Source: Siphonodentalium dalli (lineage: Eukaryota; Mollusca; Scaphopoda; Gadilida; Siphonodentaliidae). From it: a DNA stretch of 64,000 bases. The notes under the pieces are model-generated. The model did no database searches and was not told the DNA's origin. It was given only the letters and a program-made list of their open reading frames with translations. The DNA is taken from the NCBI GenBank assembly GCA_032622095.1, contig CP136069.1:33206194-33270193 (forward strand), written 5' to 3'. Made by a program: the position numbers and the translations under genes. Positions 1 through 64,000 of this stretch are shown here, piece by piece. Every line of letters begins with the position of its first letter. The first letter of the stretch is position 1.

Positions 1-10
1 ATTCACTAAT

Positions 11-483
11 ATATGTGACCCGCCATATAAAATCCAGTCGGAAGTCGGGATTTTTTTACCCTGTGCCAATGCATTCTCTTATATATGCGAGTCGACTATA
101 GGTCGCCTCGCATATACATGTATAAGAGAATGCATTGGCCTAACAATTTTTTACAATTTTAATAATTTGTTCTTGTAGTCTTTAACAATTTTATGATTTC
201 ACCCATACAGAGCCCCAGACAACCATGAGCAGACGACACTCTTCTATGTGCTTCTATATATGTGTGGGGCTCCCTGCAGGGTAATGGATGTTTTTTTTAT
301 TTTATGTCCTAAAAATTGTAAGAAACATTTATTTAAAAAACATGATAAAAAATTGTTAAGCCAATGCATTCTCTTATATATGCGAGGCGATATATGGTCG
401 ACTCGCATATATAAGAGAATGTATTCGCACAGGGTAAAAAAAGTCCCGACTTCCGACTGGATTTGATATGGCGAGTCACATAT
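11..483. mobile_element. Double-hairpin MITE, copy 1
   Basis: The ends are inverted repeats opening ATATGTGAC and closing GTCACATAT. The similarity continues inward for about 130 bp through CCAGTCGGAAGTCGGG and ACCCTG. Inside each terminal repeat lies a second, self-complementary hairpin (about 80-142 and 359-421) built on CCAATGCATTCTC, TATATATGCGAG and GTCGACC. The centre is AT-rich and has no coding sequence. A near-identical element lies at 1379-1843 and a relative at 20042-20480. No clean target-site duplication is visible. It is probably a non-autonomous DNA transposon; the superfamily cannot be assigned from this sequence. Confidence 0.8.
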
Positions 484-1378
484 TGGCATTAATTGGATAG
501 TAGGCTGAACATGAGAGAGGGGCAGAAGGTAGTAAATTATAACCATACGCCATGATACTGATCGCACCTGTCACTCGGGTAAACCACTGATCATACAATT
601 ATTAGCGGCCATGGTGCGGGGGTTGCATTGATCAGATTATGTTCTCTATAACTGTTGGTTTGTCAATAGAAGTATGGTGACTTGAAGTTAACTGAACGAA
701 ATCCACATATATGTGGAATGTATAATCCACAATAATCACTTTGTAATAATAACATTGAGAATATTCTACAAACTGTTCACATACATGTATGTGGGAAATC
801 CAGGCAATATACCTATTTGTGTTAGCATTTTTTTTTTTTGAATGTCGGTTATGTTTCAACACGCAAACTTCCTGTAATGTGGAATAGTTTCTCTTCGGAG
901 TCTGAATGTTCGAACACTATCGGGAAGAATATTTCCGCCTATGTTTTAAACAATAAATCCAGTAGGGAGCCAAGATGAAAATAACATTAACAATCGCAAA
1001 AGCTAATTGTCACAAGAAGAAGTATGTATAAACAACACATTACATTCGGAGACAAACGATGATAAATGATCACGAAGCAAGTGCTCCAATGGTCAACACG
1101 CATTGACTTGTGTGGATTACAATATAACACCACACACCATTCAATTAATCTTTTATAGACTGGTAATTGATAAGTACTCGTCATATTGTTAGTGGCTCAA
1201 TTATGTTTGCCTTGGGGTGAATCGAATTATATATTTATATCATAACCTGCCTGCGCCACGCGTCTTTGTCTGTATTTCTTGTACAGATACCCACACATGC
1301 TATCGCCTATATGACGACATTAACTTGTGTTCCTAATAAGTCGTTTTCTAATGAAGTTCGTGCTCGCTGGATATTCAC
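484..1378. other. Intergenic, no gene seen
   Basis: Stretch between two copies of the same MITE. Only short chance reading frames are present, and I recognise no repeat or RNA gene. A T-run lies near 829-839. Confidence 0.5.
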
Positions 1379-1843
1379 ATATGTGACCCGCCATATCAAA
1401 TCCAGTCGGAAGTCGGTATATGTTTACCCAGTGCCAATGCATTCTCTGATATATGCGAGTCGACCATATGTCGCCTCGCATATATAAGAGAATGCATTGG
1501 CCTAACAATTTTTTACAATTTTAATAATGTTTTATTGTATTCTTTAACAATTTTATAATTTCACCCATACAGAGCCCCAGACAAACATGAGCAGACGACA
1601 CTCTTCTATGTGCTTCTATATATGTGTGGGGCTCCCTGCAGGGTAATGGATGTTTTTTTTATTTTATGTCCTAAAAATTGTAAGAAACATTTATTTAAAA
1701 AACATGATAAAAAAATGTTAAGCCAATGCATTCTCTTATATATGCGAGGCGACCTATGGTCGACTCGCATATATAAGTGAATGCATTGGCACAGGGTAAA
1801 ACAATCCCGACTTTCGACTGGATTTGATATGCGGGTCACATAT
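1379..1843. mobile_element. Double-hairpin MITE, copy 2
   Basis: This is the same element as 11-483, in the same orientation and highly similar throughout: terminal ATATGTGACCCGCC and GGGTCACATAT, a hairpin near each end (1434-1500, 1722-1790), and an interior containing GGGGCTCCCTGCAGGG and a TTTAACAATTTT-type run. High identity between the copies points to recent mobility or a local duplication. It abuts the LINE remnant that starts near 1900. Confidence 0.82.
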
Positions 1844-1899
1844 GAGTCACACGTTGTTATTGTGTCTAACACACACTATACATTCCGCTGTGTAAGATT

Positions 1900-2581
1900 A
1901 AAGTCCAACACCATAGTAATCACTTCTCCCTGGGAAAAAAAGAAAGTCGTAAATATGAATTGTAATAGACATTGTAAAATATTATATATGTTAGCGCTTA
2001 AACTCAGTAATGTCGCATCCTCTAATTTCACATGGATAAACAAAGTTAAGCAAATTTTAACAGATTGTGGTCAGATTCACTTAATGAATATAGATAAAAT
2101 TCAATGTACTGAACGATTACTCTCGTACATTGAGTGCAACCTTATTTGTAGATTCCATAATAAATGGAAGACTGATATAGACGCCTCGGGTAGTAGGGGA
2201 ATTATATACAAAATGTTCAAACATGATATCCATTTTGAAGACTACTTGAATGTTCTTGACACCAGAAACTGGTTAACATTATGTAGATTTCGTACATGTA
2301 ATCATCAGCTACCCATAGAGACAGGCCGATGGAATAATATTGATCTCGCTGACCGAATATGCCCAAAGTGCAACAAAAGCAGTCTTGGTGATGAATTTCA
2401 CTATTTATTGGAGTGTGAATTCTTTATGGATGTAAGAAAACGCTTTTTACAACCAAAATACTTTAGAAGAAAAGATGCTACTGCGATAAATGAAATTCTT
2501 AACATGAAGAATCACACACTACTCCGCAGACTATGTTCTTTCATTAGGATCATCATGAACGTTTTATCAGTTAACAATTAA
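1900..2581 (+). pseudogene. LINE ORF2 C-terminal remnant (5'-truncated)
   Basis: The open frame ends with TAA at 2579-2581. It resembles the C-terminal tail, downstream of the reverse transcriptase, of a non-LTR retrotransposon ORF2 family widespread in marine invertebrates. Diagnostic blocks in order are CRFRTCNHQLPIETGRW, then DRICPKC, then GDEFHYLLEC, which together form a CX2CX9HX4C zinc-binding-like cluster. The endonuclease and reverse-transcriptase parts are absent, so this is a dead 3' piece, as left by incomplete target-primed reverse transcription. The frame is open further upstream to about 1781, but that part lies in the adjacent MITE and is not LINE sequence. The family assignment is from memory of the motif. 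Confidence 0.75.
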
Positions 2582-3797
2582 TGCCTGTAAATATCTAGGC
2601 GATAAACACTACATGGATTCCCATTCATTCATCTTTGCGGATGGTCAGATGCGTGGCTCGACAGAAAGTCTTGGGCTTTCTGTTGAACTTCGCTAGCTGC
2701 TCATCCGCATGGATGAATGTGAACCAAGTTTCTAAATATCTGCCAATGAGCACAGTGAGTATACAGGTATATTCAGTTATAATTGATTATTTATATAGTC
2801 ATGCTATGATATTCACACTTGGATTCTATGTTAGTGTATTAAAATATATATGTATGGTTCCCGGAATCAATTATACAATATAGTCACAACTGGTGAACGG
2901 AATGGCAGTCAGCGGCTCGATTTATTTGAGATGTTAAACTGAGTCTGACATGCATAGTTGTTTAGTATAAATACTAAAATTGAAAATTGACGATATATGA
3001 ACCTATCATTTGTAGCTAAAACTAAACACACGGTGTGAAGAAATCGACTGTTCCGCGTTGCGATCGATTAGTTTACTCAATCCAACAATGTTTCACACGA
3101 TAGTACGACATGTGTCATTGTCCGCTCATAAACTGCTGAACCCCCACCTTATTAGTCGATAATGTGACTAAATTCTTTCATTTTTAGCACATTATAGACT
3201 CAATATGAGGCGATTTTGGCTGATTATCTACCTAAATCACGTTCCATTATAAGCAGATATTGTGCGGGTTTTTGAGAGAACAGGCTGAAATATTATAGTG
3301 GCTAAAAAAAAACTAAACAGAACAAATAGCGACCATAAATATAATCAATATTATATTAATTAAAATATAGTACTCAGGCCTAAATAAAAAGACGTTTGTT
3401 TCCGCTAACGAGCTGGGGAAAAAATAGGGACGGTAGGCAGGCAAAACTCTTTTTTATTATTAAATATTTTAATTTTTCTATATTTTTAACAATACGTGTA
3501 TAATACTTGATATGAGCCCGCCTTATGGACTTCCTAGTCTCAAGGTGGTCAACCCATGGGATATAGAAACAAGAAACTCAGATTCAAAGTTACAGTATCA
3601 TGTTCGATCTGTTGTTCCACGATCTCTCTATCACCGCAAACAAACTTGATATGGTTTATGTTGAATGCTGACAACTCCTTAACGTTCATTTCAACATTTA
3701 TGTCGAACGGCGCCAACTCGGCACCTCACTTTAACGTTACTGAAGTCAGTCTTATTCGGGTTATTATGCTTCCACCGTGGACACATTCGTCCAGATC
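2582..3797. other. Intergenic, mostly featureless
   Basis: No gene was recognised. The only structured part is a dispersed-repeat fragment at 3153-3234, listed separately. The rest is AT-rich with scattered A/T runs near 3300-3490. Confidence 0.45.
3153..3234 (-). repeat. Dispersed repeat fragment (pair with 63138-63219)
   Basis: The reverse complement of this stretch matches 63138-63219 over about 80 bp, sharing AGGTAGATAAT, ATCGCCTCAT, TTGAGTC, TAATGTGCT and TTTAGTCACATTATCGA. Nothing around it gives element ends. It is probably a piece of a larger mobile element. Confidence 0.65.
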
Positions 3798-4229
3798 GAA
3801 TCAGGGAGCTAAATATATTCCAGAGTCGGGGAGCGAGTGCACCATATGGTACGCTAAAGGTAACTGAAGAATGGCCTTCACCTGATACAAGTGACACGCT
3901 ATTAAAGGATGAAATCTTGTATTTGATTTGTACATCATATCTTAGAATCTAAACAATTTAAACTGGTGAATTAATGGGGGAATGGATTTTTGTGATTAGA
4001 AAATTTATTTAACTAGCTACTGTAGTTCTGGGTTTTTCCAGGTAAAATTTGGCTGTGGGATAGGCCTGTCGTACACTTGGGGATATATTTTAAAAAGTAA
4101 ACACATGACCTATCACTTTTCTTGCATTTTCGTGATCAACTAGTGTCAATCTGGAGTGGCCTGTAGGCTTCAATTCAGTGAATTTGGCTGAAACATTAAC
4201 ACTGTCGTATCATTTAGTTCAGTGATTCC
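3798..4229 (+). mobile_element. GGAATCA-type MITE, copy 1
   Basis: About 430 bp, one of three similar copies in the same orientation (others at 56840-57295 and 60347-60798). The end reads CATTTAGTTCAGTGATTCC and is an imperfect inverted repeat of the start, GAATCAGGGAGCTAAAT, which gives a terminal inverted repeat of about 19 bp. The interior has no coding sequence. CCAGAT occurs just before the left end and at the right end, a weak target-duplication candidate. Confidence 0.78.
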
Positions 4230-6023
4230 AGATATATAGCCACAACAAAGTGCTGGCCTACGGAGGTAGCCATTGTTGCTGTTGTTGCGGCATGAATTAT
4301 GTTTACTTTCCAAAGCCCCCGCTGTTTTCAATGGGAGATACGTATCTATTTATAGTATGTGGGTATTTCCACCGGAAGCGACCGCCGTGCGTTTATCTCA
4401 TTCTGGACTCCTCGACCTATGACCTCTGGGGCCAAGCTCTCTGGTGCAATTAGTAGTCATTTTTCGCGGATGATTATATCCAGATCTGGAAGAAATGTGT
4501 CACTACTCTAGATCCGACGTTCTACGTAACATAGTCCGATTACGCGTGTTGGTATTTGACGAGGTGCTCGGTCCAATACTTATGTATGGCTCGTGTTCTG
4601 TGATCACCAAAGATCCGGAAACATGGGTCAACCATCCGATTTTAATGCAGTTGGTACCACCGATTTACGGTGTATGTTATGACCCGACAACGGCAAATCT
4701 GCCTGACATTTGTGTCACATCGCAACAATTGTACTATTGGGCTTGTCTACAAAAGTCACTTTAGGTCGTGCGGTAATTTTACATAGATATTTTATGGACT
4801 ATTCTATATCAGTGTTGTAATACAACACTTGTATACGGTATTGTTTAATTCGACGCTAAATGTAAATGTTTTCGTACCCACGAACCGACGTAATACAACT
4901 AAATTCAAATTAGCGCGCCTGTACTTGACCCAGGCACCGACCTAAAAATAACGTGAAATAGTTCGAACCAATCATGTCGTCGTATTAAAGCCGAGTCTGA
5001 AACGGTGAAGGAAACTGATGGGGTTTGCCGAATGCTTTTGTCTGTTAAATGCGTGAAACATTCACAGATACCGTTATTTTTTAAAAGTCAGTCTTTCAAT
5101 CGCAATAACAAGTTTAGACTCGGTCGGGTTAGCGGAAACAAACCTCTTTTTTGTTTAGGCCTCATAGAAATGCGCCGCTAGTGCCCATATATGCCATTGA
5201 CTTACCACCCCATGTATTACTTAATTATAATGATATTATTTCTAGAAATCCGGGATATATACGACACAGTGATCTACCTATTCTGATCAAAACCTGGCTA
5301 TATTTGAATGAGGTTCGTACATAGATATTTCTCCACATGTGTCAGGAAGATACCTGTCTCCAAACAGTGTCTTCTTGCTATTTTACCTGTCATTCCTCAC
5401 GCATCGCAGACAAACTAACAATGTTCTGGTTTGAACTAGAACATATTGTCTAGTAACAACCACGTTAACTTATCTTTTGTACGTACATCTATTGAGCAAA
5501 GTATACAATTCTTCACTAAATAAATTGCATAAATGTACAAGTAACAATATGGCATACTTACCTTTTGTGATTCTGTCACTAAATGGGCAAATTTCTATTT
5601 ACCTCAAAATCTTCGATTCATCTCTCCCGCCTTGTAATGCGACATTCCTTCAGGAACAACAGTGTGCAGACGTCAGCAATACATGCGCTACAAGGAGATA
5701 AATCAGGTCTGTTATAAGATTTCAGAAAAAAACATGTGCGTTGCATTACGACCGCGTGCACAGTATAAATATTTCGTTTTTATCATTCTTACTGACAACA
5801 CATGTTTCATTTATTATGAGCAAAAAACTAAGACGATATGACTTAGATCATAAATATAACTAACTTGGTAACACTGCAATACTTTCCAAACATGATAATC
5901 TTGGCCTCTAGTTCGTTTGTGTCCACTGAAAACAATAATCTGATGCCTAATTGATCGGCACATTGATGAAACCTCGGTGCCGTTAATGAAACCCCAAAGA
6001 GAGCATCCCAAAAAAAAGTTTAT
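4230..6023. other. Intergenic, no supported gene
   Basis: There are several short open frames but none with a recognisable domain, splice context or conserved motif. I see no repeats of note apart from the tandem array that follows. Confidence 0.4.
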
Positions 6024-6210
6024 CGTTAATAAGCCATGGTTGAGTGAGATTTCTGTGGAGGTGTCGTTAATAAGCCATGGTTGATTGAGATTTCTGAGGA
6101 GGTGTCGTTAATAAGCCATGTTTGATTAACATTTCTGAGGAGGTGTCGTTAATAAGCCATGGTTGATTGAAATTTCTGAGGAGGTGTCGTTAATAAGGCA
6201 TGGCTGACTG
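6024..6210 (+). repeat. 41-bp tandem repeat, about 4.6 units
   Basis: The units start at 6024, 6065, 6106, 6147 and 6188, each opening CGTTAATAAGCCATGGTTGA and continuing through GATTTCTGAGGAGGTGT. The last unit decays after GGCATGGCTGA. Spacing is exactly 41 bp and divergence is a few percent. Confidence 0.9.
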
Positions 6211-6481
6211 TGTCATTTTTTGCGATATGTGTGCAATGCGAATGAGTTCGGTTTTAAGTATTGTGCATTTTTATATTATAATTTGAAAATTGGTTAAGGC
6301 AATTCTGTCTAATTTACTGTCAAATACAAACGAGCATCAGTCTTGAAGTTTGTCAAATGCACCTTAATGCCCAGTATTGCTCTGTATTCATTTACTGCTC
6401 AGGCTGAGTTTAATAAACATCCATTCAAAATGTATGTCGGCAACTACATGATAACTGAACAAACTTAACTTTATCTAGCTA

Positions 6482-6536
6482 GGTGATATATATCGCAGTG
6501 GCTACAATGATGTACAGATTCTTATCTAGCTAGGTG

Positions 6537-6576
<40 letters not shown>

Positions 6577-6660
6577 AGATATACATTCGAATGAATTCTC
6601 ATAAAAAGCATCTGTACAACATTGTAGTCACCTGCGATATATATATATGTGGTTACTGGC
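6482..6660. repeat. Imperfect hairpin with (AT)n core
   Basis: The left arm (6485-6525) contains ATATATCGCAGTGGCTACAA and GTACAGAT. Its imperfect reverse complement lies at 6612-6650 (ATCTGTACAACATTGTAGTC). An uninterrupted AT dinucleotide run lies at about 6546-6574 between them, and TAGCTAGGTGATATATA occurs twice. It may be a small MITE or a simple cruciform-forming site. Confidence 0.6.
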
Positions 6661-6989
6661 CATTTTTCGTGGATTGGGGGGGGGGCATCAGAGCGTGATG
6701 ATATTTTTGTAGAATTCATACTGTGCTTTTGATTAAAACGTATATATTAAACAGTAATATCAAAATCGGAGTATGCATCATGATTGTACTCACAGTGTGC
6801 CGGTGAACATAATGTCATATTACGTAATGCCATGAACCGATTCGAACAATATATGAATCAAGCCGATCTGCCCACACAGTCCAGATATAGGCACATTTAG
6901 AACTAGCGACGGGGAAAATCCCTCGGGTCTTCTTTTCGCCAACCTCAACGGATATAATCGCTTGGATAATAACCACCCCCGTGTACGTG

Positions 6990-7137
6990 GTATCGCCAAA
7001 GCCGAGGGTATCGCCAAAATAAAGCCGAGGAAATGAGAAAGTCATTTTCACGTATATTATATGGGGATATGTTTGTTTCTCATCGTAAAGCAGACATCGA
7101 GCATCGTATGTGTATGTCCACACGAAGCAGGAGTATT
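6990..7137. repeat. Long inverted repeat, left arm, outer part
   Basis: The reverse complement of this stretch matches 17070-17210, including a twice-repeated CCTCGGCTTTGGCGATA motif at the outer edge. The arm is cut at 7137 by a LINE insertion and resumes at 13965. Outside about 6990 and 17210 the two arms lose similarity, so these are the approximate outer ends. Confidence 0.8.
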
Positions 7138-7524
7138 CAATTCAATTCAATTCAATTTTATTTAGTAATATATAACAAACATGATAATGTATAATACAAA
7201 AATCAAACAAAATATAGTATATATTACTGGGAGATGGCATGACCTACTGGTCGTCTTCCTGCACTCTCCCAAACTTAGATAATTATATTCCGACTCTGAT
7301 CCCAAATGACAGTATATAATGGTGATACAAGTTTTTTTTATCTATAGTAGTGTAGACAACGATACTTTTGTGGTTTAGTTTTTTCCATAGCCTAAGTGGC
7401 AATTCAGTAAAATATCGTTCAATTATGATATATAATATAAATTTTGGTATAATATAAGACTGATGATATAGTTGTATTCTTCACACATAATGGGCGTACA
7501 TGCGTTGGATTCACTTAACAATTC

Positions 7525-10500
7525 TTACATATATAAAGTTGATTCATCCATGAACGGATAACAGTCGAAACAGTATAGGTTTTTACAAAGAACACTGTCA
7601 AGATAGCTGCTTATGATATCTTCAGATACGTCTCGTTTAAATTTGGAACGTGGTAAAACTAACTGTAAAGATGTATCTAGTTCTTTCCAAAGTTTCGGGA
7701 AGATATGGTAAGGAAGGTTTTCGGTAAAGGATGTTCTAGATTTTGTTCCACCTAATTTGCCACTTTGTCTTGTTACCATTGTTGGGTTGTGGTATATGCG
7801 ATAAGTGTTCTGAAATGAGATAGGTAGTTGGTTGCAGAACCAATCGTTCATGAATTGATAGGTGCGTAATTTATAAAGATCGTGAGCTTTTAGTATATTA
7901 CTTTTTTTGAAAAGTGGATCGGTGTGGCTGTTATATCTTTTATTATGTATAATGCGAATTGCCTTTTTCTGCAATACTATTAATTTATTAAACGTATTCG
8001 AATTTCCCCAAATTTCTATGCCATATGTTAGGTGACTATGAATTAGACTGTAATACAACTGTCGTAAATTCCTTTCTGGAAGAATGTGTTTAACTCTGTT
8101 AATTGCATATAGAGCTCTAGACATTCTTGTTGCAATTAAAGCTGTGTGGTTGTTGAATGTTAAATTTTCCTCGAGATGAATACCAAGGAATTTGAAGGAT
8201 TTTTCTTTGCAGTTGCTTCCTATTCTTTCAATTATTTGACCATTTATCTGTAGAGTATGTTTCGTGCAATTATAGTTTCCACCAGTAGGTTGAAATAAAA
8301 TATATTTGGTTTTCTTGGCATTTAATGACAGTTTGTTAGCCTTGCACCATTTATTGAGTAATTCAAGTTGAATATTTGTGCGCTTAAAAAGTAAATCTAA
8401 ATTATGATGAGACGCATATACAGTGGTATCATCTGCAAATGATAAAAGGGATAATGATGTACTCCGGTGCATGTCATTCACATAGATAAGAAAAAGTAAA
8501 GGGCCTAAGATAGATCCTTGAGGGACACCAGTTGTAATATGGATTTCACTTGATACACAACCGTCTAAATCTACATATTGCACTCTATCTCTTAAGTAAC
8601 TCTCGAACCAATGTTTTTTATTGCCTCGAACTCCATAAAATTCAAGTTTAGATAATAGTATATCGTGATTTATGGTATCGAAAGCTTTTGAGAAGTCAAT
8701 AAAAGTTGTTAATGTACAATCTTTTGATTTCTTGTCATTATTAATCACAATGTCGTTAAGAAGAAGTCGGATTATTGGGTGAACTGTAGAATGGCCTCTC
8801 CGGAAGCCATATTGTTCTTTATAGAATTTATCATGGAAAAATTCCACTAACCTGTTACATACCACTTTCTCTAGGATTTTAGAAAATGTGGGGAGAATAC
8901 TAATTGGACGATAATTTTGAATCATATTTCTTTCATTGGATTTAAATAGAGGAATAACTCTAGCTATTTTCATCTCTTTTGGAACAATGCCTGCCTCTAA
9001 TGAATTATTTATTATATGACATAGAGGTATTGAAATTTCCTCAATAATTTGTTTCAATAAACCTGCTGAAATCCCCTTGTTATCTTTGCTTTGTTTATTC
9101 TTCATTTTGTTAACAATATAACCCAATTCTTCTACGGTGGTGGGTCGCACGAACATACTTCTAATTTCAGGTTGGCCAAGATAGCTAGAGAAATCCATAT
9201 TAGAGTTAGTCGATATTTTATCTGCTTCGCGTTCGCCGATTGTTGAGAAGAATTTGTTAAATTCTTCAGACACTTGTTGTTTATTGTGGATAGGTTTCCC
9301 TTCAATCACAAAAATGTGGGGGTATTGAGGTTTCTTATTGCTCTTTTGAATGACTTCGCGTAATATGTTCCAAGTTTTTTTCATGTCAGATCTACAAGAG
9401 TTCAGAATATTCTCATAGTATGTCCGTTTGCTGTATCTTTTAATTCGATTAAAGTATCTGCAATACTCCTTATATAGTTCAATATTACCGTCAGTGGGGT
9501 TCTTCAATTTCTTTCTATATAATTTATCTTTGTGCAAAGACGATTTAAGGAGCCCACCGGTCATCCAAGGCTTTAGTTTTATGTGTTTTCGTTTGATTTG
9601 TACTACTCTAAGAGGAAAGGCAACATCATAACCTTTTAAAAACAGATTCATGAATGAGTCATACGACCCATCAGGACTAGATGCATGTAACACAGAGTCA
9701 TAATTTGTCGAAGACAATATACGTTTAAAACATGATACATTATCTTCACAAAAGCTCCTCTGTAATTGTGTTCCTAACTGTTGATGACTGTGGAGAATTG
9801 CCTTTTCCCGATAAAATATACCAAAATGGTCACTGACATCGGTTATAACAATACCCGATTGGAAGCTCATCAAGGGGTCATTAGTAAGTATTTGATCTAT
9901 CAATGTGGCAGTATATGTGGTAACTCTCGTCGGTCTAAGAATGGTTGGTAGAAACCCATCAGCAAAAAACGAGTTAATAAATTCATTTGTTTTCACGTGT
10001 AATCCGAATTTCAACAAGTCAATATTATAATCACCCATTAAAAACCCTTTTTTGTGCTCAGAATTAATTTTTGTCATTATCTCCTTCATTGTTTTGATAA
10101 ATTTATCTATATCAGCCTTTGGCTGAGTGTTAGGTCTGTATATAATTCCAACAATATACGGCTTTCTATGATGTTCGGATATCTCTATGAAGAGTGATTC
10201 AAAAACGTGAGGCAAAAAAATTGATAAATCTTCCCGAATTTTAAAGTTCAGGTCATCTCTAATGAAAAGCCCAACGCCCCCTCTTGAATCATCATCATCG
10301 GGTCTACATTTTTTTATGAGAGGATGATAACCTACTAATGAGAAATTAATGTTATCAGGGGTGCGAAATATTTCAGTGAGACCTATGACTCCAAATTTGT
10401 CATTCGTATTTTGTAGTTCGTAAATCAAAGTGTTGAAAGCATCCCAATTGGCATTGAGACTTTGACAATTTAAGGAAAACAATGAAACTTGACTTTTTGT

Positions 10501-10701
10501 TCTGGCTACAATATTATTATATTCCTCGGGTAAAAAATATTTAGTCGGAACTAATCCATTTATGGGATTATCGCACGAGCCCTCTAGTCCGTCTGAACGT
10601 GATTGGTAGGTTTCTAAGAAATCAAAAACATCATTGTTTTCTATATCATCAAGCTCTATAGTTTTGCGATTAGCCATCACAAAGTAAGAGGCCACACTCA
10701 A
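7525..10701 (-). CDS. LINE ORF2: APE endonuclease + reverse transcriptase
   Basis: The 1058-residue open frame codes the enzyme that nicks target DNA and copies the LINE RNA onto it. Residues about 72-296 form an apurinic-type endonuclease: LNCQS (around 78), LTE (around 109), GGVGLFI (141), GDYNIDLL (223) and DVSDHFGIF (288). The reverse transcriptase covers about 575-860: NYRPISILP (596), FIDFSKAFD (667), GVPQGSILGPLLF (725), the catalytic FADD (755-758), the thumb-side KTKYILF (797) and FKFLGI (836). The catalytic aspartates are present and there are no internal stops. The start is uncertain: an internal Met at residue 9 (MANRKTIEL) is an alternative. The family is the Jockey/CR1/L2 supergroup by motif style; the exact clade needs a tree. 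Confidence 0.93.
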   Translation of the reverse strand: MSVASYFVMANRKTIELDDIENNDVFDFLETYQSRSDGLEGSCDNPINGLVPTKYFLPEEYNNIVARTKSQVSLFSLNCQSLNANWDAFNTLIYELQNTNDKFGVIGLTEIFRTPDNINFSLVGYHPLIKKCRPDDDDSRGGVGLFIRDDLNFKIREDLSIFLPHVFESLFIEISEHHRKPYIVGIIYRPNTQPKADIDKFIKTMKEIMTKINSEHKKGFLMGDYNIDLLKFGLHVKTNEFINSFFADGFLPTILRPTRVTTYTATLIDQILTNDPLMSFQSGIVITDVSDHFGIFYREKAILHSHQQLGTQLQRSFCEDNVSCFKRILSSTNYDSVLHASSPDGSYDSFMNLFLKGYDVAFPLRVVQIKRKHIKLKPWMTGGLLKSSLHKDKLYRKKLKNPTDGNIELYKEYCRYFNRIKRYSKRTYYENILNSCRSDMKKTWNILREVIQKSNKKPQYPHIFVIEGKPIHNKQQVSEEFNKFFSTIGEREADKISTNSNMDFSSYLGQPEIRSMFVRPTTVEELGYIVNKMKNKQSKDNKGISAGLLKQIIEEISIPLCHIINNSLEAGIVPKEMKIARVIPLFKSNERNMIQNYRPISILPTFSKILEKVVCNRLVEFFHDKFYKEQYGFRRGHSTVHPIIRLLLNDIVINNDKKSKDCTLTTFIDFSKAFDTINHDILLSKLEFYGVRGNKKHWFESYLRDRVQYVDLDGCVSSEIHITTGVPQGSILGPLLFLIYVNDMHRSTSLSLLSFADDTTVYASHHNLDLLFKRTNIQLELLNKWCKANKLSLNAKKTKYILFQPTGGNYNCTKHTLQINGQIIERIGSNCKEKSFKFLGIHLEENLTFNNHTALIATRMSRALYAINRVKHILPERNLRQLYYSLIHSHLTYGIEIWGNSNTFNKLIVLQKKAIRIIHNKRYNSHTDPLFKKSNILKAHDLYKLRTYQFMNDWFCNQLPISFQNTYRIYHNPTMVTRQSGKLGGTKSRTSFTENLPYHIFPKLWKELDTSLQLVLPRSKFKRDVSEDIISSYLDSVLCKNLYCFDCYPFMDESTLYM

Positions 10702-12898
10702 TGGAAAACTTTATAACTATGGCAATGTGGTTTGGTAACACCAATAAGATATTAAATGCAGGACGAGACAGTCTATTTAGACCCAGAGTCGGAATATAAA
10801 TCGGAATCACAATCATGTTATACTTATTCAAATAACTAATACAAAACAATAATATACCTCCCCGATGGTAAGATGGCATTTCGCTATAAATATGCAACAT
10901 GCTTATTTCCTCACTGGTCATATCGTGAGCTTTCTTTGCGACTTGAAATAGTTTAATACTTTGAATGGTATAGTTACATTATATGTGAAAATTTTGGATT
11001 ACGTTATATAGTCTTTTGTCATGTAGAGTCATGTTAAAATATATAGTTATGTGTTAAATTAAACGTTTAACGTTTTAAAAGAAAGTAAGATGCGCCTTTA
11101 AATTCTGGTATAAACATATTCAGGTCAATGGTAAACTTAAATAACCAAGGTTTTAATGATGTTCAAAGTAGCTATTACTGTTATGGCACTAAGAGATATT
11201 ATTTAGAGTAACGGTAACTCCAGAACAATTCATACAAGCGGCTGTTCGAAAAAACAGCTGATGCCTTAAACAAATAATTAACTGCGCTTCATTTTCATTG
11301 GCTAAGACAGCGCGTGGCGGGAATATTGACAGTTCCCCCGTTAGCCGAACACGGCAAGTAATCTCATAGGTCGCATTGAAGGTCACAGTGGAGAAATAAA
11401 CAATGTCATATCACAGGCCACACCAATACGGTCACCCGGTAAAATCATTACCGTGTCAACAATACATTGAAAACAATCACGTGTTTACGTAACGATTAAT
11501 ACTTCATCGGCATTGAGAAAATGCAAATAAATAAGCAAATTGGTTATATGAATAACAACTAATAATAGTGTTGTAACTAGTCAGGGTTTCAAAAACTAAA
11601 CTTTCATTGTCACACTAAGGAAGTTGGATTGTCGAAATACTGAGTTTTGATATGCAGCACTCTTAACTTAACATAGAAAATGTTGCTTGAATAACATGCC
11701 ACTTTGCTATTTGGCATTTCATTTGTTTAATTGAGTTGTTACAGAAACTAATGATATAATTGTAAACGAGCTCCTGAAAGTAATATTCAGTGTGGCCGAG
11801 AGCGAACAGTTAATTTTACTGGCCTCATGTACATTCTTGGTAAATGTTATTAGGGGTCGGTTCATGGTTATCGCGTGACCATTTCAGCGGAGTGCGGACA
11901 GTACATTCAAGTGAAGTACTACTTTGGGGTCGGTTCAAGGTTATCAAGTGGAATCAAGGAGGTCATGAGACGAATAAGCCATAAACACCATATCGCAATG
12001 CACAAGAATTACACCTGTTTTATATCAGCTGATAAATTTCTCAGTAATATTTAATAAAATTTGAGTACTCTGTTCGTTTTAAGTGATATTACAGTAAGTT
12101 TTGCTCCAGTATTAATTCTGTTACTTTGTTACCATTTGATCCATGTAACTGATAATGGAGTTTAATAAACAAATTGGGTACCATAAGATCTACTGGCTGA
12201 AGAAATTATGTAGCCGATACTCTGTTGGAACAGTTAATATAGAAACACAAAAGTATCACATTAGTCAATATTTAAAACACAGTCCATGTTACCATGTAAC
12301 ATGTATAGCTTGATAATCCAACTGTAACCCAGTTTTAATTCTTGTAACTCCCAGACACCAGACAAGAGTACCAGCAAAGTCCAAGGCATGAGCAAGGGAA
12401 GCCATGGGCACATCATACTCAGGTCAAGGCCAACTGGAACACCTGCATACTGTCAGGAACTCAGATATATTAGATTTTTACTTACATGTAGATATCACCA
12501 TTATGGTAGATCCATATTAATAGTACACGCAGTTGCAATGTAACAACTAAATTAATGAAAAATTTAAGACAACTATCAATTTCAAACACTTATGATGCAA
12601 TGAAATACTAGATATCACAATTTAAAGGTCAAGTATTTAAGGAGCAATTTTTCAATAATTAATATTCAACTGTGTTTTTTTTTTTTTTTAATTTCTCATT
12701 ATAACTGATTATAACAGAAATTTAATATTTGTATAATTGTTTTCCTTTCCAAAGTTTCCTTGTTCGACCAATATTGCTAATACTGTTATACTATAACAGT
12801 CTTCAATGACGAAAAGTAAAAATCAATTTCCTATATTTATCACCATAATTGTGAATACATGTAAATATAATGTGTCCTTGATAGTAGTCTTTTCATGA
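10702..12898 (-). other. Long ORF1-ORF2 spacer of the LINE
   Basis: About 2.2 kb without a convincing coding frame. This is unusual because the two ORFs of this kind of element normally lie close together or overlap. It contains two copies of GGGGTCGGTTCA (about 11853 and 11927) and a run of T (about 12666-12680, an A-run in the LINE's sense). The spacer could be a later insertion, a decayed part of the element, or an unusually long leader. I found no clear terminal repeats that would mark an insertion. Confidence 0.5.
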
Positions 12899-13723
12899 CT
12901 AAGTAGAAGCTGGTTTATGGTATTTTGTCCAAGCTAAGGTGGAATCCTTACGAACTTCAAGGACTACTTTGGTGCCATCCACTCTAATGCGTGTCCTGAG
13001 TTTCCTGTTTTTCCTGAGCTCATATGCCGTATTTGCCAATAATGCTCTCTCGCGCTTCAGAGATGGTGGTAGATCAGTTCGAACGCTCTTTTTTGACTTG
13101 CGTGCTGGACAGTTTTCCTGTTGAAGAGCCCCAAGAATTGCTTGTTTGTCTCTGTCACGGGCACACACTATGATAATAGGGTCTGGTGAAGGTGCACTAC
13201 CCTTTTGCTTCATATTTCTGGATGGCAGTCTATGACAGTACACCAGACGATCAACAATGCCCGTTGCCAGCTGAATATTAAGATTGAGATCCTTGATAAG
13301 AAAAGTATGAATTATCTCATACGGGTCCTCATTATTTAGTTGTGGCACACCATACACAAGCAGATTGTACTTTCGATCGTGTATAAGAAGTTTCATCAGA
13401 TCCTCTGATACATTTTCAAGTTTCGTGTTCAGTTGATTATAGACACTGGGGATTACATTTGTCTCTATATCTTCCACTTTCTCCCCCATCTTGGTGACAT
13501 TTGCTTGGAGAGAAACATGGTCGTCACTGATTGTATTCATTGCAGATTTTATTTCTTCTACCTCTGCTTTGAAACCTTGAAGGTCACTTACAATTTTCTG
13601 AAAGTTATTTATCATAGTTGTGTTCATAGATTGCATACAGGTTAGAACATCTTTCACATTACAGTCATCTCTGTTTAAACTTGTCGAAATCATTTGGGTG
13701 GTACTATCACCTGTAGTCGTCAT
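12899..13723 (-). CDS. LINE ORF1: coiled-coil/RRM nucleic-acid-binding protein
   Basis: 274 residues. Layout matches L1-type ORF1 proteins, which form trimers on LINE RNA and act as chaperones. Residues about 35-115 are a heptad-rich coiled coil (LQANVTKMGEKVEDIE). Residues about 117-200 resemble the RRM-like domain (YNLLVYGVP near 118, CHRLPSRN near 168, IIIVCARDRDKQAIL near 188). The basic C-terminal domain follows (RTDLPPSLKRERALL near 218, then KNRKLRTRIRVDGTKV). ORF1 precedes ORF2 on the same strand, as expected, though separated by an abnormally long spacer. No frameshift or stop is visible. The assignment rests on architecture and motif style, not on a database match. Confidence 0.85.
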   Translation of the reverse strand: MTTTGDSTTQMISTSLNRDDCNVKDVLTCMQSMNTTMINNFQKIVSDLQGFKAEVEEIKSAMNTISDDHVSLQANVTKMGEKVEDIETNVIPSVYNQLNTKLENVSEDLMKLLIHDRKYNLLVYGVPQLNNEDPYEIIHTFLIKDLNLNIQLATGIVDRLVYCHRLPSRNMKQKGSAPSPDPIIIVCARDRDKQAILGALQQENCPARKSKKSVRTDLPPSLKRERALLANTAYELRKNRKLRTRIRVDGTKVVLEVRKDSTLAWTKYHKPAST

Positions 13724-13964
13724 ACTTGTTGACGCACGTGTTTATATTGCGACGAAAATAGGAGAGCTATTCGCACTTCAGCAAATTACACAGTCATATC
13801 GTTGCAAACATATTATTTCATCAAATAACGATTTTACTTGTAATCTTCATCAATTGGATAACGGGTGTATACTGTGTCGCTGGTCCATTTTTGAGGAAAA
13901 TAGCAGTTGATAAACGAACGAAAATTTAATCGAACATGTCACAAGGGAAGTAACTCTCTCAACT

Positions 13965-14585
13965 GGAGTATTTATCCACCAGTTGTCAATCAGTTTTCCC
14001 AGATCAAACCATTAAAACAATTTGATTTGACAGAATTTTAAACATCCGTGTCGTTCTCAATATCCGCGCTATATAAAGGGACCACTGTCGGCCCAGAAAG
14101 ATGTTAACGGCACAGATGAAGATGTGACCAAACGCCGAGCAAATATGCGTATCACTTAAGGAGTTCTGATGAGTTTTCGAGTGTTTTTATGTGCATCGAA
14201 ATATTGTGTGCATATATATTATGAATGTATTTGAATTGAAATTAATTGAACATCCATCTCAGCATTCAGATTTGCGATCTCAAAAAGGTGAATAAATGAT
14301 AACGCGATGCCTTGATCACACGCACGTGAATGCTGCCGTTCGTATGCATGCAGATAATCGGATATTCGTTTAGTATTAACATGCTTGGAGTTTGTATATA
14401 GACAACACAGGTCCCCAGAACAAAATTGACCCCACCCCAATAATACTTAATCTATCTATAGGATTAAGTATTATTGGGGGGTGGGGTAAATTTTTGTTCT
14501 GGGGACCTGTGATAGACCACACATGCCGGACGACACGCTAGGGCGTATCAACGATTTGTTATAATCATGTTTATTTTACAGACTT
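13965..14585. repeat. Long inverted repeat, left arm, inner part
   Basis: The reverse complement matches 16430-17078 nearly throughout. Examples are CCACCAGTTGTC (13976), GTGTCGTTCTCAATATCCGC (14051), GCGTATCACTTAAGGAGTTC (14146), and the stretch around AACATGCTTGGAGTTTGTAT. The arm resumes here after the LINE, and is interrupted again by a hairpin element at 14407-14510 that the other arm lacks. Confidence 0.88.
14407..14510. mobile_element. Small near-perfect hairpin MITE
   Basis: The arms of about 46 bp (14407-14452 and 14462-14510) open ACAGGTCCCCAGAACAAAA and close with its complement, with a loop of under 10 bp. Flanks read ATAGACAAC on the left and ATAGACCAC on the right, a probable 9-bp target-site duplication with one mismatch. 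The matching place in the opposite arm (about 16485-16495) has a single ATAGACCAC-type site and no insert. Confidence 0.85.
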
Positions 14586-16429
14586 TATACACATATATAC
14601 ACACACAACAAACTTACTGCTATTTATAATAAACACTTCCCTGTGGAACATGTGTATACTGCCATGATTATTATGTGCACATGTAAATTACACTATAGTT
14701 TATAACTTTTCTAATTTAGCCCTAGGACCACATATTTACTGGGCATAAATTCACACAAGACTTCATTATGTTATCATATAGGTTGCAAATACTGTAATTG
14801 ATATGTATGTTTAACCGAAATTATTTAGTTTTCGGCTTGTTAAGTTCTAGAATTATTCTTTTTCACTTATTTTGAAAAAAGTAATATCGCTAAGATTTGC
14901 ACACAACAATCTAAATGAAATTGTGCATAAATCTCCATCATCTTGGGAACTATTACATGAGGTCATCTTACGGGATATACATGCGTTTTGGTAGATTCAA
15001 TATTTTAATGTTATCATTCTTAGTTTAACAAGGTCAGAAATGACTCTTGTTTCGATTGATGTTCTGCAGTTATAACCGAACAGTTTGAAAACAAATTCTA
15101 CAACGCCCAGCGTGTTATATGGTAAATTTGTCTTATAACTACATAAGCTTAATAGGAATATTTATTTCTTGTAATGCCACGCGTTATTTCACAAGAGAAC
15201 CGCCAAAAGTAGACAGTACAATTAAAACGACCGCAAAATTTTGATATTATTTCCGACAACCAAGTCATATACAGTCGTTGTGACACGTTGTCACTCAAAA
15301 CAGTCTAATTATCGTTTAATCAAATAGCTTCATAAATTCGTCGAGGTTGATTGGGTAGTGGACCTGTATGCACGCACTGTGCAATTGATCAACCTTTGCA
15401 ACACGTGGCCTTGTTTATTTCGACTGTATCACGAGTTGTTGGTTTCAATTTAAATTCTTTGCACATGTTGAAATATCTTGGTACTTATGGTACTTGGTAC
15501 TTGGTATTATCAGGGCAGTACTACCCGAAGCAATATATCTTAGGAAATATCTAAGAGTTATCATGTACATTTTAGGCACACTATTTATAGGGATTAATTA
15601 TAATATAATTAAGCCTTCTGCGCCCGGTGATTTCATGCGGACTGGCTGTTTTTGCTTTGTTCACAGACGACAGAGATAATTGTTGTGATTATAGCTCCAC
15701 TCGTGCAAAACATTCACGAGACCCGATGATGAGTATAACGTGTCATGCATCGTAAATTTATTTGTCTTCAGGGAGAGTATTTGTTTTGTTGGGGGGTGTC
15801 TCTCAACCTCTGTCACACCATTCAACAGCGAAAAAATGTATACCATAGCACATGATGGCAGTCAGGCGAGCCATTTATAATGATAATTCTTATACAAAAC
15901 ATCGCACGAAAAGATAAATAATTATACGTGCTCTCTATCCGCGAACATACTAGGCTACACCGAATATCACATGTTCTGTTCTTTTAGTCGGGTAATTCAT
16001 CCACTTAGATATAGGGATGTGGCAGTGGTGTGTTGGTGTAACATAACACTTCCCCAGATATATATATATAGCTTCATCTGAGGAAGATACGTTCATTTAT
16101 CAAAACCGCATGGTCTGGTTTGATTTTGTTTAAATATGGTGTTGTAGCTTGGTAAGCTGACTACATGTGCTACATAGACACAATACAGAGGCTCATCGAC
16201 CTCCAGATAAGAAGGCACATACTTGTGCCACACATAGCACATTGTGCTAATATATATACGGATGTTTAAGGTTAACATAGAATCGTTACAATATTGTCTG
16301 ATGACTCTTAAAAAAGCCAGAATTGCATAATTTGGAGCAATACGATATATGTATATGCGATAAGATGATTCGGTTTCATTGTCGCGTAACGGTCTACTCG
16401 AGTGGGAACGAGTCATAAAGTCTGTAAAA
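14586..16429. other. Spacer of the long inverted repeat
   Basis: About 1.85 kb between the two arms. I recognise no coding sequence. If the arms are transposon termini, this is where a transposase would be expected; none is visible, so the unit would be non-autonomous. Short features only: a TACTTGG triplication near 15478-15505 and a TATATATA run near 16058. Confidence 0.5.
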
Positions 16430-17210
16430 TAAACATGATTATAACAAATCGTTGATACGCCGTAGCGTGTCGTCCGGCATGTGTGGTCTATATACAAACT
16501 CCAAGCATGTTAATACTAAACGAATATCCGATTAGCTGCATGCATACGAACAGCAGCATTCACGTGCGTGTGATCAAGGCATCGCGTTATGATTCATCCA
16601 CCTTTTTGAGATCGCAAATCTGAATGCTGAGATGGATGTTCAATTAATTTCGATTCAAATACATTCATAATATATATGCACACAATATTTCGAATATGTT
16701 ATGGATTCATATTTCAGATGACATTCGCAGTCCAATTGATCAGTCTCAGATACACATAAAACAGCTCGAAAACTCATCAGAACTCCTTAAGTGATACGCA
16801 TATTTACTCGGCGTTTGGTCGTTGCCGTTAACATCTTTCTGGACCGACAGTGGTCCCTTCATATCGCGTGGATATTGAGAACGACACGGATTTTAAAAAT
16901 TCTGTCAAATCCTATGCTTCATTGACAGATTCAACTATATACCGGCATTTGTTTTGGAAACGTGGAAGTCCAGGAACTATACTATTGAATGGATATTCTC
17001 GAAAAAAATCGCCAAAAAACATTGAATGGTTTGATCTGGGAAAACTGACTGACAACTGGTGGCTAAATACTCCTGCATTGTGTGGACATACACATACGAT
17101 GCTCGATGTGTGTTTTACGATGAGAAACAAACATATCCCCATATCATATACGTGAAAATGACTTTCCCATTTCCTCGGCTTTGGCGATACCCTCGGCTTT
17201 GGCGATAACT
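16430..17210. repeat. Long inverted repeat, right arm (uninterrupted)
   Basis: About 780 bp, the reverse complement of 6990-7137 joined to 13965-14585. It holds the empty sites for both later insertions. It also has about 110 bp (16912-17020) absent from the left arm. The outer edge carries two CCTCGGCTTTGGCGATA copies. Arms of this size with an unrelated centre suggest a foldback-type DNA element of about 3.4 kb before the LINE entered. Confidence 0.85.
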
Positions 17211-19479
17211 CTGCGAATTAATATCCAATCGCGGTCATCTTTACACATCACGTGATTGGTATAACGTGGAGAATGATCCTTGGACATATTGTCTTTATTT
17301 TACAACCTACATTTCGTCACGAAGTGCTTTGTCTGACGCAGCTCAACGTCGCCAGTTGAACAGCCATGGTCAGTCTGGGGACATAAGACAAGTTGAAATG
17401 GAAAAAAACACCATCAGACGCTACATGAAATAACTGGATACACAATTCAATATCGAACACAATAGTGTATTTTATGTGGCTCTTCTTGTTCCAACTATGT
17501 CATGTTAAACATACCTATCCTAATAATAAGACAAATGCGTTTCTTAAACAGTATGGTATAGAACCCCCAATGCCCCTTTAATAGCAATGCACGAACAAAC
17601 TGTTACAAGACTCCACATATCTCGGACAAGTCTCTGTTGGCGTACAATTGGTGTTCATGTGAACTATGCTATGTTATACCCACGTATCTCGATATACATA
17701 CACATCATTATTTTGCAAGAGTCCACATATCTCGGTTGATGTCGATAATTGGTGTTTGCGCCAATTCTACAGAAACACTATATGCGTTCCTTGTATCGGA
17801 TTCCTGGTCCGACTCATTGCTAGTGTTACTAGTTGATTGTGTGTTATAAGCTCAAACAATACCAAGGGAAGTATCAGAAACGCATGACTCTTGGACTGTG
17901 CAGATTCTGAATAAGTTATTCCGAAACACCAGACAAGGTAAGTTTATATTTTCAGAACCGACCATTCTCCCCTCCGCTATCCCCCTACCACGAACAGGAG
18001 TCCACTGTAAACTTTATCCGATGATTTTAATCGCGTTGCGCAGGAGACAATTCGAACTGTATTCCTCTGTACACTTTGTATGATGAATTTGAATCGTGTT
18101 ACACTGGAGATAATTTGAACATTAGAGACATTAATGGCCTGAATCTTAGTTTACTCAGCAGTGCTCTCATTTGTCACATGCTGATCTTGCGCTGGAAATG
18201 TAAATAATTTATTTTGACGAACCGCTGTATGCGGAATTCGTATGCCGGGATTACTAAATACTTAATTTAAGTCATAATTCACGATATATGTACCACGATA
18301 TAAAAAGCGCTCGTTCGTGTCCAGCGTATTTATGGTATGGTGCAAATAAAGAGCGTTTGTCTTATTGTTGTGTGGAAAAATTGAAATTAATTACTGTACA
18401 TACACACACTATTAAGTCCATCCCTGAGGATAAGCCAGGTATATGTTTTTGCTCCCTAAAATCATGGGGTTCGTATATAAGCCCACTCCCATTTTATAAC
18501 TTATAGAGGGTGAGTATACATTAACGTCAGGTTGACATTGAATGCAGATGACAAAAATTAATGCAAACCTAATTAATACTACCTGACCCATTGTGTTTCA
18601 CAAAATGCTGATGATCTTATCATCTTAGTGTCGTATTTTAAATATCTATCTAATGTAATAAAACACAAAACACATTATATTCATTGAATAAAATAATACA
18701 CATCATGATTCATATAAAACAACTACATCCGATTTGATAAATGAAAACTGAGAATTTGCATATGGGGTCCTCGGATGTGAGCCCAGTCCCAAGATTTTGT
18801 GTAAAACAAAGGACCCCGACATGGCTTCCGGGCTTACTGGTGTGCGTATACAGTAATGGAACTTTGTTTTAAATCGGTGGCATAAAAGTGAGGTCCATTC
18901 ATAAATTACAAACGCAGGACTGAAAAAAATAATCCAGCCAAATTTATTGTCTCCCACAGATTCTGATCCACCCCTTTCCCCCACGATTTAAACACATGTA
19001 TTGCTTTTGGTCTCAACTTAATGAAGCCAAGAAGTGATTCATCCGATTGAACCCAAATTTAAAGTTGATGTTCGGGGTTCGGTTTTCATCAAGACCAAAT
19101 CTTAGTCCCGGGGATTTGATCAAAACCCCAGGATACATATATGAATTTGAGGGCGCAATTTAAACCAAATATAACCATACTGGAATACACTATTAGTCTT
19201 CAAACGTAATCGTTACTGTTGCTGTGCTGAATGATCGCCGGTTGTCGATCTAACACGTGGTCATCGGCAGCCATCTTGAATAATATTCTTTGCATGACCA
19301 AATTGTTAGACACGCCCTATATCCATCAGATTTCATCAGATTCACCCCAAATGAATCTTCGGGTGACCTCTTGGTGGGATTGGCGCCCATCAGAAATAAT
19401 TTTAGGTCAACTTTCTTTAAGCTACGTTTGAGCTATCATCGTCTGATGATACACTTGCGCTGTAACCCTTTAATGACTG
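17211..19479. other. Intergenic with short direct repeats
   Basis: No gene was recognised. Two weak direct-repeat pairs are visible. One shares CCACATATCTCGG and AATTGGTGTT (about 17613-17655 and 17722-17758). A second is about 60 bp (18004-18058 and 18064-18121), diverged about 30%. A segment with GAGCCCAGTCCCAAGATTTT (18778) resembles one near 18478. Confidence 0.45.
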
Positions 19480-21070
19480 TAGCTTCCTGAATGTTTGCGA
19501 AAACCCTGCGTCAACGCGGAGAATCAATGTCCATAGTTTTTGTGATCGAATTAAAAAAAAATGAAATTTTTTAAGTTTAAAAAAAATAATTATGATTTTT
19601 TGAAAAATTTCAGTGTTATTCCCCCACTATATAACACTATTGGGATAAGTCTATGCACCCAAATAATTCTAATGAGATTCCACACAGAGGTCTTGACATT
19701 ATTCTAAGATGTGTACACTCTGCTAACATAGCTATAACTCATATGGTACTTATAAAGAACGATTATTGTCCAAAACAAATGGCACCGATCCCAAGAAAAT
19801 TATTCCACAGAGCTCTGTGAAAGAGGAATTTTTACAGAGTTCTGTGGAATAATTTTGATTATATTCAGATTACATAGAGGTCTTGAATATTGCTTTGAAA
19901 ATAAGACTGGTATTTGTATTGGCGGTGTCAACAGACATAGATAGGCGGTGCCAATTAGTGCCATAACTTTGGCACCGGTGCTAGCATTTTGCAGGTAACC
20001 CTTGGCGGGAGCTGCGCTGGCGCAACATTAATGACCATGTACCAATGCATTCTATTATATATGCAAGTCGACCATAGATCGCCTCGCATATATAAGAGAA
20101 CGCATTGGCCTAACTGTTCTTTATAATTTATGTTATCAATTGTTCTTACATTCTTTAACAATTGTTATCATTTTTATAATTTTGTCTTACATTCTATAAC
20201 AATTTTTATAATTTTTTCTGATATTTTTTAACAATTTTATCATGTTTTATCCTTTTTTATTACATTATTTATAAATTTTTATCATTTCTCTTACATTCTT
20301 TAACAATTATTATCAGTTTTTATCATTATTACTTGCATACTTTGATCATTTTTTTTTCATTGTTTCTTACATGTTTTAACAATTATACTAAATAATATAA
20401 AATTTGTTAGGCCAATGCATTCTCATAAAAATGCGAGCCAACCTGTGGTCGACTCGCATATATAAGAATAAGAGAATGAATCGGCGCAGGGTTTTCGCAA
20501 AAGTTCAGGAAGCTCCCGTCATGAATGTGTTAACCGATGGCTAAGCATCGGTGCTAACGTTATGGCACCAATTGGCACTGCCTATCTATGTACTGTTGAT
20601 ACTGTCAATTGTGTAATCCTAGTCAAAGCAATTTTCAGCACCTCAATGTAATCAGAATACAATCAAAATTATTCCACAGAACGCTGTAAGAATTCTCTTT
20701 TCCAAAGACATATCCCCAGAGAGATCGTTGAAATTATTTGGTTGGAATCGGTACCATTTTGAGTTTTTTTTTTAAATAAACGCTCTTTATTATGAACGTA
20801 TCATCTATAGCTATGTTAGCAGATTCCACATATTTTAGAATAATTTCAAGACCTCTGCGTGGAATCACCACCAGAATCACGTGGGTGCAGACTTCTCCCA
20901 AGACAGTTATGGAATAGGGGGCATAATACATAATCGTTTTATCATTTCAAATTGTTTACCAAAAATTAAAACAAATTTAAAACTTTAAAAACTTTAAAAA
21001 AAAAAAAATTGTTTTTTAAACTTAAAATTTTTCAATAATCATAATTATTTTTTTCAATCTTTAAATCTTC
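19480..21070. mobile_element. Nested long palindrome (foldback element)
   Basis: Reverse-complement arms of about 480 bp or more (19625-20110 and 20405-20920). Outer A/T-rich ends also pair (TTTAAGTTT, AATAATTATGATT at 19571-19602 and 21012-21055). Inside the arms lie shared blocks such as AAATTATTCCACAGA, GATAGGCGGTGCCAATTAGT and the CCAATGCATTC...TATATGCGAG hairpin of the MITEs at 11 and 1379. The centre (20120-20400) is a degenerate array of TTCTTACATTCTTTAACAAT units. An extra hairpin with 23-bp arms sits at 19797-19856 in the left arm. There is no coding sequence. Confidence 0.82.
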
Positions 21071-21327
21071 AAATCTGGAAATTGACATGTACATCTAACG
21101 GTCTGATCCGACCTAGCGTCGCGGCAACGACATGCCGCGGCGACATTAAGGTGTGTGTCGCTCAATGTGTGGCCAATTAACTTCGCCAATCAACCGGATC
21201 CGCATGATGACCAATATCACTGGGTTAACGTCTCGACAAGCTGTAAAAGTTGTTCTTGTAAATACATGACAGAGAAGCTGATCAAAGAAGTCCGGCAATG
21301 TGAAAGAATTGAAAGAAGAATACCTAA

Positions 21328-22086
21328 CAGGGACGTAGCTACATTGTGGGGGAGGTAATGTTGATCATCTTAGAATGTTCAACTGCAGCCCTTGAACCAG
21401 ACCGAAATGTTCAAGTCATATAGTTTCCATTTGCACTTCCCACCAAATCATATATTGGTTGGAAGTTTCCGACTGCATGAACCTGAACAATTCGAAATGT
21501 TTGGAATATAATCTAACAATTCCTATATATAATGTTAAATAAGTTGTCCAAAAGTAAGGAAATATTCTACTTTCGGTATAAAAACTAATAGAATATTCCA
21601 CAACTTTCAAATATTTTTTTCTTGGACTGAAATCGCATTTACCTAGCTGGAGAATTTCCAGCCACGATTTAAAAAAGCTTGACTTCATGGGTGATAGGGG
21701 GTATGGTGGATCAAACATTCCACACCAACTTTAGCCAAACTTTTCAATGTAGTTGCAAATGCCATGATTGATATAACAATTGTTGCAAAATAAATTTAAA
21801 AAATTCTAACAGTTTGTTTTTCAGCAACCAATAATTTGTGTGATTTAAAAAAAAAAGGTATATAATCCCACATTCGGTTAAATATTTGGATTCAAATTGC
21901 AATCAGTTGGAAATACCCTAATCATAGGAGGCGATATGTTGGAAATGTTCAATATTTGGGGAGTTCGAAAAGCCGATTTGAGACATTCCAACCCATGATG
22001 AGAACGGTGCAAATGAATTTCACGAAGTTGGGAATTTGGTTCTGGTCCAAGGGGAGCAGTTGGCAAATTCTCTAGCTACACCCCTG
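21328..22086. mobile_element. Candidate MITE with CAGGG-type ends
   Basis: The left end CAGGGACGTAGCTACA and the right end (reverse complement CAGGGGTGTAGCTAGAG) are matching terminal repeats of the CAGGG-GTAGCTA type typical of hAT elements. The 8-bp flanks do not match, so the limits are tentative. The interior is non-coding and shares degenerate GGAAATTTCCAA motifs with 22087-22260, 23100-23560 and 53540-54560. Confidence 0.5.
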
Positions 22087-22842
22087 ATTGAAGTAACTGT
22101 CGGGAAATTACCACATATAGGGTGAGGTGCAAATCGAATCTACCACTCTTGGAAATTCTGTCTGGTTCATGGGAGTGATGCATATGGAAATATCTTAGAC
22201 AAGGGAATTCTGGTCTGCAACCGTGGGGAGAGGGGGTCAATTGGCAATTCCCAGTTAAACTTCGCCTGAATTTGTGTATACTGTATGGCATTGTGGATCA
22301 CCAGTAATGTTTTTTGTTGTTATTACACGGCGACATTAAGGCAGGGAGGGGTTCTCAAAATTCAACAGTTGAAATTCCATGCCCGACAATATTAATATCA
22401 GTTGGACATTTCAGACTAAAATTTGGTTCAAATTATTTAATAGTTTGATTTCCTAGGGGTTTCTATACTAGTTATCAATAGTAGCTGTTTTTGGCATTGG
22501 TGTCTCGCGCCGAGCATGCATATGTATTTATCCGATCCACGGGTTTCAGTACGCGAACGTACAGAGCAAAATGTGAGTTATTGCGACAGTCGAACGTTGG
22601 CGATGATGTAGGATGACCAAAAGCTCCTTTGTCTCCGTCCGATGAGTACGCCATAACAAACTATATCATAGAATGAGTTCCAAAATTATGTTCAGAGTTT
22701 ATAAAGGTTGTTTTGCAGAGGATATTATGCATAAGTGGCTTGCCAGAGTCCTCCAATCCCAATGCCAACTTGTATCGTAGTACGCATTGGTCATTCATAC
22801 AAATATATATATTTAAACGATAAATGAATTAAAACACAGTAA
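22087..22842. other. Repeat-derived intergenic sequence
   Basis: The first 180 bp continue the GGAAATT-rich repeat family. The remainder shows no gene or recognisable repeat. Confidence 0.4.
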
Positions 22843-23817
22843 GGGTGCATTTACATTGCTATAGAAATGTATATAGATCTGTATGAAGTCACGTGTCGCG
22901 TATTACTGTGATCACAACATGATTACCAATAGTGAACGCGCGCTGATCTGTACTCTGTTAATTGACAATTCACTGCGAGTCGTGTCAGTTTAGGCCAGAC
23001 ATGAAAATGTATCAACTATCAGCAGATAACAGCGATTTGGTATGTGCCGCATGTATTTAAAGTGTATCCTTATACCACTTGATAATGGTTCGAAGAAAGA
23101 ATGAAAATCATGCAGTTACCCTACAACACCCTTTATTTGACCAAATGTAGTAAAATTTTCAACTGATGACAATTCCAATGACAATGATAACCAATGTAGG
23201 ACAATAATGTTTTCTTAAATTACATGCAGTTTTTATATATAGCTGTTAGACAATAAATATGACGATGATGACTGGCCACGGGGAGGGACCAGGACACAAT
23301 CTTTCCAAGTGTTGGACATTTCCAACATTACATCCGCCCCTATGATAAGGTTGGAAAATTTCCAGCTGATGGCCATTCCAGTCCAAAATTTTGATAAAAA
23401 GTAGGAAATTATGCAAATATTGGTCCGAAAACCATACCCCCCCCCCCCAAATAAAATGTTTGAAAATCAAACTACAAGATCATTTTTAATCTATTGTTGG
23501 TTTGGAAATTACAACTAATGTTGTGTCAGGTATGAAATATCCAACCGTTGAACAAGTTGCCACGTCCCTATCCGTGTTCAATATTCGAAATACACGGGTT
23601 GAAATGACAACGAAAACATTCGCCAAGCCCGAGTAACAATTAATCAAAACTGATTTGCCTGTCGCAATATATGGGCGTTGACCGTGACGTGTAGCGGTCA
23701 CGATTTTTGCTCACACGAACTAATACCGTTTTCTTTCTGTGTGCATTTCTATATCAACCCGTTTACACTGTCTGCGTGTAGATCTGTGTACATTTCTATA
23801 GCAATATAAATGCACCC
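22843..23817. mobile_element. Candidate Harbinger-like element, TAA-flanked
   Basis: The left end GGGTGCATTTACATTGCTAT is the inverted match of the right end (reverse complement GGGTGCATTTATATTGCTAT). Similarity continues through AGAAATGTA and AGATCTG, giving terminal repeats of about 40 bp. Both sides carry TAA (22840-22842 and 23818-23820), the 3-bp target choice of PIF/Harbinger transposons. No transposase is present. The middle (23100-23560) contains the GGAAATTTCCAA repeat family and a C-run at 23440-23448. Confidence 0.65.
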
Positions 23818-24310
23818 TAAGTGAGCAACTAATATACAAGTGTAGACAAAACAGTTACAAACGAACCGTCGCTCGTATTTTTGCAGTCGTAATCGAGGCT
23901 GAGATTACACGGACTCTGCAGTTGTATGCCGTTCTGGTACACATCTTCCTCGTGTCCCGAGTCGTGCACAACTCTAAAAGGCTATTGTACTCGGCAGTCA
24001 CTTGTTTCCTACAAATACAACAGCCCCGAGCTTTATAGTACAGGGCCCATGTTCGCGTTAAATTAACCGAAATTGACATGAGGTTTTATAACGATCGGAT
24101 GATTGTTAGAAAAGGTCACGCCAATGTACGTTAATCTCAACCACACATATAGTCGGTGGTTGTCATCATTACCGCTAGTATATGGCGACTACTACAGGCG
24201 TCTATTTGGAATGCAGTTTACAATCATCAAGGCTCCTTCAATGTCGAGATTTAAACATGCACGGTGGATTCACTTTGATACTTGAATCAGTTCTTTATTT
24301 TACGTTTCAG
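23818..24310 (+). promoter_or_regulatory. Presumed 5' region of the TSR-lectin gene
   Basis: About 490 bp between a transposon end and the first coding exon. A pyrimidine-rich stretch ending TTTTACGTTTCAG (24298-24310) touches the ATG directly and looks like a 3' splice site. A 5' UTR exon may therefore lie upstream, but I cannot place it. No TATA box is convincing. Confidence 0.35.
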
Positions 24311-24584
24311 ATGCTGCTGCAATTGTTTTCCCTGGGATGTGCCCTTATCATGTACATCAGATTCAGTCAGGGCGAACGACTGATGAACACTACTGCAAAC
24401 TCTAGTGCGGATGGACAATCAGATAGACCATCGGTTAAAGTCAACTCAACCAAGCATATAACCGCGAACAGTTCAACCAAAGAAAAGGCCAAAAGAGACA
24501 AAATTACTTCGGAGAGATATGTTTTAGTAGAACACGGTGATCTCACCGCCTACCTGGTCGAGTCAGAATATTCAAACCAGCCAG
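24311..24584 (+). CDS. Exon 1: signal peptide and N-glycosylation-rich leader
   Basis: Codes about 91 residues. The N-terminus (MLLQLFSLGCALIMYIRFSQG) has the hydrophobic core and length of a signal peptide. It is followed by a Ser/Thr/Lys-rich stretch with four N-glycosylation sequons (NTT, NSS, NST, NSS in residues about 26-54) and then a short stretch with EHGDLTAYLVESEY. The donor CCAG|GTAACG at 24584 leaves phase 1, matching the next exon. The frame stays open upstream to ATG 24182, but a splice-acceptor-like CAG directly before 24311 makes this start more plausible. No known domain is recognised in the leader. Confidence 0.62.
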
Positions 24585-24919
24585 GTAACGTACCAGCTAC
24601 GTGCTATAACATTATGAAAACATGTCAGTTCATAACCAGTTCAGGAAACAATATGGTCCCACATTAAGATATGTTGGTGTGCTGACACTATGGGACAAGA
24701 AACATGCTCTCAAGCAAGTATGGAATATGTTTGCCTGAAATTTTCAACCCAAGCATGCGAAGTAATGTTTATAAATAGATATAACGTAAAACTTAAAACG
24801 CACTTTTTTGTCATGAATTTAGAAGTATACATGCTTGTGCCATCAATTATCGTAATGATATTTCTAGTTATATTTGAAAAAAATAAGACTGAGTCTGGCA
24901 AACGATGCTTCTATTATAG

Positions 24920-25087
24920 TTAATGGACAATGGTCAGGATGGGCGGACAGTGACTGTTCGGTTACATGTGGTAGTGGCTCCAAAGTCAGTATGAGGACCT
25001 GCTCAAACCCTTACCCGAGTTACGGAGGATCAGAATGTACAGGGAGCTCTATAAAAATGGAGGCGTGTCTTAAGGATAGCTGTCCAG
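24920..25087 (+). CDS. Exon 2: thrombospondin type 1 repeat 1
   Basis: Borders: TTATAG|TT at 24919 and CCAG|GTTTGT at 25087, phase 1 on both sides. The module begins NGQWSGW and has CSVTCGSGS, RTCSNPYPSYGG and SECTG, ending EACLKDSCP. All six cysteines of a TSR are present. CSVTCG fits the O-fucosylation site CxxS/TCG, and W-x-x-W is a C-mannosylation site. This is the longest and most canonical of the four repeats (about 56 residues) and lacks the shortened middle of the other three. It is not part of the tandem duplication downstream. Confidence 0.88.
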
Positions 25088-28000
25088 GTTTGTTTTGTCT
25101 ATACTATATTCTGTCCAGGTCTGTTGTGCCTATACTAGTTTGTCCAAGTTTGAGTTGTCTATACTAGTATGTCATGCAGGTTTCTGTTGGCTATATATAT
25201 CATATCTGAATTACATTCATCATCAAAAAGCGCCGTTTGCATTTTGAGTAACAACAGTTCTGGTTATGTGGTAATTACATCGGAATTGCTCAATTCGCAC
25301 AAGATTAGCAGATGTAATAGGCATAATTATGCATGGCTTTCGGAAGTTTCAGTTTCGTCATTATTTAATGCCCATGTGTTCAGAATGACAAAAAGCCAAG
25401 AACACATCACTATCATTTACGCTTTGTACACATTTCGACGTATGCCTCTAAACCATTTCTAAACTAAATACTCACCGATGAGTAGTTCCCTTAGGAAGTG
25501 TTCAGATAATAAGTTCAACAAACGACCGCGAGCAATCAATATCAATCATTCTGCATTACCTTCCATCTGTCTGTCATCTACGCATTTACCCGATGAACCC
25601 TCAAATGAATAATAAACTATTACAATGAATACCTTTATAGCTGAATGGGAGAATCCACTTCACATAGAAAGGCTTAACCAATTCGCGATTGAACTCTTTA
25701 TTTTCATTTTTAGATAATACAGTTTTGTCATATCAAAAAATCCCGATCATTCATTTTATGTGACTTGAATGTATGATACCGTATTATATGCACATTGCTA
25801 TCTGTAAACAACGATTTTGAAGTATAATATGGCTCTTATTGGTTGCTAGAATATGACATAATTAGGGATATACCTATATATAAAGAGCCTCGTCACTCGG
25901 TTTGGAGTGAGGGGAGTGTGCAGAACTTCAAATTCCAGGCATGTTGTTTCACGATTAGTCATTGCATTTTCAACTGTTAAAATTTATAAAAACCTAAACT
26001 ATGATATAGTAATTCACATGTAAATGTAGTCATTCGATCATCAGTATTACCCGCGATATAAAAATACAAGATCGCCAAAACTCCGATTATGCATACCGCT
26101 CGCACCAATTTGCAATTCAATGTATAATTCTCCGCCAAATCCGAAATATGCCGCATAAATAATTTAATACAAATGCCGAAATGTTATGGAAAAACTCCCG
26201 ATGATATTCGTAAATCTATCGCAGAAGGAGCTCATTGTCGCTACGTCGTGTTCATTCAACTGTCGAAAACGCAATGGGGTACTGCCTGTCCATTATGTTG
26301 ACAATGGGTTAAGATGTCACGCCATCCGTGCAACCAATGAGCAATTGGATTGGGCCCAACACATGGTACAACTCAGGTGTCTTGACCCAATTTCAGTTTG
26401 ACCCATTCTGATAAGAGGTGACGCATCAAACAAATAGACTCGGCCATGTTTTTTGTCAGATGGTAGCTTCATTCAGATTGTGTTATACGACACATTATAA
26501 GTTAATAATTGAAATCTTGTCTATACGTCATTTTAGTTTTGACGATTCACGCGGCTTCGTTTGTCCCTGTCACTCAGGATAAGGGTGATACGCCCACCGG
26601 TCATTCTTCTTCAAAACAATCCAATCAGAATTATCCTATCAGGAATGGTTTCGAACATAAAAATTAGGACATTTTAGAATTAACAATTTTTTTTCGCGGG
26701 GAACACAAATTCGAAATTTTAGAACACCTATTTCCCGGATAAACGTCGAACATGGTACTTATACTTGAAATATTGACATGTTAACTGAGAAACTTATGTA
26801 ATCGAACTCGTAGCTTCCGAAAATGGAATTAAAAGTTTCGCGCCAAAATGGCAGGTACGACCTTTTAGAAGCCCACCGAAGATATGTTGATTCGGTACAG
26901 CAAATACGCGTAAACACTCTGCTTCTCACGCAACCTGCATATACATGTACTGCAAATAGTGTCTTTGACACATTGCAATCCGTTTAAGCAGTTGCAGATA
27001 TGGTACAGACTGCGGTTTATAGGCGCAGAACGCTATGATAAGTTCGTGAATATGGTACCACTATTGAACAGAATTAACTTTGTCAACAAGTCTGAATGTG
27101 TGTTGTGTTCCATGCGTTACGAAAACGAACCGATGCAGATTTACGTTATCCCGCCAGTCTCATAAACGGTAATATCTGCACGGCATCAATACTGGAAGTA
27201 CATTCTGAACCACTGTGGAATTCACATATACCTACTCATGTCTGGCCTTTCTTCGGGCAATGTGTTCGCTGTTTTTCTGTTCTACACTCCAGCAAGTCAC
27301 ACTAGACATATCTGCACGCTAGCTAGACCAAATATTTTGCTCCACAGCTACGTCTCTCCTGCGTGCAAGTTACTCTTTGTGAGGAACACGAGAAACGACT
27401 TAGTTATTCACTAAGCCAGTTACATAATGGTAATCATATTATAAACGTATTCAGTAAATCAAGGGCAATATTTTAACATGCACTAACTAATTTATTCCAA
27501 TTTATTAAATATGCCATTTTGATGTGATATATGCTACTTTCTGAATACGATATCTAAAACCGTTGTCTCAGTTCACAAGTAAGGCAAATGATGACATACA
27601 GTCCCATGTCGAATATTCACGTTTGATATCCAGTAAAAGTACATTTGGAAGTTTTATTTCGCTCGGTTAAACGCCTGTGATATTGTTATTCAGTTAAGAC
27701 ATACCAATGCACACCGACTGACATTCAGGCAATTCTCTGTATACCCTTAAATTATATTTGCTATATCAGCTTATCTCCGACCCCTCCAACATTTGAAACT
27801 TGAAATGTCAGTAACTGGTCGCATGTGGGTGACATGGCGTAACCACCGTAAGATTAATACTGTGATTACTAATGTGTTCAATATGAATTGGTGCATGCAT
27901 AAAATATACCATATATATATACTAACTGTCATGTGTGTATAAGCTCTCCTACATTGAGGAGGTAAACACTCAACCTAATGGATTTGAATATAGTTCTTTA

Positions 28001-28332
28001 ACAGTTTACGTGAATATCCGTTCTCCTCAAACGCACTTTAACTCCAGGTTGTTCTAATGATTGTTTTTGTCTATGGTCCAACAAAGGATACAACATATTA
28101 ATTTCTAGACCTCATTAACGACACACGATGGCTAGTCTGACGTTAACGTTCCAGGTGACGCTCATGTGTCGTTGACCAGGTTACCTTCCTCAGCTCTCTC
28201 CGATCGAACTCCAAACACCTTCGAGAATGGATCTCATACTAGTTTCCTGTGGAAAGCGTTATATAAATGCATCGAAGTTTACTATCGATTATTACTAACA
28301 TGTTTATATGTTTTATTTCTGTTTATTTACAG
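25088..28332 (+). other. Intron 2
   Basis: 3.2 kb between TSR exons 1 and 2. The first part has a short degenerate repeat around TTTGTCTATACTA (25090-25170). The second half, from 26475, is the first copy of the duplicated unit. Confidence 0.7.
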
Positions 28333-28482
28333 ACAATGGAAATTGGTCACCGTGGACGGCCGGACCATGCAGTGTGTCGTGTGGTAATGGGTCTATAATA
28401 ATGACAAGGACATGTAAGAGTCCCAATGAAAGGTGCACAGGTGTAGACGAGCAGACTGTGTTATGTAGAGTAGAATGTTCAG
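28333..28482 (+). CDS. Exon 3: thrombospondin type 1 repeat 2
   Basis: Borders TTTACAG|AC and TCAG|GTATGT, phase 1. The module of 50 residues starts DNGNWSPW and has PCSVSCGNGS, TRTCKSPNERCTG and a VLCRVECS ending. Six cysteines are present, with WSPW and CSVSCG modification motifs. It is one codon shorter than exons 4 and 5 (lacks the Glu in CREVEC). It resembles exon 5 most closely: about 9 differences in 150 bp by hand count. Confidence 0.88.
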
Positions 28483-30416
28483 GTATGTCATGTATTCGGA
28501 TACGAACCGCATCGTGACTACCATATATAGACCATGTATTCCAGTGTGAACCGTGCTGAGCCTTACCCATATCGCCGGTGGACTTCTAAAAGGTCGTACC
28601 TCAGGAAAATCAAATTGCTCAGGAGACACAAAATCGATTTATCTCTGGAACTATATTTGGCAACTGCCAATAACTTTGCACAATAACTCATTGTATCACA
28701 GGTGTTATAATAGATACACTTTCATATTCAATTATCTTCTAGTTGAAGAGAAAACATGATTTGATTGTGCTATACGACACTTTGAGAAGTTAATAATTGA
28801 AATCTTGTCTATATGTAATATTTAATTTTGACGATTCACGCGGCTTCGTTTGTCTCTGTCTCTCAGGATAAGGGTGATACGCCCTCCGGCCATTCTTCTT
28901 CGAAACAATCCAATCAGAATTATCCTATCAGGAATGGTTTCGAAAATAAAAATTATGACATCTTAGAATTAACGACATTTATCGCGGGAACGCAGATACG
29001 ACATTTTAAAACACCTATGTCCCTGATAAATATCACACAATGGCATTTATACTTGAAATATTGACAATTTAGCTGAGGAGTTTATGTAATCTAACCCATA
29101 TATTCCGAAAGGGCAATAAAAAGTTGAGACCCAAAATGGCAGGTACGACCTTTTAGAAGCCCACCGAAGATATGTCGATATGGTACATCAAATACGCGTA
29201 CACAAAACTCTGCTTCCTTTGCAACCAGATCCACGGTTGAAAGTACATTGTATCGCGTCTTTGACCCATCGCAATCCGCCTAAGTAGTTGCTTTGATACG
29301 TTCGTGAATATCGTACGACTTTTGAACCAAACTACCATTATCAACAACTTTACATGACTGTGTGTTGTGTTCCATGCGTTATGAAAACGAATGGACGCAC
29401 ATTATGCTATCCTGCCGGTCTCAACAGTTAATATCTGCGCGGCATCAATACTGAAGTAAATTATAAACCACAGTGGAATACAAATATACCTACTCTGCGC
29501 TCTCTTCTGACAATTTATTCGCTCTGTTTTTCGGTTCTACTAACCAGCAAGTACCGCTAGACTTACCTGCCCGCCAGATTGACCAAATAATTTACTCAAA
29601 GCGACATCTCTCCTACGTGCAAGCGACTATTTTCGGGGAACACGAGACACAATTTAGTTATACAATAACCAGTGACATAGTGGTAATCACATTATGAACT
29701 TATTCAGTAAATCAAGGGCAATATTTTAACATGCACTATCTAATTTATTCCAATTTATTAAATATGCATTTTGAATGTGATATATGTTGCTTTCTGAATT
29801 CGATATCTAAAACCGTTGTCTCAGTTCACACGGTGAGGCAAATGATGACATATAGTCCCATGTCGAATATTCAAGTTTGATATCCAGTAAAAGTACATTT
29901 GGACGTTTTATTTTGCTCGGTTAAAAGCCTGTGTCCTGTGATATTGTTATTCAGTTAAAACACAACAAGACACACCAACTGACATTCAAGCAGACTTTTT
30001 GCAAGCCTATTATATAACATATATATATACTTGTCATGTGTGTATAAGCTCTCCTACATTGAGGAACTAAACACTAAACCTAATGGATTTGTATATAGTT
30101 CTTTAACAGCTTACGTGAATGTCCGTTCTCCTCAAACTCCAGATTGTTCTAATGATTATTTATATCTATTGTCCAACAAAGGACACGACAGATTAATTTC
30201 TAGACCTCATTAACGACACGCGATGGCCAGTCTGACGTTAACGTTCCGGGTGACGCTAAAGTGTTGTTGACCAGGTTATCTTACTCCGCTCTCTCCGATT
30301 GAACTCCAAACACCTTCGAGAAGGGATTTCCTGTGGAAAACGTTATATAAATGCATCGAAGTTTTCTATCGATTATTACTAACATGTTTATATTTTTTAT
30401 TTTTGTTTATTTACAG

Positions 30417-30569
30417 ACAATGGAAATTGGTCTCCGTGGACGGCCGGACCATGCAGTGTGTCATGTGGTAATGGCACCACACTAATGACACGGATATGCA
30501 AGAATCAAAACGAAAGGTGCACCGGTGTCGACGAGGAGCTTATGTTGTGTAGAGAAGTTGAATGTGAAG
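30417..30569 (+). CDS. Exon 4: thrombospondin type 1 repeat 3
   Basis: Borders TTTACAG|AC and GAAG|GTATGT, phase 1. It codes 51 residues: DNGNWSPW, PCSVSCGNGT, TRICKNQNERCTG and CREVECE, with all six cysteines. It is the outlier of the duplicated trio: about 27 differences from exon 5 in 153 bp by hand count, roughly 12 of them changing amino acids, clustered between the second and fifth cysteines. The adjoining introns differ by only about 7-8%. Confidence 0.88.
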
Positions 30570-32305
30570 GTATGTCATGTATTCGGATATGAACCGCGTT
30601 GAGACTCCCATATATAGACCATGTATTCCAGTGTGAACCATGCTGAGCCTTACCCATATCGCCGGTGGACTTCTAAAAGGTCGTACCTCAGGAAAATCAA
30701 ATTGATCAGTAGACACAACATCGACTTAACTCTGGAACTAGATTTGGCAACTTCCAATAACTTTGCACAATAACTCACTGTATCACAGGTGTTATAATAG
30801 ATACACTTTCACATTCAATTATCTTCTAGTTGAAGAGAAAACATGATTTGATTGTGCTATACGACACTTTGAGAAGTTAATAATTGAAATCTTGTCTATA
30901 TGTAATATTTAGTTTTGACGATTCACGCGGCTTCGTTTGTCTCTGTCACTTAGGATAAGGGTGATACGCCCTCCGGCCATTCTTCTTCGAAACAATCCAA
31001 TCAGAATTATCCTATCAGGAACGGTTTCGAAAATAAAAATTATGACATCTTAGAATTAACGACATTTATCGCGGGAACGCAGATACGACATTTTAAAACA
31101 CCTATGTCCCTTGTAAATATCACACAATGGCATTTGTACTTGAAATATTGACAATTTAGCTGAGTAGTTTATGTGATCTATAACCCATAGATTCCGAAAG
31201 GGCAATAACAAGTTTAGAATACAAATATACCTACGCTGCGCTCTCTTCGGACAATTTATTCGCTCTGTTTTTCGGTTCTACTAACTAGCAAGTCACGCTA
31301 GACTTACCTGCCCACCAGACTGACCAAATAATTTACTTCACAGCGACATCTCCCCTACATGCAAGCGACTATTTGCGAGCAACACCAGACACAATTTAGT
31401 TATACAATCACCAGTGACATCATGGTAATCACATTATGAACTTATTCAGTAAATCAAGGGCAATATTTTAACATGCACTATCTAATTTATTCCAATTTAT
31501 TAAATATGCCTTTTGAATGTGATATATGTTGCTTTCTGAATTCGATATCTAAAACAGTTGTCTCAGTTCACACGGTAAGGCAAATGATGACATACAGTCC
31601 CATGTCGAATATTCACGTTTGATATCCAGTAAAAGTACATTAGGAAGTTTTATTTCGCTCGGTTAAAAGCCTGTGATATTGTTATTCAGTTAAAACACAA
31701 GAAGACACACCGACTGACATTCAGGAAATTCTATGTATACCCTTCAATTATATATTCTATATTAGCTTAACTCCGACCCCTCTAACATTTGAAACATGAA
31801 ATGTCAGTAACTGGTCGCATGCGGGTGACATGGTGTAACCACCGTAATATTAATACTGTGATTACTAATGTTTTCAATATGAATTGGTGCATGCATAAAA
31901 TATAACATATATATACTAACTGTCATGTGTGTATTAGCTCTCCTACATTGAGGAGGTAAACACTAAACCTAATGGATATGTATATAGTTCTTTGACAGCT
32001 TACGTGAATGTCCGTTCTCTTCAAACTCCAGATTGTTCTAATGATTATTTATATCTATTGTCCAACAAAGGACACGACAGATTAATTTCTTGACCTCATT
32101 AACGACACACGATGGCCAGTCTGATGTTAACGTTCCGGGTGACGCTAACGTTTCGTTGACCAGGTTATCTTACTCCGCTCTCTCCGATTGAACTCCAAAC
32201 ACCTTCGAGACGGGATTTCCTGTGGAAAGCGTTATATAAATGCATCGAAGTTTTCTATCGATTATTACTAACATTTTTATATTTTTTATTTTTGTTTATT
32301 TACAG

Positions 32306-32458
32306 ACAATGGAAATTGGTCACCGTGGGAGGCCGGACCATGCAGTGTGTCGTGTGGTAATGGCTCTATAATAATCACAAGGACATGTAAGAGCTCCAAT
32401 GAAAGGTGCACCGGTGTAGAAGAGGAGACTGTGTTATGTAGAGAAGTAGAATGTTCAG
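32306..32458 (+). CDS. Exon 5: thrombospondin type 1 repeat 4
   Basis: Borders TTTACAG|AC and TCAG|GTATGT, phase 1. It codes 51 residues: DNGNWSPWEAG, PCSVSCGNGS, TRTCKSSNERCTG and CREVECS. Six cysteines and both glycosylation motifs are intact. The last TSR exon found: a further copy of the intronic unit follows (to about 33565) without an exon. Confidence 0.88.
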
Positions 32459-33625
32459 GTATGTCATGTATTCGGATACGAACCGCATTGTGACTACCAT
32501 TTATAGACCATGTATTCCAGTGTGAACCGTGCCGAGCCTTACCCATATCGTCGGTGGACTTCTAAAAGGTCGTACCTCAGGAAAACCAAATTGTTCAGGA
32601 GACACAAAATCGATTTATCTCTGGAACTAGATTTGGCAACTGCCAATAACTTTGCACAGTAACGCTTTGTATACACTTCCATATTTAATTACCTTCAAGT
32701 TGAAGAGAAAACATGAGTTATTGTGCTATACGACACTTTTAGAAGTTAATAATTGAAATCTTGTCTATATGTATATATGTTATTTTAGTTTTGAAGATTC
32801 ACGCGGCTTCGTTTGTCTCTGTCACTCAGGATAAGGGCGATACGCCCTCCGGCCATTCTTCTTCAAAAACAATCCAATCAGAATTATCCTATCAGGAACG
32901 GTTTCGAAAATAAAAACTACGACATCTTAGAATTAGCGAGATTTATCGCGGGGAACCGAGATACGACATTTTAGAACACCTATGTCCCTGATAAATATCG
33001 CACAATGGCATTTATGTTTGAAATATTGACAATTTATCTGAGGAACGTATGTAATCTAACCCATAGATTCCTAAGGGCAATAAAAAGTTTCGCGCCAAAA
33101 TGGCAGGTACATCCTTTTAGAAGCCCACCGAAGATATGTCGATTCGGTACAGCAGATAGGCGTACAAAAACTCTGCTTCCTTTGCAACCAGATCCACGAT
33201 TGAAAGTACAGTGTACCGTCTTTGACCCATCGCAATTCGCCTAAGCAGTTGCATATATGGTACAGACTGCTGTTCGTAGGCACAGAGCGCTATGATGCGT
33301 TCGTGAATATGGTACGACTATTGAACCGAACTACCTTTGTGAACAAACCTGCATGCGTGTTGTCTTCAATGCGTTACGAAAACGAACCGATGCAGAGATG
33401 CACATTCATTTTATCCTGCCAGTCTCATCAGTTGATATCTGCACGGCATCATTAATGGGAGTACATTCTGAACCACTGCATAATTCAAATATACCTACTC
33501 ATTTATGGCCTATTTTCGGACAATTTATTCGATCTATTTTTCGGTTCTACTATCCACACGCTGGTCATCCTATAATCACCTTTACGGGCAGTAAACCCAG
33601 ATGCGGGCAGTATCGCGCCAAAAAG

Positions 33626-34127
33626 CGTGTTTTGATACTAAAAAAAACCCAAATCCCTTTCCAGTAACTCGAATAAAGACATCTTTCCAAACACATGCAG
33701 CTATATACCTTTCAATTGTACATCGGCCCATAAGAGTTAGAGTTTTTTTTATATACGGTCATACCAGGGCTAGTCTAATCAGTTAACAGTATTCAATTTA
33801 GAAGTTTTACCAACCAATGGAGGACATATATGATAGACAATGCCTATTTTTGCTGTAACAGGATTTCAGAGAAAATTCATATATCAGTTCTCGAGAAAAA
33901 CACAATCTTAGTCGAGCGCATTCGTTATTTCGGGGTTAATTGAAGTTACATTCAGCAAAACATTCACTGCAAACACTTCTCGCGAATTTTTTTGAAAACG
34001 AGGAACAATCTATATGGGACACTCTACCCGTGACGTGTTTTGATACTAAAAAACCCAAATCCCTTTCCAGTAACTCGAATAAAGACATCTTTCCAAACAC
34101 ATGCAGCTATATACCTTTCAATTGTAC
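33626..34127 (+). repeat. Direct repeat pair of about 95 bp in intron 5
   Basis: 33626-33721 and 34034-34127 are nearly identical (CGTGTTTTGATACTAAAAAA through CTATATACCTTTCAATTGTA) and lie 0.4 kb apart, just left of the foldback element at 34278. This could be a segmental duplication or a solo terminal-repeat pair of an old element; neither can be shown. Confidence 0.75.
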
Positions 34128-34277
34128 CTATACACTAGGTCCTAATTTATATATACTAGAATTTGGTAACCATCAACTTGTTTACCTCGGATACAACGTC
34201 ATCACGTCATCATCAACGCTTCATGTAGTTTTAACGTTTCTTGTCTCATTTCTCGTTTGTCTGTCACTTGATAAATA

Positions 34278-37200
34278 GTCCAGGCACATTAGGCGTGAAT
34301 GGGGAAAAGTAAGGAAATAAATCCGGGAAAGCTGATTTTTTAATATTATTTAGGCCATAACATCGCGGATGCGTCACGAAAAGTCCCCTAAAATCGGAAT
34401 TGAGCTTTCGGAGTTAACCAATTTTTTCCATAAAAAAATAAAAACTTTTAAGTTTTTCACAATCATAGGAATAATGGGATGATATAACAATTTTTCAGCC
34501 GAAACATATACCAAATGTACTCAATATTGTTCAATACACAATTCTCGAACCAGAGATACAAATTCAACGGGGGGATTTTTGATGAATTTCGCGGATATGG
34601 ATATAAAATAACATAATGACCCCAAAAAATGACGATTTTTTCAGACAAACTGTCCTATTTGATGTCAATTTTCTCGGGCTATTCATTACGTAGGCGCAAG
34701 CAATTTGTTTTAAAAACTGCACAGACATCACTCCTGCAATATAATATGCGGAATTAGCAAATATACTTATGATAAGTGGTCAATACTTGTAAAAACATAA
34801 CCCTACCCCTTGAACTGGCTCTCGTCACATTTTGCTCTTCCGCTAGTACAAGTGCTTGTTGTAGAAAACACACCAACTGTGAAAAGGGCGATAAAAGCAT
34901 GGAACTTGGCACATATGTTCCTTATACGCTACTGCTCATTTTCACATATGGCGACATTTGCAACAGGCTCTTCTTTAGCAACGGTTGCTAGGCAACTACC
35001 CGGCATAGGATTAATGCATATGTCTGATATTATATGTGTTCTAACAAACTAAACTACGTCGTGTAGCATGTTTATGGTGAACATAATTGTTGTCAGTTTT
35101 GACCTGACTGACAAATTACCATATTTCTTACTTACAAGGGGTGACGGTTGCTAGGGACACACACACAATCTAAAAATGCACATATGACTGATATTATGGT
35201 AGCTTTAACAAACTAAACCACACTTAATAGCCCTTTTATGTTGAAAACAATTATAATAGTTGTTGTTAGTGTTGAGCTGGCTGAATAAAATACCATATAA
35301 TTCTTACATATATGAGTGGTAACTGTTGCCAGGGTCATACCCGAAAATCAAAAATGCACATATGACTGATATTATGGTAGTATTAACGTTTTTAGGTGAA
35401 CACAATTATAAATGTTGTTAGTGTGAGCCTAACCAGAATATGGGTACACTTATCCGTTATGCTCCATCAGTTTAGATATCGGGAATTTAAAGTGAGAGTT
35501 GAAAAGTTGTTGCTTATATTTAATGGGAGGCATGGCCATAATAGTTATATAAGCCAAAGACCCACACAGCTAGTTATATAATGTAAGACACGGACCCACT
35601 CTACTATATATGAAGAACATAGCTAGGACCAACCACCAATATGTTAGACATGGCCCTAGCCTACAATAGTTAGGTTAGCAACACAGGCGCACATATATAG
35701 TCAAAGGACCCATGGCCATACATATAGACTATGGACGTAGGATATGTATATTCCATGAACCAGACCGCTTCATATAACCATGCATGTATGGTATCTATGA
35801 CCATGACAATGACACTGTTACATGGTGCACTTACCCAAGTGTCCGCAGATAGACCATGTACTAAGATACCATAGACCAAGTCCGATGCACAATACATTAG
35901 TGCACCATGGATTCAGGAAACTATATATGGTATGAACATAATTATCAGACAGTTTTATGACAGACCAACCTATATATAGATATTGGACCGATGCCACATA
36001 TACGAAAGTTAGGGATGGGGTGGGGGGGTGGGGCTTATACATAGCCCATACACATATGGCACTGTTGGTTGGCCATGGACACATACCCATACGTGTAGGC
36101 CATGGACCAAGGCCGATATATGTATGCCATATTGCATTGTACCCAGGCATAAGCAGGTGTCTGTCTATATGTAGGATATGGACCCACCCCTTATACGTAA
36201 TATATCTACACCAAAGACCCAGGCAAGTTTAAATAGTGCTAATACACAGGTGAGTATAATGATGTATGCAGTGATACAGGTGCCTATATGTAGGATATGG
36301 ACACATGTCCCTAAATAAAAGCTAAGGCACCGGCGTTATTAATCATTTCATAGATTCACATATATGCTGGTAGGCAATGGACTGATCCACATATATAGGA
36401 GACACATGGACCCCATGCCTACGGGTAAGTCGTGGACCAAAATGCATGTGCATGGATCCACGTCTCTCTATGAATACCATATACGTACGTCCGTTTTCAG
36501 CCATTCAACCAACGCCCTATAGGATGGAGGTCCCTGTCGATTGGCCGTGTGCACCACCATAGCTTGGCTATGGACCCAGGCTCGTATAGGTAGGAAATTG
36601 AGACGGGCCACTATGGACAGCCCATGTATCCAGGCTGATTTAGTTATGACCTTATTACAAGACATTTATATGCAAGACATGAACCCACCCTATGAATGTA
36701 CATGTTACATTACTATCTAGGTTATAACCACAGACACGCATACGCTATGGACCCATATGAACACCACATGTAGTACAAATACACAGGTGTCTATAGTTAT
36801 GAACGCATAACATGTACCCAGGTCTATACGGCAAATCAATAGAACGAACCCTAAATAGTATAGCATCGGTCCAGGCCATGGACACAGTAGTTAAGACACG
36901 TCATTGGATGCTGTTCCGTAGTAACTGTGGGTTGGTAATGGGTTCATGGCTGCCCATGTAAATGGGTACTGGTCACCGTTTCCATCTGGTATCTCAGTCT
37001 GAAATATATAGGCCACGCTCATGTGCGAGCTCCTATAAACTTGTAAATGACTCATGACCATGTATTGACATATATGTAGTTATGGCATGGATATGAAGGA
37101 ACACAGTGTTCTGCGTGGATTCCATTGTCAAATGTAGTACGAATGTCCTATTCCATGGGGGGGGCCCGGGTCAGGTGGTATCTACATAAATGTGGGTCAA

Positions 37201-38801
37201 TATTTTTACATGTCTCATTAAAATGTATTCCAACAATCGATTGATGGAAGAAACCATAATAAACGCGTGATTCTGATAAAACTAACTGAATAGTCTGTCA
37301 GTTTAAAGAAGATGTGTCAATGGTAGGTGGTTACCTAGCAACAATGATACCTCAATACCTATTTGCCACACGAGAATTACACGAGAATGCAGCAGTACAC
37401 AACACAACAACCTTTAGTTATGCATTATTGTCAATATAAGCATAATATGTCATATTATGAAACAATTATATCATGCAAATTTCCCGAAACTCATACCATA
37501 TTATGAAACAGTTATATCAGTTAAATTACCAGAAACTCATACATATGGTATGCATTCAAATGTGGATATGTCCATAGCAACCATTACACACCCGCTAGGT
37601 AACGAATGCGGCAACTTTACTGCCATGTTCACACTAACAATAATTATAGCAATTGTTTTCAATATAAAAATGTTACATGACGTAGTTTAGTTTGTTAAAA
37701 CTACCATAATATCAGCCATGTGTGCATTTTTCGATGTCTGGTATGTCCCTAGCAACCGTTACCATAAATATATAGTCATTTTTAAAGTCGAACCCACACT
37801 AACAATAACTATTACAATTGTTTCACCATAAAATGATAATGACGTAGTTTATATTAGTTTGTCAAAACTACCATAATATCAGTCAGCTCGGCATTTTTCA
37901 ATTTCGGGTATGTCCCTAGCAACCGTTACCACCCCTGTAAGTAAGAACTATGGTAATTTTCCAGCCAGATCCACTCGAACAACAACTAATATTATTTTCA
38001 CCATAAAAATGCTGCATGACGTAGGTTAGATTGTTAAAACTGCCATAATATCAGTCATATTTGTATTTCTTCGATGTGGGATAGTTGCCTAGCAACCGTT
38101 GCCAAGGAATGACCTGCCGCGACGTCTATACGTCTGAAAATGATTAATAGGGTATAAGGAACATATGTGCCAAGTTTCATAGTGTTATCACCATTTTCGC
38201 AATTGTTATGTCAAACGCCAGGACTATTATGTGGTATTTTTGCCTTTCAGACACTCAAAGCCATGGCGTACGTTTTAGGGGGTAGTGTTATGTTTCCGGC
38301 TATAACATCTTAAGGATGGTGATGGTTCGATATATCTCATCACTTTCCTGTTCTGAACTAACCACTGTTCTAGTATAATGGTTCATATTTTAGCTCATTG
38401 TCGTCTGAATATCTTTACTCGCCCTCTTTTGTTAGGAAAAGTTTGAATCACCATGCGATTTATATGCTCTCTTCGCCAATAAATGTCATCACAATTATGG
38501 AATATCGACTGTTAGTAAGCTCTAGCATCAATTACGCATATCTATCGACACCTGCTTCATGGTGGACGGGTATGTGTGAAGATTGAGTCCATAAATTAGC
38601 CTACATATGACTGCATTCGCATATGGTCTAATGGAATTTCGTCAGAATTTGCACCATTACGAAAAATCATGATATCTCAAAAAGCTCAACTCGGATTCAA
38701 GGGGACTTTTGCCAAGTTGTTCATAAAAATGTTCTTATTAATCCCTGAAAAAATCAGCTTTCCCGGATTTTTTGCACTAGTGAAACCTAATGTGCCTGGA
38801 C
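34278..38801. mobile_element. 4.5-kb foldback element, TA-flanked
   Basis: The terminal inverted repeats are perfect for 16 bp, GTCCAGGCACATTAGG, flanked by TA on both sides (34276-34277, 38802-38803). That target choice fits Tc1/mariner-type elements. The arms (34278-35460 and 37330-38801) match in inverted orientation, sharing AATCCGGGAAAGCTGATTTT and AACTTGGCACATATGTTCCT. Each carries three to five degenerate units of about 150 bp with GACTGATATTATGGTAG. The spacer (35460-37330) is a degenerate array around CATGGACC and TATATGTAGG. There is no transposase. The element lies in intron 5. Confidence 0.82.
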
Positions 38802-38803
38802 TA

Positions 38804-40944
38804 AAAGTCTATGTTAGACGAAAGCTCGTGAGAAAAAAATATACAATAGGTCTTAAAGGTGTTACCATTCATTTCAACCCAACTATATATATATGGCCAC
38901 TGATGAGGCGAATGTGTATACAAGAAGTGACTCTATGATCATCGTTGTGAACAAGTACACATGTAGTGACCATATAGTGATGGTGAGGTGTAGGGTTATA
39001 GCCGGTGTACCTGCATTACTGTATAGTCATGTGTGGATGTAGGGTATACCAAGTGCGGCTGTATGGCGTGAGGTGTATGCATATAAAGCGAGTGGCTAAG
39101 TGGCCGTTTGTGTGCTGTTCATGTGCATGTTCATGGGTCGGTTGTGCATGTGTACCTTTGGGTGACTATCGCTTTCTGCAATAACCCACGGATGAGTTAA
39201 TCGATAGAGAGGTAATATCAGAGTGTTCCATATCATGATGCGTGTTATCTGCACAATGAAGGAAACGGTTTCACTGACATAAGTCAATCAATTTTGATGC
39301 CAATGGGCCAGAATTGCGGTGCTATTGGGCAGTGTATCCATATAATATGGTGTTATTGGGAACAGTAGCCGCATAATATGGCCCATCTCAAAAAGGTTAT
39401 GCCCATTTCCGTCCAAACATTGGCCAGAATCCCAAAACGAAGTTTTCGGTAAATTTCCATACTGCACCCTTTGAAAAGTGGAGTTGTATCTTAGACTCAC
39501 AAAATAGATACATTCGTATACATATGACAATAATTTTTCACTATAATGTGCATCAAACTGACTTAGTGACCCGTCTGAAGAACGGCGGCCATGTTGGACG
39601 CCATCTTGTCTGGTGTTTACAGAGCCAATTTTGTTCGTGCTAACATTGATTAAACGTTGAGTGACATCATACGGAAGAAAATGAGTGAGGTGAAGTTAAA
39701 TATTTGGGGTGGCTGGGTACCTTATCAGCTCCTGGACCAGTGTACGTACATGTATTGGCAGAGTTAATAGGGAAACGCTTGTTCCCATGTCAATTACGGC
39801 CTAAGTATTGGTATGGTGAAACCTGATTTTAGGATATATATATAACATTCAGCGCTGCGAAGGTAATCTTAAAGCAGGAATTCCCTTCCTTAGCATGTGC
39901 ACCAAGATACTACCGGCACTTCAATTTGTGAACAACCGGCCAATCTGGAAACTGCCAATTCGCGCCAACCAGTGTTCATATAAAACTTCGTTTAATGTGG
40001 TCAATCGATAAATACATAAAACAAATCTGTTATATTGTCTTTATGGATTACCGACGATGATGTTATCTCAAATTGAAACTTATCACATGATATTTGTGCT
40101 GACAGGTACAAACTAAGTCAAATTTTAATTGTTTTACTTAGTTTTTGAAGAAAATCCATTAATTTCCAATGCAACAAACAACATTTTGGTGACCTGGGCC
40201 CGATGTTACATTCTCTATTGGACAAAGCAATGACTGTACCGTGATATGACTGATACTATTCACATAATTGTCGTCAAAATAAACTGCCCTATTCTGTAAA
40301 CTATAACAGGGGTTGGTTTATATGGCAACTGCTTAATCACCCTAACTGACCTTCGAGTTTTGTGCCTACCGATTTTTTTTAACTGAGACATACCAAAGAT
40401 TAAGTGTGCGACAATTCTTAATTTCTTCACAAAGTGTAACGATTCGCCTATTTTCTGGCACATATCCGCTCCACTATAATGTCATTATCACGTGATTTAC
40501 CATGAACTGGCTCAGAGACCCCAATATGAGTCCATACTTTCATCAGTGACTCTAAGCTATTGAAAGAGCACGATATGCCGTAACGGGTATAGCTGTGTGC
40601 ACATACATGTAATGCTGTAATAAATATTCCAACATTGAATGGATACCTTTCTTACTTTTCAAACTATTCAATTATTCACGTCAGCAGTCACCTAACTCAG
40701 GTGATAATTTCTTCTTTTTTTTAAAATATATATATACTTATTATACTGTATAAAGGTTATTTTTTTGTTCAGCGTCTGTTTTCAGACGCTTTTATATATA
40801 TAGATAATATTTATTATGCTACTTCAATGTATCCTCGTCCAGATAGGTTCATATTGAACCTAAATATTAACAATTGGCTCATATTGGACTTATTATATAC
40901 GTGGATGATCGGAAAATAGAGTTTTGCTCTTCCCAGGTCGGGTT
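38804..40944 (+). other. Intron 5 sequence without recognised features
   Basis: No exon candidate with TSR or lectin motifs. A motif pair CGGCGGCCATGTTGGACG and GCCATCTTGTC at 39583-39608 resembles units in the repeat family at 41283-44972. A short hairpin GCGTCTGTTTTCAGACGC lies at 40772-40789. Confidence 0.45.
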
Positions 40945-41265
40945 CGTCCGAACCCATCGAACCCTAGCTAGTTACGCCCATTGAATCCTAGCTAGTTACG
41001 CTCATTGAACCCTAGCCAGTTACGCCCATCGAAACCTAGCTAGTTACGACCATCGAACCCTAGCCAGTTACGCCCATCGAACCCTAAGTAGTTACGCCCA
41101 TCGAACCATAGCTAGTCACGCCCATCGAACCCTAACCAGTTACGCCCATCAAACCATACTAGTTACACCCATCGAACCCTAGGTAGATACGCCCATCGAA
41201 CCCTTGCTAGTTACGCCCATCGAATCCTAGCCAGTTACGCCCATCGAACCCTAGCTATACCTAGC
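40945..41265 (+). repeat. 24-bp minisatellite, about 13 units
   Basis: The units open CGAACCCTAG and continue C(C/T)AGTTACGCCCAT, with point changes. A lone unit in the same orientation occurs at about 44974-44998, on the far side of the element at 41283-44972. That suggests the element inserted into a once-continuous array. Confidence 0.88.
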
Positions 41266-41282
41266 TATACCCCTAGTCTATA

Positions 41283-44200
41283 CCTCTGCACCCCCCCCCC
41301 AATGAATCAACTTCACCCCACTAATTTTCTTTCTTAATGTCTCCTCTAATTGTTTCGGTTGTTAACAAGAAAAAAAGTAGCCGCAGACTCCATCATGGCG
41401 GCCATTTTTGTCATATTCACCAGGTCTTTTTGATTGCCGATATAGTAAAGATATTATCACATGCGGTCTTGTTTTCCGCTCTATTCGTTATATATATTAC
41501 CCTTACGAATTAGCCGAACATCCGACACCAAAATCCAATATGGCGGCCAAGATGGCCGCGGAAATGTGAAAAAGTTATATTTTTCTGACATTTCGCCCAC
41601 ATTCCGTTGGTCTCTGTGGGAAAACGTGGAAATCTTGGCGTGATGTTATTGATTTATCGTATAGAAGATTCCGATATTAACACAATGGGACCATAATATA
41701 AATTCTTTGCTGGATAATTTTGTCGGATATCACGTTTTCCCAAATGCCGGTATAATCCGGTCAAAGCCGAAACGACGCTAATAACGCAATGTCTCTTTCG
41801 AATCAATGAGTGTTATTGCTATTATAACTCCGCCCATGGATATTTATGTGCAGGAGATACCAAGGCTAGGATTCTTCTTTTATCTGAGTTGGGGAATATT
41901 CATCCAAATCCAAGATGGTTGCCAAAATGGCCACCAGAAATTTAAAAATTGCCGAAAATAGCTGGTTTTAACATCAGTGAGCGTTATTGTTACGACAACT
42001 CCACAAATCCAAAATGGCGCCCAGAATGGCGGACAGATTTAGAAAAATCACCGAAAATCCCCCATTTTCACATCATTGAGACAACTCCACCCATAATTAG
42101 GTGAATTAATTACCTTGCATCTCTTGCAAGAAATGGTTTTCCATATCAAAGATGGCGGTCAAAATGGTAACCGAAATTTGAAAACACGCCTGCATTCATT
42201 TACTTTCTACGATGGGCGTTATTGTTTCGCGAATTCTACTCACCATTACATGTTGATATGGAGTATTGATATGAAGTATTCATTTGAGTTTGGCAATTGA
42301 TACTCACAGTCAAGATGTCGGCTCTAAACTGGCGGCCAGAAATTGAAACGAAATCGATATGTTCACATACTAATTTCAACTTTTTGTCATCGATATGTAT
42401 GGACAAAACTGTACATACACCACCCATAAGTTCAACTTTAAGCGTATACAAACGCATAACATAGCTCGTATCCTTCTGGAAGGACGAAAACCCACAATTA
42501 ATATCGCGATGTGGCATTTTGAAATCCATTCTCCACTTAACGCCGATAATGGCCGTAACCGTAGGTGCGCCGAATAGTCATATTAGAACCATTACCTGAT
42601 AACAGATCTGACTTGCCACGTCTATAATGGTCGGTACCAGCTTCCATTTCTTTGTCTGATAAATCTAGGTCGTTCTCACCAACAAAGTATTCAACACTTC
42701 CTGTGAGAATGGTCCCTCTAATCATAACGTTTCAAACAATTAGTTTCCCGGTGTCTACATGCAGCCTACGATTTTAAATATTTGCTATATATGGGATTTG
42801 TGACTCATCTCGAACTAGAAAGGCATATGGTCGATACGTATACAGGCTGACCGAAGGTCATCTCTATGTATGTCTTTCTCATGGGGGTAACATGTGCACC
42901 TGGCGAACTTCCCAGTTAGCTAGTCACTTCTCAATAGATGGTTCGTCAACCCACAAACTTAGCGAACGCATTGGCATACGTGGACAAGTTCGGCAGTGTT
43001 TCGAAGTTTGCTAGCTGTCTCATTCCCTTGGACAGATGCATATATGATAAGGAGAAGACCATAATGTACCGACTACCCACACTTCTTGACCATGATCCTA
43101 AGCAAACTGTGTGACGTCTCGCACTCTTCTCGTCGAATAGCTTCCAGCAGAGAAGAACAATATCGCGGTGCTATTTTGTGGACATGTATGCGCCATGATA
43201 GCGGGAATGAAATGGGCCACGGTATATACCACCCCTACACACATATGCTAGCCTCCTAGAATAGTCGTGTGGGTTAAAGGATAATGTCTTTATAGAATGA
43301 AGGTACGCGTTGTTGTTATCCTCTCTCATGGTTTGTGTCAGTATGTGGGCGGTATTCGAGAAAATGTCATAATGGTGCATTTATTTAACTCTGTGTTTAA
43401 AAGAACAATTTATAGTATCGACGGCAATGGATGTGGACGTTGGGGAACGTGACTTGTATGATCATATAGCTTTATATATATATAACTTTAGAATATAGTA
43501 GTTAATATGTCTCAAGCAGGAAAATTGTCGGAATGGTGATGTTACCAAGAAATCACTTGGTGTATCCAACGTATGTTGAACTGAATGCAATATCTCATCA
43601 ACGTAACATTTCCCTGGATATTCTTCGCGTTGAACATTTCACCCTTGTGTTGATGGCATTGTACTTTCTTGAACCATACCGACCATCACCCAGCGTGAGT
43701 ATGCCACATCAACCAACCATCAAATGCATCGTCTTTAAGACTACATCCCAGTCTGGGTGGGACATATATAGGACTAGCCAATGGAATGTTGATTAAGAAC
43801 GGCTGCCAAACGGATGGGAGGATAAAATCTTAGCATACAAGGAAATCAAAGCCACGCATGAGATCATGTCTAAATCTAAAACATACCCAAAGAAGGGACG
43901 GTGCAGTCATGGTCCCATATCATTTCCACTAGCATGGCACATGCCCACAAACTAGCACCGCGTGTGTTGTTATTATCTGTTTGGATCTGTTCGGTGAGAC
44001 GATTTCTGGACGCAACCAAGATTGTTCTTAGGATCGTGGTCAAGAGGTGTGGGTATATTATGCATTATGGTCTTCTACGCCTTAGCAGAAGGGCATCCGT
44101 CAAATGTTAGGCTTTCAACATTCGAAACCATATACAGAAGTTGTCCGGGTACGTCAGTGCATTAGATAAGTATGTGAATTGATGAACCATATATTGAGAA

Positions 44201-44972
44201 GTGGCTAGATGGGAAGATCACCAGGTGTACAGCTTTCGAGACAAACTCGTGAGTTGGACACCGGCATATGTATTGTTTGAAACATTCCGATTAGTCTGAC
44301 CCTTCTACCAAGAAGATAAGAGTAGAAAACTGTGCTGGTGTGAGCAATATAGATTAATCTGACGAAGAGTCGGAAGCTGGTCCAGATAATGCTGAACGTG
44401 GCAAATCAGAATAAGTTCAGATACTGTTGTTTTGATTCCTCGAAGTCATAATATGACTATTCGGCGCACCTATATACGGTTACGGTCATTATGGGTGCTA
44501 AGTGGAAAATGGATTTCCAAATGCCACATCGAAATTATTAATTGTGGGTTTTCATCCTTCCAGATGGCTGCGACCTATGTTAGAACTAATAGATGGCTTA
44601 TACACCGTTTTGTCCATACATATCGATATTATGACAAAAAGTTGAAATTAGTATGTGAAAATATCGAACTCTTTTCAATTTCTGGCCGCCAATTTGGCCG
44701 CCATCTTGATTGCGAAGGTTTGCCAAACTCAAGTGAATACTTAAAAGCAATGTTCCATATGAAAATGTAATTGCGGGTAGAATTCGCGTTCAATAACGCC
44801 CATCGTAAGAAAGTAAAGGAATGTAAGCTTGTTTTCAAAGTTCGGTCGCCATTTTGGACGCCATCTTCGATTTGGAAAACAATTCCTTGCATGAGATGCA
44901 AGGTAGTTACTTCACCTCAATATTTCAATCTCAACTGTCAGCATGTGTGGAGTTGTCTCGACAATAATGCCT
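41283..44972. mobile_element. Inverted-repeat element, copy A (intron 5)
   Basis: The left arm (about 42060-43440) is the reverse complement of the right arm (about 43520-44960), centred near 43480. Paired landmarks are CTTGCATCTC, CCCACAATTAAT, AGGTGCGCCGAATAGTCATA and AGGATCATGGTCAAGAAGTG on the reverse strand. The left end extends further (41283-42060) with degenerate units, each holding paired ATGGCGGCC motifs. The same layout recurs at 50886-55690. The arms contain broken frames but no transposase I recognise. Confidence 0.75.
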
Positions 44973-45589
44973 ATCGAACCCTAGCCAGTTACGCCCATGC
45001 TATCTGTAACACGCATATAGTGCGTGTTAGTGTACATTGTTTGTACATGTATATTGGTTGCACAAAACCCATGGAATCATTTTGAAACTATATTCCCTTT
45101 TTTTTCAATTATTGTGTATAATTTCAATATAGTCACATTCACCTTTCACAATGTTACGCTGGAATGCGCACAAGTTACCATCTCAAATAGAGAGACATAC
45201 ACATGTACAGATCGGCCTATGGTTCGACGGGTTCGGCCTTAACCGGAGACGGAACGACAGGTGATTGTGGTGTCAGCCCCATAACTTTGATCACAAGTTA
45301 CAAAAATCTGTAATTACATACCACACACAGCATTTGTATTGTCTTGTCATGGTCATGGTGTGATTGTTTTATAAGATCATCATTTGTTGACATCGGTGTT
45401 AGATTGTCATTGCGACTAACTGTTGTGTAGGAATTGCCGAGTCTAGATATCTATGTATATGTAGCTGTTGAGTCACATTTCATGAAAATTGGTATATTGA
45501 TAGATAATGCTCAAATTTGTTACACATATGTTGCGCTATGCGCCTTAGCGATATAACCAACCGACCCTCAGTTAACATTCTATATGCAG

Positions 45590-45796
45590 GCTGTCCAATA
45601 TTACTGGGATATGATGAGTACTGGATGAATGGGCGTTACCATTGCCTCAAGTACCACGCAACACCAACACTCTCGTCTATGAACGCCAAGGCTGCATGTA
45701 TGAACGAATACGAAGGGGGACACCTGGTCGCCATTGAAAGCAGAACCATGTTGGATCAACTTGCAAGTCTGTTGTTAGAATATGGACATGGGACAG
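45590..45796 (+). CDS. Exon 6: N-terminal half of C-type-lectin-like domain
   Basis: Borders ATGCAG|GC at 45589 and ACAG|GTTAGT at 45796, phase 1. The 69 residues begin with the Cys-Pro hairpin (CPILLGY), then YWMNGRYHCLKY, then the first alpha helix and AACMNEYEGGHLVAIES, the strongest C-type-lectin signature, and the second helix LDQLASLLLEYGHGT. The first two cysteines form the extra hairpin disulfide of long-form domains; the third is the one that normally pairs with the last. The last 25 bp of the exon are the first part of the 44-bp unit that forms the huge minisatellite downstream. Confidence 0.85.
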
Positions 45797-48700
45797 GTTA
45801 GTGATCGGTATCATGTTGTTAGAGTATGGACATGGGACAGGTTAGCAATATGTACTATTTTTTTAGAGTATGGACATCGGACAGGTTAGTAATCTGTAAC
45901 ATGTTGTTAGAGTATGGACATGGGACAGGTTAGTAATTGGTATCATGTTGTTAGAGTATGGACATCGGACAGGTTAGTAATCTGTATCATGTTGTTAGAA
46001 TGTGGACATGGGACAGGTTAGTAATCTGCATCACGTTGCTAGAGTATGGGCATGGGACAGGTTCGTAATTGGTATCATGTTGTTAGAGTATGGACATCGG
46101 ACAGGTTAGTAATCTGTATCATGTTGTTAGAGTATGGACATGGGACAGGATAGTAATTGTTATCATGTTGTTAGAGTATGGACATGGGACAGGTTAGCAA
46201 TATGTACCATTTTTTTAGAGTATGGACATGGGGCAGGTTTGTAATCGGTTTCACGTTGTTGGAGTATGGACATGGGACATGTTAGTAATCGGTATTAAGT
46301 TGTTAGAGTATGAACATGGGGCAGGTTAGTAATCTGTATCATGTTGTTAGAGTATGGGCATGGGATAGGTTAGTAATCTGTATCATGTTGTTAGAGTATG
46401 AACATGGGGCAGGTTAGTAATTGGTATCATGTTGTTAGAGTATGGACATGGGACAGGTTAGTAATCTGTATCATGTTGTTAGAGAATGGACATGGGGCAG
46501 GTTAGTAATCGGTATCATGTTGTTAGAATATGGACATCGGACAGGTTAGTAGTCTGTATCATGTTGTTAGAGTATGGACATGGGTCAGGTTAATAATTGG
46601 TATCATGTTGTTAGAGTATGGACATGGGGCAGGTTAGTAATCTGTATCATGTTGTTAGAGTATGAACATGGGGCAGGTTAGTAATCTGTATCATGTTGTT
46701 AGAGTATGGACATGGGACAGGTTAGTAATTGGTATCATGTTATTAGAGTATGAACATGGAGCAGGTTAGTAATCGGTATCATGTTGTTAGAGTATGAACA
46801 TGGGACAGGTTAGTTATTGGTATTATGTTGTTAGAGTATGGACATGGGGCTGGTTAGTAATTGGTATCATGTTGTTAGAGTATGGACATGTGACAGGTTA
46901 GTAATCTGTATCATGTTGTTAGAGTATGGACATGGGACAGGTTAGTAGTCTGTATCATCTTGTTAGAGTATGGACATGGGGCAGGTTAGTAATTGGTATA
47001 ATGTTGTTAGATTATGGACATGGGGCAGGTTAGTAATTGGTATCATGTTGTTAGAGTATGGACATGGGGCTGGTTAGTAATTGGTATCATGTTGTTAGAG
47101 TATGGACATGGGACAGGTTAGTAATCTGTATCATGTTGTTAGAATATGAACATGGGACAGGTTAGTAATTGGTATTATGTTGTTAGAGTATGGACATGGG
47201 GCTGGTTAGTAATTGGTATCATGTTGTTAGAGTATGGACATGCGGCAGGTTAGTAATCGGTTTCATGTTGTTAGAATATGGACATGGGAAAGGTTAGTAA
47301 TCTGTATCATGTTGTTAGAGTATGGACATGGGGCAGGTTAGTAATTTGTATCATGTAGTTAGAGTATGGACATGGGACGGGTTGGTGATATGTACCATTT
47401 TTTTAGAGCATGGACATGGGACAGGTTAGCAATATATACTATTTTTTTAGAGTATGGACATGGGACAGGTTAGTAATCTGTATCATGTTGTAGAGTATGT
47501 ACATGGGACGGCTTAGTTATTGATATCATGTTGTTATAGTATGGACATGGGACAGGTTAGCAATATGTACCATTTGTGTAGAGTATGGACATGGGACAGG
47601 TTAGTAATCTGTATCATGTTGTTAGAGTATGGACATGGGACCGGTTAGTAATTGGTATCATGTTGTTAGAGTATTGACATGGGACAGGTTAGTAATCGGT
47701 GTCATGTTGTTAAATTATGGACATGGGACAGGTTAGTAATCAGTTTCATGTTGTTAGAGTATGGACATGGGACAGGTTAGTAATCTGTATCATGTTGTTA
47801 GAGTATGGACATGGGGCAGGTTAGTAATTGGTATCATGTTGTTAGAGAATGGACATGGGGCAGGTTATTACTCGGTGTAATGTTGTTAGAGAATGGACAT
47901 GGGGCAGGTTATTACTCGGTGTAATGTTGTTAGAGTATGGACATGGGACAGGTTAGTAATTGGTATCATGTTGTTAGAGTATGTTCATGTGGCAGGTTAG
48001 TAATTGGTATCATGTTGTTAGAGAATGGACATGGGGCAGGTTATTAATCGGTATAATGTTGTTAGAGTATGGACATTGGGCAGGTTAGTAATCGGTTTCA
48101 TGTTGTTAGGGTATGGACATGGGGCAGGTTAGCAATCTGTATCATTTTTGTAGAGTATGGACATGGGACAGGTTAGTAATCGGTTTCATGTTGTTAGAGT
48201 ATGGACATGGGGCAGGTTAGCAATATGTACCATTTTTGTAGAGTATGGACATGGGACAGGTTAGTAATCTGTATCATGTTGTTAGAGTATGGACATGGGG
48301 CAGGTTAGCAATATGTACCATTTGTGTAGAGTATGGACATTGGACAGGTTAGTAATCTGTGTCATGTTGTTAGCGTATGGACATGGGGCAGGTTAGCAAT
48401 ATGTACCATTTTTGTAGAGTATGGACATGGGACAGGTTAGTAAGTGGTATCATGTTGCTAGAGTATGGACATGGGATAGGTTAGTATTCGGTATCATGTT
48501 GTTAGAGTATGGACATGGGACAGGTTAGCAATATGTACCATTTTTTTAGAGTATGGACATGGGGCTGGTTTGTAATCGGTTTCACGTTGTTGGAGTATGG
48601 ACATGGGACATGTTAGTAATCGGTATCATGTTGTTAGAATATGGACATGGGTCAGGTTAGTAATTGGTATCATGTTGTTAGAGAATGGACATGGGGCAGG

Positions 48701-50268
48701 TTATTAATCGGTATAATGTTGTTAGAGTATGGACATGGGACAGGTTAGTAATTGGCATCATGTTGATATAGTATGGATATGGGACAGGTTAGTAATTGGT
48801 ATCATGTTGTTAGAGTATGGACATGGGGCAGGTTAGTAATTGGTATCATGTTGTTAGAGAATGGACATGGGGCAGGTTATTAATCGGTATAATGTTGTTA
48901 GAGTATGGACATGGGACTGGTTAGTAATTGGTATCATGTTGTTAGAATATGGACATGGGACAGGTTAGTAATCTGCATCACGTTGTTAGAGTATGGACAT
49001 GGGACATGTTAGTAATTGGTATCATGTTGTTGGAGTATTGGACATGGGACAGGTTAGTAATCGGTATCATGTTGTTAGAGTATGGACATGGGACAGGTTA
49101 TAAATTGGTATCATGTTGTTAGAGTATGGACATGGGACAGGTTAGTAATCGGTATCATGTATTTAGAGTATGGACATGGGACAGGATAGTAATCGGTATC
49201 ATGTTGTTTGAGTATGGACATGGGACATGTTAATAATCGGTATCATGTTGTTAGAGTATGGACATGGGACATGTTAGTAATTGGTATCATGTTGTTAGAG
49301 TATGGATGTGAGACATGTTAATAGTTGGTATCATGTTGTTTGAGTATGGACATGGGACAGGTTAATTATCGGTATTATGTTGTTAGAGTATGGACATGGG
49401 ACATGTTAGTAGTTGGTATCATGTCGTTCGAGTATGGACGTGGGACATGTTAGTAATCGGTATCATGTTGTTAGAATATGGACATGGGGCAGGTTAGTAA
49501 TCGGTATCATGTTGTTAGAATATGGACGTGGGACAGGTTAGTAATCTGTATCATGTTGTTAGAATATGGACGTGGGACAGGTTAGTAATCGGTATCATGT
49601 TGTTTGAGTATGGACATGGGACAGGTTAATAATCGGTATCATGTTGTTAGAGTATGGACATGGAACAGGTTAGTAATCGGTATCATCAAGTATGTTGTTA
49701 GAGTATGGACATGCGACATGTTAGTAATCGGTATTATGTTGTTAGTGTATGGACACTTGGGTCAGGTTAGTAATCGGTATCATGTTGTTAGAGTATGGTC
49801 ATGGGACGGGTTAGTAATCGGTATCATGTTGTTAGAGTATGGACATGGGACGGGTTAGTAATCGGTATCATGTTGCTGGATTATGGACTTGGGGTATGTT
49901 AGAAATCGGTATCATGGTGTTAGAGTGTGGACGTGGGACAGGTTAATAATTGGTATCATGTTGTTAGAATATGGACATGGGGCAGGTTAGTAAATGGTAT
50001 CATGTTGTTAGAATATGGACATGGGGCATGTTAGTAATCGGTATCATGTTGCTAGAGTATGGACATGGGGCAGGTTAGTATTCGGTATCATGTTGTTAGA
50101 GTATGGGCATGGGACAGGTTAGTAATCGGTGTCATGTTGTTAGAGGATGGACGTGGGACAGATTAGTAATCGGTATTATGTTGTTAGAGTATGGAAATGG
50201 GACAGGTTAGTAATCGAGATCATGTTGTTCGTGTATGAACATGTGACATGTTAGTAATCGGTATCATC
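45772..50268 (+). repeat. 44-bp minisatellite containing exon end and splice donor, about 102 units
   Basis: The consensus unit, starting from the donor, reads GTTAGTAATCGGTATCATGT then TGTTAGAGTATGGACATGGG then ACAG: 44 bp. The first unit overlaps the last 25 bp of exon 6. The array continues for about 4.5 kb in a single orientation with a few percent divergence. A variant with CAATATGTACCATTTTT in place of the usual middle recurs (for example 45849, 46198, 47389, 47571, 48226, 48529). Units carrying GACATGTTAGT are concentrated at the 3' end (49000-50250). Most units keep CAG|GTTAGT. Confidence 0.95.
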
Positions 50269-50885
50269 AATTATCGCACTTATAACCCGAGTGTCAAACT
50301 GTTCCCCGCACAGTGATGTAATAGTACACCTCAAGATGTGCACTATTTCACCAGCCCATATTAAGTTGCCTCAAAGGAGAGATTAGCAGCCGAGAAACAA
50401 TTTCGCACACGAATGTAAAGTGCCTCCTGAAATGGAGTCCCAGATTGCCACTTTTCGGGAGGCACACACACATATATGCGTGTTTGTGTGTGTATTTACA
50501 TTTCGAGAGGCAAATTATACGTCCCGTTGAGGTATCTAATTTCTAATTTGAGGAGACGGAATTAATAAATCTATAAATATTAATCTCCAAGGTTCAAGCA
50601 TGCAATTCATAACGGCCCTTGCAATCACCGATCTGAACATAGCATGTTCGGACCAATTTTCATAACATAATTAATGACCATTATAAGATTTCGTGATTTG
50701 AATCTATTGGTATTTAAAAAATGACGTTAACATTTGTGGAAATATATTTCGGTCTGGACCGCTTAAAATTCGGAGCCGACACCCCGACAATCGAGAATCA
50801 CTGGCTACGTCCCTGTCAGCATGCAGGGTTATTAATTACTTCCATTTCTGGATATACACTGGCACCACATGCACCGCGCTCGACC
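50269..50885 (+). other. Intron 6, unique segment after the minisatellite
   Basis: No exon or gene seen. A short dinucleotide stretch GTGTTTGTGTGTGT lies at 50480. GGCTACGTCCCTG at 50802 resembles the CAGGGACGTAGC-type end seen at 21328. Confidence 0.45.
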
Positions 50886-53800
50886 TTTGCACCCCATAGG
50901 ACACCCCACTAAATTTCTTCCTTAATGTCTCCTCTAATTGTTTTCGATGGTTAACACGAAAATAAGTGGCCGCAGACTCCAGACGAGATGGCGTCCGTCA
51001 TGGCGGCATTATTTGGTCGCTAATATAGTAAATATAATATGACATGAGGCTTTATTTTTGAATCTATTCCTTATTCTAATATACCACGCATACAAATTAG
51101 TCAAAATCTAATAACAAAAACCAATTTGGCGGCCAAAATGTGAAAATGTTCTACATGTTCGACATTTCACCAATTAACGTTTGTCTCTGTGTGAAAACAT
51201 GGGCATCTCGGTGTTATTTATTCATTTGTCTTACAGAAGAATTTTTTACGCACAGAATGAAACCACAATATGCATTCCTGGTCGGATATGTTTGCCCGAT
51301 ATCGCATTTCTCAAAATGCCGGTATAATCCGGTTGAAAAATCTCCGAAATTAGCTAATTTCATATGAATATTGTCATGACAACTCCATCCAGCACACTGC
51401 TGTAAGTGGGGAATATTGAGGCAAAGTACTTTCGTTGTATCTCGTCCAACAAAATTTGCCACAAATCCAAGATGGCGTCCAAAATGGTAGACAGATTTTG
51501 AAAAATCACCGCAAATCCCCCAGGTTCACTTTAGTGGCGTTATTGTCGTTATAATTCCATCCATGTTTACAGTTGAGTTTGAAATACTAAGACGAAGTAA
51601 TTACCTTACATATCATTCAATATATTGTTTCCCAAAATTAAGATAACGGCTAAAATTGTGACCGAGATTTGAACACACATATTCCTTTACTTTCTTTACT
51701 TTGCAATTTGCGTTATTGTTTAACGAATTCTATCCATATTTACATCTGAGTATGGAACATTGATACGCATTGATGCTCACAGCCAATATAGCGGCCAAAC
51801 TGGTGGCCGGAAATTGAAAAGTCGTCGATATTTTCACATATTAATTTCCACTTTTTTCATAATATCGATATGTATATACGAAACGATACATATATCATCT
51901 ATCGGTTCCTACTTAAAATCTCTTCAAACGCATAACATATATATTTGTCATCTAAAAGGACGAAAACGCACAATTAATAATTGAGTTGTGGCATTTAAAA
52001 ATGTCCATACTCCGGTGATGGCCGTAACCGAAGACGCTCCGATTATTCATATTATGACTTGCAAGATTCAGAATATTTACATGAGAACCGTTTCTGATTT
52101 GCCACATCCATAATTATATGTACCAGTTTCCATCTCTTCATCTGAATAAGCTGACTCGATCACATCAACAAAGTAGTCAGCACTTCCTAGAAGAAGGGTC
52201 CCTCTACTCTGAACGTTTCAAACAATCCAGTTTCCAGTGCCTAGCTCACGATTTTGCTAAAAATTCGACCGATTCGTTATTTGTTTTGCAAACTAGCTTT
52301 CAGAAGGTCATCTCTAGCTACGTTTTTCTCATACCTCATTGGACAAGTCACAAACGCATCAACGTACCTGGAAAACCCCGGCAATATTTCGAATGTTGCT
52401 AAGATTCTCATTCCCTTGGACATATGCCTCTCTGTTAAGGTCGTGTGAATATCATAACGTGCCCACACTTCTTGGCCGTGATCAGTAGCAATCTGTGTGA
52501 CCGCCCAACAGTCGTCTCGTCGAGGAGCTTCCAGCAGGGAAGAACAATACACGCGGGGTTAGTTTGTGGGATTGCGCCATGATATTGGGCCACAATCTAC
52601 ATATCCCAGGTGTATGTTTCAGATATATACTCTCATGCGTGTGGGTGTTGTTTTGTGTGGTAAAAATGTATTTCCAAAGTTTCGAAGCCGTTCTTAACCA
52701 ACTGGATCAGGTGTACCTGTGTACCTTTGTATGTGTGATATTATATGCTAGCCTTCTCCAAGACTAGGCTATACGACGATATGTTTCATAGTGTGATGGT
52801 ATGTCATTCAACGAATGAAGGTGTGCGTTGTTATCGCCCTTGTGGCAGGAAATTTGGTGCATTTACTTCACTTTTTCAAGAACAAGTTATAGTCTCGACG
52901 GCAATGACTGCGAACGTCTGGGGGAAATCCTTCAAAGGGAGCACGTGAGATGTGCCATTATGATAATAATAGAGACCTTTCGCATCCTCACGTTTACGAT
53001 TACGAATACGGATAGCTATTCGTAGTCGTAAGTCTATCCGTATGGACAAAAAGTCCTTTCGCAAAACGACTACGCGTAAGAGTTTTGACGAACACGTACC
53101 ATCATTATTTCGTACCACTTTTACAACTCAAAGCGTGTGTTTGGTATACAGTCCCTTAATACTTCACTTATCGTCTCATTTGCAACAATGCGATAATCAT
53201 GACCTGTTTATATTGTCAATAATTCGACCAGTCACAACGTACGACCCGGGATTCTCGTGATATATTATGGCAATACAGGTATAAATGCCAGGTCATATGT
53301 GGTGGAAATTCAGTTCGTTGTTATCATGGATTACCTGATAGGTGTTATGCTGATGTCCTAAATTTGGACCTCACATCAACCACGACGCCACCACTTCAAT
53401 ACCCTTTCAGTCCGCAATTTCATTTCAATGCGATTTCGGCAGGAAGACAGTCTAGCCAGATTATGCCATCCCCACAATTTACGACAGAATTATCCATAAT
53501 TGTCATCATTATTATGTAATATGTATGTGCAAGGACGTGGCTAGAGGGTTTCCGTTGGGGGTGTGCACACGACTACGGGCAATAGACCAGGACCCACCGG
53601 GCCGACTATGGTTGTTCGGCCCGGTGTGAGAAAATTGTGAAAACTAAACAAGAAAATCGCAAAATCCTAGCATCTAGACTGACCTCAAGCTTTCCTAGTG
53701 TTGGAAATTTCACACCTCATACTCTCCCTTAGTTTGGAAATTTTCAGTCAAGGATTTTAACCAAATGTAGTAAAATATTGTTTTCATAAACTCATAAGCA

Positions 53801-55690
53801 GTTTTTTATTGGCCACGGGGAGGGACCAGGACACACCGGGCGAAAGTTTTTTTTAAACGTGAACAAGAAAATCGCAAAATCCTGGCATCTAGACTAGCAT
53901 TCATAGAGTTGGGCATCTAGACTAGCATTCATAGAGTTGGAAATTTCCAACTGATGACAAATTGTCAGGGTTGGGGTTGGGGCGATTACATGCCAATATA
54001 ATCGATTACGATTACAATTACTTTTGATTTACATGATTACGATTACGATTACTGATTACATTTTTTTTCAATGTAATCGATTACGATTACAATTACTTTA
54101 GTAAATGTAATCGATTACTTTTTGATTACATTTGATTACAATTGCTAGTTTCCAACCATTTTGATCCCACAATTCCAGTGACAATTTTGACCAAATGTAG
54201 GACAATATTATTTTCTTAAATTAACTAGAAGTTTTTGACTGGCCACGGGGAGGGACCGGGACACAAGCTTTCCAAGTGTTGGAAATTTCCAACCTGACAC
54301 CCCTAAGGTTGGAAAATTTCTAACTGATGGCCATTTCAGTCCAAAAATGTTATCAAAAGAAAGAAAATATGCAAATATTGGTCCAAAAACAATAAATTCC
54401 CCACAATAAGTTGTTTGAAAATCAAACTACAATAACATTTTCAACCTATTGTTGGTGTAAAATTTCCAACTAATGTTGTGTCAGGTATGAAATTTCCAAC
54501 TGTTGAAAATTTTGACCAAAGTTGGGGTGAGACACCCCCCCCCCCTGTCGCCACGTCTCTGTGAATGCGTATTGGAAATCAAATATCATATCCTATCCAG
54601 GCCTATCACCTCTTTGGGTTTAGGAAATCAGACATAAGTTTGCTGTGCTCGCTGAGGTGCATCACTTCTGATTTGGTCCTATCAAATCGAAACAAAGTCG
54701 ACACGGTGATGTCGGTGGGTGTGCCAAATATTCTGTTAGTACCACCAAATCCATGTCAGTCGTGTAATTTTGGCGACTGGTTTCATAGTGCACTTCTTTT
54801 TATTACTGCAAAGTGTTGTGTCGCAGCCAGCGATTACTATCCGCTGTGAATAGCGATCTTATTTCGCGGGAAGCCAGCTGGGGAAGCTCGAGATTCACGA
54901 CGACGAGTACAGTGATTGCCAACTCAAACAACACACCGAGGTCGTGGCTCAATACAACTGGATGGTTTACATGATACACATATACAGTCTCGAACGGAGT
55001 AAAGTGATATATTGCAGAAAATAAATTTCAGGTGTTATTTGAGCTTATTAGAAACCATGAAATCGTAACCGTTATTGCGGATAGTAAAATACGACAACGA
55101 TTAGAAAGTACACAAATGTTGGTGACGTAGTACCCTATCCGTATCCGTAATCGTAAACGTGAGTTTTGCGAAAGGTCTCTAATAATAGGATAACGTAGAC
55201 GACTGTTGTTATTTCTCAGACTCATGGTCGGAATGGTGTTGGCACGAAACCATTCGATGTACACAAGGTATGTTGAACTGATTGTAAGATCTCAGAAATG
55301 CAACGTTCGTTCGTTGCGTTGAACATGTCATTCAGTTTTCTTGAATCATACCGAACACTACCCATCGTGAGAATGATAACAACGCATACCTTCTTTGAAT
55401 GACAAATCACTAAACTATCAGAGAAATCGTCTTTTAAGACTTCATGCCAGATCCAATTGATTAAGAACGACTTCCAAACGGGTGTGAAAATACAATATCA
55501 TCACACAAAGAAAGCGACTCCACGCATGAGATCCTGCCTGTATCTGAAAAATAGTCCTAGCGTAGGGAGGCGGAATTCACTTTCACTATGCCCACATATA
55601 CCAGTACCGCGTGTATTTTGTATTATATGTTGAGAGCTCTTCGATGAAACAACGGCTGGACGTCACACAAATTGCCTGCACTCATCTGAA
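50886..55690. mobile_element. Inverted-repeat element, copy B (intron 6)
   Basis: 50886-52960 matches the left part of copy A (41283-43430) in the same orientation: TTAATGTCTCCTCTAATTGT, the ATGGCGGCC units and the AATGGTCCCTCT region. 55200-55690 matches copy A's right arm from 43520. Between them sits a later insertion (52972-55179). The right arm is truncated compared with copy A. Confidence 0.72.
52972..55179. mobile_element. hAT-like element nested in copy B
   Basis: Terminal inverted repeats of about 45 bp open GAGACCTTTCGCA and contain CTCACGTTTACGATTACG. The 8-bp sequence TAATAATA flanks both sides exactly (52964-52971, 55180-55187), the duplication length of hAT transposons, though it is low-complexity. 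Inside are a GATTACGATTACAATTAC-type degenerate array (53990-54150) and a GGAAATTTCCAA / GGCCACGGGGAGGGACCAGG repeat (53540-54560) shared with 23100-23560. No transposase is recognised. Confidence 0.68.
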
Positions 55691-55944
55691 AAAGACACCG
55701 GGTACATACAATAACTAATTGTTGTGCATATTTATTTCTATTCGAGGTGGCAATTTGTCATCTTTATCAACATTTTTAACGATACGAGTGGTGCTATTCG
55801 AGGGACTCTATTTTATCCAGCGCATTAAATTTAAAACAAAAAGTCGTGAAATGGTTGAGTTATTTCTATGGCTGCACATTTTGTTGAAAATTACAAGGCA
55901 TGTCTGTGTAAAAATAACGTTTTATGTTCGCAGAGAATTTGAAT

Positions 55945-56111
55945 GGGGATAACAGTGTGGTGTTTTCGGAAAGGTACAGGGCGAATATAGTGTGGCAAAT
56001 TCCCATCAATGGGCTCCGGCTTCGGCTCCGCCGTCGCCCGCTAACTAAATTTGCCACATTTTATTCGCCCTGTACCTGTCCGAAATCACAAAACACCACA
56101 CCGTTATCCCC
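55945..56111. mobile_element. 167-bp hairpin MITE
   Basis: The arms pair almost fully: GGGGATAACAGTGTGGTG at the left end, its complement at the right end, and GTACAGGGCGAAT and TGTGGCAAATT further in. The short GC-rich loop contains GGCTCCGGCTTCGGCTCCG. It lies about 460 bp before the last exon. No target duplication is clear. Confidence 0.82.
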
Positions 56112-56571
56112 TAAATAGTTTCACAATAACATTTGAAATACTGACATTAAACTGACTCGATCTTGGGACAAATAATACAAACCCTTACTTGAGCAACCAT
56201 TGCTAATTATTTTTGGAATGATGCTATGGAACGCGTGGCAGAAAGACTGCTTTGAGTGTGATGATTTCACGAAAGTGAGGAAAAATACAAGAATCGGAAA
56301 CTTTACCCGGCAGAGAATGTAAATATAACTCAGCAGAGAAACAAATAGTAGTTCTCCCACATTGATTATGCTGACCTGCATCAACAGGCCGACCTCGACC
56401 ATAGTCACTTAGAGGAGTCACCCATTGTGTCTTTGAGGGGGACAACGGATAAACAAGCTAATGTGAAAGCTAAAGAATCTAATATTACTCATTCAGTGGT
56501 ATTTACCAAACAAATACTACGAAGGGTTAAAGACTACGTTGATTTATTGTGTTGTATTTTATCACACACAG

Positions 56572-56777
56572 ATGACCTGTTTGTAGCCGGGGAGCGAACT
56601 AACGGAACTTTCTACTTCGGTGGCGAGAAGGTCCCATCAGGATTGTGGGCACCCAGTTTCCCACATAAAAGAGCAAACGCAAAGCAGATTAAAATTCAAA
56701 GAGGAGCTGATGTGAAATATTACTTCACGAATCACGATGGAACATGGAGTAGGCCATACCTTTGTCAAATATACTGA
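56572..56777 (+). CDS. Exon 7: C-terminal half of C-type-lectin-like domain, stop
   Basis: Acceptor CACACACAG|AT at 56571, phase 1; stop TGA at 56775-56777. The 68 residues start DDLFVAGERTNGTFYFGG, match the lectin strand-and-loop region through GLWAPSFP, and end GTWSRPYLCQIY, the typical terminal cysteine strand. The cysteine pair usually found in the loop region is absent together, as are the EPN/QPD and WND calcium and sugar-binding motifs. This is therefore probably a lectin-like fold without classical calcium-dependent sugar binding (inference). Joining exon 6 to exon 7 across a 10.8-kb intron restores one complete domain, which strongly supports the model. Confidence 0.82.
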
Positions 56778-56810
56778 CATCATCCTATATCATAAACATT
56801 ATCAATTGAA

Positions 56811-56816
56811 ATTAAA
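56811..56816 (+). terminator. Probable polyadenylation signal ATTAAA
   Basis: ATTAAA lies 34 bases after the stop codon in an AT-rich 3' UTR. It is the common variant of AATAAA. A MITE starts at about 56840, so the transcript may end in or just before it. Confidence 0.5.
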
Positions 56817-56839
56817 ATGTACCAACATATAATTTTATG

Positions 56840-57295
56840 AGTAACTAAGCTAAATGTGTTCCAGAGTCGGGGAGAGAGTATACCATGGAATGCTAGAAGT
56901 GGAGGTAACTGAAGAATGGCATTAACCTGATACATGTGACACGTTATTAAAGGATGACATCGTGTTTATTTGATTGGTACATCATATCTAATTAATTTAA
57001 AGTGGTTAATTTATGGGGGAATGAAATTTTGTAAGGGGGGATTTATTTAACTAGATGCTGTAGTTCTGTGTTTTTCCTGATCAAATTTGGCTGTGGGATA
57101 GCCCCGTCGTACACTTGGGGATTTATTTTTAAAAGTAAACACACGACCTGTGATTTTTTTCTTGCATTTTCGTGATCAACTGGTGTCAATCTAGCTGGGT
57201 AAACATCACTGGAGTGGCCTGTAGGCTTCAATTCAGTGAATTTGGCCGAAACGTTAACACTGTCGCCTATGGAAAACCATTTAGTTCAGTGATTC
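56840..57295 (+). mobile_element. GGAATCA-type MITE, copy 2
   Basis: Same family and orientation as 3798-4229 and 60347-60798. The left terminus is worn (CTAAGCTAAATG), the right end is TTTAGTTCAGTGATTC. It contains GTCGTACACTTGGGGAT and TAGCTGGGTAAACATCACTG, the latter shared only with copy 3. Confidence 0.78.
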
Positions 57296-57968
57296 ATATA
57301 AGAACAAATTTAATTTGACGAAATTTTCCGTCTCGCGATAATAAATAATTAATTTGTTATTTTATTATTTTCAAATGATAATTGTGACATGTTGGACAGA
57401 TTTAAATAAGAAACTCGTAGATCCGTCTGTGGATAGTAAAGAACGTGCTTCTGGCACCAATAACACATATCGGGGATCGTAGACCACCCCACAAGTTGGG
57501 GCGAGGTGATGGCATCACCACTACAGTTACTACCGTGAAAGACTGTTATACAGACAGTATGCCCTACCATCTGGTAAAATTTCATGCCAGAGGCTTTGCC
57601 TTATGTTGTATCATTACGTTTAGATATTTCAATTGACTTATGGTTGCTTCATATTGCTATTAAAGTATTTTTAATTTTAATTTTCTGTTAATTGTGGTAA
57701 TTTTGTTTATTATTAATTGCCAAATTCTTCACGAAAAGGGTTAAAATTGGACAAGATATCCCTCTCAAAGGTTAACATTTTCCCATCAATTTAGTGATAT
57801 TATGGTGTAAGGGCATTTTTCAGTTTGTGCGAGATACATCAGCTAGTAAAATTGAAACAAAATATGATTTTTTTGGCTTTATTTTGACGATTGACACTAA
57901 TTTTGAACAAATAAAACAAATACACCCCAATAACCCACTTTTTTTATTTCAGTAAGGTCTATATTTTA
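57296..57968. other. Intergenic, no gene seen
   Basis: AT-rich sequence after the gene, with no motif or repeat recognised. Confidence 0.45.
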
Positions 57969-60288
57969 TGGAATCCTATTAGGGCCACTTGCTAATGGCG
58001 CAATGCACCGAAAGCGCAGAAAGCCACAAAATGTGCGCCGTTACGGCGCACATTTTGTCACTTTCGGCGCGCCGAAACATGCGCTAATATCGCACATTTT
58101 GTCTCTTTCGGCGCTTTCGGCGCTTTCGGCGCGTTATTAATGACGCACTTTTTGTCGCTTTCCAGTACTTATTTACTAGAAATTGGCCCAAAAAAGGGAA
58201 TTAGGGTCCCTTGGGGCTTGATTCCCTCATATGGTTTGCTTATTGAATTAAAATTTGGTACCCCCCTCCCCATATTTTCATGTTATCAGCATCTCTGCCC
58301 CACGAATGTGTGTCTTCTAGTACATTTTAGTAAGGGGATATCTCCTGCACAGATATATTTAGCATTTCCGTTTGTTACTGTCCATGGGATTATCGGATGA
58401 ATTTTTATCTTTAGAAGGATTTGATGATAAACCGTAACGGGACATAAGACAATCATATATATGTAAATAATCACATATAAAGTAAATGTTTGGCAGATGA
58501 GTCGTTTATCCTGACCGTGTAATACGTGTCTCAGCTGTCTGGCCATCGACGCAGTCCTCAGTCTGGAGTTTTGCGCGCCGATGTAGGTTGTGACGTTATG
58601 ACGCACGTCTTGATGTCATGACGCCTTTACTGGTTTTCCAAAAAATTATCTTAAAAGGACTCTGCGATCTTTCAATCGAAACTTATAGTTTCACTTTGTC
58701 GGCCTTGAACTTTGAGAATAATAAATCAATTTTTTAGGCGAAAATACCGTTAGAAAATGGAAGATAATATGTAAACGGCCAGTAAGGCCCCTATATTCCT
58801 CTTTCGGGGCAAATATTTTTAATAATTTTATAAAATATGTAAACAAAACTTTTTCATGCAATTTCACTTTTTTGTTAACCAGAGCTTTGGTTTAATTTAC
58901 ATTCAATTTAAAAAATATCTTTGGCTTTAGGAGCATGTTGTTCCTACATATGATGAAGTATAGCTAACATTTGCCGGCACAAAGTTTTTTATTTTTGCCC
59001 TGGATCATTTTGCCCAATTACACATTTCGAGGTGGTATTAATCAATACAAAATGACGGCCGTCACCAACAATAATTTTGGACTCGGCTGACCCTTGAGTT
59101 ATAAATAAATTATCTATTTTAGGTAAGTTCAATCTATTTTAAAATTGGGCTGAAAAAGTCGATTAGTATATCTCATATCCGCATACGTATACCCTAGGTC
59201 GTTTCGCTTCTGCGGCTTCGCCGCGGGAGAGCGGGCGCTATGAGTTATTGGGGGACTGCTTCCTGCATATAGTGGGCCTATATAGATTCGAAATTTGAAT
59301 ACCAGACATATTTCCAAATTAATATGAGCATCCGTGCCCCAGGAATGTGTCTCCACCCCGATCTAGTAAATTCCAGTAAAGGGACATCTCTTGCACAGAT
59401 ATATACAATTTTGATGGTCATATATAGAAAGGGAATTAGGGGTCCCTGGGGCTTGCTTCACTCATATGGTGTACGCATTGACTTTACATTGGGTAAAACC
59501 CCCTATTTCCACACCAACAGCATCCCTGCCCCATGAATGTCTCTCCACCCTGGAGCTCTATTGTATTTGATTAAAGGGGCACCCCCTGCACATATACATA
59601 CAATATCAATGGTCATAACCTAATTGACTTAAAATTGGGTAAACAAGAAACCCCATATTTTCATACAATCAGCATCCTTGCCCCTTGACCTTCTATGACC
59701 ATCAAAATTGTATATATCTGTGCAAGAGATGTCCCTTTACTGGAATTTACTAGAACTCCGGGGTGGAGACACATTCCTGGGGCACGGATGCTGATATTCA
59801 TTTGGAAATATGTCTTGTATTCAAATTTCGAGTCTATATAGGACCACCATATGCAGGAAGCAGTCCACCAATAACTCATATATCTGTGCAGGAGATATGC
59901 CCTTACTAAAATTTACTAAAACTCCGGGGTGGAGACACACATTCGTGGGCAGAGATGCTGATAACATGAAAATATGGAGGGGGGGGTACCAAATTTTAAT
60001 TCAATAAGCAAACCATATTAGGGAATCAAGCCCCCAGGGGCCCCTAATTCCCTTTTTTTGGGGCCAATTTCAAGTAAATATGTACTGGAAAGCGACAAAA
60101 AGTGCGTCAGTAATAACGCGCCGAAAGCGACAAAAAGTGCCGAAAGCGACAAAATGTGCGCCATTAGTAACGCGCCGAAAGCGCCGAAAGCGACAAAATG
60201 TGCGCCGTAACGTAACATTTTGTCGCTTTCGGCGCTTTCGGCGCGTTACTAATGGCGCACATTAGCAAGTGGCCCTAATAGGATTCCA
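57969..60288. mobile_element. Nested inverted-repeat element, TA-flanked
   Basis: The ends match perfectly for about 30 bp, starting TGGAATCCTATTAGGGCCAC, with TA on both sides. The outer arms of about 420 bp (57969-58400, 59880-60288) contain subterminal GCGC-rich palindromes such as TGTGCGCCG/CGGCGCACA (58031-58055) and CTTTCGGCG repeats. A second inverted pair lies inside (about 59260-59430 and 59695-59865) and shares CAGATATATACAATTTTGAT. The unit TCTGTGCAGGAGATATGCCC and relatives occur in both nests. There is no coding sequence. Confidence 0.82.
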
Positions 60289-60346
60289 TAATATTTGGAT
60301 AAAATACTACAAGAAACGCTGTGTTGTACACATATACATATATATA

Positions 60347-60798
60347 GGAATCAGGGAGCTAAATGTGTTCCAGAGTCGAGGAGCGAGTACACCGCTAGAG
60401 GTGAAGGTGACCGAATAATGACCTTCACATCATATATGTGACACTTTGTTAAAGGATGCCATCGTGTTTATTTGATTGGTACATCATATCTAAATAATTT
60501 AAACTAGTGAATTAATGGGGGAATGGATTTTTGTGAGTGGGAAATATATTTAACTAGATACTGCAGTTCTGGGGTTTTCCCAGATCAAATTTGGTTGTGG
60601 GATAGCCCTGTCGTACACTTGGGGATTTATTTTAAAAAGTAAACACATGACCTATGATTTTTCTTGCATTTTCGTGATCAGCTGGTGTAAATCTAGCTGG
60701 GTAAACATCACTGGAGTGGACTGTAGGCTTCACTTCAGTGAGTTTGGTCGAAACGTTAATACTCTCGACTATGGGACACCATTTAGTTCAGTGATTCC
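60347..60798 (+). mobile_element. GGAATCA-type MITE, copy 3
   Basis: The best-preserved copy: start GGAATCAGGGAGCTAAATG, end CATTTAGTTCAGTGATTCC, giving a 19-bp terminal inverted repeat with three mismatches. About 452 bp, no coding sequence. Confidence 0.85.
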
Positions 60799-61258
60799 TT
60801 TAAACAAACCCATCACATTTCTGAACATGAATGTGGAGGAAGGGTGGGTTCGTATCTGGTTTGGATAAATCTTGGTACAAACTATATTTAGTGTACCTCA
60901 ATGAATATATATTTAGAATAATTGTTGGCACATTTGGTGTAATGACATGATTTGTGGATAGATAAGGGTGAAGTGCAGAGAAGGACATATGAATAGGGAG
61001 AGAGGGAGAGAGAACGAAAAATGTGGTGTGGGGGTTATAATTGCCGTGTGATTGTGACTGTTTAAAATGACAATTATTTCTAATGAATTTCTTTTCGTTT
61101 CGTATTTTAAGTTATGAGGATTACTGACGAATGTCGGCAAGTCAGTGAATCCAGTCAAGCTCAGTCTGGAGACTGGATTTCTACGCTACCATATTTCGTA
61201 TATCTTGTTTCTTAAAAATGCATTACCCGATTAAACACCACTAAATTACTATTTATGT
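60799..61258. other. Intergenic with short GA-rich tract
   Basis: A purine tract GGGAGAGAGGGAGAGAGA lies near 60997-61014. No gene seen. Confidence 0.5.
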
Positions 61259-62066
61259 GGCTTCGGGTGTAAAAAAGATTTGAGTAGAGTCGAGGAACCC
61301 ACCCATCAAATCTCAGAGTTATTAGATATCGACTTTTGAAATTTATTATTTTTCACCAACGGGACTTTATGGCGGCCTGGCAAAAGGTCGACGAATGCTG
61401 ACCGATATACCCTCGATACCACATTTCGTTGAACAAAGTGTTTATATATAAAACTTTTTGGGCAATGTATACACAAGTTAACAGTGGTTAGCATTATTTT
61501 TGGCAATTAATAGATTCTGATAACTGGAGCGGTATTTCATGAAATGTTGTTGTTGTTATTGTTGTTGATGATGATGTTGTTGTTGTTATTGTTGCTGTTG
61601 CTGCTGCTGTTGATGATGACGTCATCTGGTGATACAATGTGTGTGGACCACGACTCGGATTAAGTACATTTAAAGGTACTCAATCCGTTCAGAGGGTCCC
61701 CATATCATCAAGATACAACAACAACAACATTTCTTCAAAATACGCTTCAGTTATCAGAATCGATTAATTGCCCAAAAATAATGCTAACCACAGTCAACTA
61801 TACTGTAAAATTGCCCAAAACCTATTATTTATCAACGTTTTGTTGAAAGAAATTTTGCCAGTTGTCAAATATCTGACACAAAAAAGCCACTGGATTTTAG
61901 AGTTATCGATCTTCATCCGCTATCTGGTCAGATAAGTTTTTCTCGTCGTCAGTTTACTGGGCCACATAAAATTAAAATAATATATTTCAAAAATCGATAT
62001 CTGATCACTCCTAGCTTTGATGGGTGGGTTCCTCGACTCGAATCAAATATTTTTACCCCCGAAGCC
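61259..62066. mobile_element. Foldback element with GTT/ACA trinucleotide core
   Basis: The ends GGCTTCGGGTGTAAAAA and (reverse complement) GGCTTCGGGGGTAAAAA are matched, followed by GAGTCGAGGAACCCACCCAT in both arms. The arms (61259-61555, 61715-62066) also share GATTCTGATAACTG and TGGTTAGCATTATTTTTGG on the reverse strand. The centre has imperfect GTT/GCT/GAT repeats (61549-61616), a hairpin CGGATTAAGTACATTTAAAG with its complement (61657-61691) and a matching CAACAACAACAAC run. Confidence 0.8.
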
Positions 62067-63137
62067 AAGGAAATAATAATTTGCGAGCGTTAATTCGGAT
62101 TGAGTACCTTTAATGGATATTCGGTGAATTGATGTTTTGCCACATAGTAGCAAGTCATCACATCCCCATACTCCTCAGTGACCCATGCATGGTATTCGTC
62201 TACCTGTTTTTAGAGGAGATGTTCCAGAATTTCGAAGTGAACCATCTTGTGCAGTGAGGCACTATGCGGTTACCACCTTGATTCTAGTGAGGGGAATTTG
62301 AGTTTCTCTCGTCTGACACATTGGGCTGAGCAGGTATGCATGTACAATAATTTAATAACCGTATCCTGATCACATGGACAGTGTGTTGTCATCTTTTGGT
62401 CTGTTCGTCTCGTTCAGAGCCGGTGCCGCAAGGATAGATTCGACTGATACCCCATTGATCCCGACTCGGCTCAGTGTATCAGGGGGTACATTTTTTCGTA
62501 GTATCTTTGTTAAATTAGATCTCAATAACCACTGGAGATGTGTAAATCTATAATCAGGGATAGCAGTTTGTTTGTGCTTGGTTGACGGAGTTATGGCCCG
62601 TGAACCGACCTCTCATATTGGGTTGTTTGTCTCTGGAACGCTTTGACGTAGCGAAACGGGAAAAAGATTGTGATGAAGAGAAACTATACATATTTCATTT
62701 CTACAGAATGGCCGTGGTCCGATTTTTGACCGATGCATGATGGGTCGGTATTCAATGTCGTAAAACAATATTTCCTGTCACGACAGGGGGATATTCCGGG
62801 CACGTACATGCATGCCGGGGTAGGTGGGTGGTCGATGGGAGCAACAAACAATTTTTCCCGCAACTCACAGGATGGGTGTCTAAAAACGGTCAGACAAAGT
62901 TGCCGAAAACCGTAAAATATTTGGACGCGGGGGTGGCTGGGTCCCAACAAGGGTCGAAGGAAAAAATCAGCATACAGTGAATATTTTAGATTCCGATGTC
63001 GTGTGTGTTCGGCATATTTCAAGATATGAGGTGTATCTATATGGAATGTTAGATAGAGACAACGTCCAACTCGGACCAATAGAGCAGCCTGTTCTCCAGA
63101 AAAACCGAACATTATCTGCGTATAATATAACTTATGG
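62067..63137. other. Intergenic, no supported gene
   Basis: A 142-residue open frame on the minus strand (62684-63112) has no domain I recognise and no splice or family support. I treat it as chance. Confidence 0.4.
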
Positions 63138-63219
63138 TAGGTAGATAATCTGCTTAGAATCGCCTCATTTTGAGTCGGTAATGTGCTGAAAATGAGAGCG
63201 TTTTAGTCACATTATCGAT
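63138..63219 (+). repeat. Dispersed repeat fragment (pair with 3153-3234)
   Basis: Reverse-complement match to 3153-3234 over about 80 bp. The following 60 bp contain partly inverted echoes of the same words (CACATTATCGATTCACAATG, CACATTATGTGCTG), so a hairpin is possible. Confidence 0.65.
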
Positions 63220-63818
63220 TCACAATGAGGCTATTCTAACCACATTATGTGCTGATAATGATACAAATAATCCAACTCACGACTTTTCAGGTGTACGGTC
63301 TTTAACATATGTTTTCACGGTGGTCCGCCCAATAAAACGAAATAACGGGTATGAGTCCATTATCTGCTTATTTCAGAATCAAACAATCACATTATCAACC
63401 TATTTCACATTATTATATATCGATTATGCGTATTTGCGCGAGGATATGCTGCATAGGTGCTGGGATATTCCAACTGTAAAATAGGCATGTATACGATATA
63501 TTACCACAATCAATCAGCTATATAGAACTCCCACATATTTTATATTCACACTTCAACTACATCTGTAAATCTTATTGTATTTGTATATCCCAATTATGGC
63601 ATGCATACTGCTCATATGAGTGTTTATGCAATAACCATATCTATATATCTATGTCTTGAATCTGAATTTAGAGTAAAAACGTGTCCAAATCATAGCTTTT
63701 TCTAATTGCGTACTGTTGGAATAGTTGGAACAGTATATGTATCTCAAAGACCTAGAATCTGTTTTTGATTATTTCTGTGCAGTGGAAGGTATGCCGTTTG
63801 TGAATGACAACTTTTTGA
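63220..63818. other. AT-rich stretch before LINE fragment
   Basis: No gene or repeat recognised. Possibly decayed upstream LINE sequence close to 63819. Confidence 0.4.
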
Positions 63819-64000
63819 ATAAAATTATGTAAATATTCAAAGGTAATGTGTGTACTGTACGCGGGTGATACGATTTTCCTTGCCGATAATCACAACAGTA
63901 TGCAGCGAGCACTGAATGCATTCGGCGATTATGCTTCAGTTTGGCAACTAACCATCAATGTCGATAAAACTAAACCAATTGTGTTCTGTGACCACAAAGA
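63819..64000 (+). pseudogene. LINE reverse-transcriptase fragment, runs off the window
   Basis: After a stop at 63816-63818 the frame is open to the edge (about 60 codons). It reads CVLYAGDTIFLAD, then MQRALNAFGDYASVW, then LTINVDKTKPIVF, the catalytic palm and thumb border of a non-LTR reverse transcriptase. The catalytic YADD box is YAGD here: the first of the two aspartates is changed to Gly (GGT at 63864-63866), which should abolish polymerase activity. Sequence upstream of 63819 does not continue the domain, so the element is broken as well. It may be of the same family as the 1900-2581 remnant, which cannot be tested because they cover different parts. Confidence 0.8.

Follow-up and report, generated by a model that had tools for sequence, protein, structure and literature searches.

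A 44-bp minisatellite founded on an exon end and its splice donor in Siphonodentalium dalli: probably a neutral donor-side ‘mirage’

Why does an exon stand in front of some hundred copies of its own 5′ splice site, and can the gene that harbours them still be read? This question is raised by a locus in a window of 64,000 nucleotides (i.e. the whole stretch of DNA that was analysed) from the scaphopod Siphonodentalium dalli. Tandem Repeats Finder called the array at 45770-50267 (period 44, 102.0 copies, 86 % matches, score 6480), and our own segmentation against the consensus resolved 102 head-to-tail units of 44 bp, which match the consensus at a mean of 92 % of positions and 89 of which are distinct. 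Its parts are as follows; here and below, a slash marks the exon-intron junction.

45770..50266, + strand: array of 102 units of 44 bp each (Tandem Repeats Finder, with its end at 50267, and unit segmentation)
45770..45813, + strand: unit 1, the founder junction, with 27 exonic and 17 intronic bases (unit alignment; single in the paralogues)
45797..45802, + strand: donor 1 (GTTAGT), the only donor giving the full-length frame, with GT at the same place in the paralogues

The unit corresponds to the last 27 bp of a coding exon plus the first 17 bp of its intron, a split of the duplicated segment that was set by comparison with single-copy paralogues and carries an ambiguity of around 1 bp at the breakpoint. 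The initial annotation had already derived the unit from an exon-intron junction, which holds, while its division into 25 exonic and 19 intronic bases has to be replaced. It had also described around 100 donors in the sense direction, in good agreement with the intact GT found in 98 of the 102 units; CAG/GTTAGT is exact in 53 units and GGTTAG in 72. The alignment of all units that it had called for places the founder junction at unit 1, which is likewise single in the paralogues. The sense strand of the array is G-rich, with a GC skew of 0.56 in both 2-kb windows inside it.

The 5′ edge of the array lies within an open exon, and the gene model around it comprises the following features, ‘exon 6’ denoting here the penultimate coding exon in the numbering of the initial annotation.

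45590..45796, + strand: penultimate coding exon (‘exon 6’), 207 bp, with the phase 1 end ...GGG ACA G/ (open frame, AG before 45590, paralogues)
45797..56571, + strand: host intron of about 10.8 kb (exon coordinates here and in the paralogues)
50267..50791, + strand: ancestral intron continuation 3′ of the array (TCAATTATCGCACTTATAACC...) (same bases after the single junction in paralogues L002, L003 and L004; L003 alignment)
56572..56777, + strand: last coding exon (‘exon 7’), which starts AT GAC CTG and ends TGA (in-frame join; genome copies)

The exon 45590-45796 ends at the junction ...GGG ACA G/GTTAGT and joins in frame with 56572-56777, the acceptor context being cacacacag/AT GAC CTG, to give 136 amino acids. 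Four close paralogues of the penultimate exon are found on the same contig (88-94 % identity) and a distant one, L006, on contig 8 (73 % over part of the exon); the last exon has four further copies in the genome (82-93 %), and the paralogue introns (n=4, by match coordinates) measure about 1.4-13 kb. In L002 and L003 the same two-exon join yields 136 amino acids with no stops, 82 % identical to the window protein, and L006 carries CAG/GTGAGT at the corresponding exon end. These joins and the donor at the same place in L006 support 45796/45797 as the true exon end, as had been claimed from the window sequence.

Less can be said about the protein. The differences of the window gene from L002 and L003 fall on first, second and third codon positions (12/9/9 and 14/7/12, respectively), a distribution that shows no evident strong constraint of the kind that would prove the gene to be in use. 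Comparison of the 19 kb upstream of the L003 exon with the window revealed no further clear exon match. The earlier label ‘lectin’ appears weak, as it goes back to a single Pfam Lectin_C match of E=0.13 (13.4 bits), which lies below the cut-off of 22.6; Lectin_C had no match in two paralogue proteins, and the window protein had none in Pfam at E≤0.05 or in the PDB at E≤0.01.

The paralogues also reveal how the array arose. The whole 44-bp unit is present once each in L002, L003 and L004 (3.2 kb examined per locus), at the exon end, and 33 of its bases once in L005, again at the exon end, i.e. only one of the five close paralogues possesses the array. After the single junction, the intron of L002-L004 runs on with TCATCA and bases like those past the last unit of the window. 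Moreover, L003 is colinear with the window on both flanks (45417-45814 corresponding to 18635-19017, and 50223-50791 to 18973-19505). A genome-wide DNA search for the unit, which gives lower-bound counts, found among the matches listed only this array and the paralogue junctions. The single junction in four close paralogues and the colinear L003 flanks on either side indicate that the array is the ancestral junction repeated in situ, with about 101 units gained.

Long tandem arrays are hard to assemble, and the copy number given here may be inexact. Nevertheless, that the array is an assembly artefact or a collapsed satellite is extremely improbable, considering that most of its units (89/102) differ from each other, that both flanks follow L003 and that similar arrays are found on other contigs.

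Ordinary intronic minisatellites likewise consist of head-to-tail units with sequence variants along the array, whereas the unit described here originates from an exon end and includes a donor predicted to be usable. Duplication across an exon-intron boundary is also a feature of the intron gain described in PMC4974935, in which an AGGT-bearing segment is tandemly duplicated; in the window, however, the copies lie within an existing intron, without a new intron or exon. Intron gain by tandem duplication was rejected for this locus on finding the same exon pair and donor in the array-free paralogues.

What, then, would happen if one of the later donors were used? Reading through donor 1 gives G GT TAG, i.e. 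an immediate stop. When 96 GT donors were examined by script, donor 1 gave the full-length product and the other 95 all stopped after 69 residues; the remaining two of the 98 intact donors contain small insertions that placed them outside this test, and the unit-1 stop applies to both as well. The initial annotation was thus correct in stating that only the first donor keeps the frame of what it called the lectin gene, while later ones run into GGT TAG (95/95).

Its description of the donors as near-consensus was too generous. With the U1 5′ end ATACTTACCTG, which is present in the animal's own genome (2/2 U1 genes inspected, of 42 listed), the computed pairing is −9.5 kcal/mol for donor 1 and −10.3 kcal/mol for the commonest array form, compared with −14.6 kcal/mol for CAG/GTAAGT, and the T at +3 makes these donors moderate. 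Among the 98 GT units, 54 (donor 1 included) pair with U1 at least as strongly as donor 1. Donor strength declines weakly from 5′ to 3′ along the array (Spearman 0.23, p=0.02), which accompanies the CAT/GT variants: 10 of the 12 units with T at −1 lie among units 74-102.

The initial annotation had suggested a regulatory explanation, in which around 100 sense donors would gather U1 snRNP, compete with donor 1 and divert transcripts to the stop, with array length tuning the output. It would agree with the geometry and frame of the donors, with the 54/98 units that at least equal donor 1 in computed pairing and with the presence of ATACTTACCTG in the same genome. Yet conservation among the units is not directed at the donor: the donor nonamer ranks 14th of 36 nine-column blocks, and the G columns at −1 and +5 (0.88) are less conserved than the column mean (0.92), while the GT columns reach 0.98 each. 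Selection on the array donors was rejected on this ordinary conservation of the donor block and the low values at −1 and +5; nothing in the conservation of the array suggests that full donors are kept by selection. Considering, in addition, that only one of five close paralogues has the array, that similar arrays occur in housekeeping genes and that RT-PCR of amphioxus genes with comparable arrays was reported as regular (PMC3087553), a regulatory function is improbable.

We favour a simpler reading, to which we assign a probability of roughly 0.78: the array is a donor-side ‘mirage’, i.e. a neutral minisatellite grown downstream of a donor that has remained functional. A tandem duplication of 44 bp across the 3′ end of the exon and its 5′ splice site would have produced the minisatellite, which would later have expanded to 102 units in one paralogue. 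All additional units follow the authentic donor on its 3′ side and would be intronic whenever donor 1 is used. The first donor is favoured by exon definition and by the order of synthesis. The spliceosome would accordingly keep using donor 1, so that the exon stays short and its frame open and the array is removed as part of the intron, while occasional use of a later donor would lead to the immediate stop and, probably, to degradation of the RNA. The array itself would have arisen as a neutral side effect in a genome where minisatellites are very abundant. Against this neutral reading it may be held that competition between donors is chemically possible, as suggested by the 54/98 computed pairings at least as strong as that of donor 1 and by the remark in PMC3087553 that mirage copies could act as cryptic splice sites.

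The original description of amphioxus mirages is reportedly that of Canestro et al. in 2002. According to two later papers, the term denotes minisatellite-like tandem duplications of exon-intron boundaries, found in Adh3, TnC and the globins BflGb6 and BflGb9, which leave regular splicing undisturbed and with which PGBD5 has been compared (PMC3087553, PMC3902484). The length of mirage clusters varies, at Adh3 even somatically, and mirages may lead to intron gain, as stated in PMC3087553. The window array shares with them, as described there, a unit that spans the exon-intron boundary and many units that keep their splice signals, and its unit of 44 bp lies within the 10-72 bp reported for the units of amphioxus Adh3. 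Both structural features, i.e. the boundary-spanning unit and the minisatellite-like copies with splice signals, were found in the window, and the array therefore fits the structural definition of a mirage. In contrast, the two amphioxus BflGb6 haplotypes are reported to hold 6 and 3 units, compared with 102 here, and the present case concerns a different genome, which in its size of 2.23 Gb and its 9 contigs does not fit Branchiostoma (about 0.5 Gb) and has such arrays in many genes. For the amphioxus mirages, undisturbed splicing and unstable length are reported, whereas the window array is known from the sequence of one assembly. In the literature searched, beyond which most subscription papers lie, no report of such arrays outside lancelets was recognised. 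The window array adds a large example to a type that was initially reported from lancelets, and mirages, tied to lancelets in the papers found, now appear as a recurrent class in the genome of another animal.

This recurrence emerged from a search of the genome assembly (2.23 Gb, 9 contigs) for three successive perfect donors (CAGGTAAGT, CAGGTGAGT or AAGGTAAGT) with gaps of 10-40. The array sample was drawn from the 100 places listed for each motif, of 1387, 764 and 126, respectively, and the 5′ edge was examined at 44 arrays. Four listed arrays were left out, i.e. a 26-bp satellite near C1 232 Mb (L015, L016, L020), a duplicate block at C1 257.64 Mb, an array at C3 229.05 Mb and a 21-bp satellite at C2 193.27 Mb whose edge was not reached (L050, L064). 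At 11 loci (L009, L014, L017-L019, L043, L057, L058, L061-L063) the position of the first junction was fixed by hand. Frames of at least 20 amino acids open to the first donor numbered 49 and came from 34 arrays, 10 of the 44 having none; up to three per array were compared with Pfam in the sense direction, and the longest one per array served as antisense control.

A recognisable coding exon end stands at the start of 16 of the 44 arrays, 14 of them by a Pfam match at E<1e-3 and two by matches to PDB chains (STRAD alpha, 2.7e-7; PPP1R12A, 5.4e-6). The Pfam matches comprise USP47, NIDO (two copies), M16 peptidase, TCP-1 chaperonin, MRP-S22, ShK, signal peptide peptidase (two copies), aspartate carbamoyltransferase, MFS, amino-acid permease (two copies) and dynein AAA lid. 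On the antisense strand of the same 44 flanks a single match reached E<1e-3 (hydrolase, 1.7e-4), so that the sense and antisense counts of 14 and 1 of 44 differ clearly (Fisher p=0.0003), also without related copies (11/41 vs 1/44, p=0.001); removal of the related copies among the 16 positives (L023/L044, L037/L060, L052/L053) leaves 13. L009 (MgtE, E=0.0088) was not counted as positive and had no PDB match, and a PDB search of the L021 and L046 frames likewise gave no match. The genes with arrays at exon ends include CCT6, CAD, PPP1R12, STRAD, MRPS22 and SPPL2, and for CCT6, CAD, PPP1R12A and SPPL2A the protein alignment reaches the last residue before donor 1. As judged from these exon ends, the window locus is one of a recurrent class of exon-end donor arrays in the same genome.

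The exonic share of the unit at the 16 loci was estimated at 3 to 43 bp. Beyond donor 1 the reading frame closes within 17 codons in 15 of these 16 cases, and in 13 before donor 2; for CCT6 and the MFS gene donor 2 precedes the stop, but its use would shift the frame. Use of donor 2 at the STRAD array would preserve the frame, an observation that runs counter to the neutral reading. The CCT6 exon with its array was found as a single copy in the genome search, and use of its donor 1 is presumably needed; the CAD exon has one full copy, as well as a partial copy with a stop 29 kb away. Since arrays of the same kind stand at exon ends of basic housekeeping genes, splicing seems to tolerate them.

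Studies of donor choice commonly compare two sites or a small number of them. In the window gene, the exon is followed by 97 additional GT donors, roughly half of them with a computed U1 pairing no weaker than that of the real one. Comparable arrays also occur in housekeeping genes of this animal, and its RNA could show how far position outweighs donor strength.

Is the birth of such arrays actively favoured at exon ends, e.g. by breakage or slippage at donors that is linked to transcription or splicing? A splice-site-directed class of minisatellites would be compatible with the neutral mirage reading, and the 16 of 44 donor arrays at recognisable exon ends point in this direction, as does the share of Pfam-recognisable exon ends among CAGGTGAGT arrays (6/15) compared with single CAGGTGAGT sites (6/40). 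The latter 40 sites were sampled in order along contig 1, several being duplicates of one another, and their families were assigned by reading 49 frames (EGF, L098 and L099; TSP1, L092 and L094; sushi, L107; MPC, L112). Exon ends are thus somewhat commoner among arrays than among single 9-mer sites, which also counts against the neutral reading, but in this small sample the difference is not significant (p=0.07; p=0.13 without the NIDO duplicate; p=0.08 using all 44 arrays). Furthermore, the 124 kb sampled contain 19 tandem arrays, that of the window included, or about 340,000 genome-wide, should the sample be representative. If the genome is assumed to hold 200,000 splice donors, to the order of magnitude, and units to measure near 35 bp, about a thousand arrays would be expected on donors. 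As chance alone already expects this many, a neutral origin suffices to account for them, and an active preference for exon ends is rather unlikely.

It is tempting to speculate further that exon ends are preferred birthplaces of minisatellites, that hundreds of genes (an extrapolation), essential ones too, carry runs of functional-looking donors directly downstream of the true one and that the spliceosome strictly takes the first donor, even where as many as a hundred equal competitors follow. This combination we hold only tentatively, and rather doubt; if true, it would provide a natural genome-wide test of 5′ splice site choice.

Raw counts of donor triples were rejected as evidence, considering that the three motifs disagree in sign and that the reversed motif is concentrated in few repeat families. 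The triples of CAGGTAAGT (810+577 vs 223+228 for the reversed pattern) and CAGGTGAGT (242+522 vs 157+18) exceed their reversed counterparts, whereas those of AAGGTAAGT go in the opposite direction (69+57 vs 83+157); the 100 control places listed for the reversed motif belong largely to a few repeated families. As a single 9-mer, CAGGTGAGT occurs 5610+6250 times and its reverse 5323+4911 times.

Mirages, i.e. minisatellite-like tandem duplications of an exon-intron boundary, seem to have been passed on through gene duplication at two pairs of loci in the S. dalli genome:

contig C6, 222.41 and 223.14 Mb (L037 and L060): related SPPL2-like gene copies, an array in each
contig C2, 194.68 and 194.70 Mb (L052 and L053): related amino-acid permease gene copies, an array in each

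Within each pair, the two copies share the array unit and have it at the same exon end, which suggests inheritance of the mirage by duplication of the gene.

Consensus donors are also found in two minisatellites of similar appearance, with a unit of 32-33 bp and the donor AATACAG|GTAAGTGG, at both of which a recognisable exon end was absent:

contig C1, 257.63 Mb (L017): minisatellite with consensus donors
contig C2, 19.745 Mb (L019): minisatellite with consensus donors, 52 copies

It is not unusual for this genome to carry long minisatellites, since an arbitrarily positioned 10-kb sample (L066) contained a 48-bp array of 64 copies (5693-8711).

The main 44-bp array has 12 units in which position -1 is a T (CAT|GT), 10 of them in its 3' portion (units 74-102, window 48981-50266), and donor strength therefore drops towards the 3' end.

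The window harbours a further array upstream:

window 40953-41257: 24-bp tandem array, 12.8 copies

Long open frames overlap this array and contain an 8-residue repeat, e.g. SYAHRTLA. A related stretch at around 44970-45237 also shows an 83 % match to the region of one close paralogue (L003).

U1 snRNA genes were located as follows:

contig C1, 103842444-103879156: tandem array of U1 snRNA genes, period around 2.15 kb

Additional U1 snRNA gene clusters are present on contigs C4 and C6.
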